Positions 1 through 64,000 of a stretch of DNA of 64,000 bases are shown here, piece after piece (within the stretch, counting starts at the first letter, position 1; every line of letters starts with the position of its first letter). A program made the position numbers and the translations under genes. The stretch comes from Cellulophaga sp. 20_2_10 (lineage in GTDB: Bacteria; Bacteroidota; Bacteroidia; Flavobacteriales; Flavobacteriaceae). The DNA lies in NCBI RefSeq assembly GCF_023476645.1, contig NZ_JAMCOJ010000006.1, positions 1 through 64,000 on the forward strand. The letters are read 5' to 3'. Under the pieces are notes generated by a model, which searched no databases, was not told the origin of the DNA, and was given only the letters and a program-made list of their open reading frames with translations.

Positions 1-162
1 TACGAACCTGCAATTGGAACTGTTCCTGCTGAAACAAATGAAAATAGTTGGCGATTAAATCAAGGAAAATGGAGAAAAGTCTGGAAAAATAATGATAAAT
101 CTATGAAGAAATATAGAAATAAATATAATCAGCTAGCAATTGAATTAACATTAACGAATTAA
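1..162 (+). CDS. C-terminal end of an unidentified protein (5' end outside window)
   Basis: The frame is open from base 1 and stops at 160-162, leaving 53 residues. The tail is basic and rich in Lys and Asn, and no domain is recognisable. The stop lies 8 bases before the left core of cassette site 1. If the cassette model holds, this gene's unit should begin outside the window with a sequence close to GTTGCCCACAGT, the reverse complement of the bases that open site 1. It may be a secreted or soluble accessory protein; nothing more can be said. Confidence 0.6.
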   Translation, partial: YEPAIGTVPAETNENSWRLNQGKWRKVWKNNDKSMKKYRNKYNQLAIELTLTN

Positions 163-170
163 AATACTGT

Positions 171-316
171 GGGCAACACCGTGTATAATTAATTGCTTGT
201 TTTAAGCCTACTTACGAATCCCGAAGCGTCGGGACTCGCGGACTTTCTATTCGGTTTTTTTTGCTAACTTCAGTGCTTAAACACGTAACTAACCATATAC
301 AATCACGTTGTATTCA
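171..316 (+). repeat. attC-like cassette junction, site 1 (subfamily A)
   Basis: Imperfect palindrome. The left arm opens with GGGCAAC at 171-177 and the right arm ends with GTTGTATTCA at 307-316. The arms pair over about 35 bases around a small central hairpin, CCCGA-AGCG-TCGGG, near 220-233. A 19-base stretch of the right arm (279-297) recurs identically at 9947-9965 in site 12. The last 10 bases are the exact reverse complement of 840-849, after the next gene. Confidence 0.75.
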
Positions 317-325
317 ATTTAAAAA

Positions 326-835
326 ATGCAGGACAATTTTAAATTAATTACTGAAGGAGTATTAATAATTGCATCTTCAAATTCCTTAAAGCGGAAGTAT
401 AAGAATGAAGAATTTAATTACGATTTTCCAGATGGTATTAGTCAATTGATTTTCGATAATTCAATCATCGCGATAACAAATTCTGGCGGAGATAGTTTAT
501 TGGTGGAATTCTCAATGGAAAAAGAGGTTGACATTGCTGAATTCGATAAGGTCATTGAGCAATCCATAGAATTATCCGAAAATGACGAGCTATTAATCCT
601 TTCGCATGCAGAATTTACTATGATTTGCCGTAAGGATGGAGATTTCAGAAATGATAAATGTTGGCCAATAAAATTTTCAAAATCACTTGAAAACGGAAAA
701 TATCTTGTACAGATTGCTGTAATGGATGTTGAAGAAGAATTTGAAAAATATAACGCATATTTTAAAGTGGATATTAATTTGAAAAAGATTTCGGAAGAAT
801 TAACTACAAATTTCGTCTGTGAATTGTGCGAGTAA
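326..835 (+). CDS. Cassette-borne hypothetical protein, 169 aa
   Basis: Acidic, probably cytoplasmic protein without signal peptide or membrane segment; the family is not recognised. It has a Cys-rich C-terminus (CELCE). The ATG lies 10 bases after the right core of site 1. The gene is the only one in its unit, and the unit is bounded by a perfect 10-base inverted pair (307-316 and 840-849). The reverse-strand frame over the same bases is treated as a shadow because the whole array reads rightwards. Function unknown. Confidence 0.7.
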   Translation: MQDNFKLITEGVLIIASSNSLKRKYKNEEFNYDFPDGISQLIFDNSIIAITNSGGDSLLVEFSMEKEVDIAEFDKVIEQSIELSENDELLILSHAEFTMICRKDGDFRNDKCWPIKFSKSLENGKYLVQIAVMDVEEEFEKYNAYFKVDINLKKISEELTTNFVCELCE

Positions 836-839
836 AAAC

Positions 840-1050
840 TGAATACAACAAAACCTATAAACAATACGGGCTTAGGTTTTAAACGCTAAGGTCTGCGTAT
901 ATTTATAAAGTCCGCCAAATCTTTTGATTTGGCTTTTAAAATGAAAGATTAAAACAAAATAAATCCCGAAGCGTCGGGATGACTTAGTAACAATCCAAAA
1001 TGTAGTGCTTATCATCTGCCCTACGTGTTTTATACTAAACCTTGCCAACA
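840..1050 (+). repeat. attC-like cassette junction, site 2 (subfamily B)
   Basis: A 211-base imperfect palindrome. The left core TGAATACAAC (840-849) matches the start of the preceding unit in reverse complement. The right core TTGCCAACA (1042-1050) pairs with 1734-1742 after the next gene. It has an inner hairpin GCCAAATC/GATTTGGC and the same CCCGAAGCGTCGGG hairpin as subfamily A (around 963-979). Bases 844-875 recur identically (32 of 32) at 4149-4180 in site 5, and a 23-base stretch from 897 recurs in site 8. Confidence 0.75.
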
Positions 1051-1052
1051 AT

Positions 1053-1724
1053 ATGGAAAAACGAACCTCTACATACATTTTAGTTATATTTATCATGTCA
1101 TTTGTGTGTTGTAAAAGTCAAGAAAACAAACAATCTGAATTAATTAAAATACCAAATTCGTTTAAAATTCTTGGCGAAACAGAAGGCGATTTAGACAAAG
1201 ACGGAATATCTGAAAAAATTGTAGTTTACGATACAGAAAAGAAAACTTATTTAGATAGAGGCACTGAAAGACAAATATTCATTTACAAAAAGAAGAATGA
1301 TAAATGGGAAATTTGGAAAAAATCTATCGGAGCAATATTACCAAGTGAACAGGGAATGATGATGGGAGAACCATTTAGAGGAATCTCAGTTGTAAAAAAC
1401 TGTATTGTAATTAATCATTTTGGTGGAAACCGTAAAACATTCAATTATACGCATACGTTTAAATATCAAAATGCTGATTTTCATTTAATTAGAGCAACAG
1501 TATATATGGAATCACAATGTGATAATTACTCTAATCTTGATTATAATCTTTCAAATGGCAAGGTTAATTATAAAAAAGTAATAACAGATTGTGAAAAAGC
1601 AAGTTCAAAAATAGAGAAAGAAAAAATGATTAGAAAACTGGAATTTTTACCTACTATGAATGGTTTTTATCCTGGAAATACTAAAATGAAATTTCCGAAA
1701 TCTGAAACGACAATCTATTATTAA
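1053..1724 (+). CDS. Cassette-borne lipoprotein, 223 aa
   Basis: A hydrophobic N-terminus followed by a Cys pair (FVCCKSQ) reads as a lipoprotein signal, so the product probably sits on the outer or inner membrane. A short acidic motif (GDLDKDGISEKIVVYD, about residues 45-60) resembles the calcium-loop-like repeats of FG-GAP/VCBS proteins and recurs in the genes at 4348 and 21689. The longer frame from 1005 would read through the junction repeat, so ATG 1053, three bases after the right core, is chosen. The unit is bounded by a perfect 9-base inverted pair (1042-1050 and 1734-1742). Function unknown. Confidence 0.75.
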   Translation: MEKRTSTYILVIFIMSFVCCKSQENKQSELIKIPNSFKILGETEGDLDKDGISEKIVVYDTEKKTYLDRGTERQIFIYKKKNDKWEIWKKSIGAILPSEQGMMMGEPFRGISVVKNCIVINHFGGNRKTFNYTHTFKYQNADFHLIRATVYMESQCDNYSNLDYNLSNGKVNYKKVITDCEKASSKIEKEKMIRKLEFLPTMNGFYPGNTKMKFPKSETTIYY

Positions 1725-1733
1725 AAAAAATAC

Positions 1734-1870
1734 TGTTGGCAATACCATATATAATTTATTGCCAGTGCAAGCCTACTTACAAATCCCGTAGCGTCGGGAT
1801 GGCTAAGTGCAAACTTGAGAGGTTATTACTTTTTACTGACTTACTTGCTATATATTTAACGTTACCAACA
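1734..1870 (+). repeat. attC-like cassette junction, site 3 (subfamily A)
   Basis: The left core TGTTGGCAA (1734-1742) is the exact reverse complement of the start of the preceding unit. The right core is GTTACCAACA (1861-1870). The centre contains the CCCG-TAGCGT-CGGG variant of the shared hairpin (1784-1799). Compared with site 1 the left half is clearly homologous, while the right arm is more diverged. Confidence 0.7.
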
Positions 1871-1901
1871 AGCTAAAACTGCATAGACAAAATTGAAAAA
1901 T

Positions 1902-2837
1902 ATGAAAATAACAAGAATATTTATTTATTCAATAATATTAATTTTAATTAGCAGTTGTGCAACTAGTAAAGCCGTAAAATACTTTAAAGAAGGTAAAACA
2001 AAACAAGGAGCCTTTAAAGTAACTTTACCTTTCGAAGTTAAAAATGGATGGATAATTATCCCTGTAGAAATAAACAATAAAAATTATAATTTTCTTTTAG
2101 ATACAGGAACACCAACACTTGTCTCAAAAGAACTTGCTCAAAGTTTAAATTTAAAAGTTATTGACTCTGTTAATGTTTCTGATGTTTTTAATAAAAAACA
2201 AACTAATAAATATACCAGAATAGAAACTATTCAAATTGGAAAAATAGATTTTATTGAAACAGTAGCCTTAATAAATGATTTTAATTCAGTACCAATTTGG
2301 TCTTCTCTCAATATTGACGGATTTATTGGTTCTAGTTTAATGCAACACGCTGTTTGGGATATTGATTTTAATAATAAACAAATTACTATAACTGATAATG
2401 AATCGAAATTAAGCTTACCTGAAAAGATAATTGAAAATAAGCTATTTATTGGTTACGCAGGAATACCTTCTATTGCCTGTAAGATAAATGGCGAAAAAGT
2501 TTGGAATTTTGATGTTGATTTTGGCTATAATGGAGGTCTAGTTATACCTTTTTCCGAATTTAAAAAGCAAAAAGAAAATGGTAAAATTACAGATTTTACA
2601 AAATCTAAAACAACTGGTGCTATTGGAATTTATGGAAAACAAGATAATGAGAGAATATCTTACTCAGGAATTATTAATGAATTGGAATTCGGAAATACTA
2701 TTTTAAAAAATCAAAAAGTATATTCGGAGCAATATTTGGGTCGTAGATTTGGTTCAGATTTTTTTAAAAATTATAGAGTTATTCTAAATTGGAAGAGTAA
2801 AAAAATAAAGTTAATCGAAAAATCGAACTCGAAATAA
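1902..2837 (+). CDS. Retropepsin-like aspartic protease lipoprotein, 311 aa
   Basis: Lipoprotein signal (ILISSCATS). The catalytic-type motif FLLDTGTP is at about residues 66-73, and a second half-site (DVDFGYNGG) is near 205, where a Gly-Tyr replaces the usual Thr-Gly. DGFIGSSLM is a flap/hydrophobic-Gly-like motif. These are the features of single-chain retropepsin-like (clan AA) aspartyl proteases found in Bacteroidota envelopes. ATG 1902 is preferred to TTG 1893. The unit begins with a clear core, but the downstream site does not match it, so the 3' junction has been rearranged or decayed. Substrate unknown; whether the second site is active is doubtful. Confidence 0.8.
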   Translation: MKITRIFIYSIILILISSCATSKAVKYFKEGKTKQGAFKVTLPFEVKNGWIIIPVEINNKNYNFLLDTGTPTLVSKELAQSLNLKVIDSVNVSDVFNKKQTNKYTRIETIQIGKIDFIETVALINDFNSVPIWSSLNIDGFIGSSLMQHAVWDIDFNNKQITITDNESKLSLPEKIIENKLFIGYAGIPSIACKINGEKVWNFDVDFGYNGGLVIPFSEFKKQKENGKITDFTKSKTTGAIGIYGKQDNERISYSGIINELEFGNTILKNQKVYSEQYLGRRFGSDFFKNYRVILNWKSKKIKLIEKSNSK

Positions 2838-2846
2838 AAAGTCTAC

Positions 2847-2950
2847 GCGCAACACCCTAAAAAATCAATTGCGAGTAATCACATACTTACGAATCTCAAT
2901 GCATCCCAATTCTACTCAGTTTTATTTACTAAATTAGTCCCATAAACCTC
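2847..2950 (+). repeat. Degenerate attC-like junction, site 4 (subfamily A)
   Basis: GCGCAACACCC at 2847-2857 aligns with the left arm of site 1, and 2886-2935 (cttacgaatc, then ctcagttttatttac) aligns with its centre. The CCCGAAGCGTCGGG hairpin is mutated and no right core can be found before the next gene. It is read as a worn-out junction. Confidence 0.5.
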
Positions 2951-2960
2951 AAAAAAAACA

Positions 2961-3473
2961 ATGGTAAAATATTTAGTCTCCTTTGAAAACTTTATGTCTA
3001 ATGAAAAAAAGATAGAGAAAATAGTTTCTTCGCCAGAAGAGGTACTAGAAGAATACAAAAGTATAAATTGGTTTAAATTACTAACCAAAGCTACACCAGA
3101 AAACCAAAACGATTCTGATATAGTTGATGACAATTCTTGGAATTTTTCGGTTACATTTAAAAATCATAAAAAAGAAGATATTCTTCATATTCACCCACAC
3201 CTTTACCCAAGTACGCGTGTGCAACCAGATGAAATTAAACTAGTTGTAGAATTTAGGGCGTGTAAAGTAGTACCTACTTCAAAATTTAGTCAGTTTTTTG
3301 GTGGATCTAAAGAAAAAGCTGTTGAGGAAAACAAAACCGCTGCTATAGGTGTTTTACAAGCAGATGCGCTAACTCATCTAACTAATTTTTTAGATAACAA
3401 CCATATAGATCTTCATAAGTTTAACAGTCCTTCTTTACATACAATTATTGAAGAAAGCGGTAAAGTATATTAA
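2961..3473 (+). CDS. Hypothetical protein, 170 aa
   Basis: Soluble, probably cytoplasmic protein; the family is not recognised. There is no signal peptide or membrane segment. A central segment HIHPHLYPSTRV (about residues 75-86) has three closely spaced His residues and could bind metal, but that is only a possibility. The ATG follows a run of A. A second in-frame Met (residue 12) is a possible alternative start. It lies between the worn site 4 and a short-chain dehydrogenase fragment that starts directly at its stop codon. Confidence 0.65.
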   Translation: MVKYLVSFENFMSNEKKIEKIVSSPEEVLEEYKSINWFKLLTKATPENQNDSDIVDDNSWNFSVTFKNHKKEDILHIHPHLYPSTRVQPDEIKLVVEFRACKVVPTSKFSQFFGGSKEKAVEENKTAAIGVLQADALTHLTNFLDNNHIDLHKFNSPSLHTIIEESGKVY

Positions 3474-3587
3474 TTTAGAATTCATACAAATGACGTTGCC
3501 AGAGCTGTAGTATATTTAGCATCTGAGTATGATGGTTTTATAACTGGTGCAACACTAGACATAAACGGTGGCGTATACAATATGTAA
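3474..3587 (+). pseudogene. 3' fragment of a short-chain dehydrogenase/reductase gene
   Basis: Directly after the preceding stop codon, and in the same frame, 37 codons read like the C-terminus of a classical SDR: DVARAVVYLASEYDGFITG followed by ATLDINGGVYNM and a stop. In intact SDRs this segment (VVYLASD...ITG..L.VNGG) ends the protein. The catalytic Ser-Tyr-Lys and cofactor-binding parts are missing, so this is a non-functional remnant, probably left by deletion or by insertion of the cassette upstream. Confidence 0.8.
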
Positions 3588-3617
3588 CACACCAATAACA
3601 TAATTTTATAGTAGTTT

Positions 3618-3655
3618 AAAAAATCTAGGGGAGCTTGCTTCTCTAGATTTTTTTT
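3618..3655 (+). terminator. Rho-independent terminator
   Basis: A 16-bp stem (AAAAAATCTAGGGGAG, loop CTTG, CTTCTCTAGATTTTTT) followed by more T. It stands after the SDR fragment and probably ended the original dehydrogenase transcript. Confidence 0.75.
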
Positions 3656-3740
3656 GTGTTTATAATGCCATTTATACTAAAATAATACCCAATTACACAT
3701 TTCCGTAATTGTGATATAAAAAATAGTTTTACATTGTAGG

Positions 3741-3791
3741 AAAATTAGTAACCAAACTGCAATATGTGCGTTTACTGACTAGTTGTAAAAC
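3741..3791 (+). repeat. Right half of an attC-like junction (site 4b)
   Basis: Only the right end is convincing: GTTGTAAAAC at 3782-3791 is the exact reverse complement of 4145-4154 on the far side of the next gene. The preceding bases resemble the right arms of other sites only loosely, and no left arm is visible. The junction therefore abuts foreign sequence (SDR fragment and terminator) on its left. Confidence 0.5.
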
Positions 3792-3807
3792 ATTTTAACC
3801 AAAATCT

Positions 3808-4131
3808 ATGAAATCAATTATTGTTGCAATAATATTTATTCTATTAGGTGCTCTAATTAAATATGGAAAAATGTATTTCCTGATTGCTGGATACAATACA
3901 ATGTCAGAAAAAGAGAAAAACAAATATAATGTGGACGGATTAGCAACCGTAATGTGGAACGGTATGTTAGGAATGGCTGTACTATTAGTAATAGGTTATT
4001 TTGCGGCAAAGTTGTTGGACAATCCTCAGATTGAGACTTATGTAATGTTTGGTGCTTTAATAATTGGAATACCCTACATTTTGATAAAGTCCAATTCTGG
4101 TAAATACAAAAACGACAACGTATCAGATTGA
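3808..4131 (+). CDS. DUF3784 family membrane protein, 107 aa
   Basis: Small integral membrane protein with three hydrophobic segments (about residues 3-20, 50-68 and 77-94). Between the first two is the family hallmark GYNTMSEKEKNKYN. DUF3784 proteins are widespread in Firmicutes and Bacteroidota and have no established function. The unit is bounded by a perfect 10-base inverted pair (3782-3791 and 4145-4154), making this one of the cleanest single-gene cassettes in the array. Confidence 0.8.
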   Translation: MKSIIVAIIFILLGALIKYGKMYFLIAGYNTMSEKEKNKYNVDGLATVMWNGMLGMAVLLVIGYFAAKLLDNPQIETYVMFGALIIGIPYILIKSNSGKYKNDNVSD

Positions 4132-4144
4132 AAAAAGAAAAAAC

Positions 4145-4347
4145 GTTTTACAACAAAACCTATAAACAATACGGGCTTAGCTGCTTAAGATATAAACCAG
4201 GAATATCGACCAACACCGCCAAATCTATTGGATTTGTCTTTTGAAAACAAAAATAAAAAACAAACAAAAAGTTTTAGCTTAGTCCGAAGTCGGAAACGAA
4301 AAGGTTTCCTTTACTCCGCACTAACTATAGCTGAAACGTTGTATGCA
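4145..4347 (+). repeat. attC-like cassette junction, site 5 (subfamily B)
   Basis: The left core GTTTTACAAC (4145-4154) matches the preceding unit's start. Bases 4149-4180 are identical over 32 bases to site 2. The right core GTTGTATGCA (4338-4347) is the reverse complement of 4865-4874. The inner part holds the GCCAAATC/GATTTG remnant hairpin and a second stem around 4285-4312. Confidence 0.75.
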
Positions 4348-4857
4348 ATGAAAAAAATCATCTTAATATTATTATCTGGGTTGAGTTATTTGAATATTTT
4401 TAGTCAAATTGATTCTATCCCTATTGTAAAAATACCTAATGAACAATATGCAATTTATAAATACGATTCGACTCTTCAACTAGATATTTTGACTTACCAA
4501 TATAACTTATGGGATATTGATAATGATAAGCACAAAGACGAAATAGAGTTTATAAGTAATGGTGGTGCTCATTCTTATTACCACCTTAGAATTCGGCTTT
4601 CTTCTAAAAAGAAATGGATAGAATTCCCAACATTTGAGATTGACCTTCCTTACCCTCACAAAATAAAAAATTTGACAGAATTAGGTGAAATGTATCCTCA
4701 ATTTGTTGTGTATGATTTTGATGATGATGATTTAAAAGAAATATACTTAAATCTTTACAATCTATCTTCAATACCAACAGGATATGGTTTAACGTCAAAA
4801 CAAATTTTAATTGATTATGAAGATGATAAACTAAACGTAATAGATTTCAAAAAATAG
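4348..4857 (+). CDS. Cassette-borne secreted protein, 169 aa
   Basis: ATG 4348 follows the junction core without a gap and gives a normal Sec signal peptide (residues 1-20, ending NIFSQ). The open frame extends upstream to 4228 only because the repeat happens to be readable. The mature part has two acidic motifs, WDIDNDKHKDEIEF and DFDDDDLKEIYLNL, that look like FG-GAP/VCBS calcium loops, as in the genes at 1053 and 21689. Exported or periplasmic; function unknown. The unit is bounded by a perfect 10-base inverted pair (4338-4347 and 4865-4874). Confidence 0.75.
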   Translation: MKKIILILLSGLSYLNIFSQIDSIPIVKIPNEQYAIYKYDSTLQLDILTYQYNLWDIDNDKHKDEIEFISNGGAHSYYHLRIRLSSKKKWIEFPTFEIDLPYPHKIKNLTELGEMYPQFVVYDFDDDDLKEIYLNLYNLSSIPTGYGLTSKQILIDYEDDKLNVIDFKK

Positions 4858-4864
4858 GAAACAC

Positions 4865-5063
4865 TGCATACAACAAGGGCTATATTTAATAAGCGTTTTG
4901 GTGTTTTACTCAAAGTTTAGTGTATTTGCGAAGACCGCCAAATTTTTAAATTTGGCTTTATAAAGAAAAAGATAAAACAAAATAAAAAGTTTTGGCTAAG
5001 TGCTTAATCGAAAGTTAATCGCTTTTTAATCCCGTACTAACCATAGCCGCGACGTTGTGCACT
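4865..5063 (+). repeat. attC-like cassette junction, site 6 (subfamily B)
   Basis: The left core is TGCATACAAC (4865-4874) and the right core GTTGTGCACT (5054-5063), the latter the exact reverse complement of 5735-5744. The centre carries GCCAAATT-TTTA-AATTTGGC, the subfamily B hairpin with compensating changes on both arms. Confidence 0.75.
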
Positions 5064-5097
5064 ATTTAAGAAAAAACACACTTGAAAGAATATTTTG

Positions 5098-5730
5098 ATG
5101 AATAAACAGTATTTAATAATTGTAATATTTTCAGTTCTGCTATTAACTTCTTGTGACCCTTACGGAGTAAACAAAGATGAGGATTTTCAAAAAATAAGAA
5201 AGCAACTATCTGAAAACCTAAGTGTAAATTCAATTGAAATTGAGGATAATAAAAATTTATTAATTAAAGTAAAAAGTCCTTTTAAAGAAAATAAAGGTTC
5301 TTTTGAAAATTTTGCTTCTGTGGCTCAATACATAATCGGAAAAAACTACAAACCGAATACTTTAAGTATGGATAAAAATATCATTATTGAAATGACCGAT
5401 ACTTTGAATAATAATTATAAATCCAAGACTGATTTTAAATCAATATTTTTTCTTGAAAAATTTTTCGATAAAACTTTAAACAACTTAGAACTAATTTTAA
5501 ATCCTGAGTATAATGGGAAAGAAAATACAATTAATGAATTTCACAAAACAGATTGTTTCAAAAAAATCATAAGTAAAGAAATTAAATCAGCAAATATTGT
5601 TGGAATAGAGAAAGATAAAACCGGAAAAGTAAATGTAATTATTATAGCAGAAGGAAACGAAGAACATTATTTAAAAATCAATTATATTGGAACTGAATTA
5701 AATATTATAAAATGTTTCAATGATAAATAA
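5098..5730 (+). CDS. Cassette-borne lipoprotein, 210 aa
   Basis: Lipoprotein signal with lipobox LLTSC at about residues 15-19, followed by Asp, then a mixed charged domain of about 190 residues. The family is not recognised. ATG 5098 is used; an adjacent TTG at 5095 is possible. Its unit is bounded by a perfect 10-base inverted pair (5054-5063 and 5735-5744). The bases after the second copy do not continue into a full junction repeat. Confidence 0.75.
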   Translation: MNKQYLIIVIFSVLLLTSCDPYGVNKDEDFQKIRKQLSENLSVNSIEIEDNKNLLIKVKSPFKENKGSFENFASVAQYIIGKNYKPNTLSMDKNIIIEMTDTLNNNYKSKTDFKSIFFLEKFFDKTLNNLELILNPEYNGKENTINEFHKTDCFKKIISKEIKSANIVGIEKDKTGKVNVIIIAEGNEEHYLKINYIGTELNIIKCFNDK

Positions 5731-5734
5731 AAAC

Positions 5735-5757
5735 AGTGCACAACAAAGAACTGAGGT
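5735..5757 (+). repeat. Left end of an attC-like junction, rest missing (site 7)
   Basis: AGTGCACAAC (5735-5744) closes the preceding unit exactly, but the following sequence is unlike either junction subfamily. It ends the first continuous block of cassettes. No other gene is visible between here and 6058, apart from the hairpin at 5802-5841. Confidence 0.5.
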
Positions 5758-5801
5758 AAAAAACAAACAAATTCTTCGTTAATTTGAGGCATTATTATAG
5801 T

Positions 5802-5841
5802 AAGCTCATAGACTCTAAAACTGGTTCTTTGAGCTTTTTTT
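5802..5841 (+). terminator. Probable Rho-independent terminator
   Basis: The stem AAGCTCA/TGAGCTT with a 21-base loop is followed by seven T. The loop is long, so the strength is uncertain. The remaining 200 bases up to the next gene contain nothing recognised. Confidence 0.5.
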
Positions 5842-6057
5842 ATTGTATTTATTTTATATTTATCTAGGCAGTATAGAAACGTAAGTTTCATCATATGGCC
5901 TTCCAGATTTTGCAATAGCAAAAGACTGCTTAAGAATTACTGTTATAAAAACAACTAAAAACTCCTTAATTTTTAGCAAAAGTACTTCTGTCAGAATATC
6001 GAAAAATTTGTAATTGGTTCGTTTTTGGTGTAAATTAGCATCAAAAATATATTTCTA

Positions 6058-6297
6058 ATGGCTAGACAGAGCATATCTTTTACAAAACCAAATGACGAGT
6101 GGTTAAAGGAACAGGTTGACAATCAGGAATACTCCAGTAAAAGTGAACTTGTAAATGATTTAATTAGACAAGCAAGAAGCCAGCAAGTTCAAATAGACTG
6201 GATTAATTCTAAGCTAGATAACGCTGAAAAGAGCGGATTTACAAGTGATTCTAAATCTGAAATACTAAAGCAGTCTAAAGCCACGCTTAATGGCTAA
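6058..6297 (+). CDS. parD: ParD-type antitoxin of a type II toxin-antitoxin pair
   Basis: A 79-residue protein. The N-terminal part (about residues 3-45, RQSISFTKPNDEWL then SELVNDLIRQA) has the ribbon-helix-helix pattern of ParD/CopG antitoxins. The C-terminal part is the charged, probably flexible toxin-binding tail. It should bind and neutralise the ParE toxin and repress its own promoter. The gene overlaps the downstream toxin by 8 bases, the usual antitoxin-first operon. Toxin-antitoxin cassettes are a known stabilising component of large integron arrays, which fits its place here. Confidence 0.88.
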   Translation: MARQSISFTKPNDEWLKEQVDNQEYSSKSELVNDLIRQARSQQVQIDWINSKLDNAEKSGFTSDSKSEILKQSKATLNG

Positions 6298-6556
6298 ATA
6301 CAAATTAAGTAATTCTGCAAAAGAAGACCTTATAAGAATTCACCATTACGGTGTTAAAAAATTTGGAATGAGTCAAGCCGACAAATACTTTGATTCATTT
6401 TTTAAATATTTTGACATAATTGCGCAAAGACCATATTCATTTGAATCAGTAGATTTTATAAAAAACGGATATAGAAGATGTGTATGTGGGTCAGACAGTA
6501 TATATTATCGCATAAATAATGATACTGCTGAAATAATGGCAATTGTAGGAAAATAG
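6290..6556 (+). CDS. parE: ParE/RelE-superfamily toxin, possibly C-terminally truncated
   Basis: An 88-residue basic protein starting inside the antitoxin gene. The sequence KYKLSNSAKEDLIRIHHYG, then a core ending YYRINNDTAEIMAIVGK, matches the ParE/RelE toxin fold. Chromosomal ParE proteins are usually gyrase poisons. After the TAG (6554-6556) the same frame continues DLKNIL and then TAA (6575-6577), which looks like the normal ParE tail (RQDL...). The TAG may therefore be a CAG-to-TAG change removing seven residues. The toxin might be attenuated, or unaffected because the core is intact. Confidence 0.85.
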   Translation: MAKYKLSNSAKEDLIRIHHYGVKKFGMSQADKYFDSFFKYFDIIAQRPYSFESVDFIKNGYRRCVCGSDSIYYRINNDTAEIMAIVGK

Positions 6557-6595
6557 GATTTAAAAAACATACTATAAACTGTCCGCAAAAAAATA

Positions 6596-6733
6596 CTGTT
6601 TCCAACAAAGCCTAAACGTAATACCGTCTTTGGAGTTTAAACGGAAAGGTCTTTGTATATTTATAAAGTCCGCCAAACTAGTAACGTAGTGCTCACCACC
6701 TGCCATACGTTCCTTAACTAACCGTTACAAGCC
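6596..6733 (+). repeat. attC-like cassette junction, site 8 (subfamily B, shortened)
   Basis: The left core is TTTCCAAC (6599-6606) and the right core GTTACAAGCC (6724-6733). Twenty-three bases from 6655 are identical to site 2. The central hairpin segment of site 2 is deleted: the sequence jumps from CGCCAAA to CTAGTAACGTAGTGC. The right core nearly pairs with 7307-7315. Confidence 0.7.
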
Positions 6734-6744
6734 ATTAAAAAAGA

Positions 6745-7299
6745 TTGAGGAGACTAAAAAAAATAATTAGTTACATTGGAATTATAGCTCTTTTGCTAAT
6801 TCTGTTTCGTGGATTTATTTACCGAAAATCTGTCCACTATACGCAAGTAAAAACCAGAAATAATATATCGCTAACTAACAAAACGCTTACGAAATCAATT
6901 GACAAAGAACTAAAAAATAAAATACTGAATATTGATGAAATAATTGAGTTAAGTAATCAAATAACAAGTAAAAAACTAAGCTTCACTTTTGGAAAAGCAT
7001 CGAGTAATCCAAATTTGGTCCATGGCGTAACAAAAGCAAATTGTATAGGTTATTCTGCCCTGTTTAATTCAATCGGAAATTACATAATTGCAAAACAAAA
7101 AATGACTGATACCTATGAGTTTGAACATTTGGTTGCGAAATTAGATTTTTTTGGAATAGATGTTCATAAAGCTTTTAACAGCCCATTTTTTAAAGACCAC
7201 GATTATAACGAAGTAAAATTTAAAAAAACTGGTGAAAGCAAATTTGTTGACCCAAGTTTGAGTGATTATTTAAAAATTAGGTATATTAAGTCTGAATAA
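6745..7299 (+). CDS. Membrane-anchored transglutaminase-like protein, 184 aa
   Basis: One N-terminal membrane segment (about residues 7-24) places the rest in the periplasm. The C-terminal 100 residues show the order Cys100 (NCIGYSALFNS), His152 (KDHDYNEV) and Asp169 (KFVDPSLSDY). This is the Cys-His-Asp triad layout of the transglutaminase-like/NlpC-type papain-fold superfamily, where VDP after the His strand is typical. It could be a small periplasmic cysteine peptidase or amidase; the assignment rests on motif order only. No ATG is available, so TTG 6745 is taken. Unit ends 6724-6733 and 7307-7315 nearly match (one mismatch, one missing base). Confidence 0.65.
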   Translation: MRRLKKIISYIGIIALLLILFRGFIYRKSVHYTQVKTRNNISLTNKTLTKSIDKELKNKILNIDEIIELSNQITSKKLSFTFGKASSNPNLVHGVTKANCIGYSALFNSIGNYIIAKQKMTDTYEFEHLVAKLDFFGIDVHKAFNSPFFKDHDYNEVKFKKTGESKFVDPSLSDYLKIRYIKSE

Positions 7300-7306
7300 A
7301 AAATTA

Positions 7307-7377
7307 GGCTCGTACTAAATTCAAAAAGTTAGCGTCTACTTATACGCTACGGACCATATACAGAGACGTTATAAAAT
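7307..7377 (+). repeat. Short attC-like junction, site 9 (71 bp)
   Basis: GGCTCGTAC (7307-7315) closes the preceding unit. GTTATAAAAT (7368-7377) opens the next and matches 8317-8326 with one mismatch. Between them only a small palindrome remains (TAGCGT/ACGCTA around 7329-7350). This is close to the size of short attC sites in mobile integrons. Confidence 0.65.
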
Positions 7378-7381
7378 ATAA

Positions 7382-8314
7382 ATGAAAAACATAACCCTAT
7401 TTCTAATTCTTAGCTGCTCAACGCTAGTATTTGCCCAAAAGCCAAAAAATAACCTAGAATTATTAGATTTTAAAGGAAAAGTAAAGTCTGTTAAAGAAGT
7501 TTACTTTGTGGCAAAAGATAGTTTTGGAATTGCTGTTAAGAGTGAAAAAGAATATAATAAGTATAGTATTAAAAACTTTAATACGAAAGGATACTTAACC
7601 GAAGAAAAAACTTATAAAAGTGGCAATAGACTAAAGAATAAAATTAAAACTACTTTTGATAACCAAGGAAATAAAGCCGAAATAAATCAATATTATGGCA
7701 AAAAAGAACAACTACAATTTAGGCAAACTCGAGAGTACAACTCACACAACAAACCAATTGTTTTAAAAAACTATACGGCCTACTCCAACGGTGACATACA
7801 TTTAGATGCTATAACAAAATACACATATGATAAAAAAAATAGGGTAACAGAAGAAAATGTTTTTCTGCCAAGTGGTACTTTAGAAACAAAGACATTATAC
7901 AAGTATAATACTCAAAAAAAAATAGTTAAACTACAAAATAGATATGACTCGAATGGAGAACTATCTCTAAGAATTTCTGAATACAAAAACCCTAAAAAGA
8001 TAGTTATACTATATTATTTAGATGGAGAACCAAGTTCTGACAATATATACTTGTTTAACAGTAAAGAACAAAATATAGAAGAGCAAACATCTAATCTTGA
8101 TGGAACTGTTAGTACTTCTAACAAATTAACGTATAATACATACGGATATAAATTAACCCAAATAAGCGTAGAAAAAAAATTCGGGACTATTATTAAGGAA
8201 GATTACTATAAGTTTTCATACAAATTTGATCGGTATAAAAATTGGACAAAAAAAGTTATATCCAAGAATGAATCTTTTACTCTTATTATAGAAAGAGAAA
8301 TAGCATATTACTAA
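7382..8314 (+). CDS. Secreted YD-like repeat protein, 310 aa
   Basis: Sec signal peptide ending LVFAQ (residues 1-19). The rest is a series of irregular units with a KYTYDKKNRVTEE / YKYNTQKK pattern, that is, Tyr-Xaa-Tyr followed by Asp/Asn-Xaa-Xaa-Asn/Gly. These are weak Rhs/YD-type repeats, as also seen at 24124. It is probably a beta-rich exported protein on the cell surface or in the periplasm. The unit is bounded by a 9/10 inverted pair (7368-7377 and 8317-8326). No catalytic domain is visible. Confidence 0.7.
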   Translation: MKNITLFLILSCSTLVFAQKPKNNLELLDFKGKVKSVKEVYFVAKDSFGIAVKSEKEYNKYSIKNFNTKGYLTEEKTYKSGNRLKNKIKTTFDNQGNKAEINQYYGKKEQLQFRQTREYNSHNKPIVLKNYTAYSNGDIHLDAITKYTYDKKNRVTEENVFLPSGTLETKTLYKYNTQKKIVKLQNRYDSNGELSLRISEYKNPKKIVILYYLDGEPSSDNIYLFNSKEQNIEEQTSNLDGTVSTSNKLTYNTYGYKLTQISVEKKFGTIIKEDYYKFSYKFDRYKNWTKKVISKNESFTLIIEREIAYY

Positions 8315-8316
8315 AC

Positions 8317-8475
8317 ATTTTAGAACACTAAATAAAAAGTCTTAAAACGAATTTTTATTTCAACTATTACCACCAATAATAACCCGTATTGATATATATA
8401 CAACAAACAATTGTATAAAAAACAGGCTAAGGCTAATAGACCATATGCTAGAAAATTTGAGATATAACTAGTCCT
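8317..8475 (+). repeat. Composite or decayed attC-like junction, site 10
   Basis: The left core ATTTTAGAAC (8317-8326) closes the previous unit. A second left-arm-like segment starts at 8397 (ATACAACAAACAATTG), followed by aggctaaggc as in subfamily B. A clear right core before the next gene is missing, so two junctions may have fused. Confidence 0.45.
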
Positions 8476-8490
8476 AAGAAAATAAAAAGA

Positions 8491-9141
8491 ATGAATAAAC
8501 TAAGAGAACTAACTGAAGCTAAAATTGCAATGGGGCGAAAAAAAAATCCCGCATTTATGAAAGGTGTTGATGACATTATCAATGAAGCAAAAGAGTTTCA
8601 AAAAGGAAAAAATGCTATTAAAATTGGAGAGGAAGCTCCAAATTTTGAGCTCCCTAATCCTCAAGGAAAATCAATTTCTTTATCTACCTTTTTAGATAAA
8701 GGTTCTGTTGTTATCTCATTTTATCGTGGTAGTTGGTGCCCATATTGCAACTTACAACTTAGAGCTTTACAAGACAGGTTAAGCGATATTACTAAATTAG
8801 GAGCCACACTAATTGCCATTAGTCCAGAAATACCAGACGGATCAATGACAAAAGATGAAATTAGTAAAATGGATTTTATTGTAGTATCTGATCAAGATGC
8901 AAAAGTTGCCTCAAAATATGGTGTTGCTTGGGAAGTTCCAGAATTTTTGATGGAACATATGCGAGTAGACCGTAATCTTGATTTAAAAAAAATAAATAAT
9001 GGTAATGATAGTATATTACCAATTCCAGCCACTTTTGTATTAGGTAGTGACGGAATAGTAAAATGGAGCTATGTGAATGTTGATTACAGAACACGTTCCG
9101 AGCCTGATGAAATTATTGAAGCTTTGAAAAACTTATCTTAG
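8491..9141 (+). CDS. Peroxiredoxin-like (AhpC/TSA) protein, 216 aa
   Basis: Thioredoxin-fold protein of the AhpC/TSA family: APNFELPNPQGK at about residues 49-60, then FYRGSWCPYCNLQLRAL with Cys83 and Cys86. The WCPYC motif resembles the AhpC/Prx-like family in which two Cys flank Pro-Tyr, rather than the TxxC of 2-Cys peroxiredoxins. Near residue 180, IPATFVLGSDGIVKW holds the cis-Pro and the usual thioredoxin end. It probably reduces hydroperoxides or acts as a disulfide reductase. No signal peptide, so cytoplasmic. It lies among cassette-type junctions and is the one clearly enzymatic stress gene of the array. Confidence 0.88.
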   Translation: MNKLRELTEAKIAMGRKKNPAFMKGVDDIINEAKEFQKGKNAIKIGEEAPNFELPNPQGKSISLSTFLDKGSVVISFYRGSWCPYCNLQLRALQDRLSDITKLGATLIAISPEIPDGSMTKDEISKMDFIVVSDQDAKVASKYGVAWEVPEFLMEHMRVDRNLDLKKINNGNDSILPIPATFVLGSDGIVKWSYVNVDYRTRSEPDEIIEALKNLS

Positions 9142-9145
9142 AAAC

Positions 9146-9325
9146 TTATTAGGGTACAAAAAACTGTATCATATAAACGGAGTATAAAAAAATTACGGCT
9201 TAGTGCTAAATCAAAGATTTGGCACTTAAAGGAAAAGCAAAATAGTTATATTTAGCTAAAGGTTAAACGGAAATGAAAGTACTTTTTTTATTGCCCTTCG
9301 TGTTTTATATTAAACTTTAGGCACA
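9146..9325 (+). repeat. attC-like junction, site 11 (subfamily B)
   Basis: The right arm (9291-9325, ttgcccttcgtgttttatat then taaactttagg) aligns with the right arm of site 2. The centre retains GCCAAATCTTTGATTTAGC in inverted order (9209-9222, CTAAATC-AAA-GATTTGG). The cores at either end are diverged. Confidence 0.6.
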
Positions 9326-9337
9326 AATGGATTCAAA

Positions 9338-9838
9338 ATGAAAACTTATATAAAAATAACGTTAATTGCACTTCTATTGATTTCTTGTAGCTCTGGAATC
9401 GATGTGCAAAAGCGGAATTTAGCAGTTGAAAAATATGATTTAATGAATTATGAGAGTTTGGAAAAGCCAATTCTTATGAGTGTAGATGATTTTTTCGACG
9501 GAAACAATGACATCTCTTCAATTGCCCCCAACTTAACTGAGAAACCAAAACTATCAGAATACTATTCAGTCTTTAAAAAAATACTAAAGAATAAAAATGT
9601 TGAGGATGTCTTTGTAAATATTAAAGACATAAATATTTATGAAAACGGAAAATTACGCGATTCGGAATGGTTTTTTTCAGATATGATATACATCGTAGGA
9701 AAAATATCAAAAAGTGAAGTTGCTGAATTAACTGAGCATTTAAAACCGGACGAGGTAGAATTTGACAAGGGGAGTATAATCCAAAATATAAAACCAAAAT
9801 ATTCGGAATTAAATGTAGTCTACGTTTGGTGGGATTAA
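9338..9838 (+). CDS. Hypothetical lipoprotein, 166 aa
   Basis: Lipoprotein signal with lipobox LLISC (about residue 17), then a 145-residue domain rich in acidic and aromatic residues and ending VVYVWWD. The family is not recognised. Attached to the envelope, probably monomeric. It starts 12 bases after the right arm of site 11, and its stop overlaps the approach to site 12, leaving a single-gene unit. Function unknown. Confidence 0.7.
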   Translation: MKTYIKITLIALLLISCSSGIDVQKRNLAVEKYDLMNYESLEKPILMSVDDFFDGNNDISSIAPNLTEKPKLSEYYSVFKKILKNKNVEDVFVNIKDINIYENGKLRDSEWFFSDMIYIVGKISKSEVAELTEHLKPDEVEFDKGSIIQNIKPKYSELNVVYVWWD

Positions 9839-9846
9839 ATCAACAA

Positions 9847-9983
9847 TTGCTAACACCGTGTAAAATTAATTGCTACTTATGAATCCCGAAGCTAGGGGAC
9901 TAATGGACTTTATTGGTTGGTAATTATTTACTACATTAGTTGCTTGAAACACGTAACTAACCATACAAACAACGTAACCAACA
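9847..9983 (+). repeat. attC-like cassette junction, site 12 (subfamily A)
   Basis: The left arm TTGCTAACACCGTGTA (9847-9862) parallels site 1. The centre is a mutated CCCGAAGCTAGGGG hairpin (9884-9897). The right arm shares 19 identical bases with site 1 (9947-9965) and ends GTAACCAACAAC (9974-9985), where site 3 has GTTACCAACA. Confidence 0.7.
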
Positions 9984-9996
9984 ACCTGAAAACAAA

Positions 9997-10320
9997 ATGG
10001 ATACAGAAGAATTTGTAAAAGCTTTTCACACAGAAAAAGAATCTCAATTAAAAGATTATTTATCTGATAATCCAGATTCCGCTGTTGGACTCCTAATCAA
10101 ATCCCTCAATTTAGATAAAAGTCAAACCGCCATAATGCAAAATATTATAAATGGTACTCTTACAGACACTTATTACGGTATTCTTTTAGGTTTAGAAGAG
10201 AGTGGTTCTATTGGCGGACTTGTGCAGCAACGTTATGATGTAAAGGACAGTAAAGGAAATCAATTAAATGATGGAGATATAGGTGGATTTGCTTATGAAT
10301 ATTTTCAAGAATCAGAATAA
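9997..10320 (+). CDS. Hypothetical protein, 107 aa
   Basis: Small acidic soluble protein without signal peptide; the family is not recognised. The sequence suggests an alpha-helical N-terminal half and a glycine-rich C-terminal half (GLEESGSIGGLVQQRYD, then GDIGGFAYEYF). The ATG is 13 bases after site 12. Size and acidity are compatible with an immunity protein or small binding protein, but nothing in the sequence demonstrates this. Confidence 0.65.
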   Translation: MDTEEFVKAFHTEKESQLKDYLSDNPDSAVGLLIKSLNLDKSQTAIMQNIINGTLTDTYYGILLGLEESGSIGGLVQQRYDVKDSKGNQLNDGDIGGFAYEYFQESE

Positions 10321-10336
10321 AATAAATACATAAAGC

Positions 10337-10380
10337 CTACAGTAACGCCGTATAAAATATATTGTTAGTATCAGCTTTCA
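10337..10380 (+). repeat. Left half of an attC-like junction, site 13 (subfamily A)
   Basis: AGTAACGCCGTATAAAAT followed by ATATTG aligns with the left arm of site 1 (GCAACACCGTGTATAATT). The centre and right arm are not recognisable, and the sequence runs on to the next ATG without a core. Confidence 0.5.
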
Positions 10381-10442
10381 TATTATTAGAATAAATCAAC
10401 TGTTTATTCTTTAAAACTTATAAATCTCAAAACCAATTACAA

Positions 10443-10799
10443 ATGTCACAATCTGCTTCACAAGCCGCAATATTTTATAGAGATGTAGCTTCTTCTGGCA
10501 AAGTATGGACTATAAAAGATAGTGGTGGGTTTCCTGCGCCAAAAAACGGAGACGGCATTAGAGCTATGCCATTTTGGTCTAGTAAATCTAGAGCAGAAAT
10601 AATTATAAAAACGGTTAAAGCTTATGAGGGTTTTGAGCCCGTAGAGATAGATTTAAATACGTTTTACAATTACTGGTTAAAAGTATTAAAAACCCATAAA
10701 CAACTAATTGGTTTAAACTGGAGCGGAAAAAAAGCTGTTGGGTATGATATACCTCCGGAAAACTTAATTGATTGGATTGACAAAATTAGAACTTCATAA
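10443..10799 (+). CDS. DUF2750 family protein, 118 aa
   Basis: Small soluble protein. The pattern VWTIKDSGGFPAP near residues 21-33, then RAMPFWSSKSRAEIIIK (about 40-56) and a C-terminal NWSGKKAVGYDIPPENL, is that of DUF2750. This family often sits in toxin-immunity neighbourhoods and has no proven biochemical function. No signal peptide. It is preceded by a half junction and followed by a gene on the opposite strand, so it is the last gene of the continuous rightward block. Confidence 0.8.
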   Translation: MSQSASQAAIFYRDVASSGKVWTIKDSGGFPAPKNGDGIRAMPFWSSKSRAEIIIKTVKAYEGFEPVEIDLNTFYNYWLKVLKTHKQLIGLNWSGKKAVGYDIPPENLIDWIDKIRTS

Positions 10800-10811
10800 A
10801 AAACAGAAACA

Positions 10812-11339
10812 CTAAGACCGCATCATTCTGGCAATTTCTTCTTTAATTTCAGATAGGTTATCTATTTCTTTTGGTATTGCAACAACGTTACCAACGACCC
10901 CAGAAACTTTTATTTGTACCGCATTTTTCTTATCCTGTATTGACTTTATTTTATTGGCATAAAATGTTTTATCATTATGAGCACCAAACCTATTAACACG
11001 GCTAAATAAGTGTTTTTGTATAAAATTAAGCTCTTCTTTAAACTCTGCACTTGTACCAATAGTTACAGAAGCACTATCTAGTCTAACATATTTATACTTT
11101 GCTAATTTATACAGCAAATCGTTTACTTGTTTTATCATTAATGAAAAAAGCACAACAAATAATAACACTACTAAAGTTAAAGGTATCACCGGAACTTTTT
11201 TCTCTCCACTTACTATTAAATAAACAGTAATAGACGCTATTATTACAAGTGTTATTACCGTAGAAATAATAGTATTCTTTTTTGTCTTATCAGCTAATTC
11301 TTTAAGCTTTTTGGGATCTGTAATTTTGTACATTTTCAT
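10812..11339 (-). CDS. Two-TM membrane protein with PH-like C-terminal domain, 175 aa
   Basis: A cytoplasmic N-terminal helix, two adjacent hydrophobic segments (about residues 23-43 and 50-67), then a roughly 100-residue soluble domain with alternating beta pattern (YVRLDSASVTIG, then YANKIKSIQDKKNAVQIKV). The layout resembles bacterial PH-domain (bPH/YcxB-like) membrane proteins; the match is structural and uncertain. It is the only leftward gene between 1 and 33 kb, transcribed against the cassette array. Its 3' end is 13 bases from the stop of the DUF2750 gene. Confidence 0.65.
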   Translation of the reverse strand: MKMYKITDPKKLKELADKTKKNTIISTVITLVIIASITVYLIVSGEKKVPVIPLTLVVLLFVVLFSLMIKQVNDLLYKLAKYKYVRLDSASVTIGTSAEFKEELNFIQKHLFSRVNRFGAHNDKTFYANKIKSIQDKKNAVQIKVSGVVGNVVAIPKEIDNLSEIKEEIARMMRS

Positions 11340-11426
11340 ATTTTCTTCTCTTAAGTCTTAGCTAATCTATACTTTTTAACAAGAAAAACAGTATTATTGG
11401 TTAAATATTAAAAAACAGGAAGCACA

Positions 11427-11487
11427 AGTCAGCATATAATTAATTTGTTGTTTTAGGCTACTTAGTTAAGCCAAAACGTTACCCCTT
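11427..11487 (+). repeat. Short attC-like junction, site 14 (subfamily A, internal deletion)
   Basis: The left part (GTCAGCATATAATTAATTTG, then TTGTTTTAGGCTACTTA) aligns with 178-214 of site 1. After it the sequence goes directly to AAAACGTTACC with the right core at 11478. The central hairpin is lost. It is the last junction showing both arms. Confidence 0.6.
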
Positions 11488-11507
11488 ATTTAAGAAAAAG
11501 GATATAG

Positions 11508-12296
11508 ATGAATTTTATTTATAAAGGAATATTACATATAAAAAGCTTCAAAATCAAGGTAGGAATAACTACAATTGGTGTGTTTTTAGGTGTGATACTT
11601 TATTTTTACTCTCTTTTTTTATTTCGAAGTTTTATCGAGGAAAAAAGTTTCTTCCATCTTTTTAGTTATTCATTATCAGTCTACTTTTCTTATTTTTTCT
11701 TTAGATTTTTTAGACTTTTAATGTACAGTGCTACATACGATGTAAAACATATAATTTTACACCAAAACAAACATATTTCCAAATGGATATACACTAAAGA
11801 TGAATCTTCTAATTTTAGAAAGGATTATAATAATTCATTAAAGAAAGACATTATAAAAATCTTAAAATATTTAGGCGTATTTATTTTATTTATGTCCATT
11901 ATATTTTTTGCTGCAGGTGCACATAGCCTTGATGCGATGTTTGATTTAATTTTTGGTCTAATTACTTTTTCTCTTATTATAGTATTAGCAATCAGAGATT
12001 TTAATAGTTTTAGACAAGCACTAAAAGCAGAAAATATTGTCGTAATTTTTTCTAAAGATGGTATTGTTGTTTCAGATTCATTTACGTGTCCTTTTCATAT
12101 AAAACTTAAAAAATTAACTGAGATAGACTATGATAAAGCAACAAATAAAATTGTGTTTACGTCTAGTGAGTTGTTACGTGACCAAGATGGTCCAGATAGT
12201 GTTTACAACATAATACATACATTTCCTGTACCAACAAGATATGCAGAAGAAGCTGAAAAACTTCTAAAGGAAATAAAAACATACCGTTCTTTTTAA
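11508..12296 (+). CDS. Four-TM membrane protein with PH-like C-terminal domain, 262 aa
   Basis: Four hydrophobic segments (about residues 17-40, 47-70, 117-138 and 146-164), then a C-terminal domain (residues 180-262) with YcxB/PH-like beta pattern (IVVIFSKDGIVVSD, then KLKKLTEIDYDKATNKIVF). The architecture is similar to the neighbouring reverse-strand gene. The ATG is about 20 bases after the site 14 core. Function unknown; probably an inner-membrane protein of an accessory system. Confidence 0.65.
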   Translation: MNFIYKGILHIKSFKIKVGITTIGVFLGVILYFYSLFLFRSFIEEKSFFHLFSYSLSVYFSYFFFRFFRLLMYSATYDVKHIILHQNKHISKWIYTKDESSNFRKDYNNSLKKDIIKILKYLGVFILFMSIIFFAAGAHSLDAMFDLIFGLITFSLIIVLAIRDFNSFRQALKAENIVVIFSKDGIVVSDSFTCPFHIKLKKLTEIDYDKATNKIVFTSSELLRDQDGPDSVYNIIHTFPVPTRYAEEAEKLLKEIKTYRSF

Positions 12297-12325
12297 TTTT
12301 AACTTTAACCTAAAAACCAAAACCT

Positions 12326-12727
12326 ATGAAAAAAATAGTCTTTATACTTATTACATTTTCGCTAGTTTCTTGTATTGGAGATTATGAGGTTACTACTGCT
12401 TATTTAGATGGTAAAATCTTTGAAGACAAAGGCTACGCAGAAGACCAAATGTCTCCTGCAGATGCAAAAGCAAACCCAGAATTTGCAAAAGAAATACTAA
12501 CAACTCTTGCTACTATTACTTTTGTAGACCAAACAAATATTACGGCAACATACTGGAACTACTCGCAAGAAACAATAACCAACAAGGGCACCTATTTTAT
12601 ACAAGATAATAAAATTGTAGTCCGTTTTAATGACATAAATTCCATATTTGGTAGAACTTTTGAGTTAAAAGATGCCGAACATCTTACATCTGACGGTCAG
12701 CTTAACGCATACCAATTAAAAAAATAA
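12326..12727 (+). CDS. Small lipocalin-like lipoprotein, 133 aa
   Basis: Lipoprotein signal with lipobox SLVSC (about residue 16), then about 115 residues. The C-terminal part (ATITFVDQTNITATYW, GTYFIQDNKIVVRFN, FELKDAEHLTSDG) reads like META/lipocalin-like beta hairpins found in many Bacteroidota lipoproteins. It is anchored in the envelope and has no known substrate. The gene follows the previous one by 29 bases and may be cotranscribed. Confidence 0.65.
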   Translation: MKKIVFILITFSLVSCIGDYEVTTAYLDGKIFEDKGYAEDQMSPADAKANPEFAKEILTTLATITFVDQTNITATYWNYSQETITNKGTYFIQDNKIVVRFNDINSIFGRTFELKDAEHLTSDGQLNAYQLKK

Positions 12728-12748
12728 AAGCCAAGCACACGCGCATAA

Positions 12749-13256
12749 ATAAAACCGTACAAACACAAAAAAGAAACAGAAGAACTAGATGTATCTGCAT
12801 CTGAAATTGTCTTTTTAAAAAAGTATTTAAAGAGAGCCAAACGTAATATAATACTTTCGGTTGCCGCATTTTTTATCATCTACACAGGTCTATTTTGCTC
12901 TTCCAGACAAAAATGAGATTAGTATATACAACACATACGGTTTATTTAATGTGCTTTTGGGCTTATTTGTTGTTACCGGTATTATTGCTTTTATAGCGTT
13001 TAAAACCATAAAAATTAGCAAACTAAAAAAAGATGTACTAGAACAAAAGAAATTAAGGCAATATGGTATTGTTAGCCGAGCAGCTTATCATAAAGGTAAT
13101 TACTATCTAAAGCTTGAAGCGGGTAATCCCCGCACTTTAACATCTAAGACGCAAAATTTTTATCATTTAAGTAAAGGAAACACAATTAATTTATTGGTTC
13201 AATGCTATTTACAAAACTACACTGATTTTCTATTCAGTTTTTATTTATTAAATTAG
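12749..13256 (+). pseudogene. Frameshifted two-TM membrane protein gene, start lost
   Basis: Two overlapping frames join into one protein. The first, without ATG, reads KPYKHKKETEELDVSASEIV and on to FFIIYTGLF. The second continues ALPDKNEISIYNTYG, a TM segment, and an extracytoplasmic part (QYGIVSRAAYHKGNYYLKL). Removing one T from the run at 12893-12896 restores the frame. The lack of a start codon shows further decay. The last 12 or so codons lie inside a junction half-repeat (13221-13299), so the original 3' end has been replaced as well. The fold resembles DUF3592-type proteins nearby. A sequencing error could explain the frameshift but not the missing start. Confidence 0.65.
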
Positions 13257-13299
13257 ACGCTTAACCACCAACTATTCTTGTAGAAAACCGTTGCATTAA
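13221..13299 (+). repeat. Right half of an attC-like junction, site 15 (subfamily A)
   Basis: From 13224 the sequence gattttctattcagttttta then aattagacgcttaa aligns with 241-280 of site 1, and GTTGCATTAA at 13290-13299 is a core-like end. No left arm is present: the sequence to the left is the broken membrane gene. It suggests cassette-type joining reached this point, beyond the last complete junction. Confidence 0.5.
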
Positions 13300-13309
13300 T
13301 TTAACCAAA

Positions 13310-14545
13310 ATGAAAAGCAGAATATTTTTAGCTCTCTTTTTAAGTGGCTTATTTACAAATATTTACTCACAAGATAAAGATTGTAGTTGCAAAACTGACT
13401 TCACATTTTTAGACAGTAAAATAAGAAAAACACCTGCCTACAAAGTAAATAAGGAAGCATACAACACTTCGTATTCAAAAATTGTAAAAGAAGTAAACAC
13501 TATAAATTCAGTTTTTGATTGTTATGCTTTACTAAATAAATTATTAATTTCCTTAAACGACAATCACAGTAAAATTTATGGTCTGGATTTAGGAGCTACA
13601 GAGAAAGTAAAAGCAAGTCCTGATGAGCTAGATAATTTTAAAAAATCTCCCCTTTTTAATGCGTACCCCATACCAAATATTGATTTAGATAGTTTAAAAT
13701 CGGTCTTGAAATCGAAGACTAAAATGGATATAGAAGGTGTCTACACAAGAAAAAATTTTATGACTATTGGTGTGTATAAAAGTGAAGACAAGGAAAGTTA
13801 TAAGGCCATTATTCTAGAATCTGAGTCTGATGTTTGGCAAGTAGGTGAAATTATGTATGTTCTAATTCCGTTTGCTAATGATTATCTATTAAGCATAGGA
13901 GGTAGCACAACATCTAAAAGGTTAATTGCTTACACAGAAAGAATAGAAAATGGTTTCTTTTATTTTATGGGCTTTCAGAAAGATATTTCTGAAACAAATT
14001 ATGCTGCAAAAATGCCCTCTGGTGATACCTATTACCGTGAGGAGTTTTCTGATGAAATTACATACCTAAGAATAGGAAGCTTTAACTCTTGGTACCCTAC
14101 TCTATCTGATGCCGAAAATTTTTATAAAACCTTAGAAGGGAATTTAAACAAGAGTAACTTAATTGTTGATCTAAGAAATAATGGCGGCGGTGGTGACCGA
14201 AACTCTGATATTATATACAAGCTACTAAAAGACTATGCTAAAAAAAATAAGATTTATGTTTTAATTAATCATAGAACTGTAAGCAACGCAGAACAATTTG
14301 CAAATAGACTAAGCAAATTAGAGAACTGCAAACTTTTTGGCATAAGAACAAATGGTACTCTCGCCTATGAAATAAAGGCGGAAAGTTACACGCTACCTTG
14401 CGGTAATTTTATAGCTGTACTTTCCTCTAAAAAGAACTCGAACTACCTAGCATTTGAGTCTAAAGGAATAGAGCCAGCGGTTACATACCAAATAAATACA
14501 GATTGGATAGAGAAATTAAAAAACCATATTAAGAATAACAACTAA
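13310..14545 (+). CDS. Secreted S41 family (C-terminal processing-type) peptidase, 411 aa
   Basis: Sec signal peptide ending TNIYSQ (about residue 21). The C-terminal half is an S41/tail-specific protease domain: SNLIVDLRNNGGGGDRNSD (about residues 282-300) and the nucleophile region INHRTVSNAEQFANRL (about 320-335) with Ser before Asn-Ala-Glu, followed by GTLAYE. It lacks a recognisable PDZ domain between the N-terminal helical part and the protease core, as in many Bacteroidota secreted S41 proteins. It should act on extracytoplasmic peptides. It starts 11 bases after the half junction at 13290-13299, but no matching core follows the gene. Confidence 0.85.
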   Translation: MKSRIFLALFLSGLFTNIYSQDKDCSCKTDFTFLDSKIRKTPAYKVNKEAYNTSYSKIVKEVNTINSVFDCYALLNKLLISLNDNHSKIYGLDLGATEKVKASPDELDNFKKSPLFNAYPIPNIDLDSLKSVLKSKTKMDIEGVYTRKNFMTIGVYKSEDKESYKAIILESESDVWQVGEIMYVLIPFANDYLLSIGGSTTSKRLIAYTERIENGFFYFMGFQKDISETNYAAKMPSGDTYYREEFSDEITYLRIGSFNSWYPTLSDAENFYKTLEGNLNKSNLIVDLRNNGGGGDRNSDIIYKLLKDYAKKNKIYVLINHRTVSNAEQFANRLSKLENCKLFGIRTNGTLAYEIKAESYTLPCGNFIAVLSSKKNSNYLAFESKGIEPAVTYQINTDWIEKLKNHIKNNN

Positions 14546-14592
14546 GCCCTAAAATGGGTATAAATAATTACTAAATTGGGTATGTAAGCACT

Positions 14593-14616
14593 CCCCTATT
14601 CTTGTACAAATAGGGG
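14593..14616. other. Hairpin CCCCTATT/AATAGGGG
   Basis: A perfect 8-bp stem with an 8-base loop, 48 bases after the S41 peptidase stop. No T-run follows, so it is not a standard terminator. It could stabilise the 3' end of the transcript. Confidence 0.4.
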
Positions 14617-14642
14617 CTACGAAATTTAAAAAAATCCAATTT

Positions 14643-14756
14643 ATGTTTTCAATAAAACAATTATCAATTTTACTTGTTATAATAGCGATACCAAATACTA
14701 CTTTTTCACAATACAAACAAAACACCTATAGTATTGATAGCGATGGAGAGCATTAA
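14643..14756 (+). pseudogene. Signal-peptide-only remnant of a secreted protein gene, 37 aa
   Basis: ATG followed by a complete Sec signal peptide (VIIAIPNTTFSQ) and only 14 more residues before TAA. No domain follows, and the next 60 bases before the RDD gene are stop-rich. It looks like the 5' stump of a deleted secreted protein gene; a genuine tiny exported peptide is less likely. Confidence 0.5.
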
Positions 14757-14817
14757 AAGATAGCAAGGAAATAATGTCTGCGCAAAACACGCTGCTTAAT
14801 TAAACAACAAATACTAA

Positions 14818-15426
14818 ATGGGTTTTTACATCATTTCTGGTCTCTTTATTCTTCTACTCTACTATATGTTAAATTTTATAGCAGAGCACCTAGTTCGTAA
14901 AGAATACCAAGATGCAGAAAATAGAATTTCAGGCACTAAGACTTACAAAACCATTTCTAGGCGTAATGAATTGTTTGAATATGAATTTCCTTTTAACCCA
15001 AACATAAAGAAGCTCTACTTGCGTCTTATAGCAAAAGTAATTGACTATGGTTTGTATTATGCACTATCTGTAGGTTTTAAAATCTGTTTCCCTAGTCTCG
15101 TATTTTCACCATTTTTTACCGCTTTTCTTGCTTTGTTTTTACTAAGTCCCCTTTTAGAATCTTTTACAGGAAAAACAGCTGGTAAATTTGTTCTTGGTCT
15201 AGAGGTAATAGATGATATAGGTAACAAACCTTCTTTAACTATATCTTATTTAAAAAACATACTTCAGTTAGGAATTATTATTGTTTATGCGGCATCTTAC
15301 GCCACATTTTGGGAAGATGAACTGTTTTTTCATAACAAAAAGACATTTACATATACCATTAAATCGAAGCAAAAAAAAGAAATTCTAGACACCGTAAAAA
15401 ACTTTGCTAAACAACAGCATACTTAA
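14818..15426 (+). CDS. RDD family membrane protein, 202 aa
   Basis: An N-terminal hydrophobic helix (residues 2-20), a 45-residue hydrophilic linker, then an RDD domain: RLIAKVIDYGLYYALSVG with the conserved Asp, a second TM, ESFTGKTAGKFVLGLEVID and a third TM (IIIVYAASYATFW). RDD proteins are small integral membrane proteins; some act in Na+ or osmolyte transport, but most have no proven role. The extra N-terminal helix is unusual for a plain RDD protein. Confidence 0.8.
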   Translation: MGFYIISGLFILLLYYMLNFIAEHLVRKEYQDAENRISGTKTYKTISRRNELFEYEFPFNPNIKKLYLRLIAKVIDYGLYYALSVGFKICFPSLVFSPFFTAFLALFLLSPLLESFTGKTAGKFVLGLEVIDDIGNKPSLTISYLKNILQLGIIIVYAASYATFWEDELFFHNKKTFTYTIKSKQKKEILDTVKNFAKQQHT

Positions 15427-15499
15427 GACATGCTTTATATACAAATCTGCACAGCACACTATGAGCACTTCTTTTATATCAAATATATATTCAACTAGC

Positions 15500-15580
15500 A
15501 CGAATATAGGTTTACCAATTAAAACCCTTAAAATTACTCCTATGTTTGTGTTATTAGGTAGCAATTGGTTTAAAAAAGTG
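15500..15580 (+). repeat. Dispersed intergenic repeat, copy 1
   Basis: The stretch acgaatataggtttaccaat then taaaac, ending in ggtttaaaaaa, recurs in diverged form at 38960-39032 (acgaatatagatttaccaat). Both copies lie in spacers shortly before an exported or membrane protein gene. The small open frame over this copy is not considered a gene. Confidence 0.45.
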
Positions 15581-15629
15581 ACCTAATTAGACATCAACTA
15601 TAATTTAATAAACAACTAAAAAACTAAAA

Positions 15630-16340
15630 ATGAAAGCATTAAATATTGTTAAATACGTTTTAGCATTTATAGGAACAGCTATGTTAGTAGGAACTTTTTT
15701 TCTTTATAAAAGCACTAGCGATTTTATAGAAAAATCTGTAGAAACCCAAGGTACTGTTGTAGAATTATTAGAATCGCGTTCTAATAGCTCGTCAGATAAG
15801 TCTATAACGTACAAACCATTAGTGGCGTTTACAGATGCTAAAGGAACAGAGGTAGAGTTTGCATCATCTACAAGTAGTAACCCACCAAGTTATAGTGTTA
15901 ATGAAAAGGTAGATGTTATTTACAATCCAGAATCACCAAATAAAGCTAAAATAAAAGGTTTTTTCTCTCTTTGGGGAGGCGCTATGATATTAGGAATCTT
16001 AGGTCTTATTGTTTTCTTAATTGGTTTTGGTCTAATTGTATCTGGTGTTAAGAAAAAAAATATGTTAAAACACTTAAAAACTCACGGAACAAGGATAGAG
16101 TCAGATTTTCAGAATGTAACTCTAAACACTACTCTTGCTGTTAATGGGCAAAATCCTTTTGTAGTTGTGTCTCAATGGCAAAACCCAGCAACTTCTGAGC
16201 TACATATTTTTACAAGTGATAATATTTGGTTTGATCCTACTGACTTTATTAAAACAGATAAAATAAATGTTTTAATAGACAAAAAAGATCCTAAAAAATA
16301 TGCCGTAGACTTATCTTTTTTACCAAAAGTAGCTGGATAG
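15630..16340 (+). CDS. DUF3592 family membrane protein, 236 aa
   Basis: N-terminal TM (about residues 7-25), an extracytoplasmic beta domain with the DUF3592 signature (TQGTVVELLE, then TYKPLVAFTDAKGTEVEFAS, and VDVIYNPESPNKAKI), a second TM (residues 115-140), and a C-terminal second beta domain of the same kind. DUF3592 proteins are common in Bacteroidota, sometimes near toxin or phage-defence genes; their function is unknown. Two degraded genes in this window (12749 and 27690) seem to have a similar layout. Confidence 0.82.
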   Translation: MKALNIVKYVLAFIGTAMLVGTFFLYKSTSDFIEKSVETQGTVVELLESRSNSSSDKSITYKPLVAFTDAKGTEVEFASSTSSNPPSYSVNEKVDVIYNPESPNKAKIKGFFSLWGGAMILGILGLIVFLIGFGLIVSGVKKKNMLKHLKTHGTRIESDFQNVTLNTTLAVNGQNPFVVVSQWQNPATSELHIFTSDNIWFDPTDFIKTDKINVLIDKKDPKKYAVDLSFLPKVAG

Positions 16341-16396
16341 AAAACATAAGGCGTCAGCTTATAAAACCTAGCGTATTAACATAATTAGTTTTAGAA

Positions 16397-17239
16397 ATGA
16401 AGCACGTAAAAGACATAGATTGGAGCCTACTTTGGAGCATCACTAAAGATATTATTCTTCCACACACAGGAACACTAATACTTAATAGTATCTTGTTTTT
16501 AATAATTGGCCTTTTCTTATCTATTATATATGCTGTTATTTTACATAAAAAAGGAATACTCAAAAGAAAACCTAAATATTACAATTGGTTGGTAAAACTT
16601 TACATACCAATTATAATAGGTTTATTTATGTACATTTTTGGCCAAATTGGTTTGTTAAGAGGCGTTTATAAAGTTATAGATAGCGAAAAAGCAATTGTAG
16701 TTAACGGCTTATATGATGTAGGTGTAGACTATACTTTTGACTCTGAAGAAAGTAAAAATGATTTTATAAAAAGACTGCAAAAAGCTGCAAAAGAGGCCAG
16801 AACTGGGTCTAATTATTTATCTGATATTTTAAAAATATCTGCGGTAAATTACAATACTGGAAACTCTGTTATTGACGCAGGTAAAAACAAACTTTCCCTG
16901 TATTTAATTGATGAATACGGAGATGAAATTTATACAACAGGTATGTACGCTATGCTTAATGTTGCTGGTGCCAAAGCGCAGATTAACATTAATGAAGCCT
17001 TGCCCTATAGTGAGTTTAGTGCTGCTATGGAGATTTTGTTAGAGGTAGGCTATACTGATATTGAAATTGCTGTAAAAGCCAAGCTAACCAATTGGTTTTC
17101 TGCAATGCTAGAGTCGCAATACAAGTCTATGGTAAAATCTTTGTGTGTTTTATTACTCATTATTATGGCTTTTCCGCTGCTAGAATTTTTTATATATACC
17201 AGATATATGAAAGCAAAAAACAAAGACATAAAAGCTTAA
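16397..17239 (+). CDS. Membrane protein with large extracytoplasmic domain, 280 aa
   Basis: Two N-terminal TM segments (about residues 24-50 and 66-86), an extracytoplasmic helical domain of about 155 residues, and one C-terminal TM (about 251-270) followed by a Lys-rich end. The family is not recognised. It lies 56 bases after the DUF3592 gene, in the same direction, and is possibly cotranscribed. Function unknown. Confidence 0.65.
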   Translation: MKHVKDIDWSLLWSITKDIILPHTGTLILNSILFLIIGLFLSIIYAVILHKKGILKRKPKYYNWLVKLYIPIIIGLFMYIFGQIGLLRGVYKVIDSEKAIVVNGLYDVGVDYTFDSEESKNDFIKRLQKAAKEARTGSNYLSDILKISAVNYNTGNSVIDAGKNKLSLYLIDEYGDEIYTTGMYAMLNVAGAKAQININEALPYSEFSAAMEILLEVGYTDIEIAVKAKLTNWFSAMLESQYKSMVKSLCVLLLIIMAFPLLEFFIYTRYMKAKNKDIKA

Positions 17240-17298
17240 GACGATACTAATAATAAGCAAAATCATTAAAACTACTTACAACAAAAGAAGTAATTATT

Positions 17299-17751
17299 AT
17301 GAAAAAAATAACAATACTACTGCTACTTACTAGCTTATTTGGCTATGCCCAAATAGACTATAAAGGACTTATAAAAAACATAGAAGACATTACATTAGAG
17401 ACTGATATAAACACTTATTTTAAAGGCGTTCCGTTTACTACAGAATACGGGGATATTAAATGTGATGACGAGCGTTTTTTACGCTTTTATGGGGTTCTTG
17501 TAGATAGAGTAAAAATAAGTAATACATATAAAGGTAAAAGTATTACTATGAATTTTTTTGACGAAAAATCTGATTACAACAACATTAAAACTAAACTAAT
17601 AGCATTGTATGGTGAGCCAGAAGTTAACGAAGGTAGTAGCTCTATTTATTACGAATGGAAAACGGATAATAAAAGCCTAATGCTAAGAATTAATACAGAA
17701 GATGGCTTATTTACCGAATTTAATGAACTGGTCGTGACATTATTCCAATAA
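17299..17751 (+). CDS. Small secreted protein, 150 aa
   Basis: Sec signal peptide ending FGYAQ (residue 18). The mature part of 132 residues has the beta/alpha pattern ITMNFFDEKSDYNNIKTKL followed by ALYGEPEVNE. That is typical of small periplasmic proteins in which a helix ends in a LYGEP turn. The family cannot be named. It starts the run of exported proteins from 17.3 to 24 kb. Confidence 0.65.
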   Translation: MKKITILLLLTSLFGYAQIDYKGLIKNIEDITLETDINTYFKGVPFTTEYGDIKCDDERFLRFYGVLVDRVKISNTYKGKSITMNFFDEKSDYNNIKTKLIALYGEPEVNEGSSSIYYEWKTDNKSLMLRINTEDGLFTEFNELVVTLFQ

Positions 17752-17769
17752 AACAAAAAATTATACGTA

Positions 17770-19041
17770 ATGAAAAATACAATAACAGTTCTAGTTTTAT
17801 CAATTTGCACCACCTTTATCTCTTGTAATAGTGGCGATGTACTTAAGTATGACTTTGCAGAAGTTAAATCTAGCTCACAAACAAAAGCTTTAATTGCTAA
17901 AATGCAATTAGAAAATTTAGAAGAGGATATAGACAGCACATCTAGTGATCATGATATTACACTAAAAGGAATGCACTATGCTGGTGTACCCATAAAAAGT
18001 GCCTCAATTACAGATAATTACACGCTACTTACAACAGACACTATTAATGTTTCTGCTAAAAAATTACTTGAAGTTTTAGAGACCGAAAAAGGCTTGACAA
18101 ACCCAACTGAAGGTTTTGGTGATGATATTGAGTTTGAATGGAAAGATGAAATTGAAAATAAAGAACTAGAAATTAATTTTATAAACGGTAAACATTTAGC
18201 TGCGTTTGGCAATAAAGATTATGCTAGGCTAACTATTAAATACAATCCTCTTTATACTATTCCGTTAGCAAAAATACATGAACAGGTTAAAGTTTTTGAT
18301 ACAGCACCTAAATACCTGCTAAATATTAAGTCGTACAACTGTGTTTTTGATATTCGAATTAATGATATTAATATCGCTAAAAATACTAACTCAGAGTCAC
18401 TTAATCTAAATAACTACATTACTGGCCCTAATTCTTCAATAGTAGTAACTGCTAAAACAAAAGATAAAAGCAGAAAAAAAGAACAAAATACGTATTATGA
18501 AGACCCTATTTTTTCAATAGAAATTATAGATGACAGTACAAAAGAGGTTGTTAAAACTATAGAAAAAACAAGCATTAGAAACAACAACCCCGTAAACCTT
18601 AAAATAGACTTTAACACCACATTACCATACTACCCAGAAGCTTGGACAAATGGTGCGGATTTAAGAAACGATAAGGACTTAAAAGAAAAAGTAATTGCAT
18701 TATACACCAAATTAGGAAATGCCATTTTAGCAAATGATGAGCAAGCCATTAACGACTTGTTTTATCAAAAAGATTTTGAAATGCAACAGCTAGATTTTGA
18801 TACTAATTTTGAAACCGCGCGTAATGAGTGGGAGGCCTACTTAACAATTTTACTACATACATATAAGTACACGGTAGCAAAAGATTTTGATCTTGAATTT
18901 AATGCTGGCGGCAAATTAATTTATACCTACGCAAAAGACAAATCAGATATGCTCATTTTAACCGGTAAAGAATATGATAAAACTTTTAATCATTTTTTAT
19001 ACCAACCAAAAGGGTCTAACGAGCTAAAAATAATCAGATAA
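17770..19041 (+). CDS. Lipoprotein, 423 aa, upstream partner of the WG-repeat lipoprotein
   Basis: Lipoprotein signal with lipobox TFISC (about residue 19). The mature protein has an N-terminal acidic section, a middle beta-rich part, and a C-terminal helical part (LYTKLGNAILANDEQAIND, near 310-330). No known family. The stop codon overlaps the next ATG by one base, so it is translationally coupled to the 579-residue lipoprotein; the two share the alternation KDYDVV/DSTKEVV-type beta strands. They probably form one envelope complex. Confidence 0.7.
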   Translation: MKNTITVLVLSICTTFISCNSGDVLKYDFAEVKSSSQTKALIAKMQLENLEEDIDSTSSDHDITLKGMHYAGVPIKSASITDNYTLLTTDTINVSAKKLLEVLETEKGLTNPTEGFGDDIEFEWKDEIENKELEINFINGKHLAAFGNKDYARLTIKYNPLYTIPLAKIHEQVKVFDTAPKYLLNIKSYNCVFDIRINDINIAKNTNSESLNLNNYITGPNSSIVVTAKTKDKSRKKEQNTYYEDPIFSIEIIDDSTKEVVKTIEKTSIRNNNPVNLKIDFNTTLPYYPEAWTNGADLRNDKDLKEKVIALYTKLGNAILANDEQAINDLFYQKDFEMQQLDFDTNFETARNEWEAYLTILLHTYKYTVAKDFDLEFNAGGKLIYTYAKDKSDMLILTGKEYDKTFNHFLYQPKGSNELKIIR

Positions 19042-20780
19042 TGAAAAATATAATATATCTAATTACCGTACTCTTAACCGTAGTAAGTTGTACCAAAAAC
19101 CAATCTAAAGATAATACAGAATTAAATGAGTTTATATCTGCTTTAGACAATAAACCGTTAGAGGAAATTAAAGAGGAAGTAAACACCAATATTAAACAAT
19201 TTGAGTCTATGGCTAAATTCTTTAATGGCTCGTTTTCTAATGATATTAAAACAATTGACAAAGAAGACGAAAAGTATGAAGAGCCTTTTAAAGTAGATAC
19301 CACAGGAATAGGTAAAGCTCTTAATCAATTTAAAAATGTGAAGTTTTCACAAACGTATAGCTACTACAAAAGTGATCTGCAATTTATAGGCACCAATAAT
19401 GATAATGAGGGTCCTATAAAGCTTGGCCAAGGTGTTACACAAACATTTATTCCTGAAAAAATATACTACCATGATGGCGAGGTTCGCACAGATAGTATTG
19501 AAGATTATGAATTAGATTTTCATTTTAATGAAGATTGGGGGAAAGCCAAAGCTATAGATAGCGTAGATATTACCTTTAAAGTAGATTATGTTAAAGATTA
19601 TGATGTAGTTGAAATTTCATCAGACAACCCAACAGTACAATATAAAGGAGGAGAAATTAACTTTGTAAAAGCAGAAGGCAATTATATTTATTTTACCTTG
19701 AGTGATACCATTGCTTCTCCTGTAAAAGTACAAGGGCATAATGAAGAAGGTAAAGTCTTAGACCGCAGCGGATACTCTAACAATGGCGTAGCTCCTGGTG
19801 ATGAAGAAGATATACTTACAGAAATGTTAGGGTACTTTAAAAAACTACAAGGAAAATTAAACGACGATGATTTTAAGGATACTGCAGAATTACAAGAGTA
19901 TTTAAAAGACAACCTATCTAGTGTGGACTTTTTTAACGACGATGATGGTATTTTTCACAAGCAATATTACTATTACGGTACTGTAAAAAGTGTAAAGCTA
20001 TTTTTTAAAAAAGATTCAAAAACCCAAGAAACAACATTTACAGCATACAACCACCAACCAACTAAAAAAAATGATGCACTAATTGCTATGCAAACAGAAG
20101 ATGCAATTGTATTTATAGACAATAATGGAGAACCAAAAATAACAATACAAGGAGCTGGAGGTTTAGAAAGTATTGGAGGTAATTTTTATGAAGATTACAG
20201 TCATTTTTATCACTTAAATAAAGCTGAAGAAAAATTAGATACGCTTTTAGTTTACAGTGTAGAAGCCTTTAGCAATGGCCTTGTTGGTATATTACCAGAA
20301 CAAGAAAGTGATAATTATACGCTTGTTACCCAAGATAATAAACCAATAGGCTCTAAATTATACTGGCAAGTTAAAGAAATTGACAATTTAGTATTTGGAA
20401 TTACTTATGATGACAAATACTACCTGTTAGATGAACATGCTAATGCAACTTTACTCCCTGGCATACATAAAATATATGACACAGTAGAAAACGACAGACT
20501 TATGGTTAGTGATACCAACTCTAAAATAGGGTTTATGAATAGCAAGGGTAAGTTGGTAATTCCTTGTAAGTATAGTGACGCAAAAGACTTTGAAGATGGT
20601 ATAACTACAGTAGCGTTTAATGGTACTTATAAACTTATTGATACAAATGGAAAAGTACTCCTAGATACAGAAGAAGATGATTTGGACTTTTTACAGAAAG
20701 ACGATAATGAAAAACGAATCTATAGTTTTAATTACGGCAGAAAAAAGTACAACTACAAAGGAGAACTAATAGAAGAATAA
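19041..20780 (+). CDS. WG-repeat lipoprotein, 579 aa
   Basis: Lipoprotein signal (LTVVSC, residue 16). The N-terminal two thirds has no recognisable family. The C-terminal part (about residues 480-560) contains WG/KWG-type beta-propeller units: SKIGFMNSKGKLVIPCKYSD and YKLIDTNGKVLLDTEEDD, with the KG(K)LVIP..Y motif of that family. WG-repeat proteins are surface or periplasmic binding modules. The gene overlaps its upstream neighbour by one base and is followed after 2 bases by the SH3 protein, giving a tight operon of three. Confidence 0.8.
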   Translation: MKNIIYLITVLLTVVSCTKNQSKDNTELNEFISALDNKPLEEIKEEVNTNIKQFESMAKFFNGSFSNDIKTIDKEDEKYEEPFKVDTTGIGKALNQFKNVKFSQTYSYYKSDLQFIGTNNDNEGPIKLGQGVTQTFIPEKIYYHDGEVRTDSIEDYELDFHFNEDWGKAKAIDSVDITFKVDYVKDYDVVEISSDNPTVQYKGGEINFVKAEGNYIYFTLSDTIASPVKVQGHNEEGKVLDRSGYSNNGVAPGDEEDILTEMLGYFKKLQGKLNDDDFKDTAELQEYLKDNLSSVDFFNDDDGIFHKQYYYYGTVKSVKLFFKKDSKTQETTFTAYNHQPTKKNDALIAMQTEDAIVFIDNNGEPKITIQGAGGLESIGGNFYEDYSHFYHLNKAEEKLDTLLVYSVEAFSNGLVGILPEQESDNYTLVTQDNKPIGSKLYWQVKEIDNLVFGITYDDKYYLLDEHANATLLPGIHKIYDTVENDRLMVSDTNSKIGFMNSKGKLVIPCKYSDAKDFEDGITTVAFNGTYKLIDTNGKVLLDTEEDDLDFLQKDDNEKRIYSFNYGRKKYNYKGELIEE

Positions 20781-20782
20781 AT

Positions 20783-21631
20783 ATGAAAAAAATTGCCTTA
20801 ACCTTTATAATTTTCATACAAATTATACCTCTTTTTGCTCAAACCAATTTGTTTGTTACTGCAAGAAGCGGCTTAAACGTTAGGGAAAATTCTAGCTTGG
20901 ACGCTAAAAAAACAGGGAAATTTAATTATGCCGAAAAAGTAGCGGTATTAACTAAAACAGATCTATTTTTTGAAGTAACTGACGACGGAAAAAAAATAAA
21001 AGGACAATGGTACAAAGTAACCGGTAAGTCTGATAATAACGAAGAGCTTACCGGCTATGTTTTTAGTGGGTTTTTATCCCAGCCAAAACAAAAAGAAACG
21101 TTTAATTTTCTTCATTATAATGACAATTTTGATTATCCCGTTATAGGAGTATCAAAAGGCAGCTCTTTCTACGGCTTTATTAATACCGAAGAAAGTCGCA
21201 ACTATTTAAAAGGAGATCGTATTGAAATTGAATGGGAAACGGGTGTTGTTTATATTGCTGGTGATGGTGACAGAAAAGAACTAGCTGATTTTATTCTTAC
21301 TACTAAAAAAATTAAAAATGGTAAGGTTGCTGACTTTAGAGAAACATATAAAAAAGAAATAACATACACTTATACAAATAATTACACAGAAGATTATTTA
21401 GATAAGCTTTATCTAGAAGTTGAAAACTATATAGTTAATTCTAATAATGAATTGATTAAAAAAATAATAGAAGACAAAGAACAGTTAGCCTACACTATAG
21501 AAGAAAAAACAGTAGATGGTGAAGATATAACCGTAATAGGAATTTATAAATCCTTTGAGGGAAAAACAACAACAGTACAATGGTTATCTTATTATCCTGA
21601 GTTTCCAAAATTGTATGAGATTGATTTATAA
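20783..21631 (+). CDS. Secreted SH3-domain protein, 282 aa
   Basis: Sec signal peptide ending PLFAQ (residue 19), directly followed by a bacterial SH3 (SH3b) domain: VTARSGLNVRENSSLDAKKT, then ELTGYVFSGFLSQ (residues 24-95). The C-terminal 180 residues are not recognised. SH3b domains usually bind peptidoglycan or proteins in the periplasm. Third gene of the operon, 2 bases after the WG-repeat gene. Confidence 0.8.
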   Translation: MKKIALTFIIFIQIIPLFAQTNLFVTARSGLNVRENSSLDAKKTGKFNYAEKVAVLTKTDLFFEVTDDGKKIKGQWYKVTGKSDNNEELTGYVFSGFLSQPKQKETFNFLHYNDNFDYPVIGVSKGSSFYGFINTEESRNYLKGDRIEIEWETGVVYIAGDGDRKELADFILTTKKIKNGKVADFRETYKKEITYTYTNNYTEDYLDKLYLEVENYIVNSNNELIKKIIEDKEQLAYTIEEKTVDGEDITVIGIYKSFEGKTTTVQWLSYYPEFPKLYEIDL

Positions 21632-21688
21632 AACTATCATTAATTAAAACAATACAACTTACTACCGACTTTTAATACATTTAGTACT

Positions 21689-22405
21689 ATGAAACATTTA
21701 ATTGCAATTGTATTTTTTTTAAGTTCAATAAGTTTATTTAGTCAAGATTTTAATGCACTTAAAACTAGAATTGGTTTACTAAAAACTACATCTAATTTTA
21801 AGGTAGATTCTACGGGTATTTCCAAAATACAAGTACCTACATATTATTGTGACACCAATGAACCTGGAAATAATTGGCACGTACAAGATTTAAATAATGA
21901 TGGTTTAAAAGATCTTATATTCACTGGAACGTGTCAACCGTATCATCAAACAGCCATCTTTTTAAATAGCAAAAAAGGGTTTCAGCTTGTACATGATGCT
22001 CCTGGCAAAATACGGTCAATAACAAGCACTACAAATGGCACAGAAATAAATAGTTACAATCCTAGTTGCTGTTGTGATTATTATTCTAGCTTAATTAAAG
22101 TATCTATAAACAACGTATCTGTAGTAGAAGAAAGTACAATATCGTTTCATGATAAAACAATTATTACGGCATCAGACAAATTATATTCTAAAACAATATC
22201 CGGGATTTTAAGAAGTACACCAGAGCTAGATGATGTTATTACAAAAGACCCTTGTACAGGTGACGAAATTGTAGGTAACACTATTGGCTCACTAGAAAAC
22301 GAGTCCGCAATAGTTGTAAACCAAGAAAAAAATTGGCTTTTGGTATTAATTAAACAAAATGATACCTACTCCAATCTTGGATGGGTGCAAAAACCAAAAA
22401 ATTAA
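21689..22405 (+). CDS. Secreted protein with VCBS-like calcium-loop motif, 238 aa
   Basis: Sec signal peptide ending LFSQ (residue 19). WHVQDLNNDGLKDLIFTGT (residues 63-81) is an FG-GAP/VCBS-type calcium loop. A Cys cluster SCCCDYY near residue 126 is unusual. The C-terminal portion (VGNTIGSLENESAIVVNQEK, then LGWVQ) resembles the end of an SH3b module. A combination of integrin-like loop and SH3-like tail fits an exported binding protein; function unknown. Confidence 0.7.
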   Translation: MKHLIAIVFFLSSISLFSQDFNALKTRIGLLKTTSNFKVDSTGISKIQVPTYYCDTNEPGNNWHVQDLNNDGLKDLIFTGTCQPYHQTAIFLNSKKGFQLVHDAPGKIRSITSTTNGTEINSYNPSCCCDYYSSLIKVSINNVSVVEESTISFHDKTIITASDKLYSKTISGILRSTPELDDVITKDPCTGDEIVGNTIGSLENESAIVVNQEKNWLLVLIKQNDTYSNLGWVQKPKN

Positions 22406-22463
22406 TGGGCTTAAAACCTAGTTATAAATCTGAAAAAATACAATACTTAACCCATAATTTATA

Positions 22464-23960
22464 GTGAAAAAAAGCAAACTTAAATCTTATGAAATAGCAC
22501 TCATAATAGCTATGTTAATAGTAGTTATTCCCCTGCTTTTTATTTTTCTAATGGGCTTTACTAAAGAAGACATTGATTATGAAATAAGCGCTAATGGTAA
22601 AGAGTTGCATGGCAAATTTAAGTTTTATCAAAATAACATCTATGCTTCTGTTACTAGTAATGGCTATTACTTGGTTCCTGAAGCCGACTTAAGTAGTTTT
22701 CGTTCAATTGGTGATACGTATACCGATGGACATATGGCACTTGACAAAAACAATGTTTATGTCGGTGATAAAATTGTTACGGGTATGGATCCAAATACAA
22801 CTAAATCTCTAGGAAATAATTATTATACAGATGGTAAAACCACCATTTTTAGTAGTTACCACACGCAAAAAAATAGTTCTACCCCTCTATATAAAGAGAT
22901 ATGGCTAAGTATTAAATATAGTATATCTGATGAAAAAAAACCACAAACTTATTCATATAAAATAATAAAACTACCTAGCTCAAAAACCCCATACTATACA
23001 TTATTAAATCCTCCTAACTCTATAATACACCCTAGTATATATGGCACAATCACTAACGGTAAAAGCACTTATTTTAACGGTAACATTATACCCAAAGCAG
23101 ACCCAAATACGTTACATAATATTAGAGAACTAGATAATGGTCATCAACGCTTAAGCATAGATTATTTAGCGGATAAGAGTAATGTTTATTACCATAATAC
23201 TTTGCTCCCACTAATAGCAAACGATAGTTTGTACTCCATAGATATTAGTCATCAACCTACAGATCATTGTCTAATAAACCCAATAGATAATATGGTTTAT
23301 GTTAATGGCATAAGCTTTAACAAAAATTATGCTCCGTATAAATTAATAAGCCAGCATAGTTCTCATATAAATCAAGTTTTGTTTTTAAGTAACAATGGTG
23401 TATACTTTTATAACCTTAAAGAAAATAAGGTACAGCGCGCAGGTGACAATCCCTTTTTAGGACGAGACGTTAAAGAAATTGCCCCTTTGGTATTTTCTGA
23501 TGGAAAAGAAACTTGGTTTGTGAGCAAGAAAGAGAATTGGTCTAGAGGAAGAACTTCTAGATCTCTTATAAGTCGCTCCACAACCATTAACAAACTAAAT
23601 ACTGAACCTGGAAAATGGGAAAAACAAAGTAATAATGCCGATAAACGAGGAGCCATCTGGAAAAAAGGAAATGATTTTTATTATTTTGATTACTCTGATT
23701 TTAGACGTCATGCCTTTTACAAAATACCAAAAAGTAATACAGCTAAACAATTTATACAACACTCTAATGAAATACGCGAACTCATAAAAAAGAAAGAGCT
23801 GATAGCCGTTACACATACCGAATTACTTGAAGCAAAAACAAAATATAATTTAGAAGAAGGGTTTGTAAGTAAAACACCCGTAAAATGGATAATGCTGCTT
23901 GTGGGATTAACCGTAACCATCCTTATAGCTTGGAAAGGTCAAAAAAAGCCAACACCATAA
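22464..23960 (+). CDS. DKNYY family membrane-anchored protein, 498 aa
   Basis: N-terminal TM (about residues 10-31), then repeated DKNYY-type units: TYTDGHMALDKNNVYVGDK, NYYTDGKTTIFSS, YLADKSNVYYHNTLL, VFSDGKETWFVSK. The DKNYY family is named for this Asp-Lys-Asn-x-Tyr motif and is frequent in Rhs and toxin-immunity neighbourhoods. A second TM (about 472-490) closes the protein. GTG 22464 is the start, as no ATG gives the complete N-terminal TM. A smaller DKNYY protein occurs at 28939. Confidence 0.8.
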   Translation: MKKSKLKSYEIALIIAMLIVVIPLLFIFLMGFTKEDIDYEISANGKELHGKFKFYQNNIYASVTSNGYYLVPEADLSSFRSIGDTYTDGHMALDKNNVYVGDKIVTGMDPNTTKSLGNNYYTDGKTTIFSSYHTQKNSSTPLYKEIWLSIKYSISDEKKPQTYSYKIIKLPSSKTPYYTLLNPPNSIIHPSIYGTITNGKSTYFNGNIIPKADPNTLHNIRELDNGHQRLSIDYLADKSNVYYHNTLLPLIANDSLYSIDISHQPTDHCLINPIDNMVYVNGISFNKNYAPYKLISQHSSHINQVLFLSNNGVYFYNLKENKVQRAGDNPFLGRDVKEIAPLVFSDGKETWFVSKKENWSRGRTSRSLISRSTTINKLNTEPGKWEKQSNNADKRGAIWKKGNDFYYFDYSDFRRHAFYKIPKSNTAKQFIQHSNEIRELIKKKELIAVTHTELLEAKTKYNLEEGFVSKTPVKWIMLLVGLTVTILIAWKGQKKPTP

Positions 23961-24020
23961 CTATGGTTTAAACCATATAGTTTTACAAGAAAATAAAGTA
24001 GCACGTTACTATTTAATATA

Positions 24021-24100
24021 ATGAACAAAAAAATAAATTTAATATCTTTTTTACCACTTTTATTTTAACCTTAGATGGTTGCAATGAAGAAAAAAACTAA
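24021..24100 (+). pseudogene. Frameshifted lipoprotein signal remnant
   Basis: ATG 24021 opens a short signal-like sequence that stops after 15 codons. One frame over, the sequence continues FILTLDGCNEEKN and a stop, with a lipobox-like LDGC. It is the stump of a small lipoprotein gene, lying in the spacer before the next lipoprotein. Confidence 0.4.
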
Positions 24101-24123
24101 ATATCTCCTAAAAAATAAAAAGC

Positions 24124-24918
24124 ATGTCAATATATTTTAAGCAAATTAAAAACAGATTACCGAATGTTGTTTTAGCAATTACTGTTCTACTATTTTTTGG
24201 TAGTTGTACTAGTAAAGATGATAATAACGACTGGACTAAAGATAATTTAAAAGGTAAAGTTACATCTTTTACTGAAAAATCTTATGAGTTTATCAATGAA
24301 GCAAAAGAAGAATATCCTTATAAAAATATTCAAAAAAATTACGATGAAAAAGGGTATATGCTAGAAGAAAACAACTATAAATTAGATGGTAGTTTAGATT
24401 ATCAATTTATTAACCGTTATACAGATAACGGAAGGCTCATAGACAAAAAAAACATCTATGCTAATGGTCACGTATCTTATAAATGGATTTACGAATACGA
24501 TGAACAAGGGAATGTAATAAAACATTCTATTTTTAATTCTAATGATGAATTAACATTATATCGTTTGTTAGTAAATGATGAAAATGGCAACAGAGTAGAA
24601 TCTAAAGAAAGATATGTTCATAACCCAGAGGGAGTTGTAAGTAGAAAAACCTATGTATATGATGAAGATGGCAACAATATACGTGTAAATATATTTAGTC
24701 CAACAAATGGCGAACTAACGTTATACCATATGTTTGCCTATGACGATAAAGGAAATGCCATTAGAGAAAACATCTATAAAGCCGATGATGAATTAGATAC
24801 AGAATGGCGATATGACTATATCTATGATGATGAAGATAACTGGATTAAAAAAACAGAATACAAAGTTGGCCAATACCCAAAAACTACTACAACACGCGAG
24901 TATGTGTATTATGATTAA
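24124..24918 (+). CDS. Lipoprotein with YD-like repeats, 264 aa
   Basis: Lipoprotein signal, lipobox FFGSC at about residue 27-28, followed by TSKDDNND. The rest is a chain of irregular repeats with the pattern EYDEQGNVIKHSIFN, YVYDEDGNNIRVNIF, YDDKGNAIRENIY, the YD-repeat type of Rhs proteins (Tyr-Asp-x-x-Gly-Asn). A related repeat protein lies at 7382 in the cassette array. It is surface- or periplasm-exposed and beta-rich. Function unknown; possibly a carbohydrate- or toxin-binding lipoprotein. Confidence 0.75.
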   Translation: MSIYFKQIKNRLPNVVLAITVLLFFGSCTSKDDNNDWTKDNLKGKVTSFTEKSYEFINEAKEEYPYKNIQKNYDEKGYMLEENNYKLDGSLDYQFINRYTDNGRLIDKKNIYANGHVSYKWIYEYDEQGNVIKHSIFNSNDELTLYRLLVNDENGNRVESKERYVHNPEGVVSRKTYVYDEDGNNIRVNIFSPTNGELTLYHMFAYDDKGNAIRENIYKADDELDTEWRYDYIYDDEDNWIKKTEYKVGQYPKTTTTREYVYYD

Positions 24919-24974
24919 TAGGTTTTAAATAGAGAATAATAGTACACTTACAATACCATAAAACACTTTATAAT

Positions 24975-26042
24975 ATGCTACGTCTTTTTAAATATCTCTT
25001 TGTTTTAACTCTAGTTGTTAGTTGTAAAACTAACTCAACTAAGGCAAAAAATAAACCAAACACATTTATAGCGCAAGTACTTAATTCATTACAGGCTGTA
25101 GAGGCCGCTGAAAACAATGGAAGTATTGATTTTACAGGCTCAACTAAAAGTAAAGAGGAAGTAGAAGAGTTATTTATTACATTAGATAAAGAGCTAGATA
25201 AAGCTATCAAAGAAGTGGAAGACTTGCCTAAACCTGCTAAAGATTTTAAGATAAAAAAGAATACCATTTTTATCTTATATGATACAAAATTTGCATTAAA
25301 AAATATTTCATTAACCTATACAGAACTTATAGATTTTGAAAAAACAGATGGTTCAGATCTTAAAAAGATAGGAGCAATAATGAGAAAAACCCTCTTTTAT
25401 GCTTCTAAGTTCGTGGAAATTTCAAAAGCAACAGATCGTTTAAATACAGATATAATAGCGTATCATAAATTCTATAAAATTGAATTACCAGAAAAGCTTA
25501 AACTGATTGACAACGAGTTAGAAGCGAAAGAATATGATGTCAAAAAATTTACAATTCCAGAAGATGATTTAAAAGCATTCTACGCTCAAAAAAATAGATT
25601 TGAGGTTAAAGATGGATATGGTTCTTACAATGGTCAAGAAATAAAAGGAAAAATTGACATAGAACATATTGAAACCATTTTAGGTACGGACTACACTCTT
25701 GAAAAAAAAGATAACATAAGTAGATTGCATTATAACAATATACCCGTTACTGCAATTTTTAATCAAAATAATCTTCTGTATGGATGTACAATTAATTTAA
25801 AAGATAACCTTAACAAACCTTTCTTTATTCTTGTAGAAGGGTACCCTTTTAGTAGACCAACAAAAGATTTTGGAAAAATTATAGGTATTTATACCACAAA
25901 AAAACCTGGCCATATTATTGACATCCATACATCTAACGAAATAGAAAATATAATTATGTATACTGATGTAAATAATTTAACCCAACAAGGCTTTACATTT
26001 CACAAAACAAGTAAAGGTATAGAAGCTACTATTTACCCATAA
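24975..26042 (+). CDS. Lipoprotein, 355 aa, helical N-domain and beta C-domain
   Basis: Lipoprotein signal with lipobox LVVSC (residue 17). Residues 30-190 are helical and acidic, reminiscent of DUF3829-type lipoproteins. Residues 220-355 form a beta-rich domain (IDIEHIETILGTDYTLEKKD, then a part resembling BamE/SmpA-like folds: one strand-turn with the motif GTDY). The family is not established. It is in the same direction as its neighbours with a 50-base gap. Confidence 0.65.
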   Translation: MLRLFKYLFVLTLVVSCKTNSTKAKNKPNTFIAQVLNSLQAVEAAENNGSIDFTGSTKSKEEVEELFITLDKELDKAIKEVEDLPKPAKDFKIKKNTIFILYDTKFALKNISLTYTELIDFEKTDGSDLKKIGAIMRKTLFYASKFVEISKATDRLNTDIIAYHKFYKIELPEKLKLIDNELEAKEYDVKKFTIPEDDLKAFYAQKNRFEVKDGYGSYNGQEIKGKIDIEHIETILGTDYTLEKKDNISRLHYNNIPVTAIFNQNNLLYGCTINLKDNLNKPFFILVEGYPFSRPTKDFGKIIGIYTTKKPGHIIDIHTSNEIENIIMYTDVNNLTQQGFTFHKTSKGIEATIYP

Positions 26043-26109
26043 CAATTTAGAATACACAGTTATTTCTAATGAGAAATAAAAACACCTATTTTAAACCTAA
26101 ATTACCATA

Positions 26110-26631
26110 ATGAAACAGATACTTTTAATTTTTATTTCTTTGAGCCTTTTTGCTTGCAATCAGTCCAATAAAAAAAGCACTGACAAAGATAATAATGAGG
26201 CACAATTAGAATTAGATCAACAATCTAAAATAGATTCTTCAAGCATACAAATTACTGTTGAGCGCGGAGCGTTTCATTTCGATAAATTTATACTAAAAGA
26301 CACCCTAATTACCTTTTATCCCTCTAAAGAGAACATAGGTTTAGATAACAAAGATTACAATCAAATTTCTGAGCAAGCAATTAGCATACAAACCAGAAAT
26401 AATTTTGTGAAAAAAATTATTGATGATGGTTTTTTCAAACTAAAAAACACATACACTAGTAATACAACTTGTAATAGTCACCTAACGGTTACCGTTAAAT
26501 TTAACAACCAATTAAAAAAAGTAGTTTCTGAAGATTTTGAAAGAGAATGTCCTGCTCTTTTAAAGTATATAGAGAAAGAAGTCATTAAAATGCATAATAA
26601 AAAATTAAAACGATTTGTTTTACCCGGTTAA
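26110..26631 (+). CDS. Lipoprotein, 173 aa
   Basis: Lipoprotein signal with lipobox LSLFAC (residue 16), a low-complexity acidic linker, then a compact domain with a Cys pair (TCNSHLTVTVKF and ERECPALLKY) that could form a disulfide. The family is not recognised. It ends 10 bases before the next lipoprotein and shares its layout; they are likely cotranscribed. Confidence 0.65.
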   Translation: MKQILLIFISLSLFACNQSNKKSTDKDNNEAQLELDQQSKIDSSSIQITVERGAFHFDKFILKDTLITFYPSKENIGLDNKDYNQISEQAISIQTRNNFVKKIIDDGFFKLKNTYTSNTTCNSHLTVTVKFNNQLKKVVSEDFERECPALLKYIEKEVIKMHNKKLKRFVLPG

Positions 26632-26641
26632 ACCAAAAGGA

Positions 26642-27583
26642 ATGAAAAAAATAGCATTTATAATTACAGTATTAATTGTTCTTAGTTTGAGTTGTAAACA
26701 GCCTGAAATAAAAACGACCCCGAAAATTGAAACCAGACAAAATAACGCTTCTATAAAAGAAATTTCTGTTTCCACTTTTGGAGGAAGAAGCACTATTAAA
26801 TCGGCAACATACGTTTTTACAAAAGGTAGTATTAGATACCGTCTTGTTGCTCATGACACCACTAAAAATGTCATTACATATTTTATAAATACAGAAACAG
26901 ATTGGGCAGCTTTATGTGCCAAAATTGATTTGAAACGTTTTAAAGGCATCAAAAGTGGAAAATCTATTCAACCTACAGATGGAAGTGACACAAAAATTAG
27001 TATAACAACAGAAAGCGGCAAAGAATATTATAAAATAAACGGAAGCAAAAACGAAGTATGGACTAACATACGAAAAGAACTGAGAGTGCAAATAAACGGT
27101 TTAAAAGAAACTAAAAAAACAGTTGTTAAGGATACTATTACTGCAGAGCAAATAAAAAATATAACACAGCTACCATACATAGAAAATTGTAATGATGTAA
27201 TTTTTTGGAGCCTAGTAAAGCAAAAAGAAAACATTCCGGAATTACTTAAAAAGCTAACAGATACAACCGTTTTAAAAGGTGTCTATGTTCCTAATTTTGG
27301 AGGCGAGTATACCGTTGCAGATGCAGCACTAGTTATTTTAAGAGAAAAAATAAAAGGCATTCCTGTTTTAGAATTAATTGGACAAGAACGTAGTTCTGCT
27401 TGTGGCTATTGTAGTTATTGGCTTTTTGTAAGAAAAAGCGATAAAAACAGGCTTCTGTTTCAGCAAAACTTAAAGAATTGGTATAGCGATACTAAAACAA
27501 AACTTGTTTGGGCTACTTCTAATTCATCTTTAACAGGTGATTGTATTTCCCCCGTAAAAGGCCACTACATCGTAAAAGAATAA
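26642..27583 (+). CDS. Lipoprotein, 313 aa
   Basis: ATG 26642 gives a standard lipoprotein signal (VLSLSC at about residue 17); the longer frame from 26615 overlaps the previous gene and has no signal, so it is rejected. The N-terminal half is a beta domain (TYVFTKGSIRYRLVAH). The C-terminal half is helical, with the motif IPELLKKLTDTT, VPNFGGEYTVADAAL, and a CGYCSYWLFV Cys pair. A similar helical motif is common in Bacteroidota proteins of unknown function that occur singly or in runs. Role unknown. Confidence 0.7.
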   Translation: MKKIAFIITVLIVLSLSCKQPEIKTTPKIETRQNNASIKEISVSTFGGRSTIKSATYVFTKGSIRYRLVAHDTTKNVITYFINTETDWAALCAKIDLKRFKGIKSGKSIQPTDGSDTKISITTESGKEYYKINGSKNEVWTNIRKELRVQINGLKETKKTVVKDTITAEQIKNITQLPYIENCNDVIFWSLVKQKENIPELLKKLTDTTVLKGVYVPNFGGEYTVADAALVILREKIKGIPVLELIGQERSSACGYCSYWLFVRKSDKNRLLFQQNLKNWYSDTKTKLVWATSNSSLTGDCISPVKGHYIVKE

Positions 27584-27689
27584 AGCAATAAAACACTAGA
27601 AAGACCTAGTTTGTAAATTTATTACCCATCCTAAATAAACAAAATATAAACCTAGATTTTTAAAAAACCACGCATTGGGATCTAACTTT

Positions 27690-28198
27690 ATGAACATCGC
27701 AGGTAGTGCAATTCTTTTATGTTTTATTACAACAGATTTTTTGGTTTTAACAACGATATATGAAGAAAACACTTTTAAAAATTTAGTTGATAAAAAAATA
27801 ATTTTAGACAGTATACTCTGGAAAAAAGAACGTGCCGAGATAGTTAATATAAACAAAATAGATAGTGCTGGTAAAACTCTGGAAGCAAAGTAAGTTTAGG
27901 AATAGAATATACTCATGAATTAAATTCTGACCGTAAAACGTACAATCTTGTTAACATACCATATCTATTACTAATTGGCACAACCAAAGAGGTTGGCGAT
28001 AGTATTACTATTGTATATAACAAAAGCATAAAGAACACAAGAAGCAATGCCATTTATTTACCTACAAAAAAAGACTTGCTAGATATTAAAAGAATAAAAG
28101 GAATTAAGTTAAGCATTTTTATGGTTTTTCTATTTTTTCCTATACGAGAGCAAAAAAAAAGGTATACAATAAGCAAACAGAAAAAAGCGAGTAACTAA
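27690..28198 (+). pseudogene. Frameshifted DUF3592-like membrane protein gene
   Basis: ATG 27690 opens 67 codons with an N-terminal TM (NIAGSAILLCFITTDFLVL) and ends at a stop near 27892. One frame over, the sequence continues SLGIEYTHELNSDRKTYNLV, then VGDSITIVYNKSIKNTRSNA and a C-terminal hydrophobic stretch (SIFMVFLFFPI). The order TM, beta domain with a YN(P) turn, TM is that of DUF3592 proteins such as the one at 15630. A single indel at about 27880-27894 would restore one protein of roughly 165 residues. The stop is 2 bases before the next ATG. Confidence 0.65.
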
Positions 28199-28200
28199 AT

Positions 28201-28740
28201 ATGGGATTTGGGTTTAATTTATTTGTCATTTTTATTCTTCTTCCAGTAACAGGAATACTATTTATTATTTGGATTTTATCTAAAAAAAATATAGTCGGGA
28301 AAATACTAGGTTTTATTTGGCTTGGGATTTTTGGACTTACATTGCTCTCTGGAATAACACAATGGCTAACAGCAAAGACAGAATTAGACAAAGAAGATTA
28401 TTATGGAGAATATGTAATTAACAGGGCTTACTTTAAAGGAAAACAAACGGATTGGCAGTACAATCATTTTAGATTTGAAATTAAAAAAAACGACTCAATT
28501 TATTTTTACAAAACAGAAAATAAAACAATTATTAAAACCTACAAAGGAAAAATAAATACAACCAAACCCTACAGCTCAGCAAGATTGATAATAGCTATGG
28601 AAAAACCAACGCACCATATTATAACAAGCAACCCTACAACGTATAGAAAGGCCTGGAGTTTTTATCTAGTTTTTGACTCTCCTAAATTTAAAAATATGTT
28701 TTTTAAGAAAGGAAAATGGAAAGCTATAGATTTAGAATAA
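28201..28740 (+). CDS. Two-TM membrane protein with lipocalin-like C-domain, 179 aa
   Basis: Two TM segments (about residues 5-25 and 31-53), then a beta-rich domain starting KEDYYGEYVINRAYFKGKQT and ending KKGKWKAIDLE. The YYGEYVI/WKAI pattern is seen in many small Bacteroidota proteins of unknown function. The extracytoplasmic or cytoplasmic side cannot be decided. It follows the degraded DUF3592-like gene by 2 bases, so it was probably its operon partner. Confidence 0.65.
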   Translation: MGFGFNLFVIFILLPVTGILFIIWILSKKNIVGKILGFIWLGIFGLTLLSGITQWLTAKTELDKEDYYGEYVINRAYFKGKQTDWQYNHFRFEIKKNDSIYFYKTENKTIIKTYKGKINTTKPYSSARLIIAMEKPTHHIITSNPTTYRKAWSFYLVFDSPKFKNMFFKKGKWKAIDLE

Positions 28741-28753
28741 AACCTAAGAACCA

Positions 28754-28879
28754 ATGAAACAGATTTTCTTATTATTTTTTTATCTTTCTATCTTTTCTTG
28801 CAAATTGGATAAAAAAGATACTGCTATATCTGAGCTAAGTAACAGCATAGAAAAAATGCGAACCTCAACTGCATTGTAA
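28754..28879 (+). CDS. Very small lipoprotein, 41 aa, or truncated remnant
   Basis: A complete lipoprotein signal (YLSIFSC at about residue 16) followed by only 25 charged residues and a stop. It begins 13 bases after the previous gene. It may be a real entericidin-sized lipoprotein, or the 5' stump of a longer gene, as similar stumps occur at 14643 and 24021. Nothing distinguishes the two. Confidence 0.4.
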   Translation: MKQIFLLFFYLSIFSCKLDKKDTAISELSNSIEKMRTSTAL

Positions 28880-28938
28880 TCTAACATAAAAGCATCTCCT
28901 GACCCACTCCATACAATCAAACTTAAACATAAATTAGA

Positions 28939-29601
28939 ATGAAAAAAGATTTTAAGTACATCCTATATTTTTTGGTTTTCACCCTTTTAAGTTATGGGCA
29001 AAATAAAACTAAAGATGATGCGGCCTACAAAGATTCTATATCAAACAAAAGAACTAAAAGAATAAATTATAGAAAAAACAAAATAGATAGTTTAAATACA
29101 ACGCTAAATTGGAGAAAATTTAAATCTAACCTTTGGATTAATAAAAATGGAGAGTTAGGAATTAAGACACAAGAGGCAACCCTAGAAGGCATAAATATTA
29201 ATAGGTATATAACCAAAGTATGCTGTGAAGGAGAATCTTTAAAAACAACAGTAGACACAGCAAGTTTTCAATTTCTTGGAAGCTCTTTTTACAAAGACAA
29301 AAACCACATTTACACGCATTACTCAATGTCTGATGGCGGAAATTTTTGGATAGTAGAAGAAGCTGATGTTGCTACTTTTAAAATTTTAGGCGATTGCTAC
29401 GCTAAGGATAAAAACCATATTTTTGGGGAGAGAGCTATGGTAATGGACAATGTTGATTATAACTCGTTTAAAACAAAAAAAGGAATTGGATGTTTTGCGA
29501 AAGATAAAAATGGCTTTTATTTCTGGGACGATAAAATAGACACAACTAATGTAAGTGATATCTTTGTTAAACAGAAAATAGCCGAACTTAAAAAACTTTA
29601 G
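28939..29601 (+). CDS. Secreted DKNYY family protein, 220 aa
   Basis: Sec signal peptide ending LSYGQ (residue 21). It contains three DKNYY-type motifs, FYKDKNHIYTHY, YAKDKNHIFGERA and FAKDKNGFYFWDD, spaced about 38 residues apart, with the inter-repeat phrase ATFKILGDCY matching the family. It is exported, unlike the membrane-anchored DKNYY protein at 22464. The family occurs with toxin systems, but no function is established. Confidence 0.8.
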   Translation: MKKDFKYILYFLVFTLLSYGQNKTKDDAAYKDSISNKRTKRINYRKNKIDSLNTTLNWRKFKSNLWINKNGELGIKTQEATLEGININRYITKVCCEGESLKTTVDTASFQFLGSSFYKDKNHIYTHYSMSDGGNFWIVEEADVATFKILGDCYAKDKNHIFGERAMVMDNVDYNSFKTKKGIGCFAKDKNGFYFWDDKIDTTNVSDIFVKQKIAELKKL

Positions 29602-29723
29602 AGGCTGTAATAAAAGCAAAATATGTAATTTTGGATGCACGAACAACTGCGTTTAGAGCTATTACCTACGCAACGCACTTTTGTTTAATCGCATTAATTA
29701 AAAATTATATAAATACTTGTGTT

Positions 29724-30608
29724 ATGAATAAAAATAGGTACTTAGTTCTTCTTCTGTTGACCGTATTAACCACCGGAATTCTTAAAGCACAAACACTAAA
29801 AGACAGTACTATTTTTAGTTTTAAAGACGTAAACAACCTTGTAACTAAAAAAAGTGAACAATACGGAATAGAAAATGTACTTGTTATTGTAGATATAGAC
29901 AATACGCTACTAACAAGCAATGTAGACCTTGGTGGCGATATTTGGTACAATTGGCAAAGAGGTAAAATTAAAGACGCTATACCTACAGAAAAACAAAAAA
30001 TTGAAAACTGTTTTTACGAAGATGTTATTGGCCTATTATACGAGTTAGGTACAATGAAGTTAACAGATTCTTTAATTCCGAAATACGTAAGCAATTGGCA
30101 AAAAGACGGCACTACTGTTTTTGCATTAACATCTAGAAGTCCAAGGTACAGAACCGCAACAAAAAGAGAACTACTAAAAAATGGCATAGATTTATCTAAA
30201 TCTCCATTAAAACAGATAGATGGTTCTACAGCAACATACAACTATACTTTAGATAGAGAAATGAGTTATGAAGACGGACTTATGATGACTACCGGTATGA
30301 ACAAAGGAGATATGATAGCGCATATTCTTGGTAGAACTGGCAAGACTTTTAAATCTATAATTTTTGTTGATGATTCTGAAAAAAACATAGTAGACGTTAC
30401 AGAAAAATATAAGAACAATACCAATATTGACTTTACTGTTTTTTATTATGACAAAATAGCTAGGGACAGAAAAATAGCGAATGGCGGAGTATTAATTACT
30501 AAGAAACAAGCCAAAAAAATGGCTGCAGACTGGGAGCAACTAACTAAAACTTTAAATACTATTTTCCCTGGTAGAAATATTAAAAACAAATGTGTTAGCC
30601 CTAATTAA
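29724..30608 (+). CDS. Secreted DUF2608/HAD-like protein, 294 aa
   Basis: ATG 29724 gives a good signal peptide (GILKAQ at residue 21); the longer frame from 29631 has none. The mature domain contains a HAD-type motif I, VIVDIDNTLLTSN (DxDxT), a motif II-like TSRSPRYRTAT, and a motif IV-like IIFVDDSEKNI (D-D). This is the DUF2608 layout: extracytoplasmic HAD-fold phosphatase-like proteins of unknown substrate. The motifs look intact, so phosphatase activity is possible. Confidence 0.8.
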   Translation: MNKNRYLVLLLLTVLTTGILKAQTLKDSTIFSFKDVNNLVTKKSEQYGIENVLVIVDIDNTLLTSNVDLGGDIWYNWQRGKIKDAIPTEKQKIENCFYEDVIGLLYELGTMKLTDSLIPKYVSNWQKDGTTVFALTSRSPRYRTATKRELLKNGIDLSKSPLKQIDGSTATYNYTLDREMSYEDGLMMTTGMNKGDMIAHILGRTGKTFKSIIFVDDSEKNIVDVTEKYKNNTNIDFTVFYYDKIARDRKIANGGVLITKKQAKKMAADWEQLTKTLNTIFPGRNIKNKCVSPN

Positions 30609-30655
30609 TAGGTCTGTTTTAAAACACAGCATCTAAATAAAAAAAAACAGTGAAC

Positions 30656-31513
30656 ATGACCCCAAACATATCTTTTAAGAGTAGCGAGGGAGCCACTGAA
30701 ATTGAATTTCTTCCTTTGGCCGAACTTTTTACTAGAATAGCCAAAGACCCAAACCACAATCCAAAAGAACCACATAGAATTGATTTTTTTGCATTGCTTA
30801 TTGTTACAGAAGGCACAGGAATACATCAGGTAGATTTAAAAGATTATACCATACGCAAAGGATCTGTGCTAAAAATTGCAAAGGGCCAAGTACACGCTTT
30901 TCAACAAGATTGCAACTACAATGGCTACTTAGTTGTATTTACAGAAGACTTTGTTTTACGGTATTTTTCAAAATCATCCGTTAATTTTATTTCGCATTTG
31001 TACAACTATCATATTTCAGAACCTTTAGTAGAAAACAGTACATTTAACGCCTTTTTTTTACAACAATTAACTTAAGAACTTGAAACCGAAAGTACCTATG
31101 CTAAAAAAGAGATTGTATCTAAAATACTAGAGATATACTTATTAAAACTAGAGCGTCTCGCACATAAATCGACCCCAAAAAAAGGCACAAAAAAACACCA
31201 AGAACTCTTTTTTGCTTTTAAAAATTTGGTTGAAAAAAATTACACCAAAACCAGAAATGTAAAAGATTACGCAGCACTTTTACATATCTCTTCTAAGCAT
31301 TTAAACAAAATAGTACAAGACGTTACTTTAAATACTGCAAAGCACTTTATAGATAACTATGTAATTTTAGAAATAAAGCGAAGCATATTTAGTAGCTCCC
31401 TTAGTCTTAAAGAAGTAGCTTACCAGAATGGGTTTGATGAAGTCACCAACTTTTCCAAATATTTTAAAAACCACACAGACCTTTCTCCTAAAGAATACAA
31501 AACAACGCTTTAA
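30656..31513 (+). pseudogene. AraC family regulator gene interrupted by one in-frame stop
   Basis: One frame reads an N-terminal cupin-like sensor (EPHRIDFFALLIVTEGTGIH, then KGQVHAFQQD), a TAA at 31073-31075, and then in the same frame a linker and a full AraC DNA-binding domain (DYAALLHISSKHLNKIVQD, then SLKEVAYQNGFDEVTNFSKY and SPKEYK). Only codon 140 is wrong: the reading LQQLT-stop-ELETES looks like a former Gln or Glu. The gene is otherwise intact, so the mutation seems recent; readthrough or a sequencing error is possible. It precedes and may have controlled the NmrA/QorB-like reductase operon. Confidence 0.8.
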
Positions 31514-31601
31514 GAAGTTTGGTGTCACATCTACCATTTTTAGTTGGAGATTTACCTTTTATAAAACGAACTAAATAGTCAACTTTGTTTAAAAACAAAC
31601 A

Positions 31602-31802
31602 ATGAGCAAAGTAGCAAAATGCCCTACTTGTGGCAGCAATTCTAAAATAAAAGAAATAGACGGTATAATAAATTATGAAGCCGTACAAGACGATGAAGCC
31701 TTTAAAAAAATAAGTCAACTAAAAAAGGCTATGGAAAAGTTTAAAGCTAAAGCAGAACAACTTCAAAAAGAGTTAGAAACATTAAAAGCGGAAACAAAAT
31801 GA
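31602..31802 (+). CDS. Small zinc-ribbon-like coiled-coil protein, 66 aa
   Basis: The N-terminus AKCPTCGSNSKIKE holds a single CxxC, half a zinc ribbon, and the rest is a Lys/Glu-rich helix (residues 30-64) likely to form a coiled coil. A dimer could complete a metal site. The stop overlaps the next ATG (ATGA), so it is translationally coupled to the reductase gene. Function unknown. Confidence 0.6.
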   Translation: MSKVAKCPTCGSNSKIKEIDGIINYEAVQDDEAFKKISQLKKAMEKFKAKAEQLQKELETLKAETK

Positions 31803-32659
31803 AAATTGCAGTAACATCGGCAAGCGGACAATTAGGTGCTGCTATTGTAAAAACATTAATCGCAGAAATTGGAAAGGACAACGTAATTGCCATAGCAAGG
31901 ACTCCAGAAAAGGCAAAACACCTTGGCGTAGAAGTTAGAAAAGGCGATTATAACAGTCGTGAAGATTTTAATATAGCTTTAAAAGGTGTCGATGCTGTAC
32001 TACTTGTTTCTGGTATGGATGAGCCTCAAAAAAGAATACAACAGCACAGAAATGTAATTGAGGCAGCTGCATATAACAGCGTACAAAAAAAAGTATATAC
32101 AAGTATTGTTGGCGATGCTATTAACACCGCATTTAGTCCTATAGTACAAAGCAACCGACAAACAGAAGAAGACGTGTGTGCGTCTGGTTTAGATTGGGTA
32201 ATTGGAAGAAATGGTATTTATATAGAACCCGATTTAGAGTATCTAGATACGTATATAAAAGAAGGTGAAATTAAAAATTGTGCCAACGAGGGCAAATGTG
32301 GTTACACCAGTAGAGAAGAATTGGGTGTTGCTTATGCACAAATGTTATTGAGTGATAAGCACAATGGAAACACATACAACTTGGTAGGCAAAGCCATTAC
32401 GCAAACGCAACTCGCAGCATATATTAATCAGGTTTTTGATACCAATCTAAAATACGTTGCTGTCTCTGTAGACGCGTATAAAAAGAAACGCCAAGCCGCT
32501 CTAGGTGATTTTATAGGAACTGTAATTGCTGGTATTTATGAAGGTATTAAAAGTGGTGTAAACAATGTACCATCAGATTATGAAAAAGCAGCAGGAAGGC
32601 CTCATATATCTCCGCTACAGATGATACAAGATTACCACCTAAAACATTCTACAATATAA
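31799..32659 (+). CDS. NmrA/QorB-like NAD(P)-binding oxidoreductase, 286 aa
   Basis: Atypical short-chain dehydrogenase: the N-terminal Rossmann motif TSASGQLGAAIV (residues 5-16, GxxGxxG), DYNSREDFNIALKGVDAVLL, and RNGIYIEPDL. It resembles NAD(P)H:quinone reductase QorB/YtfG and the NmrA family, which either reduce quinones or sense NADP. Cytoplasmic. It forms an operon with the small CxxC protein and lies just downstream of the broken AraC regulator, a common regulator/reductase pairing. Confidence 0.85.
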   Translation: MKIAVTSASGQLGAAIVKTLIAEIGKDNVIAIARTPEKAKHLGVEVRKGDYNSREDFNIALKGVDAVLLVSGMDEPQKRIQQHRNVIEAAAYNSVQKKVYTSIVGDAINTAFSPIVQSNRQTEEDVCASGLDWVIGRNGIYIEPDLEYLDTYIKEGEIKNCANEGKCGYTSREELGVAYAQMLLSDKHNGNTYNLVGKAITQTQLAAYINQVFDTNLKYVAVSVDAYKKKRQAALGDFIGTVIAGIYEGIKSGVNNVPSDYEKAAGRPHISPLQMIQDYHLKHSTI

Positions 32660-32795
32660 TTTACATACAAATGAGCATCTTAGAACGCATTATATAAACA
32701 GTAGTCCTAGATAAAACTGTACTTACAGAGAAGTTTGCTCTTTCTTAAGCAGCTTTTAAAATTAAATTAGAGAGTGATGCTATAAAAAAGTAAAC

Positions 32796-33086
32796 TTTAT
32801 ACCTGGTTTTTTTTTACGAATGGATATTGGTATTGGCAAATAATAATTGTCCATAAAAGACAAAATAAAAAGCTATAGTATTTGGAATACCAACCAAACT
32901 GAAGGCTTTTTAAACATAGCCATTACTACTCATAGCAATGGTAAATTATTAAAAGTACTATACCCAAACTCCCCTAAATGGAACGGAACGTATAACGGAA
33001 AATTACTGCCTTCTAGTGACTATTGGTTTTTTGCCATAATATCACCAAAAAAAACAATTAAAGGTCATTTTTCACTAAAAAGGTAA
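32796..33086 (+). pseudogene. Relic of a T9SS type B (gliding-motility-associated) C-terminal domain
   Basis: An open stretch from 32847 reads NGKLLKVLYPNSPKWNGTYN followed by GKLLPSSDYWFFAI and GHFSLKR. This is the end of the T9SS type B sorting domain of gliding-motility-associated C-terminal domain proteins (Y.WDGTYNG..LPSGDYWY...GHFTLKR). Upstream, FIPGFF at 32796 and FTNGYWYWQI, in shifted frames with stops, correspond to the start of the same domain (PKFFTPNGDG.ND.W). Without a protein in front it is a relic. The 130 bases before it hold only short broken frames. Confidence 0.7.
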
Positions 33087-33146
33087 CATATTAATGAGCG
33101 TAAATTATTTTAAAAGGATACTCTAAATTTTAATAAAAAGACGTTA

Positions 33147-34658
33147 TTATAAAGAATAACTAGCTACTAGCTCTTCTATTTTCATTGTACCCTTAGTTTT
33201 TAGTTGTGTATGCCAACTAAAAGCATCTTTAAGTATATGTGGCGTTTGGCCACCTAACTTGTATGCATCCTCAAAATATTTTGATAATTGCTCTTTAAAC
33301 TCTGGATGAACACAATTTTTGATAATAAGCCTTGCTCTTTCTACAGGGGCTAAACCTCTAATATCTGCTAAGCCTTGTTCTGTTACTAAAACATCTACAT
33401 CATGTTCTGTATGATCTGTATGAGAGACCATAGGCACAATATGAGATATACTCCCAGCTTTAGACATGCTAGGGCACGCAAAAATACTTAGGTAACCGTT
33501 TCTTGCAAAGTCACCAGAACCACCAATACCATTCATCATTTTAGTACCTCCGATATGGGTAGAGTTTACATTACCATAAATATCAAACTCAATAGCTGTA
33601 TTAATACCAATTACACCTAAACGACTAATAACCTCAGCAGAATTACTAATATTTTGAGGCCTTAATACCAACTTATCTTTATACTTATCAAAGTCATTAA
33701 AAACGTTGCGGTAACAATCTTCTGTTACCGTTATAGACGAGGCAGAAGCAAAAGCTAAATTTCCAGAATCAAAAAGCTCAAAAGTACTATCTTGTAATAC
33801 TTCTGAATACATAGTTAGGTTTTTAAATCTACTATTTTTAAAACCAGATAAAATAGCATTAGCCGTTTTACCTATACCTGCTTGTAGGGGCAATAACGAT
33901 TCTGTTAACCTACCTTCATCTACTTCTTTACCTAAAAAACTAAGAATATGATTTGAAATTGCTTCCGTTTTTTCATCAGGTTCAGAAATTACGGCAGGAC
34001 TATCCGGAATATCTGTGTACACAATAGCTACAACTTTGCTAGGATCAATTTTTATATATGTCTTCCCTATTCTGGTGTTAGAATTAAGTACAGGAATAAC
34101 TCCTCTATTGGGTTGTTTTTTAAGTACTTTAATATCATGTAAACCTATCAAACTATCAGGTAATGTTCTATTAATTTCTATAATAATCTTGTCTGCCTTA
34201 TCTGCAAAAATAGGAGAATTACCAACAGACGTAGTAGGTACTATATACCCTTCTTCTGTAATGGAGACTGCCTCTATTATAGCTACATCAATTTTAAATA
34301 TATCTATTTTTTGAAGCATATCTGCCGTTTGTCCTAAGTGCTGGTCTACATAAAGCACTTTATTATTATTTATACTTTTTCGTAAAGTAGCATCTGCCTG
34401 AAAAGGCATTCTTTTATGCAAAGCCCCATACTTAGCTAAGTTTGCATCTGTATCATAACCCAATGATGCTCCACTTAAAACTGTAACCTTTAAATCTTCA
34501 TGAAGCGCTCTTTCTGCTACTTTTGGTAAAACAGCTTTACTATCTCCTGCTTTTGTAAAACCACTAACTCCTAAAATATCATTATTTTTAATAAGCATTG
34601 CTGCTTCTTCTGCTGACTGAATTTTGCTTTTATAAGGAGAATAGTTGATTTTACACAT
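33147..34658 (-). CDS. Succinyl-CoA:acetate CoA-transferase (acetyl-CoA hydrolase/transferase family), 503 aa
   Basis: Class I CoA-transferase with the two-domain fold. It moves CoA between acetyl-CoA and a dicarboxylate such as succinate, linking acetate and the TCA cycle. Motifs: GVSGFTKAGD near residue 30-40, AGIGKTANAI near 260-270, the catalytic Glu286 in TMYSEVLQDS, and GIGGSGDFARN near residue 380. ATG at 34658 gives the family's usual length of about 500; a longer frame with 21 more residues is unlikely. It is divergent from an AraC regulator across 179 bases, suggesting control by it. Confidence 0.9.
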   Translation of the reverse strand: MCKINYSPYKSKIQSAEEAAMLIKNNDILGVSGFTKAGDSKAVLPKVAERALHEDLKVTVLSGASLGYDTDANLAKYGALHKRMPFQADATLRKSINNNKVLYVDQHLGQTADMLQKIDIFKIDVAIIEAVSITEEGYIVPTTSVGNSPIFADKADKIIIEINRTLPDSLIGLHDIKVLKKQPNRGVIPVLNSNTRIGKTYIKIDPSKVVAIVYTDIPDSPAVISEPDEKTEAISNHILSFLGKEVDEGRLTESLLPLQAGIGKTANAILSGFKNSRFKNLTMYSEVLQDSTFELFDSGNLAFASASSITVTEDCYRNVFNDFDKYKDKLVLRPQNISNSAEVISRLGVIGINTAIEFDIYGNVNSTHIGGTKMMNGIGGSGDFARNGYLSIFACPSMSKAGSISHIVPMVSHTDHTEHDVDVLVTEQGLADIRGLAPVERARLIIKNCVHPEFKEQLSKYFEDAYKLGGQTPHILKDAFSWHTQLKTKGTMKIEELVASYSL

Positions 34659-34837
34659 AATATAAGTATTTAGTAATTTTAAGGTTAAAAAATTTACTAT
34701 TTCATTAATTTTTAATCTCACATTGATTAATTAATAAAATAGATTGGCAATGTATGAAGGATATTTAATGTCTATTTATTAAAAAAAGACATTATTTTAT
34801 TAATTTAGTGCACTTATATAAAATCGTTGTTATTAGG

Positions 34838-35644
34838 ATGAATACTAAATATTATTTAACTGAAGTTGACAAAAACCCTCAAAGCATATTTTGTTACCAT
34901 AATTTAATGGGTGAAACATTTATAGAGGCTCATAGTCATAACAAAGGACAATTTTTATATACAGAAGGTGGTGTTGTGCACGTTAAAACTAGCAACAGGG
35001 TATATTACTTACCTGCAAGACATTATATGTGGATACCATCTGGAGTTAGACACGCTATATACCCAAGTTCTCCAAATGTTATTATGCGTAATTTATATTT
35101 CCCCAACGCATCAAGCACTAGCCGATTTTATAAAAAAGAAGGCATTTATCCGGTTAACAATCTATTAATGGAGTTGTTATTGTTTACTAAAAACTGGAAC
35201 GGAGACATCGTAAAATCTCAAAAAAACAAGTTTGCTATAGTTTTTGCCTTTAAAGCATTATTAGAGCAAACAGTCTCTAAATCATTACATTTAGAGCTTC
35301 CCCAAGCAACAGATGGTAGATTAATAAACATTGTTAATTACCTAACAGAACAAATACATCAAGAACATTTATTACCCATATTAGCCTCTAAATTTAGTAT
35401 GACAGATAAATCTTTGTATCGCTTATTTAAAAAAGATTTAGGCATGTCTTTTATTAAGTACTATACGCAGTTAAGAATATTTAAATCTTTAGAATACTTA
35501 ATGAATTCTGATTATAACATATCAGAAATTGCAAATATGGTAGGCTATAATAGTTTACCGACATTTAGCAATACTTTTTCAAAAATAATGGGAAAACGAC
35601 CTTCTGAGTACCGAAAATCTAATGAAATTTACACCGATTCTTAA
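34838..35644 (+). CDS. AraC family transcriptional regulator, 268 aa
   Basis: N-terminal cupin sensor domain (EAHSHNKGQFLYTEGGVVHV, PARHYMWIPSGVRHAIYP, about residues 28-75) and a C-terminal AraC two-helix-turn-helix DNA-binding domain (LASKFSMTDKSLYRLFKKD, NISEIANMVGYNSLPTFSNT, then GKRPSEYRK). ATG 34838 is chosen over an upstream frame without typical start. The divergent position next to the CoA-transferase gene suggests that this is its regulator. Intact, unlike the AraC gene at 30656. Confidence 0.88.
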   Translation: MNTKYYLTEVDKNPQSIFCYHNLMGETFIEAHSHNKGQFLYTEGGVVHVKTSNRVYYLPARHYMWIPSGVRHAIYPSSPNVIMRNLYFPNASSTSRFYKKEGIYPVNNLLMELLLFTKNWNGDIVKSQKNKFAIVFAFKALLEQTVSKSLHLELPQATDGRLINIVNYLTEQIHQEHLLPILASKFSMTDKSLYRLFKKDLGMSFIKYYTQLRIFKSLEYLMNSDYNISEIANMVGYNSLPTFSNTFSKIMGKRPSEYRKSNEIYTDS

Positions 35645-35798
35645 GCGTATTGTTATCAACGTGAATATATAAAACAGTCGTAATAGATATAAAATAATGT
35701 AAGTATTGTTAGCGTTAGCAGACGTATTAGTTGGTGTATTATTTATTAACTTCGGAAGTTAAATACGGCAACAACAACTATTAAACAATTATTACTGA

Positions 35799-36851
35799 AT
35801 GATACTAATTATAGGCGCTGGCTTATCTGGACTTTTAACAGCATATCACCTAAAAAAAGAAGGTATACCTTTTAAAATTCTAGAAGCAAGAGATAGGATT
35901 GGCGGAAGAATACATACAGTGTACAAAACCAATGAAGCTCCTGTAGAAATGGGCGCAACTTGGTTTACAAGTCAGCACACTTATCTTAGGTCTCTTTTAG
36001 AGGAATTAGGCATTAATTACTTTGAACAACATATGGGTTCTAAGGTGTTTTACCAACCATCTTCTGCCCAACCGCCACAATTGGTCACAATACCTAACGA
36101 GTCTACCAGTTACAGAATCTCTGGTGGCACTTCTAATCTAATTAATACATTGTTTAGTACATTAGACCCAAACAATGTGTTGCTTAACCAAACCGTAAAA
36201 AAGATAAGTTTTGAAGAGAATTCGGTTTTAGTAGAAGCTACAGAAAATTTTAAAGCCACTAAAGTTGTTTTGGCTTTGCCCCCTAAGCTATGGTCAAAAA
36301 ATATTTTATTTACACCTAGTTTACCAAGTAGCCTTATGAGTATTGCCACAGAAACCCATACCTGGATGGAAGATTCTATAAAAGTTGCTTTAACTTTTGA
36401 AGCACCTTTTTGGGAACAAGAAAATATACCTGCAACCTTGTTTAGTAACGCAGGGCCTGTAACCGAGTTTTACGACCATTGCGACCCTAAAAGGTCTGTT
36501 TTTGCGCTTTGCGGATTTATAAATGCTGCTTATAAACAGTTCTCTAACGCAGAAAGGCAAGAGGCAGTAATAAAACAGTTGAAAAATACTTATGGATCTA
36601 GAGTTTTAGAATATGTAACGTACCAAGAGTGCTTATGGAATAAAGAAGAATATACATTTAAGGCCTCTGAAGATTTCCTTTTTCCACATCAAAACAATGG
36701 AAACCCCATTTTTAGCAATTCATTTTTTAATGAAAAACTACTAATTTCTAGTTCCGAGTCGGCCTTAGAATTCCCTGGATATATGAACGGTGCTGTGTTA
36801 GCTGCAACTGTAACAGCTAAAAAAATAATAACAGCACAACAAGGCATATAA
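35799..36851 (+). CDS. FAD-dependent amine oxidase (flavin monoamine oxidase family), 350 aa
   Basis: The N-terminal dinucleotide-binding motif IIGAGLSGLLTAYHLKKEG (residues 4-22) is followed by LEARDRIGGRIHTV, the GG-R motif of the amine oxidase family. GATWFTSQ near residue 50 and a C-terminal FAD-contact SSESALEFPGYMNGAVLA (GYMNGAV) complete the set. It oxidises amines or related substrates with FAD; the real substrate is unknown. No signal peptide, cytoplasmic. Followed by a bidirectional terminator. Confidence 0.85.
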   Translation: MILIIGAGLSGLLTAYHLKKEGIPFKILEARDRIGGRIHTVYKTNEAPVEMGATWFTSQHTYLRSLLEELGINYFEQHMGSKVFYQPSSAQPPQLVTIPNESTSYRISGGTSNLINTLFSTLDPNNVLLNQTVKKISFEENSVLVEATENFKATKVVLALPPKLWSKNILFTPSLPSSLMSIATETHTWMEDSIKVALTFEAPFWEQENIPATLFSNAGPVTEFYDHCDPKRSVFALCGFINAAYKQFSNAERQEAVIKQLKNTYGSRVLEYVTYQECLWNKEEYTFKASEDFLFPHQNNGNPIFSNSFFNEKLLISSSESALEFPGYMNGAVLAATVTAKKIITAQQGI

Positions 36852-36852
36852 A

Positions 36853-36890
36853 AACAAAAAGGCATTACGTATGTAATGCCTTTTTGTTTT
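36853..36890. terminator. Bidirectional Rho-independent terminator
   Basis: AACAAAAAGGCATTAC, loop GTAT, then GTAATGCCTTTTTGTT, with a T-run on one side and an A-run on the other. It lies between two convergent genes and can serve both. Confidence 0.85.
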
Positions 36891-36913
36891 TATTCAATAG
36901 TGTTAACTATAGT

Positions 36914-38455
36914 TTATTCGTTTTTATCTGTGACCAACTTGTATGTTGGATCTTCTATAATGTTCACATCAATTATTGCTTCAGCATTTTTTAATAATCG
37001 AATGCAATCTTTACTTAAATGTCTTAAAACTACTTTTTTACCTACTTTATGATAACGTTGGGTTACTACGTTTAGAGCTTCAATAGCAGACATATCGGAT
37101 ACACGACTCTCTTTAAAATCTATTACAATTTCTTCAGGATCGTTCTGTACATCAAACTTTTCCATAAATACAGTTGTAGATGCAAAGAATAATGGACCAT
37201 AAATTTCGTAATGTTTTACACCTTTATCATCAACATATTTTTTAGCTCTAATTCTTTTAGCACTTTCCCAAGCAAAGAATAAAGCAGAAAGAATAACACC
37301 GACCAAAACGGCCAATGCTAAGTTGTGCAGTATAACTGTAATTAAAGCAACTACTATAACAAGGAATACATCTTTCTTAGGTACTTTATTAAATATTTTT
37401 AAACTTACCCATTCAAAAGTTCCTATTGCAACCATAATCATAACTCCTACTAAAGCTGCCATAGGCAACTGCTCTATTATTGGAGCTCCAAATAAGACAA
37501 TTACAAGAATAGTTAACGATGCAACTATACCTGACAAACGTGCTCTAGAGCCCGCAGATAAGTTAACTAAAGTTTGTGCTATCATTGGACAACCACCCAT
37601 ACCAAAGAAAAACCCGTTTAGTATGTTAGAACCACCTTGGGCAATACATTCCCTATTTCCGTTACCTTTAGTTTCTGTAATTTCATCTACCAAGTTTAAC
37701 GTAAGTAGACCCTCGGTTAACCCTACAGCCGCCATAATCATAGAATAAGGCGCTATTAACTTTAGAGTTTCCCAAGTAAAAGGAATTTTAGGTATACTAA
37801 AAGGAGGAAAACCACCACTTACAGATGCTATATCTTTTACTGTTTTTGTTTCTATTCCTAGAAAATAAACCAATACAAATATTACAATAATTGCCACTAG
37901 AGAGGACGGTACTGCTTTTGTTATTTTAGGCAGTAACACTACAATTGCAATAGTTAAGGCAACTAAAGCAATCATTATAAGCATTGGCGTACCTGTAAGC
38001 CACATTTTTTCGCCATTAACTAATGTTTTAAACTGGTCTATTTGCGACATAAATATAATTATGGCCAAACCGTTTACAAACCCAAACATTACCGGGTGTG
38101 GCACCAGACGTATAAACTTACCTAATTTAAAAAGGCCTATTAAAAGCTGAAAAACACCTGCCAGAATTACTGCTGCAAATACAAACTCTAGGCCGTTAGA
38201 TTTCATTAAAGCAATTAATACAATAACCGTTGCACCTGCACCACCAGAGATCATCCCCGGTCTACCACCAAATATTGCAGTAACCAAACCTGCAATAAAA
38301 GAAGCATACAGACCCATTAATGGAGGAAAACCTGCTAAAATTGCAAACGATAAAGACTCCGGAATCATAGTCATAGCAACAGTTAAGCCTGCTAATACTT
38401 CTGTCTTATAATTTACCTTTTGTGATAAATCGAATAAATTTAATACTTTCTTCAT
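36914..38455 (-). CDS. SulP family anion transporter with STAS domain, 513 aa
   Basis: About a dozen TM segments with the SulP signature GLTVAMTMIPESLSFAILAG near the N-terminus and GFVNGLAIIIFMSQIDQF near residue 120, followed by a cytoplasmic STAS domain (YEIYGPLFFASTTVFMEKFD, VIDFKESRVSDMSAIEAL; about residues 405-505). SulP proteins exchange sulfate, bicarbonate or other anions; the substrate cannot be told. ATG at 38455 is chosen over a frame with 12 more residues because it gives the typical short N-terminus. Confidence 0.9.
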   Translation of the reverse strand: MKKVLNLFDLSQKVNYKTEVLAGLTVAMTMIPESLSFAILAGFPPLMGLYASFIAGLVTAIFGGRPGMISGGAGATVIVLIALMKSNGLEFVFAAVILAGVFQLLIGLFKLGKFIRLVPHPVMFGFVNGLAIIIFMSQIDQFKTLVNGEKMWLTGTPMLIMIALVALTIAIVVLLPKITKAVPSSLVAIIVIFVLVYFLGIETKTVKDIASVSGGFPPFSIPKIPFTWETLKLIAPYSMIMAAVGLTEGLLTLNLVDEITETKGNGNRECIAQGGSNILNGFFFGMGGCPMIAQTLVNLSAGSRARLSGIVASLTILVIVLFGAPIIEQLPMAALVGVMIMVAIGTFEWVSLKIFNKVPKKDVFLVIVVALITVILHNLALAVLVGVILSALFFAWESAKRIRAKKYVDDKGVKHYEIYGPLFFASTTVFMEKFDVQNDPEEIVIDFKESRVSDMSAIEALNVVTQRYHKVGKKVVLRHLSKDCIRLLKNAEAIIDVNIIEDPTYKLVTDKNE

Positions 38456-38747
38456 AAAATAATAGAAATAAATAATGGGGTGTTTTCTCAATTAAAAAAC
38501 ACGTGCTTATAATACAAATTCTTATACAGAGGGTTTATCGAAAAAGTCGACTTAACAGATTATAAATCAAGGCGGAGTAACTGTGGTAAAATGAGTAATA
38601 TTTTTCATAATATTGGTGCAAAAATAATCTTTTTAATCAAAAACACAATATGTTTTAAAAGAAAACATTACTGCAACAAAACTGCTGTGGTTTGTTATAA
38701 ACCTAAGAAACTTAATAGTAAAACACCAACACTCTAAAAGAATATTA

Positions 38748-38764
38748 ATGCTATTTAATAGCAT
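38748..38764. repeat. Perfect 17-base palindrome
   Basis: ATGCTATT-T-AATAGCAT in the gene-free stretch upstream of an exported protein gene. It could be a binding site for a dimeric regulator; no other copy was found by eye in the window. Confidence 0.35.
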
Positions 38765-38959
38765 CCAAATTACCTTATAAAGTTTTCATATGCATTTTGT
38801 TTTGATATAAAAAAGAACGACTTTTTCTCAAAACTATTTCCGAAATAAAACCTGCACACCACAATGTATGTAAAAATAGGCGCAACAGTACTAAATTTAA
38901 GCTAACCAATACCACACTAATATAACCTATGAACCTATTCCTAATATACATTAAACAAA

Positions 38960-39032
38960 TACGAATATAGATTTACCAATTTAAACTACCATCTCTAATG
39001 GTATGTTTGCATTGTTCTATACTACTGTTTAA
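38960..39032 (+). repeat. Dispersed intergenic repeat, copy 2
   Basis: acgaatatagatttaccaat and the later gtttaaaaaaa correspond to 15500-15580, with the same order and roughly the same spacing but many differences between. In both places the repeat ends 20-50 bases before an envelope protein gene. Confidence 0.45.
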
Positions 39033-39049
39033 AAAAACAATTACATTCT

Positions 39050-39586
39050 ATGAGAAAAGCGCTGGTAGTACTATTTATTTTAGGGTTAAACAAAACCTTT
39101 TGTCAAAAGATAGACACTTTAAAAGTATATCAAAATGATGAGCTTGCTTTTGAGAGAATAGATTATCTGGCACATAGACCTTGTAGTAAAACAAAAGTAG
39201 CTATTAGATATAAACAACTTAAACCTAAAGACAGTACCTATTATTTTATCTACAACGACAAAAAACAGTTACTAAAAGAAGGGCTATACACTATAAAATA
39301 TCCTAACAAGAAAACTGAAGACAAAGGAGCACTGTATGATTCTAAATATTACTATTATAAAAAAAATGGCGATGTTGTAGCTATTCATTATCAGGAAGAT
39401 GGTCGTAATGTTAAAACAGAATTTTATGGTTCTAAGAATAAATTAAAAAAAATAAGATATATTGATAAAGTTTCTGCCACCCCTACAAAAGATGAGATCT
39501 ATAAAAATAGCACACTTATAGAAACACGATATTTTACTAGTTTTTATGCGAATAAATACCATACCGTTAAAGAAAAAAAGCACTGA
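39050..39586 (+). CDS. Secreted protein, 178 aa
   Basis: Sec signal peptide ending KTFCQ (residue 19). The mature part has short beta repeats such as NDKKQLLKEGLYTIKYPNK and YKKNGDVVAIHYQEDGRNVK, similar to the MORN/YwqK-like strand-turn units of Bacteroidota exported proteins. The exact family cannot be fixed. Stands alone in its direction, with the repeat and the long spacer in front. Confidence 0.65.
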   Translation: MRKALVVLFILGLNKTFCQKIDTLKVYQNDELAFERIDYLAHRPCSKTKVAIRYKQLKPKDSTYYFIYNDKKQLLKEGLYTIKYPNKKTEDKGALYDSKYYYYKKNGDVVAIHYQEDGRNVKTEFYGSKNKLKKIRYIDKVSATPTKDEIYKNSTLIETRYFTSFYANKYHTVKEKKH

Positions 39587-39715
39587 TGTAAATACAAAGC
39601 TTTTTAGTACTATAGGCTGGTATATTCACTTATAAGAAAAGAAAAAAACAATTTAAAATATATAAAATGGTATGGTAATTGAAATAGTGAACCTGAACAA
39701 AAAAAGTGTCATTTA

Positions 39716-40201
39716 ATGAAAAATCTAAAATTACCAATCTTATTATTATTTCTTTTAATTCTTACAACTGCCTGCACTAGTGATGATGATGCAGCTATGG
39801 AATCTTACACTATAGAAGATTTAAGCAAAATGCACAACAATAGCTCTAAAACTTGGAAATTAGAGGCATATTATAGCGATCATAATTCCAAGCAAAAAAG
39901 CAAACAAAATGATTGTTTTATAGATGATACCTATATTTTTAAACCAGATGGAATCGTAGAGATTATCAGCGGAACAGAAAACTGCTATTATGGTGCTAAT
40001 GAACTGGCAGAAGCAGAATATACATTCTACGAAGACAAAGGCCTTCTCTTTTTAACAATAATAAGAGGCGAAGTAACTGATGATCTGGTTAAAACTACTT
40101 CTTTCAGCTTACAACTACTAGAGTTAACAGAAAATAGAATGGTGTTTTCTAGTGGTGACAAGAACAACTATAAAAAGTCTTTAATTTTTATAACAGAATA
40201 A
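39716..40201 (+). CDS. Lipocalin-like lipoprotein, 161 aa
   Basis: Lipoprotein signal (LTTAC at about residue 20, then TSDDDAAM). The mature domain (KTWKLEAYYSDHNSKQKSKQ, DDTYIFKPDGIVEIISGTEN) has the typical lipocalin-like W-K-L start and F-x-x-D-G turn of small Bacteroidota lipoproteins, with two Cys that may pair. Periplasmic side of the outer membrane; ligand unknown. A terminator follows directly. Confidence 0.7.
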   Translation: MKNLKLPILLLFLLILTTACTSDDDAAMESYTIEDLSKMHNNSSKTWKLEAYYSDHNSKQKSKQNDCFIDDTYIFKPDGIVEIISGTENCYYGANELAEAEYTFYEDKGLLFLTIIRGEVTDDLVKTTSFSLQLLELTENRMVFSSGDKNNYKKSLIFITE

Positions 40202-40213
40202 AACTTAAAACTT

Positions 40214-40247
40214 AAAAAGCCTTGATAGAAATATCAGGGCTTTTTTT
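40214..40247. terminator. Bidirectional Rho-independent terminator
   Basis: The 13-bp stem AAAAAGCCTTGAT/ATCAGGGCTTTTT, with one GU pair, is flanked by A and T runs. It ends both the lipoprotein gene and the leftward tRNA-Leu transcript. Confidence 0.8.
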
Positions 40248-40249
40248 AG

Positions 40250-40329
40250 TACTCGAGGCGGGAATCGAACCCGCACTCCGAAGAACTGGATTTTGAATCC
40301 AGCGCGTCTACCAGTTCCGCCACTCGAGC
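40250..40329 (-). tRNA. tRNA-Leu (anticodon CAA)
   Basis: Read on the - strand, the acceptor stem GCTCGAG/CTCGAGT is closed by the discriminator A. The anticodon stem-loop is CTGGA-TTCAAAA-TCCAG with CAA in the anticodon position. The T-arm is GCGGGTTCGATTCCCGC, and the variable arm TTCTTCGGAGT is long, as expected for Leu. Total about 80 nt. The 3' CCA is not encoded. A terminator follows at once. Confidence 0.93.
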
Positions 40330-40417
40330 ATTTGTAACGAATTGCAAAAATAAAATAAATTTCTTGTTTTTTGCAAAAAATAAGGACAATTATCCTTTAG
40401 CATGCAAAATAAATTTT

Positions 40418-40425
40418 TAAATTTG
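40418..40425 (+). promoter_or_regulatory. Candidate -7 promoter element before prs
   Basis: TAAATTTG fits the Bacteroidota -7 consensus TAnnTTTG. The -33 region has only TTTAG at 40396-40400, a weak match to TTG, 17 bases upstream. It leaves a leader of about 60 bases before the gene. Confidence 0.45.
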
Positions 40426-40491
40426 CAGCTCGTTTAAAACAAAGGCTTTAACACCTTGAAAACAAACAACATAGAAAACAACAACACAACT

Positions 40492-41433
40492 ATGACATAC
40501 ACGGTCCCAGTACCTAAAATTTTTGCCTGTACACAAAGTACTGCTTTAGCTGAAAAAATTGCCAAATCATTTGGATCAGATATAGGTAAAGTAAAATTCT
40601 CTAGATACAGTGACGGTGAGTTTCAGCCTTCTTTTGAAGAGTCTGTCCGTGGCGCAAGGGTTTTTATAATTGGGTCTACAAACCCAAGTTCTGAAAACTT
40701 AATGGAAATGTTATTAATGTTAGATGCTGCAAAAAGAGCATCTGCAAGACACATAACAGCTGTTATGCCATATTTTGGATGGGCAAGACAAGACCGTAAA
40801 GACAAACCTAGAGTACCAATCGCTGCTAAATTAATAGCTAAAATGCTAGAAACAGCTGGTGCAACTAGAATTATCACAATGGACTTGCATGCAGATCAAA
40901 TTCAAGGATTTTTTGAAAAACCAGTAGATCACTTATTTGCATCTACTTTATTTTTACCCTACTTAAAAAGTTTAAAACTAGACAACTTAACAATTGCTTC
41001 TCCAGATATGGGTGGTTCTAAAAGAGCTTACGCATACTCTAAAGCTTTACAAAGTGATGTTGTTATCTGTTACAAACAAAGAGAGAAAGCCAATATTATC
41101 TCTCATATGGAGTTAATTGGTAACGTAGAAGGTAAAAATGTTGTCCTTGTAGATGATATGGTAGATACCGCAGGTACACTTACAAAAGCAGCAGATTTAA
41201 TGATGGAAAGAGGCGCACTTAGTGTTAGAGCCATTACAACACACGCTCTTTTGTCTGGTGATGCTTATGAAAAAATAGAAAAATCTAAACTTTTAGAACT
41301 TATTGTAACAGATTCAATTCCGTTAAAAAAACAAAGTCCTAAAGTAAAAGTCGTAGGATGTGCAGATTTATTTGCCGATGTTATGAACAGAGTACACAAC
41401 AATACGTCTATTAGTTCTAAATTTTTAATGTAA
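40492..41433 (+). CDS. prs: Ribose-phosphate pyrophosphokinase (PRPP synthetase), 313 aa
   Basis: Makes PRPP from ribose 5-phosphate and ATP, for nucleotide, His and Trp synthesis. Motifs: FSRYSDGEFQPSFEESVRG (residues 34-52), PYFGWARQDRKDKPRVPIAA with the ATP-loop, TMDLHADQIQGFF, and the PRPP-binding loop VVLVDDMVDTAGTLTKA. ATG 40492 gives the family's normal start (MTYTVPVPKIFACTQ); an upstream TTG would add 12 residues of low complexity. It is cotranscribed with rplY. Confidence 0.96.
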   Translation: MTYTVPVPKIFACTQSTALAEKIAKSFGSDIGKVKFSRYSDGEFQPSFEESVRGARVFIIGSTNPSSENLMEMLLMLDAAKRASARHITAVMPYFGWARQDRKDKPRVPIAAKLIAKMLETAGATRIITMDLHADQIQGFFEKPVDHLFASTLFLPYLKSLKLDNLTIASPDMGGSKRAYAYSKALQSDVVICYKQREKANIISHMELIGNVEGKNVVLVDDMVDTAGTLTKAADLMMERGALSVRAITTHALLSGDAYEKIEKSKLLELIVTDSIPLKKQSPKVKVVGCADLFADVMNRVHNNTSISSKFLM

Positions 41434-41478
41434 TACCGAACTAATACACTAATTTCGCACATTAATTAAATATATATA

Positions 41479-42090
41479 ATGAAGTCAATTACAGTTACAG
41501 GATCAAAAAGAGAAAGCGTAGGCAAAAAAGCAACAAAAGCCTTACGTAATGCTGGAATGGTTCCTTGCGTAGTATACGGAGGAAAACAACCACTACATTT
41601 TTCAGCACCAGAATTAGCTTTTAAACATTTAGTGTACACTCCAAACGCGCACACTGTTGTAGTAGAAATGGAAAATGGAGATAAAGTGAACGCTGTTGTT
41701 CAGGATATCCAATTTCACCCAGTATCTGACAGAATTATCCACGTAGATTTTTACCAATTATTTGATGATAAAGCGGTAACTATGGATATTCCTGTTCGTA
41801 TAATAGGTAACTCTCCAGGGGTAAAAAATGGTGGTAGATTATTATTTAGAAAAAGAAAGCTTACTATTAAAGCTTTACCTGGTAAATTACCAGATTTCTT
41901 TGATATCGACATTTCAAAATTAAAAATTGGTGGTAACATAGCAGTTTCTTCATTACTAAATGATGATTTTTCTATTTTACACCCAGACAATACAGTTGTT
42001 ATACAGGTTAAATCTTCTCGTAACGTTGTTGCTGGTGAAGAAGATGAAGAAGAAGGTGAAGCTGCGGCTGAAGCTCCTGCTGCTGAATAA
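41479..42090 (+). CDS. rplY: 50S ribosomal protein L25 (Ctc/TL5 type), 203 aa
   Basis: Binds 5S rRNA. The N-terminal L25 domain ([37 protein letters not shown]) and a C-terminal Ctc/TL5 domain ([20 protein letters not shown]), followed by an acidic Glu/Ala-rich tail (residues 183-203), make it the long form. It follows prs by 45 bases and is closed by a strong terminator, giving a two-gene operon. Confidence 0.96.
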
Positions 42091-42109
42091 ATCTGTGCAG
42101 AATTAAAAC

Positions 42110-42157
42110 AAAGCATCCTGCCTTGGAATTACCAAGTTTCAGGATGCTTTTGTATTT
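42110..42157 (+). terminator. Rho-independent terminator after rplY
   Basis: An 11-bp stem AAAGCATCCTG/CAGGATGCTTT with an inner stem CTTGG/CCAAG, followed by TGTATTTTT. Confidence 0.85.
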
Positions 42158-42176
42158 TTGGTACTCTTTAGAAAGT

Positions 42177-42812
42177 ATGATAGCAAAACTCTTAAAATCA
42201 ATTTTTAGAACAAAACCTTTGTTCCAATTAGAAGAAAAAGATCCTATGAAAAAGTTTTTAGTCGTTGGCCTTGGTAATATTGGCGCAGATTACACAGAAA
42301 CTAGACATAATATTGGCTTTAAAATTCTTGATGCTTTTGCTAAAAAAGAAGACTTGGTTTTTGAACCTCAAAAACTAGGAGCCGTTACTACATACAAAAT
42401 TAAAGGACGTACTATTCTTTTTCTACAACCTTCTACGTATATGAACCTAAGCGGAAAAGCAATACGTTACTGGCTAGAAAAAGAAAAAATTCCCCAAGAA
42501 AATCTTTTGGTTATTACCGACGATATTAATTTACCTTTTGGAACCATTAGAGTCAAAACTAAAGGTAGCGATGGCGGACATAACGGTTTAAAAGACACCC
42601 AAAACACACTACAAACTACAACATACAATAGATATAGATTTGGTGTTGGTGCCGATTTTGGCAAAGGAAAACAAGTAGACTATGTTTTAGGCGAGTGGAA
42701 TCAAGAAGAGAAAGATAAAATGCCTGAGCGCTTAGAAAAGTCTATAGAACTAATTAAATCTTTTGTTTTAGCTGGTATCAAAATAACAATGAACAGCTTT
42801 AACAATTCTTAA
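42177..42812 (+). CDS. pth: Peptidyl-tRNA hydrolase, 211 aa
   Basis: Frees tRNA from peptidyl-tRNAs released by stalled ribosomes. Core motifs: FLVVGLGNIGADYTETRHNI (residues 25-44, with catalytic His in RHNIGF), LLVITDDINLPFGTIRVKTK, and GSDGGHNGLKD. ATG 42177 yields the roughly 20-residue N-terminal extension common in Flavobacteriaceae (IAKLLKSIFRTKPLF); the core starts at Met 42246. The stop touches the stop of the opposite gene with no gap, and no terminator is visible. Confidence 0.93.
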   Translation: MIAKLLKSIFRTKPLFQLEEKDPMKKFLVVGLGNIGADYTETRHNIGFKILDAFAKKEDLVFEPQKLGAVTTYKIKGRTILFLQPSTYMNLSGKAIRYWLEKEKIPQENLLVITDDINLPFGTIRVKTKGSDGGHNGLKDTQNTLQTTTYNRYRFGVGADFGKGKQVDYVLGEWNQEEKDKMPERLEKSIELIKSFVLAGIKITMNSFNNS

Positions 42813-43490
42813 TTATTTCACTCTAAACTCGTAAACACCAGAGTCAGACGCATTACCCTCTTTATCTGTAGTAACTACTTTCCAATAGTATACCGTACTA
42901 GCTGTTACACTTACACTTACGCTTGTATTATCTACACTATTTGTGGCCAACAAAGCAGTTGGCGGTGTTGTTTCAGAAAAATAAACTTTATAAGTAGCAA
43001 TATCATTATCTACATCTTCTGTAAGCCATTCTAAAGTAACATCATTATTAATATCTTTAAATACTGTTTGTCCTGATTTAGGCGCTATAATCTCTGCTGC
43101 AAATGGGGGATATGTTGTTTCCGAACCGGCATTGTAGAATTTCCAAATCTCACTAGACCTCGTTTCAGAAACCTCATCGTTTTTAGACGTTACAAACCAA
43201 GAATACGCAAGTCCTTTATCTAAAATCACTTTTTGTTTTGTTGCCGTTGTTGTTAAGGTCTGCGTTACGTATGTACTTAAATTTGTTATTTTAATCTCGT
43301 ATAAATCGGTTCTACTAGAAGCATTCCACTCCAATTCTACCTCACTTGTATTTGTTCCATCAATAGACACCCCTGTTGTACATTCAGAACTTTTTAAAGG
43401 AAACATCAATATTGGCGTAGTCGGTGGCTTAGGTGAACTCTTAGAGCAAGACAACACTACAAAACATAAAAGCACTATTATTTTTTTCAT
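42813..43490 (-). CDS. Lipoprotein with two fibronectin type III-like domains, 225 aa
   Basis: Lipoprotein signal (VVLSC, about residue 15). Two Fn3-like modules: SEVELEWNASSRTDLYEIKI (about residues 49-120) and NDVTLEWLTEDVDNDIATYK (about 148-225, ending STVYYWKVVTTDKEGNASDS). They are likely to bind other surface proteins. The ATG overlaps the stop of the large metalloprotease gene (ATGA), so the two are translationally coupled and probably work together on the cell surface. Confidence 0.85.
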   Translation of the reverse strand: MKKIIVLLCFVVLSCSKSSPKPPTTPILMFPLKSSECTTGVSIDGTNTSEVELEWNASSRTDLYEIKITNLSTYVTQTLTTTATKQKVILDKGLAYSWFVTSKNDEVSETRSSEIWKFYNAGSETTYPPFAAEIIAPKSGQTVFKDINNDVTLEWLTEDVDNDIATYKVYFSETTPPTALLATNSVDNTSVSVSVTASTVYYWKVVTTDKEGNASDSGVYEFRVK

Positions 43491-46400
43491 CTCTTAATTA
43501 ATTTTGTTTGTCCCTTTACTTCTACGCCTTCAAAATATAAAATATACATTCCTTTTGCCAAACTAGAAACCTCAAGGTTTACCATACCATTGTTTATGTT
43601 ATGCTCTTTTTGCTGTACTACTTGTCCGCCTATTTTATAAATAGTAACCGTTACCTTACCAGACAATGCGCCTACATAAGCTACGGTTTCAGACACTACT
43701 GGGTTAGGAGATATTACAGGGTTAGTTGCTATATAAATTTGCTCTTCATATACGCCTTGACACTCTAGACCAGTACTTACTTTTATTGTATTTAAACCAT
43801 TTTTTAGCGTTAAGCTATGTTTAGCATCTGTGGTTTGCACAGCTACACCGTTTAATTCTATAGTATACAAAACGGCCCCAGCAAGGTCTAACTTTAACGT
43901 AGTATTCGCTACTGCAGAAAGTACAGAAAGTACATCTGGCTCTGTAACAACAACTGTTACACAGTATTCTTCATACACTTTTACACCATCTGCACCTGTA
44001 ATACACAGCACATAAGTACCGGCATTTAAATTAGAAATTGTAGTAGTGTCTGTAAAATTAGTTGTAGAATTTACTCCTGCACCAGTAACCACAACAGTAT
44101 AATCTATTTCTTCTACTGCATCAATAATAATTTCACCATTATTTGTTGTTGTACAAGACTCACTTGCTACAGAAATAGCAAAGTTATCTGACTTAAATCT
44201 ATATACAGCACAACCACGCACATCTACCTCTACACCATTTGGTGTTCCCAAACACATATCATCACCATCATCAAAAACACCATCGTTATCTGCATCAGGA
44301 CGCAATGCACCTTCAGCACAAATATCTAAACTAAAATCTATTATTTCTCCTCCGTCGGATGATGCTCCATCTTTCACCTCTAAAATCCACTCCCCCAACA
44401 TAGACTCTCCATTTAAAGAACCCAAAGAACCTAAAGGCCTAACCGACCCTTCAATTGCTGCACCTGCACCACTACCACAAACAAAACTTGGTGCTGCATC
44501 ATCAAAAACAGCATTTATATCTTGAAATTCACCACAAGAACTAGATGTTAACACTACTCTTGTTCCTTGTGGAGATAGTAAACTTATGGTTAAATCAGAT
44601 AAAAAAGTATGCTCTAAATTTAGATTCACTTTTACAGCTGTAATTAGCAAATCATCTAAAAAAGTAATTTTAGACTGTAATATAGAAGTACCAACAGTAG
44701 GGATTACTTTTGGTAAATCTTCAGCAATTTTAGTAGCACAGCTTACTAAGGCGGTTGTAAAACTATATGCCGGACCAAAAGTACCTTCAGCGCATAAACT
44801 CTTTGGCTTTACTCGCCAATAATAAGTTGTCTCCGCTACTAAATTAGTGGGTTTATACTCAGAAAAAGGAGTCGTTTTTGTTTCTACAATAGTACTAAAA
44901 GAAGGGTCTGTGGCTATTTCTAGATCGTAAGACGTATAAGCCTCACTTAACTCCCATAAAAGAGTTTCATTATTGCCTACCCCTATTGCTCCATTAGCTG
45001 GAGAAATTAAACCTACATCTGCAAAAGTTGTATTCCCTATAACCAAAGTTACAACTACTGCCGTAGCGTTTGATGCTGAGTTAGACAACACTGTAATTTC
45101 ATATGTACCAGGAGCTACATTTGCCGTATTAGAAAATGTAAGATTCACATCCGTATTGTTTACGTCTGCTGTAGGCACAGAAAATGCAACACCTAAATTA
45201 GTTGGAGCTCCAAAAACACTAAACGTAGAGGTTTCACTAAAACCATTATTTACCGTGTATTTAAAAGGAATTATAACATCATTAGGCTGACACGTACTAT
45301 AGGTTAGCTTCTCAAATTCTAAATTAACATCAGACGTATTTATTGTAAAATTAGATGAGTTTATAGCATAATACACATTATTTGTAGGCATAACACGTAT
45401 TCTTGCCGTTGTAGTTACCACATTTGGAATTTGTACAATTTCTGACCCATCATTAACTATGCTTTCTGCCAATACTATAGGGAATGATAATCCTGAATCT
45501 ATAGACAAATAAATAGAAACGGTTTCTGTATTTATTGGAGCAGCACTTGTACCTGCCACATCCCAATTTACCTGATGCACAGAACCAGATTGGTACACCT
45601 CATTAGTTGATTGTGTCGTAACCTTAAACGGCCCTGCAGCATTCACCACACGAACATTCATAGTTTCAGAAACCACCTGACCTCCTCCTACTACATTATC
45701 TCTTACTGTAAATGCAAAATTTAAATCTCTTTCAACATCAGATAATGTCTCCCAAGAAGACCCTTCAGAAGGATTAGTCTGAGTTAAAACTCCTTGAATT
45801 ACACGTTCTATTTTAGGGAAATAGCGTTCGTTATCTGTTGTAGGTTTTAACGATCTAAAATTAGCTCCACTAGGATTCTCAGGACCAAAATTAGTACGCG
45901 TTACCACACCATTATCTATTTGTTCCCAGGTATAAGTAAGCACATCTGCAGCATCTGGGTCAGTAGCTTCACCTGTTAAAACAAAAGGTGTAGATTTTGG
46001 AATTATATAGTTTGATAAAGGACTTATTACTGGAGGATTATTAGTGATAGACGTAGTAACACCACAACTTAAACCACTAACATATTCTGCGATCTGAAAA
46101 ATACTATAATAATGAAAATAATCATCTCCATTGGCTTGCACATTATTACCATCTGCAATACCTGCATACCCCATAATTGTTGTTCCACTTGCTGGCTCTA
46201 CCTGCACCAAAGAACCTTCAGAATCAAAAGACCACGTATGGTTTGCTCCAAATTGATGACCAATTTCGTGCGCAACAAAATCTACATCAAACAAATCTCC
46301 TTCTGGTGTGCTACGAGAAGAATAGGCTCTTCCTTTCCAATTAGCATCACACACAGAACCTACTGTACCCGCATTACCACCATTTGGCCCTTGATGAAAA

Positions 46401-47257
46401 AGGTGTCCAACATCATAGTTTGCAGATCCAATTACTGTAGAAAATGTATTTTGCGCTTGCGTATTTAAACTTCCAGAATACGGATCTGTAGTCGCATCTG
46501 TATATATAACTTGGTCTGTATCTGCTATTAATTCTAAATGTATTCCTAAGTCAATTTCAAAAACTTCATTAACCCTAGTTAGTGTTGCATTTATAGCCGC
46601 TAAAGCATCTGCAACAGAACCTCCGTGATAGGCTGTATACTCGCCAGATGCAGATATCGCGATTCTAAATGTTCTTAAAGTTTGATCGTCTATTAATTTT
46701 AATGCAGATGTATTTTTTTTAGCTGACACTACTTCTTTAGTATCACATATAAATGCGTCTTTTTCAGAATGTGCATTTGCGCTGTACACTATATATTGCC
46801 CTTCTTCATTTTTAGATGGTTGCATATACGTTGCATCTTCTATACCATCGTGCACCAACATACTTTGTATTCCTTTATGAGAAACACTAAAACGCAATCG
46901 GTCTTTAGGATTTGCAATACCGTAACCTATATAAGACTTTATGTTTGGATACTTTTTAGCCAATTCTGGAGCAAAAACAGCGTGTTCTTTGACAGAAAAA
47001 GGAACCACATTTCCCTTACCATCAGGAAAATAAACTATTTTTTCTCCTTTAGAACTTGTAACAAACTCTAAGGTTTTAGAAAAAGTTGACGTATCTAAAT
47101 AAAACGTTTTTGTTTTATTTACGTCTAGATTTTGCATAGATTTAGAAACTAAATTATGCTGCAAACTACCAGTTTTCCAATAATTCTGTTGTGCTAGCCC
47201 GTAAAAGCTACCAAATAATATGGTTATTGAAAAAACAAGGCGTAGTTTTGTAATCAT
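43487..47257 (-). CDS. Secreted reprolysin-type zinc metalloprotease with T9SS C-terminal domain, 1256 aa
   Basis: The order is signal peptide (FYGLAQ), propeptide, then an M12B catalytic domain with the zinc site HEIGHQFGANH at about residues 330-340 and the Met-turn region GTTIMGYAG. After it come several Fn3-like modules, a proprotein convertase P domain (LEHTFLSDLTISLLSPQGT to GEWILEVKDGASSDGG), a thrombospondin type 3-like calcium segment (DADNDGVFDDGDDMC), and a T9SS type A sorting domain (VISPNPVVSETVAY, ending TKLIKR). It is secreted through T9SS and digests proteins outside the cell. ATG 47257 is preferred to TTG 47278. Coupled by ATGA to the Fn3 lipoprotein. Confidence 0.92.
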   Translation of the reverse strand: MITKLRLVFSITILFGSFYGLAQQNYWKTGSLQHNLVSKSMQNLDVNKTKTFYLDTSTFSKTLEFVTSSKGEKIVYFPDGKGNVVPFSVKEHAVFAPELAKKYPNIKSYIGYGIANPKDRLRFSVSHKGIQSMLVHDGIEDATYMQPSKNEEGQYIVYSANAHSEKDAFICDTKEVVSAKKNTSALKLIDDQTLRTFRIAISASGEYTAYHGGSVADALAAINATLTRVNEVFEIDLGIHLELIADTDQVIYTDATTDPYSGSLNTQAQNTFSTVIGSANYDVGHLFHQGPNGGNAGTVGSVCDANWKGRAYSSRSTPEGDLFDVDFVAHEIGHQFGANHTWSFDSEGSLVQVEPASGTTIMGYAGIADGNNVQANGDDYFHYYSIFQIAEYVSGLSCGVTTSITNNPPVISPLSNYIIPKSTPFVLTGEATDPDAADVLTYTWEQIDNGVVTRTNFGPENPSGANFRSLKPTTDNERYFPKIERVIQGVLTQTNPSEGSSWETLSDVERDLNFAFTVRDNVVGGGQVVSETMNVRVVNAAGPFKVTTQSTNEVYQSGSVHQVNWDVAGTSAAPINTETVSIYLSIDSGLSFPIVLAESIVNDGSEIVQIPNVVTTTARIRVMPTNNVYYAINSSNFTINTSDVNLEFEKLTYSTCQPNDVIIPFKYTVNNGFSETSTFSVFGAPTNLGVAFSVPTADVNNTDVNLTFSNTANVAPGTYEITVLSNSASNATAVVVTLVIGNTTFADVGLISPANGAIGVGNNETLLWELSEAYTSYDLEIATDPSFSTIVETKTTPFSEYKPTNLVAETTYYWRVKPKSLCAEGTFGPAYSFTTALVSCATKIAEDLPKVIPTVGTSILQSKITFLDDLLITAVKVNLNLEHTFLSDLTISLLSPQGTRVVLTSSSCGEFQDINAVFDDAAPSFVCGSGAGAAIEGSVRPLGSLGSLNGESMLGEWILEVKDGASSDGGEIIDFSLDICAEGALRPDADNDGVFDDGDDMCLGTPNGVEVDVRGCAVYRFKSDNFAISVASESCTTTNNGEIIIDAVEEIDYTVVVTGAGVNSTTNFTDTTTISNLNAGTYVLCITGADGVKVYEEYCVTVVVTEPDVLSVLSAVANTTLKLDLAGAVLYTIELNGVAVQTTDAKHSLTLKNGLNTIKVSTGLECQGVYEEQIYIATNPVISPNPVVSETVAYVGALSGKVTVTIYKIGGQVVQQKEHNINNGMVNLEVSSLAKGMYILYFEGVEVKGQTKLIKR

Positions 47258-47305
47258 ACAAAGCAATTTAATATTCAAAAATAGTCTTTTTATTATTTTA
47301 GTCTC

Positions 47306-48235
47306 GTGATAACAATCAAAAGCATTTCAAAATTCGACAAAGCACACTCTTCCGTTATTACAATTGGTACTTTTGACGGCGTGCATATTGGTCATAAAAA
47401 GATATTAGAAAGACTCATAAATAGTGCCAAACTATTAGAAATAGAAAGTACTGTACTTACTTTTTTTCCGCATCCAAGAATGGTTTTGCAACAAGATAGC
47501 AATATAAAGCTACTTAACACTATTGAAGAAAAGGAAATGATCTTAAGCAAGTTAGGTTTAGATTTTTTAATTATTCATCCTTTTTCTAAAGAGTTCTCTA
47601 GACTTAGCGCCATAGAATTTGTTCGCGATATACTAGTTAATAAACTCAATACTAAAAAAATTATTATAGGATACGACCATAGATTTGGACGTAACCGTAA
47701 TGCAGACATAAATGATTTAAAAAATTTTGGCACTACATTCGACTTTAACGTAGAAGAAATTACTGCTCAAGAAATAGACGATGTCTCTGTTAGCTCTACC
47801 AAAATAAGAAAAGCACTTGCAGACGGTAACGTAGCAAAAGCCAATAGTTACTTGGGTTACAATTACATGCTTACCGGGGTTGTTACCAGAGGTAAAGGAC
47901 TAGGTAGGCAATTAAATTTCCCAACTGCAAATATCCATATAGAAGAAGATTACAAGCTAATTCCTAAAAATGGCGTGTATATTGTAAAAGCGAACATAGG
48001 CCACACTACGGTATTTGGAATGATGAATATTGGCTTTAACCCTACCGTAAATGGTAAAGAGAAAACCATAGAAGTACATTTCTTTAATTTTGATGAAGAT
48101 CTTTACGACAAAAAAATACAAGTAGATATTCTTGAACGTATTAGAGACGAAGAAAAATTTAATTCGGTTAACGACTTAAAAATACAACTTACCAAAGACC
48201 AAGAAACGGCTACGAGCATAATTTCTAAATTATGA
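47306..48235 (+). CDS. ribF: Bifunctional riboflavin kinase/FAD synthetase, 309 aa
   Basis: Converts riboflavin to FMN and FMN to FAD. The N-terminal FAD synthetase domain has ITIGTFDGVHIGHKKILERL and VSSTKIRKAL; the C-terminal kinase domain has GVVTRGKGLGRQLNFPTANI and NGVYIVKA. The length is normal. Start at GTG 47306, as no ATG lies upstream within the frame. The stop overlaps the next ATG (ATGA), forming a two-gene operon with the HTTM protein. Confidence 0.96.
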   Translation: MITIKSISKFDKAHSSVITIGTFDGVHIGHKKILERLINSAKLLEIESTVLTFFPHPRMVLQQDSNIKLLNTIEEKEMILSKLGLDFLIIHPFSKEFSRLSAIEFVRDILVNKLNTKKIIIGYDHRFGRNRNADINDLKNFGTTFDFNVEEITAQEIDDVSVSSTKIRKALADGNVAKANSYLGYNYMLTGVVTRGKGLGRQLNFPTANIHIEEDYKLIPKNGVYIVKANIGHTTVFGMMNIGFNPTVNGKEKTIEVHFFNFDEDLYDKKIQVDILERIRDEEKFNSVNDLKIQLTKDQETATSIISKL

Positions 48236-49542
48236 GTTCCTTTCTATTTAAAAAAATAGATAACGCTGGTTTAATCCTTTTTAGAATCTTTTTTGGCATT
48301 TTAATTAGCCTAGAATGCTATGGAGCAATCCTTACTGGCTGGGTAAGAACCAATCTTGTAGAACCTACTTTTAATTTTTCTTTTATTGGGTTCGAGTGGC
48401 TAAACACCCTTACAGGACCAGGAATGTATGTCTATTTTTTGGGTATGGGTACTTTAGGTATTTTTATCTCTATTGGTTACAAATACAGATACAGCATGCT
48501 CGCTTTTGCGCTGTTATGGACTGGTGTCTATTTAATGCAAAAAACATCTTACAACAACCATTACTACCTGTTAATGCTTATTTCCTGGATCATGGTATTT
48601 TTCCCTGCCAATACAGACATCTCTGTAGATTCTAAAAAAAATCCTGAACTCCGCACTACTAAAATGCACGCGTATTACAAATACATAATTGTGCTGCAAC
48701 TTATTATTGTTTACACCTATGCTTCTGTTGCAAAACTATATGCAGATTGGTTAGACTTTGGTTTTATAAAGGTATTAATGCAAGGCAAAGCAAACTATTT
48801 TTTGGTAGGCGAGTTTTTACAGCAAGCTTGGGTACATAAAGTGGTTGCTGTTTTTGGTATTTTGTTTGATCTTTTAATTATACCAGCCTTACTCTGGAAA
48901 CCAACTCGAAAAATTGCGTTTATACTAGCCGTATTTTTTCATTTGTTTAATTCTATTGTTTTTCAGATTGGCATTTTCCCCTATTTAGCTTTGGCGTTTA
49001 CCGTGTTCTTTTTTGAACCACAAAAGCTAAGGAAAATCTTTGTGATGGTAGAGAAAAAAAATGTCTCCGCTGTAGTGGCAACACCAAAACATAAGAATCT
49101 AATTATTGGCGTCTGGGTTATTTACTTTTTATTTCAACTAGGACTACCTATACGTCATCACTTTTTTAAAGACGATGTTCTCTGGAACGAGCAAGGCCAT
49201 AGACTTAGTTGGCGTATGATGTTGCGTTCGCGTAGCGGAAGTGTAAGCTTTAAAACTGTAGATAAAAAGACGAATGAAGAAAAGCGTATAAATCTAAACG
49301 ACTACCTAACAAAAAAGCAACGTAGAAAAATTGGGGCTTACCCAGATTTTATTTGGCAATTTGCGCAACATTTAAAAGAAGAAGCCCAGAAAAATAATAA
49401 AGACGTGGCCGTATACGTAAACTCTAGGGTAAGTATTAATGGTAAACCATACAAGCCTTTTATAGATCCAATGGTTGACTTAGCACAAGAAAAGTGGCAT
49501 CATTTTAAACATAATACGTTTATTTTACCTAGCCCAAAATAA
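48232..49542 (+). CDS. HTTM domain (vitamin K-dependent gamma-carboxylase-like) membrane protein, 436 aa
   Basis: At least seven TM segments in the first 320 residues, starting GLILFRIFFGILISLECYGA, followed by a soluble C-terminal part (GHRLSWRMMLRSRSGSVSFK, residues 322-341). The HTTM domain is shared with vertebrate vitamin K-dependent gamma-carboxylase; bacterial homologues have no settled function. Its coupling to ribF by ATGA overlap is curious, as the partner supplies flavins. Confidence 0.85.
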   Translation: MSSFLFKKIDNAGLILFRIFFGILISLECYGAILTGWVRTNLVEPTFNFSFIGFEWLNTLTGPGMYVYFLGMGTLGIFISIGYKYRYSMLAFALLWTGVYLMQKTSYNNHYYLLMLISWIMVFFPANTDISVDSKKNPELRTTKMHAYYKYIIVLQLIIVYTYASVAKLYADWLDFGFIKVLMQGKANYFLVGEFLQQAWVHKVVAVFGILFDLLIIPALLWKPTRKIAFILAVFFHLFNSIVFQIGIFPYLALAFTVFFFEPQKLRKIFVMVEKKNVSAVVATPKHKNLIIGVWVIYFLFQLGLPIRHHFFKDDVLWNEQGHRLSWRMMLRSRSGSVSFKTVDKKTNEEKRINLNDYLTKKQRRKIGAYPDFIWQFAQHLKEEAQKNNKDVAVYVNSRVSINGKPYKPFIDPMVDLAQEKWHHFKHNTFILPSPK

Positions 49543-49582
49543 AATACGTAAGTCAAACTCTTCAAGTTTTACGCATTCTCTT

Positions 49583-49612
49583 TTGCGCAATCCCTTTTTA
49601 CCATTAAATTTG
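49583..49612 (+). promoter_or_regulatory. Candidate Bacteroidota promoter of serS
   Basis: TTG at 49583-49585 and TAAATTTG at 49605-49612, separated by 19 bases. This is a full match to the -33 TTG and -7 TAnnTTTG consensus. It leaves a short leader before the ATG at 49631. Confidence 0.6.
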
Positions 49613-49630
49613 CTTTTAAAATTTTAATAG

Positions 49631-50902
49631 ATGCTACAGCTTCAAGCTATTCGAGAACAAAAAGACGAGATCATTATCGCCCTAAAAAAGCGTAATGTAG
49701 ATGCAACTCCTTTGTTAGAAAACGTAATTTCATTAGACGACAAACGTAGAGATGTACAAACCAAATTAGACAACACACTTGCAGAAAGCAATAAGTTATC
49801 TAAAGAAATTGGTATGCTTTTTAAATCCGGTAAAGCAAATGAAGCCACTATTCTAAAAGAACGCACTGTTACTTTAAAAGAAGATTCTAGAACATTCCAA
49901 GAAGAATTAAACACTGTTGCAGAAGAATTGCAAGCATTGTTATACCAGATTCCTAATGTGCCACACCCAAGTGTACCAGCAGGAAATACGGATGAAGACA
50001 ACGAAGAAATTTTTAGAGAAGGTGATATCCCTAAATTGGTAGACGGCGCTTTACCACACTGGGAACTTGCCAAAAAATACGATATAATAGATTTTGAACT
50101 AGGTGTTAAAATTGCTGGTGCTGGTTTTCCTGTGTACAAAGGAAAAGGAGCTAGACTACAACGCGCACTTATTGCTTATTTTCTAGATAAAAATACAGCT
50201 GCTGGTTACCAAGAAATTCAGGTTCCGCATTTGGTAAACGAAATTTCTGGATACGGAACAGGACAATTACCAGATAAAGAAGGACAAATGTACCACGTTA
50301 CCGAGGATGATTTGTACCTAATACCAACGGCAGAAATACCAATAACTAATATTTTTAGAGACACTATTGTGAACCAAAAAGATTTCCCAATTACGTACAC
50401 AGGGTATACACCTTGTTTTAGAAGGGAAGCTGGTAGTTATGGTGCACATGTCCGTGGCTTAAATAGATTACACCAGTTTGATAAGGTTGAGCTTGTACGT
50501 GTAGAGCACCCAGACAATTCTTATGCTGCCTTAGACGGAATGGTAGAACATATAAAAGGCATTTTAAGAGAATTAAAATTACCTTATAGAATATTGCGCC
50601 TTTGTGGTGGTGATCTTGGTTTTACATCTGCTCTTACGTTCGATTTTGAAGTATTTTCTACAGCACAAGATCGCTGGTTAGAGATTAGTTCTGCATCTAA
50701 CTTTGAGGCGTACCAAACCAACCGTCTTAAATTACGCTTTAAAGACGAAAACGGTAAAAGTCAGCTTGCACATACACTTAACGGTAGCTCATTAGCATTG
50801 CCTCGTGTATTAGCAGGTATTTTAGAGAATTACCAAACGGAAAACGGAATTAAAATCCCAGAAGCACTTGTGCCTTACTGTGGTTTTGATATCATAGATT
50901 AA
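49631..50902 (+). CDS. serS: Seryl-tRNA synthetase, 423 aa
   Basis: Charges tRNA-Ser. An N-terminal two-helix coiled-coil arm (residues 1-110, with LKERTVTLKEDSRTFQEELN) and a class II core: YQEIQVPHLVNEISGYGTGQ, PTAEIPITNIFRDTIV, FRREAGSYGAHVRGLNRLHQ (motif 2) and NGSSLALPRVLAGILENYQT (motif 3). The length is normal. Preceded by a consensus Bacteroidota promoter. Confidence 0.97.
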   Translation: MLQLQAIREQKDEIIIALKKRNVDATPLLENVISLDDKRRDVQTKLDNTLAESNKLSKEIGMLFKSGKANEATILKERTVTLKEDSRTFQEELNTVAEELQALLYQIPNVPHPSVPAGNTDEDNEEIFREGDIPKLVDGALPHWELAKKYDIIDFELGVKIAGAGFPVYKGKGARLQRALIAYFLDKNTAAGYQEIQVPHLVNEISGYGTGQLPDKEGQMYHVTEDDLYLIPTAEIPITNIFRDTIVNQKDFPITYTGYTPCFRREAGSYGAHVRGLNRLHQFDKVELVRVEHPDNSYAALDGMVEHIKGILRELKLPYRILRLCGGDLGFTSALTFDFEVFSTAQDRWLEISSASNFEAYQTNRLKLRFKDENGKSQLAHTLNGSSLALPRVLAGILENYQTENGIKIPEALVPYCGFDIID

Positions 50903-50961
50903 AGCTCTTTTAACAGCAACTATCTATATTCTTGGTATCTTTACCCTAAAAAATAGATTTC

Positions 50962-52749
50962 TTGAGAATATTTATACTTATACTAGCCCTCTGTTTTGCG
51001 CAACTTACTGTTGCGCAAAACAGTTTTTTGGCTAAACAGTATTTTGACGATGGTGATTTTGACAAAGCTGTAATCTTTTACGAAAAACTTGTAAAAGAAA
51101 ACCCTAGACGATCAGATTACCAAACATCCTTAATTAGTTGTTATCAGCAATTAGAACGTTATATCGATGCCGAAAAAGAAATACGCAAGAACCTACATTC
51201 GGACAATCCACACCCAGTATATTTTATAGACCTAGGACACAATTACACCTTACAAGGTAACGACGAGGAAGCTACTAAATACTACGACTTAGCTTATGCG
51301 CAAGTAGAAGTTAACCCTAGAGACAGTTATGGATTAGCCTATAAATTTCAAGGCTATTCTCTTTTAGACTATGCAGCAAAAACATACTCTAAAGCAATGC
51401 AATTAAACCCTGAATTAGATTTTAATTTTCAGTTGGCTCGTATTTATGGTGAACAAGGTAATGTTGATAAAATGTTTTCTAGTTTGCTAAATATTATTGC
51501 GAACGATCCGAACAAAATACCCACTGTTATTCGCAGTTTAGATGATTTTATCACAACCGATTCTGACAACCTAAACAATATAATTTTAAGAAAATTAATT
51601 CTTAAAAAAGCACAAAGAAATCCGGATATTATCTGGAACGAAATGCTCAGCTGGTTATTTATACAGCAAAAACAATTTAATAGTGCTTTTACGCAAGAAA
51701 AGGCTATTTACAAAAGATCTCCAGAAGGTAGCTTAAGAAGATTGCAAACATTAGCGAACATCTGTGTGGATGAAAATGAAAAAGAAATTGCTCAAGAAAT
51801 TTACAATTACATAGTTATAAATAGCGCGTACCAAGACAACATAAAACTATACGCCGAATTAAAAAGCATTAGCTTAGATTTGGAATTATCTAACAATAAA
51901 AACACTGAAGCTGCACAGAAATCTTACGATATACTATTAGAGACCTACGGATACAAAACCAACAGTATAGTGCTTCAAATAGAATACGCTAACTTTTTAG
52001 CTTTTCAAAAAAACAACTCAGATGAGGCCATATCAGTCTTAAAAAAGTCTTTAAAACTAGAGCTTAACCGTTATGAAGAAGCTAAGTTAAAAATGTCTTT
52101 AGCAGATATTTTAGTCTACAATAAAAGATTTAATGAGGCTTTAATTTATTACACCCAAATACAAAAAGATTTAAAGAACGATATTTTAGCTCAAAATGCA
52201 CGTTACAAAGTAGCGAAAGCTAGTTTTTACAAAGGAGATTTTGACTGGGCATTGGCGCAGTTAAAAGTACTACGTAGTTCTACATCTCAACTAATTGCTA
52301 ATGACGCTATGCAATTAAGCCTATTAATTTCTGATAATACACAGCAAGACTCTACTAAAACAGCATTAAAAAAGTATGCTACTGCAGATTTACTGGCTTA
52401 CCAAAATAAAAGAACAGAAGCTATTATTGTTTTAGATGATATTTTAAAAAACCATAAAGGAGAAAAAATTGAAGATGAAGCCCTCTTAAGGCAAGCAGAA
52501 TTATTACAGCAAGAAAAAAAATACGAAGAAGCCGAATTTAACTACCTAAAGATTATAGAGTTTTACGGCTCTGGAATACTTGCAGATGATGCACATTATG
52601 CCTTAGGAGAATTATACAGAAACATATTATACAATACCGAAAAGGCAAAGTATCATTACGAAAAAATTATATATGGCTACCAAGACAGCTACTATTTTCC
52701 GTTAGCTAGAAAAGAGTTTAGAAAACTTAGAGGAGACGCTATTAATTAG
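50962..52749 (+). CDS. Secreted TPR repeat protein, 595 aa
   Basis: Sec signal peptide ending QLTVAQ (residue 19). Then many tetratricopeptide repeats: AKQYFDDGDFDKAVIFYEKL, FIDLGHNYTLQGNDEEATKY, and near the C-terminus DALLRQAELLQQEKKYEEAE, with further units between. It is a helical scaffold protein in the periplasm, probably for a complex in the envelope. TTG 50962 is the likely start, since it gives the complete signal peptide. Confidence 0.85.
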   Translation: MRIFILILALCFAQLTVAQNSFLAKQYFDDGDFDKAVIFYEKLVKENPRRSDYQTSLISCYQQLERYIDAEKEIRKNLHSDNPHPVYFIDLGHNYTLQGNDEEATKYYDLAYAQVEVNPRDSYGLAYKFQGYSLLDYAAKTYSKAMQLNPELDFNFQLARIYGEQGNVDKMFSSLLNIIANDPNKIPTVIRSLDDFITTDSDNLNNIILRKLILKKAQRNPDIIWNEMLSWLFIQQKQFNSAFTQEKAIYKRSPEGSLRRLQTLANICVDENEKEIAQEIYNYIVINSAYQDNIKLYAELKSISLDLELSNNKNTEAAQKSYDILLETYGYKTNSIVLQIEYANFLAFQKNNSDEAISVLKKSLKLELNRYEEAKLKMSLADILVYNKRFNEALIYYTQIQKDLKNDILAQNARYKVAKASFYKGDFDWALAQLKVLRSSTSQLIANDAMQLSLLISDNTQQDSTKTALKKYATADLLAYQNKRTEAIIVLDDILKNHKGEKIEDEALLRQAELLQQEKKYEEAEFNYLKIIEFYGSGILADDAHYALGELYRNILYNTEKAKYHYEKIIYGYQDSYYFPLARKEFRKLRGDAIN

Positions 52750-52799
52750 TTTTAGCTTTGCAGGCGATAAAAAATTACATCAAACTTAAAAATAATACT

Positions 52800-53132
52800 A
52801 TGTACATATACAACGTAACTATAAATGTAGAAGATGAAGTGCACGATACTTGGTTTTCTTGGATGAAAGAAACTCACATTCCTGATATGCTTTCTACAGG
52901 TAAATTTACTGGCGCTAAAATGTGTAAAGTTTTAGTTGAAGAAGAAATGGGCGGACTTACATATTCTATACAATATAGCACTCCTAACAAAGAAACTTTA
53001 GAAGTATACTACAAAGAAGACGCAGAAAGGTTACGCCAAGAGGCAAACAAACTATTTGCTGGTAAATTTGTAGCTTTTAGAACAGAATTAGAAATTATTG
53101 GCGAGGCAGTATTAACTCCAACAAAAGAGTAA
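52800..53132 (+). CDS. DUF4286 family protein, 110 aa
   Basis: Small cytoplasmic protein with the DUF4286 pattern: [57 protein letters not shown]. The family is near universal in Bacteroidota, usually next to ksgA as here; the fold is probably a ferredoxin-like dimer and no function is known. ATG 52800 is chosen over a longer frame with 14 more residues. Confidence 0.9.
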
Positions 53133-53181
53133 ACTACTACCCTACTTTGTTTATCTAAGTTTAAATTATATAGTTACATCT

Positions 53182-54042
53182 ATGTCAAAAAAGAAAAAAG
53201 AATATTTCAAAAAAAATAAAGCAGAGCGCAGAAGTGATAGCCCGGTTAAGGCTAAAAAACATCTTGGTCAGCATTTTTTGACAGACGAACCCATTGCTCA
53301 ACAAATAGCAGAAACGTTAACCCATACCGGGTATACTAATGTTATAGAGATTGGTCCAGGAACAGGTGTGCTTACCAAATACATTTTAAAACACAATCTA
53401 GATTTAATAGCTATGGATTTAGATAGGGAATCTATAGCGTATTTAAATCAGAATTTTTTATTAGAACATCCAGAGCTACTTAACCGTAAAGGTAGTTTTA
53501 CTGTTGTAGAAGCCGATTTTCTAAAACAAGACCTATCTACTGTTTTTGAAACAGAACAATATGCTATAACTGGGAATTTTCCGTACAACATATCTACGCA
53601 AATAGTTTTTAAAACATTAGAAAACAAAGAGCGCATACCAGAATTTACAGGTATGTTTCAAAAAGAAGTAGCACAACGTATTTGCTCCAAAGAAGGCAGT
53701 AAAGCATATGGTATTTTATCTGTACTTACACAAGCCTATTATACAGCAGAATATTTATTTACTGTACCGCCAACTGTATTTAATCCGCCACCAAAAGTAG
53801 AATCTGGTGTATTACGATTAACACGTAAAGAAAATTTAGATATTGGTGTAGATGAAAAATTACTATATCGGGTTGTAAAAGCTGTATTTAATCAGCGTAG
53901 AAAAACCATTAGAAACAGCTTAAAAACCTTTGAACTTTCTGATGTTTTAAAAGAAGACCCTATCTTTGACAAACGTCCAGAACAATTAGCAGTTGCAGAT
54001 TTTGTAGCACTTACAAAAAAGATAGCCAATGATACCGTTTAA
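53182..54042 (+). CDS. rsmA: 16S rRNA (adenine1518/1519-N6) dimethyltransferase, 286 aa
   Basis: KsgA/RsmA dimethylates two adjacent adenines near the 3' end of 16S rRNA, late in 30S assembly. A basic N-terminus, then [20 protein letters not shown], the SAM-binding [20 protein letters not shown], the catalytic NFPYNIS motif, and [14 protein letters not shown] near the C-terminus. The last 14 bases overlap the start of mgtE. Confidence 0.96.
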
Positions 54043-55375
54043 GTTAACAGACGATTTTTTAGAGCACATAGAAGATTTAATCTCTAATCAAAAAGATACT
54101 GGCCTACAGCTTCTTTTAGAAGAGGTACACTATGCGGATATTGCAGAAATTGTTAATGAACTAAATACTGCAGACGCTACTTATATTATTAAATTATTAG
54201 AGAGTGATAAAACCTCTGATATTTTAACCGAATTAGATGAAGATGTAAGGGAGTCTATTTTAGCAAACTTGTCTACAAAAGAAATTGCAGAAGAGCTAGA
54301 TGAATTAGATACAGATGATGCTGCCGATATTATTGCAGAGTTACCACAAAATATTGTACAGGAAGTAATTTCTGAATTAGAAGATAAGGAACACGCAAAA
54401 GATATTGTAGATCTTTTACGTTATGATGAATATTCTGCCGGTGGTTTAATGGCCAAAGAACTTGTAAAAGTTAATGTAAACTGGAACGTGCTAACGTGCG
54501 TTAAAGAAATGCGTGCACAAGCAGAAAACGTAACTAGAGTACACTCTATTTACGTTGTAGATGATGAAGATAAACTTAAAGGAAGGTTGTCTTTAAAAGA
54601 CCTACTTACAACATCTACAAAAACACACATAAAAGACGTTTATATACCTAAGGTAGATTCTGTTTCCGTAAATGAGAAACCAGAGGAAATTGCAAAAATA
54701 ATGTCTAAGTATGACCTTGAAGCTATACCTGTTGTAGATGAAATAGGCAGACTCGTTGGTAGAATTACAATTGATGATATTGTAGATGTTATTAAAGACG
54801 AGGCAGACAAGGATTACCAAATGGCTGCAGGTATATCTCAGGATGTAGAAGCAGATGATAGTATTTTAGACTTAACAAAAGCACGTTTACCTTGGCTTAT
54901 TTTAGGTCTTTTTGGTGGTGTAGGTTCTGCTACCATAATGGGCACTTTTGAAGGCGTTATAAAAGGGCACCTTTCTCTATTATTGTTTACCCCATTAATT
55001 GCCGCTATGGCTGGTAATGTTGGTGTGCAGTCTAGTGCAATTGTTGTACAAGGTATTGCTAATGACGACCTAAAAGGAAGTATGATAAATAGACTGATAA
55101 AAGAAGTCCTTTTATCAGCATTAAATGGCACCATATTAGCAATTATACTTTTTTGTTTTGCTTGGCTCATGGAGGGCGATGTTAAAATGGCACTTGCCAT
55201 ATCTATATCTCTTATTGCCGTTATAATTGTTGCTGGTATAATTGGCACCTTTGTACCTATCTTTTTACATAAAAGAGGTATTGACCCTGCCATAGCAACA
55301 GGACCCTTTATTACTACAAGTAACGATATTTTTGGTATTATTATTTACTTCTCTATTGCTAAAATGTTTTTATAA
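54029..55375 (+). CDS. mgtE: Magnesium transporter MgtE, 448 aa
   Basis: Inner-membrane Mg2+ channel gated by cytoplasmic Mg2+. The MgtE N domain (superhelix, residues 10-125; [20 protein letters not shown]), two CBS domains (about 130-255; [40 protein letters not shown]), and a five-TM pore ([20 protein letters not shown] to the end). ATG 54029 lies inside rsmA (14-base overlap). The 3' end overlaps that of the opposite Lrp gene by 6 bases. Confidence 0.96.
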
Positions 55376-55822
55376 AACATAGGCCGTACCATTTTTAATA
55401 TCATCCAAAACAAAAGAACTTTGTACGTTAGAAATTCCTTTTATTACCGATAATTTATCAACGACAAACTGCTGATACTGGTTCATATCATTAACAGCAA
55501 CCTTTAGCAAAAAATCGTAATTACCAGACACGTGTTGGCACCCCATAATTTCGGGTAGGTTAGCTACTTGGTCCTTAAAGTTATCTATTAACTCCCTAGA
55601 ATGTGTTGCCAAAGTAATATGGCAATATACTGTTATGGCTTTGTTTACTTTTTTCTCATTAAGTAACGCCACATAACTCTTTATATAATCTTGTTGTTCT
55701 AGCTTTTTTATACGCTCAAAAGTTGGGGATACAGTTAGTCCAATTTTATCTGCTATTTCTTTTGTGTTTTGCTTCGCATTTTCTTGCAACAGCATTAGTA
55801 TCTTTTTGTCTATGGCGTCCAT
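55370..55822 (-). CDS. Lrp/AsnC family transcriptional regulator, 150 aa
   Basis: The N-terminal helix-turn-helix (LDAIDKKI-type start: DAIDKKILMLLQENAKQNTK, EIADKIGLTVSPTFERIKKL) and C-terminal RAM ligand-binding domain (YCHITLATHSRELIDNFKDQ, ISGNYDFLLKV-type: GCQHVSGNYDFLLKVAVNDM) are complete. It usually senses an amino acid. It is divergent from the histidine decarboxylase gene over 161 bases, so control of that gene, perhaps in response to His, is plausible. Confidence 0.92.
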   Translation of the reverse strand: MDAIDKKILMLLQENAKQNTKEIADKIGLTVSPTFERIKKLEQQDYIKSYVALLNEKKVNKAITVYCHITLATHSRELIDNFKDQVANLPEIMGCQHVSGNYDFLLKVAVNDMNQYQQFVVDKLSVIKGISNVQSSFVLDDIKNGTAYVL

Positions 55823-55983
55823 TTCAGTATTTTTTTTTGTGAGAATGATAAATTGATCTTAAAAACAGATATTAATCATTGCCTAAATCAATAGTTACAG
55901 AATTATTTATCAAACTAACAACAAAATAAAGACACTTTGCCTGAAAAAACTAATTTTACAGCATTAAAACCTACAATACTACT

Positions 55984-57135
55984 ATGTATCAAAAAATATC
56001 AGAAAAAGACACTGAACGTCTTTATAAATTAAAAGAAACCATAGAGCAGGCAAGAGATTCATTTTTAGGTTATCCTGTATCTAAAGATTTTGATTATTCT
56101 GAGCTTAGCAGCTTTTTGCAATACCCAATAAACAACTTAGGAGACCCATTTGAAGATGGTACGTACAAAGTACAGACCCACGAAATGGAGAGAGAAGTTG
56201 TTAGTTTTTTTGCAAAGTTATTTAGAGCACAACCAACAGATTATTGGGGCTATATTACCAATGGTGGCTCAGAAAGCAATTTATATGGCTTATACTTAGC
56301 GCGTGAATTGTACCCAAAAGGAATGGTATATTATTCTGAGTCTACACACTACAGTGTACGCAAAAACATTCATTTGTTAAATATTCCAAGTATCATTATT
56401 CGTTCTCAAGAAAACGGAGAAATAGATTATGAAGATTTTGAGAATACCGTTAGACTAAATCGTCATAAACCTGCCATTGTATTAACCACTTTTGGGACTA
56501 CAATGAAAGAAGCTAAAGACGATGTTACTAAAATAAAAGGCATCTTAAAAAACTTAGCTATACAGGACCATTACATCCATTGTGATGCTGCGCTGTCTGG
56601 TACATATGGTGCTTTTATGGAGCCACGCATACCGTTTGACTTTAGAGATGGTGCAGATAGTATATCTATAAGCGGACATAAATTTATTGGTTCACCTATA
56701 CCCTCTGGCGTTATTATAACCAAGCGCAGCAACAGAGATCGTATTGCAAAAGGAATCTCTTATATAGGATCTTTAGATACCACTATTACAGGTTCTAGAA
56801 ATGGCCATAGTCCATTATTTTTATGGTATGCACTTAAAAAACTGGGCATAGAAGGCTTAAGAGCTAGATATCAAAAAAGTTTAGAAACTGCAGTTTATTG
56901 CGAAAACAGATTAAAAGAAATTGGAGTAAACGCTTGGCGAAATCCAAATTCTATTACTGTCGTATTTCCTAAAACAGCTATAGAAGTAAAACAAAAATGG
57001 CAATTGGCTACAGAGGGCGAAGTGGCTCACGTAATTTGCATGCCTAATGTTACAAAAGCACAAATAGATGAATTTATTTATGATATGTCACAAGCCAGTA
57101 CTATTGAGGAAGAAGAGTTTGAGCTAGATTTTTAG
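55984..57135 (+). CDS. hdc: PLP-dependent histidine decarboxylase, 383 aa
   Basis: Group II pyridoxal-phosphate decarboxylase, turning L-histidine into histamine plus CO2. The motifs follow the bacterial Hdc type: NGGSESNLYGLYLARELYP, SESTHYSVRKNIHLL, the Asp contact HCDAALSGTYGAF (Asp201), and the PLP lysine SISGHKFIGSP (Lys233). The length of about 380 is that of Hdc and not of the longer glutamate decarboxylases. Divergent from an Lrp regulator and followed by a strong terminator, so probably a single-gene unit. Substrate identity is inferred from family resemblance. Confidence 0.87.
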   Translation: MYQKISEKDTERLYKLKETIEQARDSFLGYPVSKDFDYSELSSFLQYPINNLGDPFEDGTYKVQTHEMEREVVSFFAKLFRAQPTDYWGYITNGGSESNLYGLYLARELYPKGMVYYSESTHYSVRKNIHLLNIPSIIIRSQENGEIDYEDFENTVRLNRHKPAIVLTTFGTTMKEAKDDVTKIKGILKNLAIQDHYIHCDAALSGTYGAFMEPRIPFDFRDGADSISISGHKFIGSPIPSGVIITKRSNRDRIAKGISYIGSLDTTITGSRNGHSPLFLWYALKKLGIEGLRARYQKSLETAVYCENRLKEIGVNAWRNPNSITVVFPKTAIEVKQKWQLATEGEVAHVICMPNVTKAQIDEFIYDMSQASTIEEEEFELDF

Positions 57136-57159
57136 ATTAACACTACTAGTTTAGAACCC

Positions 57160-57196
57160 AAAAGTCAATGGATGTAATTTCCATTGGCTTTTTTTA
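57160..57196 (+). terminator. Rho-independent terminator after hdc
   Basis: The 13-bp stem AAAAGTCAATGGA/TCCATTGGCTTTT with a 7-base loop, then a T-run. Confidence 0.85.
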
Positions 57197-57238
57197 TTGT
57201 CAATTGGTTATCTTTATAGAACTACAAAGCAACAACCA

Positions 57239-58234
57239 ATGACAAAAAACCTATTTCAAATTTGTGTTTTATTCCTTTTACTTGGCGCCTGTAAGCCCAA
57301 AGAAAAACCAACAAATACAATAGAAAGCAACACTCAAAAAACAACAAAAACCAGCATACCAAAGCTTAACAATACCGCTTTGGTTATTCTAGGAACTGTA
57401 CAAGATGCAGGATCACCACAAATTGGTTGTAAAAAAGAGTGCTGCAAAGATTTATTCACAAACCCAGACCCGAGCAGAAAAGTAGTTTCGCTAGGAGTTG
57501 TAGACACCGAAAACAAAGCGACTTTTTTGTTTGAAGCCACTCCAGATATAGCTGCACAGGTAAGGGCCTTAAAAAACAGTGCTAGTTTTGCTGCAGAAGA
57601 AACCCCTACTGGTATTTTTTTAACTCACGCACACATAGGTCATTATGCCGGCTTAATGTATTTAGGTAAAGAAGCTATGAATGCCAATTGCGCTGCAGTT
57701 TATGCAATGCCAAAAATGAAAACTTTTTTAGAAAACAATGGCCCTTGGAATCAGCTTGTAGTAAATAAAAACATAGAGATAAAAGCTACCGAAAATAAAA
57801 AAACACTAGAACTTACTTCTAATCTAAAAGTAATTCCGTTTACTGTGCCACACAGAGATGAGTTTTCTGAAACCGTAGGGTATACCATAATTGGTCCAAA
57901 CAAAAGTGCTTTATTTATTCCTGATATTGACAAATGGAACAAATGGGAAAAAGATATTAGTGCTGAAATTGCCAAGGTAGATTATGCGTTTATTGATGCT
58001 ACTTTTTTTGATGCCGAAGAAATAAACAATAGAGATATATCAGAAATTCCGCATCCGTTTATTGTAGAAAGTATGGCGTTGTTTAAAAAGCTTCCTGCCT
58101 CAGAAAAAAGAAAAATTAATTTTATTCATTTTAATCATACAAATCCAGCCTTAAATTTAGAAAGTGCTAAGGCAAAACAAATTATAAAAAACGGATTTAA
58201 CATTGCAAAGATTAACGGTGTTTACAATTTATAG
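57239..58234 (+). CDS. PqqB-like metallo-beta-lactamase-fold lipoprotein, 331 aa
   Basis: Lipoprotein signal (LLLGAC at about residue 18). The MBL-fold domain starts LVILGTVQDAGSPQIGCKKE, as in PqqB, with the metal site THAHIGHYAGLMYLG, FTVPHRDEFSETVGY, FIPDIDKWNKWE and a final HFNHTNPAL. Compared with PqqB, it is exported, and no other PQQ synthesis gene (pqqA, C, D, E) is nearby. It is therefore probably a hydrolase of unknown substrate and not a PQQ pathway enzyme. ATG 57239 gives the lipoprotein signal. Confidence 0.85.
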   Translation: MTKNLFQICVLFLLLGACKPKEKPTNTIESNTQKTTKTSIPKLNNTALVILGTVQDAGSPQIGCKKECCKDLFTNPDPSRKVVSLGVVDTENKATFLFEATPDIAAQVRALKNSASFAAEETPTGIFLTHAHIGHYAGLMYLGKEAMNANCAAVYAMPKMKTFLENNGPWNQLVVNKNIEIKATENKKTLELTSNLKVIPFTVPHRDEFSETVGYTIIGPNKSALFIPDIDKWNKWEKDISAEIAKVDYAFIDATFFDAEEINNRDISEIPHPFIVESMALFKKLPASEKRKINFIHFNHTNPALNLESAKAKQIIKNGFNIAKINGVYNL

Positions 58235-58273
58235 AAGATCCTATTAATACTATATTTACTCTAAAATTACGAT

Positions 58274-59944
58274 ATGAAAATTAAACTGTTTTATCTTTTA
58301 GCCTGTGCTCTTTTCACTACACTTACCAATGCACAAACCTATGCTAAAAATGGTATGGTAGTATCAGATAATAGTGCGGCATCTAAAGTTGGCGCAGATA
58401 TACTTAAAAAAGGTGGTAATGCAATAGACGCTGCAGTTGCAACTGCTTTTGCTTTAGCGATTACACACCCACAAGCGGGTAACATTGGCGGTGGTGGTTT
58501 TTTAGTTTTTATGAAATCTAATGGTAACGCTACCACAATAGATTTTAGAGAAAAAGCACCATTAAAAGCTACTACAGATATGTTTTTAGATAAACAAGGC
58601 AACTTAATCTCTGGCTCTAACCACAACGGTTTACAATCTGTTGGTGTTCCTGGTACAGTTGCAGGGCTATTTATGGCGCATAAAAAATATGGCACACTAC
58701 CCTGGAAAACACTGGTACAACCTGCAATTGATTTAGCAGAAAACGGCGTTCCGCTATCTTACACATTATACCAACAAGCATTACACTATAAAAAAGAATC
58801 TGAATTTATGGCCAATTATTTTACCAATGAAAAAGGTGAAATAACACAAATGGATGAAATTTGGAAGCAACCCGTACTTGCTGCTACGTTAAAAGAAATT
58901 AGAGACAACGGTAAAGACGGATTTTACAAAGGGAAAGTAGCTAAAGAAATTGCTCGTTTTATGAAAAAAAATGACGGCTTAATTACCTTAAAAGATTTAG
59001 CAAAATATGAGGCCGTAGAAAGAGCTCCTTTAAAAGGAACTTACAAAGGACACGATATTTTTGTAATGCCACCTCCTAGCTCTGGTGGTGTTGCACTTTT
59101 AGAGATGATGAATATTATGGAGCTAGCAGATTTTAACAAAGCCCCTTTTAACTCTACTCCTTACGTACATGTAGTTGCAGAGGCTATGCGTAGAGCTTTT
59201 GCAGACAGAGCAGAACACTTAGGAGATCCTGACTTTAATTTAGATATGCCTTTAGCTAAACTTACCTCTAAAGAATTTGCAGAAAACAGATATAAAAATA
59301 TAGATTTTCAAAAAGCATCACTAAGTGACTCTACTAAATTTGGACAAATTTATGAGGGCAACAACACCACTCATTTATCAATTTTAGACAAAGATGGCAA
59401 TGCTGTTTCTTTAACCTACACCCTAGAACATTCTTACGGCTCTAGACTAGGAGATCCTAAACTTGGTTTTATTTTTAATAATGAAATGGGCGATTTTAAT
59501 CCGCAACCAGGCTACACAAACAGCAAAGGCTTAATAGGTTCTGCTGCCAACATTATTAAGCCAGAAAAAAGAATGCTCTCTAGCATGTCTCCAACTATTG
59601 TTGCCAAAGATGGCAAAGCTGTTTTGGTTATTGGTAGTCCTGGCGGAAGAACAATTATAAACACGGTTTTTCAGACAGTTTTAAATGTAATTGAGTTTGA
59701 TATGCCTATACACAAAGCCATTGAAGCAATGAAAATTCATCATCAATGGTTACCAGATCGTATTTTATATGAAAAAGACCTACTATCGCCAGATACTGTA
59801 AAAGCACTAGAAGCTATGGGACACACCATGGTAGAACGCGAACACTTAGGTCGTTTAATGGGTATTACTGTAGATGCTGAAAACAATGTTTATATTGGAG
59901 CATCAGATTCTTCTAGTCCAGATGGTGGTGCCATAGGTTACTAA
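58274..59944 (+). CDS. ggt: Gamma-glutamyltransferase, 556 aa
   Basis: Periplasmic enzyme that cleaves or transfers gamma-glutamyl groups, as in glutathione breakdown. Signal peptide ending TNAQ (residue 21), then AASKVGADILKKGGNAIDAA, QAGNIGGGGFLVF, and the self-cleavage site with nucleophile Thr365 in EGNNTTHLSILDKDG. It ends SDSSSPDGGAIGY, the usual C-terminus. Length normal; the enzyme is made as a proenzyme and cut before Thr365. Confidence 0.95.
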   Translation: MKIKLFYLLACALFTTLTNAQTYAKNGMVVSDNSAASKVGADILKKGGNAIDAAVATAFALAITHPQAGNIGGGGFLVFMKSNGNATTIDFREKAPLKATTDMFLDKQGNLISGSNHNGLQSVGVPGTVAGLFMAHKKYGTLPWKTLVQPAIDLAENGVPLSYTLYQQALHYKKESEFMANYFTNEKGEITQMDEIWKQPVLAATLKEIRDNGKDGFYKGKVAKEIARFMKKNDGLITLKDLAKYEAVERAPLKGTYKGHDIFVMPPPSSGGVALLEMMNIMELADFNKAPFNSTPYVHVVAEAMRRAFADRAEHLGDPDFNLDMPLAKLTSKEFAENRYKNIDFQKASLSDSTKFGQIYEGNNTTHLSILDKDGNAVSLTYTLEHSYGSRLGDPKLGFIFNNEMGDFNPQPGYTNSKGLIGSAANIIKPEKRMLSSMSPTIVAKDGKAVLVIGSPGGRTIINTVFQTVLNVIEFDMPIHKAIEAMKIHHQWLPDRILYEKDLLSPDTVKALEAMGHTMVEREHLGRLMGITVDAENNVYIGASDSSSPDGGAIGY

Positions 59945-59962
59945 TTTTAATTCCTTTTTATT

Positions 59963-60328
59963 TTGAAAACCATCAACCTAAAAGAAAAACAAAGCACGTT
60001 TAGCAAACAGTGGCATCCGCATCAAATTGCGGTTGTAGACAATATGCAAGTACTTTTAGCCAAGCTAAAGGGCGACTTTGTTTGGCACGCACACGAGAAT
60101 GAAGATGAACTTTTTCAGGTTTTAAAAGGCACATTATATATGCAGTTTAGAGACCGTACAGAAATAGTAAAAGAGGGCGAAATAATTGTTGTTCCCAAAG
60201 GTGTAGAACATTGTCCACGAACAGAAAATAATGAAGTGGTAGAGGTTTTATTGTTTGAAAAACTATCTACATCACATACCGGAGCCGTTATTGACGAGAA
60301 AACACAAACTGAATATCCAAAAATATAA
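59963..60328 (+). CDS. Cupin-domain protein, 121 aa
   Basis: A single cupin barrel: metal-binding motif 1 HAHENEDELFQVLKGTLYMQ (residues 34-53) and motif 2 EIIVVPKGVEHCPRTE. It could be a small oxygenase or isomerase or a sugar-binding protein; the substrate is open. TTG 59963 is the start, as no in-frame ATG precedes the first strand. Two bases before the dehydrogenase gene, so cotranscribed. Confidence 0.85.
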   Translation: MKTINLKEKQSTFSKQWHPHQIAVVDNMQVLLAKLKGDFVWHAHENEDELFQVLKGTLYMQFRDRTEIVKEGEIIVVPKGVEHCPRTENNEVVEVLLFEKLSTSHTGAVIDEKTQTEYPKI

Positions 60329-60330
60329 TA

Positions 60331-61269
60331 ATGAAAGTATTGCATTTAGATAAAAACCATCCTTTAATAATAGAACAATTTAAAGATTCTGGTTTTACAA
60401 ACGATGTAGATTATACGGCTACTAAAGAAGAGGTCGAGGCTATTATACATAATTATGACGGCTTAATTATACGCAGTAGATTTCCGCTAGACAAAGCATT
60501 TTTAGACAAAGCAACCAATTTAAAATTCATAGGAAGATTAGGCGCTGGCTTAGAAAATATAGACACCGATTACGCTACGCAAAAAGGCATATTTTTAGCC
60601 TCTGCGCCAGAAGGCAACCGTAACGCTGTTGGCGAACATACGTTGGGTATGATTTTGTCTTTGTTTAACAAATTAAACAAGGCAGATAACGAAGTGCGCA
60701 ACGGAAAATGGGACAGAGAAGGCAACCGAGGCATTGAATTAGACGGCAAAACGGTAGGCATAATAGGCTACGGAAATATGGGCAATGCCTTTGCTAAAAA
60801 ACTACGTGGTTTTGATGTAGACGTTATTTGTTATGACATTAAAGACGGTGTTGGCAATAAAAATGCAACACAAGTATCATTAGAGGAATTACAACAGAAA
60901 GCAGATGTATTAAGCTTGCACGTACCACAGTCTAATTCTACCAAAAATATGGTAACATCTGACTTTATAAATGGTTTTAAAAAACAATTTTGGCTGTTTA
61001 ATACTGCTCGTGGTAAATGTGTTGTAACGGCAGATTTAGTGGCCGCATTAAAAGAAGGTAAAATACTGGGCGCTGGTTTAGACGTTCTTGAATATGAAAA
61101 AGCCTCTTTTGAACATATGTTTACAGATAATAAACTCCCTGATGCTTTTGAATACTTGATACATTCTGATAAGGTATTACTTAGTCCGCACGTAGCCGGC
61201 TGGACGGTTGAAAGCAAAATTAAACTTGCACAAACCATAGTAGACAAGGTTAAAGCTAAATTTTTGTAA
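60331..61269 (+). CDS. D-2-hydroxyacid dehydrogenase (phosphoglycerate dehydrogenase-like), 312 aa
   Basis: NAD-dependent 2-hydroxyacid dehydrogenase: GRLGAGLENIDTDYATQKGI, the Rossmann motif GKTVGIIGYGNMGNAFAKKL, LHVPQSNSTKNMVTSDFING, FNTARGKCVVTADLVAALKE with the catalytic Arg, and a C-terminal LSPHVAGWTVES with the catalytic His. It may be a SerA-type enzyme without an ACT domain; the exact substrate is not certain. In operon with the cupin gene. Confidence 0.88.
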   Translation: MKVLHLDKNHPLIIEQFKDSGFTNDVDYTATKEEVEAIIHNYDGLIIRSRFPLDKAFLDKATNLKFIGRLGAGLENIDTDYATQKGIFLASAPEGNRNAVGEHTLGMILSLFNKLNKADNEVRNGKWDREGNRGIELDGKTVGIIGYGNMGNAFAKKLRGFDVDVICYDIKDGVGNKNATQVSLEELQQKADVLSLHVPQSNSTKNMVTSDFINGFKKQFWLFNTARGKCVVTADLVAALKEGKILGAGLDVLEYEKASFEHMFTDNKLPDAFEYLIHSDKVLLSPHVAGWTVESKIKLAQTIVDKVKAKFL

Positions 61270-61301
61270 TTTTAAAAAGCCAACCTACATAAGAACCAAT
61301 T

Positions 61302-61757
61302 ATGCAATCTAAAGCAACTAGTCCAGAAGAATACATAAAAGAATTAGCAGAAGAGCGTAAAGAAGCTGTTTCTAAAATTAGAGAAACAATTTTAAAAAAC
61401 TTACCTGCTGGTTTTACTGAAACTATGAGTTACGGAATGTTGGGCTATGTTGTACCACATTCGTTATATCCAAATGGTTACCATTGCGACCCAAAGCTAC
61501 CACTACCATTTATGAATGTGGCATCGCAGAAAAACTTTATAGCCTTATATCATTCTGGCATTTACTCGGACCCGGACTTATTAAATTGGTTTACAACCGA
61601 ATACCCAAAACATTGTAAGCACAAGTTAGATATGGGCAAAAGTTGTGTTCGGTTTAAAAAGACAGGTGATATTCCTTATGAGTTAATTGGTGAGCTCGCC
61701 GCTAAAATGACGGTACAGCAATGGATAGATTTATACGAGAAAAACACTAAAAAATAA
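61302..61757 (+). CDS. DUF1801 family protein, 151 aa
   Basis: The pattern SPEEYIKELAEERKEAVSKI, GFTETMSYGMLGYVVP, NFIALYHSGIYSDPDL, and CVRFKKTGDIPYELIGELAA is that of DUF1801/YdhG proteins, with a YdhG-like alpha/beta fold. Cytoplasmic, unknown function. It lies 7 bases before the VOC gene, so cotranscribed. Confidence 0.85.
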   Translation: MQSKATSPEEYIKELAEERKEAVSKIRETILKNLPAGFTETMSYGMLGYVVPHSLYPNGYHCDPKLPLPFMNVASQKNFIALYHSGIYSDPDLLNWFTTEYPKHCKHKLDMGKSCVRFKKTGDIPYELIGELAAKMTVQQWIDLYEKNTKK

Positions 61758-61764
61758 AACCGAT

Positions 61765-62148
61765 ATGAAAAGAGTTACAGGCTTAGGAGGTTTCTTTTTT
61801 AAAACAGAAGACCCTGATAAAATTAAACAATGGTATAAAGACAGGCTAGGACTAGATACGGACCAATATGGATGTACATTTTGGTGGAAAGATAAAGAAG
61901 GCAATGACGGTACAACGCAGTGGAGTCCAATGAAAAACGATACCACGTATTTTGAACCTAGTACATCTTCTTTTATGATGAATTTTAGAGTACATAATTT
62001 AGTAGAATTATTAGACGTTTTAAAAGCAGAAGGTGTTACCGTTATTGGCGAAATAGAAGAATACAGCTATGGTAAATTTGGATGGGTACTAGACCCTGAT
62101 GGCAATAAGCTAGAATTATGGGAACCAAAAGACGAAGCTTTTAAGTAA
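61765..62148 (+). CDS. VOC (glyoxalase/bleomycin resistance-like) family protein, 127 aa
   Basis: Two beta-alpha-beta3 repeats: VTGLGGFFFKTEDPDKIKQW (residues 4-23) and MMNFRVHNLVELLDVLKAEG, ending FGWVLDPDGNKLELWEP, the typical VOC end with the metal-ligand Glu. The family comprises glyoxalases, dioxygenases and resistance proteins; the reaction cannot be decided. Confidence 0.88.
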   Translation: MKRVTGLGGFFFKTEDPDKIKQWYKDRLGLDTDQYGCTFWWKDKEGNDGTTQWSPMKNDTTYFEPSTSSFMMNFRVHNLVELLDVLKAEGVTVIGEIEEYSYGKFGWVLDPDGNKLELWEPKDEAFK

Positions 62149-62208
62149 TAATTAAAAAAAATTACTACATTTAACCCTCAATTAAATTAAACCAACACAC
62201 ACAAAATT

Positions 62209-62592
62209 ATGTCAGAAGAAAACAAAGATTTTGCTGATGAAGTAAAAGAAACAACAAACGAATTTTCAGAAGGAGCAAAAGAAACTGCAAATGAATTCTC
62301 TGAAGGTCTAAATAATATGGCTGGTGGAGAAAACAAGAAAATGTTAGCAGGTCTTTTAGCACTTTTTCTAGGTTCTTTTGGAGTTCATAAATTTATTTTA
62401 GGATACCAGAAAGAAGGTATTATTTTAGCAGTAACTACAGTGGTAGGTATTATTACAGCCTGCTTTTTAGTGGGGTATTTATTACTTATGGCTACTTGGG
62501 TTATCGGTATCATAGAAGGTATTCTGTACCTAACAAAATCTGATGAAGAATTCTACAATACATACCAAGTAGGTAGAAAACCTTGGTTCTAG
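62209..62592 (+). CDS. TM2 domain membrane protein, 127 aa
   Basis: A charged N-terminus of about 40 residues with two near-identical copies of NEFSEG, then a TM2 domain: AGLLALFLGSFGVHKFILGY (first TM with the G-x-x-G-x-H-x-F turn) and a second TM (LLLMATWVIGIIEGILYL). TM2 proteins are small, of unknown function. Followed by a terminator shared with the opposite gene. Confidence 0.87.
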   Translation: MSEENKDFADEVKETTNEFSEGAKETANEFSEGLNNMAGGENKKMLAGLLALFLGSFGVHKFILGYQKEGIILAVTTVVGIITACFLVGYLLLMATWVIGIIEGILYLTKSDEEFYNTYQVGRKPWF

Positions 62593-62617
62593 AACCAAAA
62601 AAAACAATACAATATAC

Positions 62618-62652
62618 AAAAAGGCTATCTATTTTATAGATGGCCTTTTTTT
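62618..62652. terminator. Bidirectional Rho-independent terminator
   Basis: AAAAAGGCTATCTAT/ATAGATGGCCTTTTT with one GU pair and a 3-4 base loop, between convergent genes. Its right end overlaps the stop codon of the opposite gene. Confidence 0.85.
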
Positions 62653-63655
62653 AGTTTACAGGCTCATAATTTAAGGGCAATGTATTTGCTATTCTAAGCA
62701 ATCCCATATCTCCACCAAATAAAACAACGTCTACAGGAGAATGGTTGCCGTAAGCATCTATATAAAAAGGATTTTGAGTAACTACAACAAAAGAATTGCT
62801 CCATCTGTTATACAATACATTTAGTCGTTCTAAAGTCTGCTCTACTTTAGTATTGTCATCTCCTATTTTTTCAACATTATAATACGCATAAGGGTCTACT
62901 TCTAGACTTTCTTTAAAAATTCTAAAGTTTTCCTCGGTAAGTTTCTTTGTTGATAATGCCCTCATAAAATGCAATGTAGAACCAAAATAAGTGATTTTTC
63001 TATTTTTAATATACCGCTGCTTTACCTTACTATTTAACTCTTTAAACAATGCCGTACCAGCATAAAATACAGATCCTGTTAACCTAAAACCATTGATATT
63101 AGTTTTATATCGAACCTCAAAATCTTGTAAGTGATACTCCAAAACGTAACCCAGGAATTTATTTTGCACTAGTATTGGCTTTGATGCAAATGCATATAAA
63201 ACATCTTCTTTTTTACTGTAATACAATCGCACATCATCTTCATTTAAAATTTTACATTTTAATGCTGGTAATGTAGATCCTAAAAACTGATTTCTAAAGA
63301 TTCGTAATTTCTTTTCCCTACTCCAAGTGTCTGGCTCTAAAATAACCTCGTTTAATTGCTCTACAGCTTCTTGCAAATAAATAGTACCTAAAGAGGTTTT
63401 ACCAACCGCACTTACTACTTTATTCTTAAACCCAAAGTAAGTTATTACCAAGGATGCGGTTATATTCTTTTCTGTAGAAATACTAAAATAACCATCTGTA
63501 TTAGTAACCACACCAATAGTTGTACCATCATAAAAAACAGATGCTCCTTGCAATGGTTCTTTACTAACCTCATCTAAGATATAGCCAGTAACTGTATTTT
63601 GCGTAAATGCTTGTAAAAAAAGAAGTGCAAATAAAAAAAAGAAACTTGTTTTCAT
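62651..63655 (-). CDS. Secreted carboxypeptidase-regulatory-like domain protein, 334 aa
   Basis: Sec signal peptide ending LQAFTQ (residue 18). A CarboxypepD_reg-like beta domain follows: VTGYILDEVSKEPLQGASVF and YDGTTIGVVTNTDGYFSIST (residues 21-90). The remaining 240 residues resemble the first part of DUF5686-type outer-membrane proteins but stop long before a barrel could form. ATG 63655 is used; a GTG two codons upstream is possible. Periplasmic, role unknown. Confidence 0.8.
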   Translation of the reverse strand: MKTSFFFLFALLFLQAFTQNTVTGYILDEVSKEPLQGASVFYDGTTIGVVTNTDGYFSISTEKNITASLVITYFGFKNKVVSAVGKTSLGTIYLQEAVEQLNEVILEPDTWSREKKLRIFRNQFLGSTLPALKCKILNEDDVRLYYSKKEDVLYAFASKPILVQNKFLGYVLEYHLQDFEVRYKTNINGFRLTGSVFYAGTALFKELNSKVKQRYIKNRKITYFGSTLHFMRALSTKKLTEENFRIFKESLEVDPYAYYNVEKIGDDNTKVEQTLERLNVLYNRWSNSFVVVTQNPFYIDAYGNHSPVDVVLFGGDMGLLRIANTLPLNYEPVN

Positions 63656-63666
63656 TTGCACTCGTG

Positions 63667-64000
63667 TTATTCTGTTTGTCCGTTGTGTAGCTTCTGCTCC
63701 AATTCTGCCTGAAACTCTTCCATAACAGGCTTTACTGTACTCTCTGGTATATCTGCAATTTTAATATACATTAAACCATCTACAGAGTTATTAAAAAGAG
63801 GATCTACATTAAACGCTACAACTTTTGCATTTTGTTTAATGTATTTCTTAATTAAAACTGGCAGTCGTAAATTTCCTGGTTCCACTTCATCAATAAGTCT
63901 ATCAAACTTATTAAGATCCGCTTCTGTTTCATCAAAAATAAATTCTTTATCTGCGTCTTTTAATTTTACTTTAAATTCTTTTTTAGGTCTAATATATTGA
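63667..64000 (-). CDS. Acyltransferase, C-terminal part (OlsF/hemolysin-like), 5' end outside window
   Basis: 111 residues from the window edge to the stop. GNLRLPVLIKKYIKQNAKVV and FNVDPLFNNSVDGLMYIKIA (about residues 45-82 of the piece) match the end of the long acyltransferases in Flavobacteriaceae in which a lysophospholipid acyltransferase is fused to an OlsB-like N-acyltransferase (OlsF, ornithine lipid synthesis). The rest of the gene, including the HX4D motif, would be beyond base 64000, so the fusion cannot be verified here. Confidence 0.65.
   Translation of the reverse strand, partial: QYIRPKKEFKVKLKDADKEFIFDETEADLNKFDRLIDEVEPGNLRLPVLIKKYIKQNAKVVAFNVDPLFNNSVDGLMYIKIADIPESTVKPVMEEFQAELEQKLHNGQTE

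Follow-up and report, generated by a model that had tools for sequence, protein, structure and literature searches.

Arrays of single-gene units in Flavobacteriaceae, and probably in other Bacteroidota, are best read as cassettes of an integron-like system with a XerA-type recombinase at the array edge, a reading to which we give a probability of just under nine in ten. Single genes seem to be kept and reshuffled by these bacteria in long arrays through folded DNA sites, in the fashion of integrons. A cassette usually comprises one gene and one site. In the mechanism we propose, the tyrosine recombinase encoded at the array edge, which is of XerA type and has an extra domain at its N terminus, would exchange strands at CG|TT and so release the cassette as a circle. 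The two cassette ends would meet in the circle, and the bottom strand of their junction would fold into a hairpin. Its R stem, built from these two ends, would have ~13 pairs and its L stem ~16, with a 3-nt bulge between them and a tip that varies. The R-stem sequence varies while its pairing is kept, a fixed T.G wobble marks the bottom strand, and reinsertion would take place at an attI-like GTT adjoining the recombinase gene. We infer the circles, the single-strand recombination, and the specificity and direction of the recombinase from sequence.

Unit ends in the window

The window, the whole 64,000-nucleotide stretch of Cellulophaga sp. 20_2_10 that we analyzed, contains an orphaned, partly decayed piece of an array at the start of its contig (Table 1). 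A profile search of the genome gave no tyrosine recombinase match on this contig, and an Rfam scan of the window returned a single tRNA and nothing else. Five genes had been described in an earlier note as flanked by ends that are exact reverse complements (307/840, 1042/1734, 3782/4145, 4338/4865 and 5054/5735), and we found all five pairs at these coordinates. When every start is compared with every end in a 5 x 5 table, each start is fully complementary to its own end alone: over the seven bases after (G/C)TT, a 7/7 match occurs solely on the diagonal, and the 20 off-diagonal combinations match at 3, except for 6 between units 1 and 5 in both directions. The second unit has CCTT instead of CGTT as its core, and AAT instead of AAC.

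Pairing extends past the ends first noted. At position 8 of all five window pairs, an A at the start stands against a G in the reverse-complemented end, equivalent to a T.G wobble on the bottom strand, and usually 2-4 further bases match beyond it. The bottom strand is predicted to fold better than the top in 4/4 modelled window circle junctions. Two more units had been proposed as near matches, and of these 7368/8317 holds up, with 10/14 bases matching and the same A/G position, while 6724/7307 does not (7/14, tied with other offsets). Another unit begins at 1861, and its end near 2850 fails to pair with that start (7/14, tied).

Table 1. Array features in the window, numbered from its first letter; folds are predicted, and R1 is the site model described in the text.
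Feature	Position	Strand	Basis or remarks
Folded site 0 (AAC...CGTT), type-1	175..309	+	R1 117.7 bits; among the 35 sites used to build R1
Cassette 1 start arm GTTGTATTCA, then A	307..316	+	Sequence
Cassette 1 gene, 169 aa	326..835	+	Pfam: none at E<=0.01
Cassette 1 end arm TGAATACAAC	840..849	+	Sequence
Folded site 1, type-2 interior	847..1043	+	From sequence; circle junction folded; missed by R1
Cassette 2 start arm C-TTGCCAACA (core CCTT)	1041..1050	+	Sequence
Cassette 2 gene, 223 aa	1053..1724	+	Pfam: none at E<=0.01
Cassette 2 end arm TGTTGGCAAT	1734..1743	+	Sequence
Folded site 2	1741..1863	+	R1 25.8 bits, model end at 1885; junction folded
Cassette 3 gene, aspartyl protease family (PF13650)	1902..2837	+	Cassette ends unpaired
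Weak site 3	2851..2965	+	R1 24.7 bits, E 0.028
Cassette 4 start arm GTTGTAAAAC	3782..3791	+	Sequence
Cassette 4 gene, DUF3784	3808..4131	+	PF12650 8.4e-20
Cassette 4 end arm GTTTTACAAC	4145..4154	+	Sequence
Folded site 4, type-2 interior	4152..4340	+	From sequence; junction folded; missed by R1
Cassette 5 start arm GTTGTATGCA	4338..4347	+	Sequence
Cassette 5 gene, 169 aa	4348..4857	+	Pfam: none at E<=0.01
Cassette 5 end arm TGCATACAAC	4865..4874	+	Sequence
Folded site 5, type-2 interior	4872..5056	+	From sequence; junction folded; missed by R1
Cassette 6 start arm GTTGTGCACT	5054..5063	+	Sequence
Cassette 6 gene, 211 aa	5095..5730	+	Pfam: none at E<=0.01
Cassette 6 end arm AGTGCACAAC	5735..5744	+	Sequence
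ParD-like/ParE toxin-antitoxin pair, probable cassette genes	6058..6556	+	PF03693 0.0083 (below cut-off), PF05016 2e-10
Cassette, ends imperfect; 310-aa gene at 7382-8314	7368..8326	+	10/14 pair, A/G at position 8
Folded site, type-1	9852..9976	+	R1 68.8 bits
Folded site, diverged	13179..13292	+	R1 54.3 bits

Pairing, folding and site sequence across genomes

For 227 units defined with R1, a site model built from 35 sites, we compared pairing inside a unit, between different units and inside a single integrated site. Two scans with R1 contributed 116 of 119 and 193 of 195 matches, partial and opposite-strand ones being excluded, and sites shorter than 80 nt were dropped before the test. Unit-specific pairing is strong in other genomes: in 203 units, 5.95 of 7 variable bases match within units versus 2.44 between units, giving an observed score of 1208 against a maximum of 567 in 2,000 shuffles. 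Perfect 7/7 pairing occurs in 114 of these 203 units and in 0.64% of mixed pairs. When repeated pairs are collapsed, the 135 remaining distinct pairs still score 759, compared with a maximum of 401 in 5,000 shuffles, and position 8 is A against G in 115/116 perfect units. The two ends of one integrated site are unpaired (2.53/7, perfect in 5/305), which argues that the pairing is a property of the excised circle and not of the integrated site. Over the 24 units that the model defines in this genome, pairing is weak (3.38 of 7 within units vs 2.50 between, with 3 of 2,000 shuffles as high). Arrays here look decayed, and R1 misses some sites, so that some units are wrongly merged.

Ten of 148 genomes, counting this one, have homologues of the DUF3784 gene. 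Two of the nine other loci lie near R1 sites and none of the nine has flanking matching ends of the A/G type, leaving the idea that cassette ends travel with this gene unsupported.

Folding predictions were made solely for units with at least 6/7 pairing. In the modelled circle junctions the bottom strand folds better than the top in 168/169 units, a comparison that this choice does not affect; the circle junction folds better than the integrated site in 165/169, a result partly built in by it. Both the folds and the bottom-strand bias are predicted. The L stem is predicted to pair with no bulge, and a 3-nt bulge is predicted between the R and L stems in most inspected folds. Counted on the same alignment from which the R1 structure was derived, 44 cells changed on both sides versus 15.1 in shuffles (0/500 as high), and two of five covariation measures fell within the shuffles (pairs changed on both sides, 79/500; further pair types, 345/500). 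One shuffle control preserved composition in 60-base windows, not dinucleotides.

The attC consensus is RYYYAAC / GTTRRRY. Among units outside this genome with at least 6/7 pairing, the core is AAC in 164/164 and CGTT in 161/164, and the GTTRRRY consensus fits just 9/169 cassette starts. The earlier note had likened the unit ends to R' and R'' of an attC, joined in a circle as the base of one folded site. The folded base is supported by within-unit pairing, compensatory stem changes, duplications that mostly end at the core, and an attI-like junction and recombinase at the array edge (see below), all of which, like the anatomy of the units, can be read from the DNA itself. As a correction to that note, the sites and their recombinase fail sequence criteria by which attC and IntI are defined.

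Arrays, duplications and the adjoining recombinase

Arrays run to more than 60 kb in two single-contig genomes, and the units counted there number 75 and 48. Cultured hosts that carry arrays include Algibacter onchidii, Winogradskyella ursingii and Seonamhaeicola aphaedonensis. At the thresholds used, R1 sites were found in 88 and the recombinase in 82 of 149 genomes (this genome and 148 relatives); 13 genomes have sites without the recombinase and 7 the reverse. The sites are repeated, palindromic and spread over many contigs, and some are solitary. The longest ORF is forward in 105/118 cassettes. Among the cassette genes are a ParDE pair and genes for immunity proteins, and phage-defence families are matched once each; the scan of cassette proteins beyond the window covered 92 of 102 listed ORFs. 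No near-identical whole cassette was common to two genomes in the loci examined; one related cassette (81% over 578 nt) is found in G001 and Seonamhaeicola. From 66 matching plasmid records we took five regions and scanned four Bacteroidota regions for units: three contain related units, and the fourth, from Persicobacter, has a full-length relative and no units. On a Flagellimonas plasmid, a short XerA without the N-terminal extension adjoins erm(F).

We identified 29 whole-cassette duplications, accepting those that came to within 5 nt of the right core; they represent a few cassette families of two genomes, and the pairs are not independent. Identity stops 2-3 nt past the start of TT in 20 of them, suggesting exchange of whole cassettes at the core. 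Homologous recombination between similar sites could instead be the main cassette amplifier, with the adjoining recombinase an incidental resolvase; the sites are indeed similar and repeated, and 8/29 duplications remain identical for 114-200 nt upstream of the core. We consider this highly improbable, given that in 20/29 the right-hand limit of identity falls no more than 3 nt from the start of TT, that kept pairing in varied R stems and a fixed wobble need a folding constraint, and that recombinase, attI-like junction and array are linked.

A tyrosine recombinase gene lies at the array edge. Since the 17 recombinases of our A2 set were chosen largely for having sites on the same contig, we judged linkage on a scan not selected for arrays, covering the best 80 of at least 567 loci. 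With at least 3 kb of downstream sequence, an array lies downstream of 8/14 long 64-type recombinases (5/14 by R1 sites alone) and of 0/12 short 64-type, 0/15 IntI-type and 0/12 other recombinases, a classification in which L184 and L185 were counted as 64-type through a motif-search misfire and look IntI-like. The remaining 6/14 long recombinases have no array there; at one of these loci, L148, two sites lie on the divergent side. An attI-like junction lies 27-204 nt past the recombinase in 17/19 loci, measured for some loci from the end of the protein match and not always from the stop codon. Its GTT+7 matches at 6-7/7 in 18/19 loci versus 21/342 mismatched combinations, and one group of loci has a CATATAA(A/C)CAA-GTT-like context there, pointing to a putative attI-type insertion point adjoining the recombinase gene.

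Dispersed palindromic repeats between genes, REP/MITE-like or terminator-like and without cassette recombination, would account for the repetition, palindromy, spread and occasional solitude of the sites. Inserted repeats would not be expected to give gene-specific ends that pair across a gene, a recombinase-side junction that matches the first cassette's end, or duplications that stop at CG|TT, and we give this explanation a close to negligible chance.

The array-linked recombinase has a motif spacing of 64-67 residues, versus 106-107 in IntI-type loci. It is not an IntI: the additional domain of IntI is absent, the protein is placed beyond the IntI clade, and it carries an extra N-terminal domain. 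In a tree of 90 rows, with 11 fragmentary, repeated or odd rows left out and the bootstrap unsettled, the 16 rows of IntI type group on one branch (100/100) that contains no array-linked Bacteroidota row, and the array-linked recombinases are not a single clade. The cut-off of TIGR02249 is not reached in this genome or in any of the 149; sub-threshold matches (E<=1e-20) occur in 125/149. XerA (NF040815) is the best NCBIfam model for six array-type recombinases, one of which exceeds its cut-off, and the top PDB fold match of an array-type recombinase is XerA (5hxy), narrowly ahead of the integron integrase 2a3v. The extra N-terminal sequence of about 90-100 residues has no convincing Pfam or PDB sequence match. 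In structure the domain recalls XPB, with Z 7.3 over 57 residues and an rmsd of 1.8, and HARP, with a Foldseek E of 0.047 and a probability of 0.91; both matches are too weak for a safe shared fold, and we treat them as leads.

These could still be canonical integron cassettes (CALIN) with unusual attC sites, moved by an ordinary IntI that lies elsewhere or has been lost. The architecture is identical to that of an integron, GTT+7 pairing is possible in canonical cassettes too, and published work states that CALINs often occur without an integrase. We find this improbable: the curated IntI cut-off is unmet in this genome and its 148 relatives, a different recombinase with its own attI-like junction adjoins the arrays, and R1 sites are absent from 39 loci, IntI-type loci among them.

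Relation to integrons and Xer recombinases

Two published surveys pick integrases by the IntI additional domain, and would therefore miss the array recombinase by design; integron searches based on the usual integrase would overlook it. This domain has been described as necessary for IntI activity. If the array recombinase acts without it, the domain has a substitute, and the evolution of folded-site recombination could be tested by domain swaps. For Bacteroidetes, the IntegronFinder 2.0 report gives In0 elements and a complete integron of Salinibacter ruber, and the accessible portions of the open-access literature searched held no description of such arrays in Flavobacteriaceae. Tentatively, and at somewhat less than even odds, integrons may have arisen more than once: XerA-type recombinases of Bacteroidota would have independently adopted folded cassette sites, with a new N-terminal domain replacing the IntI additional domain and reading branched DNA (a domain recalling in structure the XPB damage-recognition and SMARCAL1 HARP domains), and with conserved T.G wobbles choosing the strand instead of extrahelical bases.

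At a canonical IntI locus of Pseudoalteromonas fuliginea (L188), GTT+7 pairing occurs in four consecutive cassettes, with T and not A at position 8; unit-end pairing is therefore not unique to the arrays described here. A simple L-box rule, tried twice, recovered no canonical attC units, and this one locus, found in a de novo scan, carries the whole canonical comparison.

The array recombinase shares its 64-residue motif spacing with short XerA-like proteins, and differs from XerA, XerC and XerD recombinases in its linkage to cassette arrays and its about 90-100 extra N-terminal residues. The window array is orphaned like a CALIN; unlike in a CALIN, its sites fail the attC consensus, and the related recombinase elsewhere in this genome is not an IntI. 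According to a published account, attC sites have two to three extrahelical bases. The sites here may depart from attC in their predicted 3-nt R/L bulge, conserved T.G wobbles and lack of a predicted L-stem bulge, and their cassette starts mostly fail GTTRRRY; in contrast to IntI, the recombinase has no additional domain, branches away from the IntI clade and is extended by an N-terminal domain. As in integrons with IntI, attI and attC, especially the large sedentary chromosomal ones, a tyrosine recombinase gene lies beside an attI-like junction, followed by a long array of mostly single-gene, same-direction cassettes whose folded AAC/GTT-core sites have ends that would pair in the circle, with the bottom strand favoured in silico. 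The system appears to work like an integron, by recombination that we infer, while failing the IntI/attC definition.

Pairing of cassette ends

The earlier note had claimed that five units in the window (a unit, or cassette, is usually one gene plus one folded site) have ends that are exact reverse complements and differ from unit to unit. The coordinates of all five pairs are correct in the window sequence. Comparing the 7 bases after (G/C)TT at each start with the reverse complement of the 7 bases before AAC/AAT, we found that each of the five units matches its own end at 7/7, while the 20 off-diagonal combinations give 3 matches each, except 6 for units 1 and 5. In all five, position 8 reads A in the start and G once the end is reverse-complemented (A/G units), which gives an A.C mismatch if the top strand pairs and a T.G wobble if the bottom strand does. 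Two further pairs had been called near matches: that at 7368/8317 is good, and that at 6724/7307 is not. The array is already under way at base 1 of the window, which covers bases 1-64000 of its contig and whose source genome is AT-rich and assembled as 4.17 Mb in 58 contigs.

A covariance model (R1) was built from 35 aligned sites and used to search 37 sources at E≤0.05 (119 matches, 116 used) and 61 further sources at E≤0.01 (195 matches, 193 taken). With a unit defined as the stretch between consecutive sites on the same strand, the final set held 227 units and 305 sites with flanks. In the 203 units of other genomes, mean pairing was 5.95/7 within units versus 2.44 between, and 114 units paired perfectly versus 0.64% of mixed pairs. 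The shuffle test gave an observed 1208 versus a maximum of 567 in 2,000 shuffles; with repeated start/end pairs counted once, the 135 distinct pairs gave 759 versus at most 401 in 5,000 shuffles. The idea that the two ends of a cassette would join in a circle had been left open to refutation by a wider sample in which pairing within units is no better than between them; because within-unit pairing is far better, it survived. Within a single integrated site, the ends pair no better than mixed pairs (2.53/7; 5/305 perfect). Among the 116 perfect units there are 72 distinct 7-mers, and 115 of these units are A/G; one extra base in the end explains 20 of the 53 six-match units. A gene-with-end inheritance test on a DUF3784 gene was negative. 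At one locus (L144), position 8 is A/T instead of A/G in three of five paired units upstream of a short recombinase relative, which may be a further variant.

The window's own genome shows weaker pairing: its 24 R1-defined units average 3.38 within versus 2.50 between (3/2,000 shuffles as high). R1 sites occur there in 50 places at E≤0.01, many near contig ends or on short contigs, and R1 misses three type-2 site interiors in the window, so it undercounts in this genome. The genome has one full-length array-type recombinase, a 386-residue frame on contig C1; a second copy, on contig C6, has three in-frame stops, as do copies in two other genomes (G002 and G005), and none of the genome's ten tyrosine recombinase hits lies on the window's contig. 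We read the array system of this genome as old and partly decayed. The array region of the window also holds a ParD-like/ParE toxin-antitoxin pair; toxin-antitoxin cassettes are present in large integrons.

Predicted folding of the site

RNAalifold predicted 16 pairs in a bottom-strand L stem, six of them changed on both sides. Once the AAC/GTT pairs were included, 44 cells were changed on both sides versus 15.1 in shuffled alignments (0/500 as high), a signal lost when the partner was shifted by 1-3 columns; two of five covariation measures, how many pairs change on both sides and further pair types, were not above shuffles. Three pairs are bottom-strand wobbles in 35/35, 34/35 and 32/35 sites and a fourth in 22/35, and all four become mismatches on the other strand.

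Circle junctions were modelled for 169 well-paired units by joining each unit's own ends. Mean predicted energies were -30.2 kcal/mol for the circle bottom strand, -25.6 for the circle top strand and -23.5 for the integrated bottom strand. The bottom strand folded better than the top in 168/169 circle junctions, and the circle better than the integrated site in 165/169, the latter partly due to the selection of well-paired units. In the four window junctions tried, the bottom-strand fold was better by 0.6 to 4.4 kcal/mol. Most of six folds inspected show a continuous R stem (the cassette's own ends), followed by a 3-nt bulge on one strand and then the L stem.

Recombinases at array edges

The edges of arrays carry genes for tyrosine recombinases of about 355-405 residues; two frames (L134 and L136; 558 and 542 residues) are longer, apparently with extra sequence. 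The catalytic R, K, HxxR, H and Y are kept in 17 aligned proteins. The lysine motif lies 64 residues from HxLRH ("64-type"; rising to 67 when the match to the motif begins earlier), versus 106-107 in IntI-type loci. In an NCBIfam scan of six, XerA was the best model (203-239 bits, cut-off 220, one of six above it), and none of the six reached the IntI cut-off. For one member, the structure prediction (mean pLDDT 82.7, pTM 0.56) best matches XerA and the integron integrase. The N-terminal ~90 residues form a separate predicted domain (pLDDT 82.5) that weakly resembles SMARCAL1 HARP and the XPB damage-recognition domain, a similarity we take as a lead. A divergent gene for a small cysteine-rich protein adjoins the recombinase in several genomes (L074, L075, L091, L078); the one scanned had no convincing Pfam match.

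Named genomes were scanned with the recombinase alignment without selection for arrays, and either R1 sites or two or more A/G units were scored as an array. Among the best 80 of at least 567 loci, an array lies downstream of 8/14 long (at least 340 residues) 64-type recombinases with at least 3 kb downstream (R1 sites in 5/14), versus 0/12 shorter 64-type, 0/15 IntI-type and 0/12 other loci; no locus has two A/G units on the opposite strand; and 13/45 64-type loci end ~1.1 kb or less past the recombinase, a pattern that assemblies broken by arrays would give. Lutibacter, Algibacter onchidii, Winogradskyella ursingii and Seonamhaeicola aphaedonensis are among the named hosts. Across 149 genomes, at the thresholds used, sites were found in 88 and the recombinase in 82, and among the genomes listed 75 have both. 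At three loci (L118, L134, L147) paired units adjoin related recombinases without R1 sites.

At 19 loci where an array follows the recombinase, the end of the first cassette predicts its start: GTT with 6-7 of 7 matching bases was found in 18/19 loci versus 21/342 mismatched combinations. This attI-like junction lies 27-204 nt past the recombinase in 17 loci, the exceptions being the window genome's locus and Zunongwangia, and in one group is preceded by CATATAA(A/C)CAA or similar. In one recombinase group (L127, L132, L141), an inverted repeat that ends in CAATT-GTT or CACTT-GTT precedes it just past the recombinase. At two loci, L081 and L148, the recombinase faces away from the array and the matching junction is found upstream of it, at a distance of 124 nt from the start codon in L081; for L148 the start was assumed.

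On plasmids, paired A/G units follow a related recombinase in Rufibacter tibetensis (2), Pontibacter kalidii (1) and Chryseobacterium sp. SNU WT5 (1), and none do on a Persicobacter plasmid. The plasmid arrays contain or adjoin IS110 family transposases; site-targeting IS110 elements are known from integrons.

Coordinates of features in the window and at related loci
Feature	Source	Position	Strand
Type-2 site interiors	window	847, 4152, 4872	
ParD-like/ParE pair	window	6058-6556	
Second array-type recombinase	window's genome, G000:C6	1344-2330	
Small cysteine-rich protein	L074	6370-6771	
Small cysteine-rich protein	L075	6569-6958	
Small cysteine-rich protein	L091	2471-2848	
Small cysteine-rich protein	L078	4249-4593	
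IS110 family transposase	L206	14278-15279	
IS110 family transposase	L207	16962-18020	
IS110 family transposase	L208	12874-14229	
Paired units, A/T variant	L144	12507-18420	reverse
Second R1-site cluster	G031:C1	about 2215000-2261000	

Probable cassette mobility and comparison with integrons

The stretches fetched from two single-contig genomes contain 75 (G085) and 48 (G031) units, which span >60 kb in each; G031 has a second cluster of R1 sites ~0.5 Mb from its recombinase-linked array. These genomes have 118 cassettes that pair at 5 or more of 7 bases; 105 of them have their longest ORF in the forward direction, 5 have it in reverse and 8 have none. Among 29 whole-cassette duplications (≥90% identity), 20 right ends stop 2 or 3 nt beyond the point where TT begins; 5 left ends lie at -2, 16 at -6 to -29, a zone of similarity between sites, and the other 8 lie further upstream. 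Scans of 92 cassette proteins gave single matches to immunity proteins (Imm7, WapI-like) and to the defence-library models HerA, PtuA, PifA and PD-T4-1. At the level of sequence, these data indicate that cassettes move as units, with the array-edge recombinase as the putative catalyst at these sites.

At a canonical integron locus (L188), GTT+7 end pairing is present in four consecutive cassettes, with position-8 letters that differ from A/G; the pairing alone is therefore not new. In a 90-row tree, a single branch (100/100) unites the 16 IntI-type rows and contains no array-linked Bacteroidota proteins, and the array-linked recombinases fall into several groups. We file the system as one that would work like an integron and is not a member by the IntI/attC definition.
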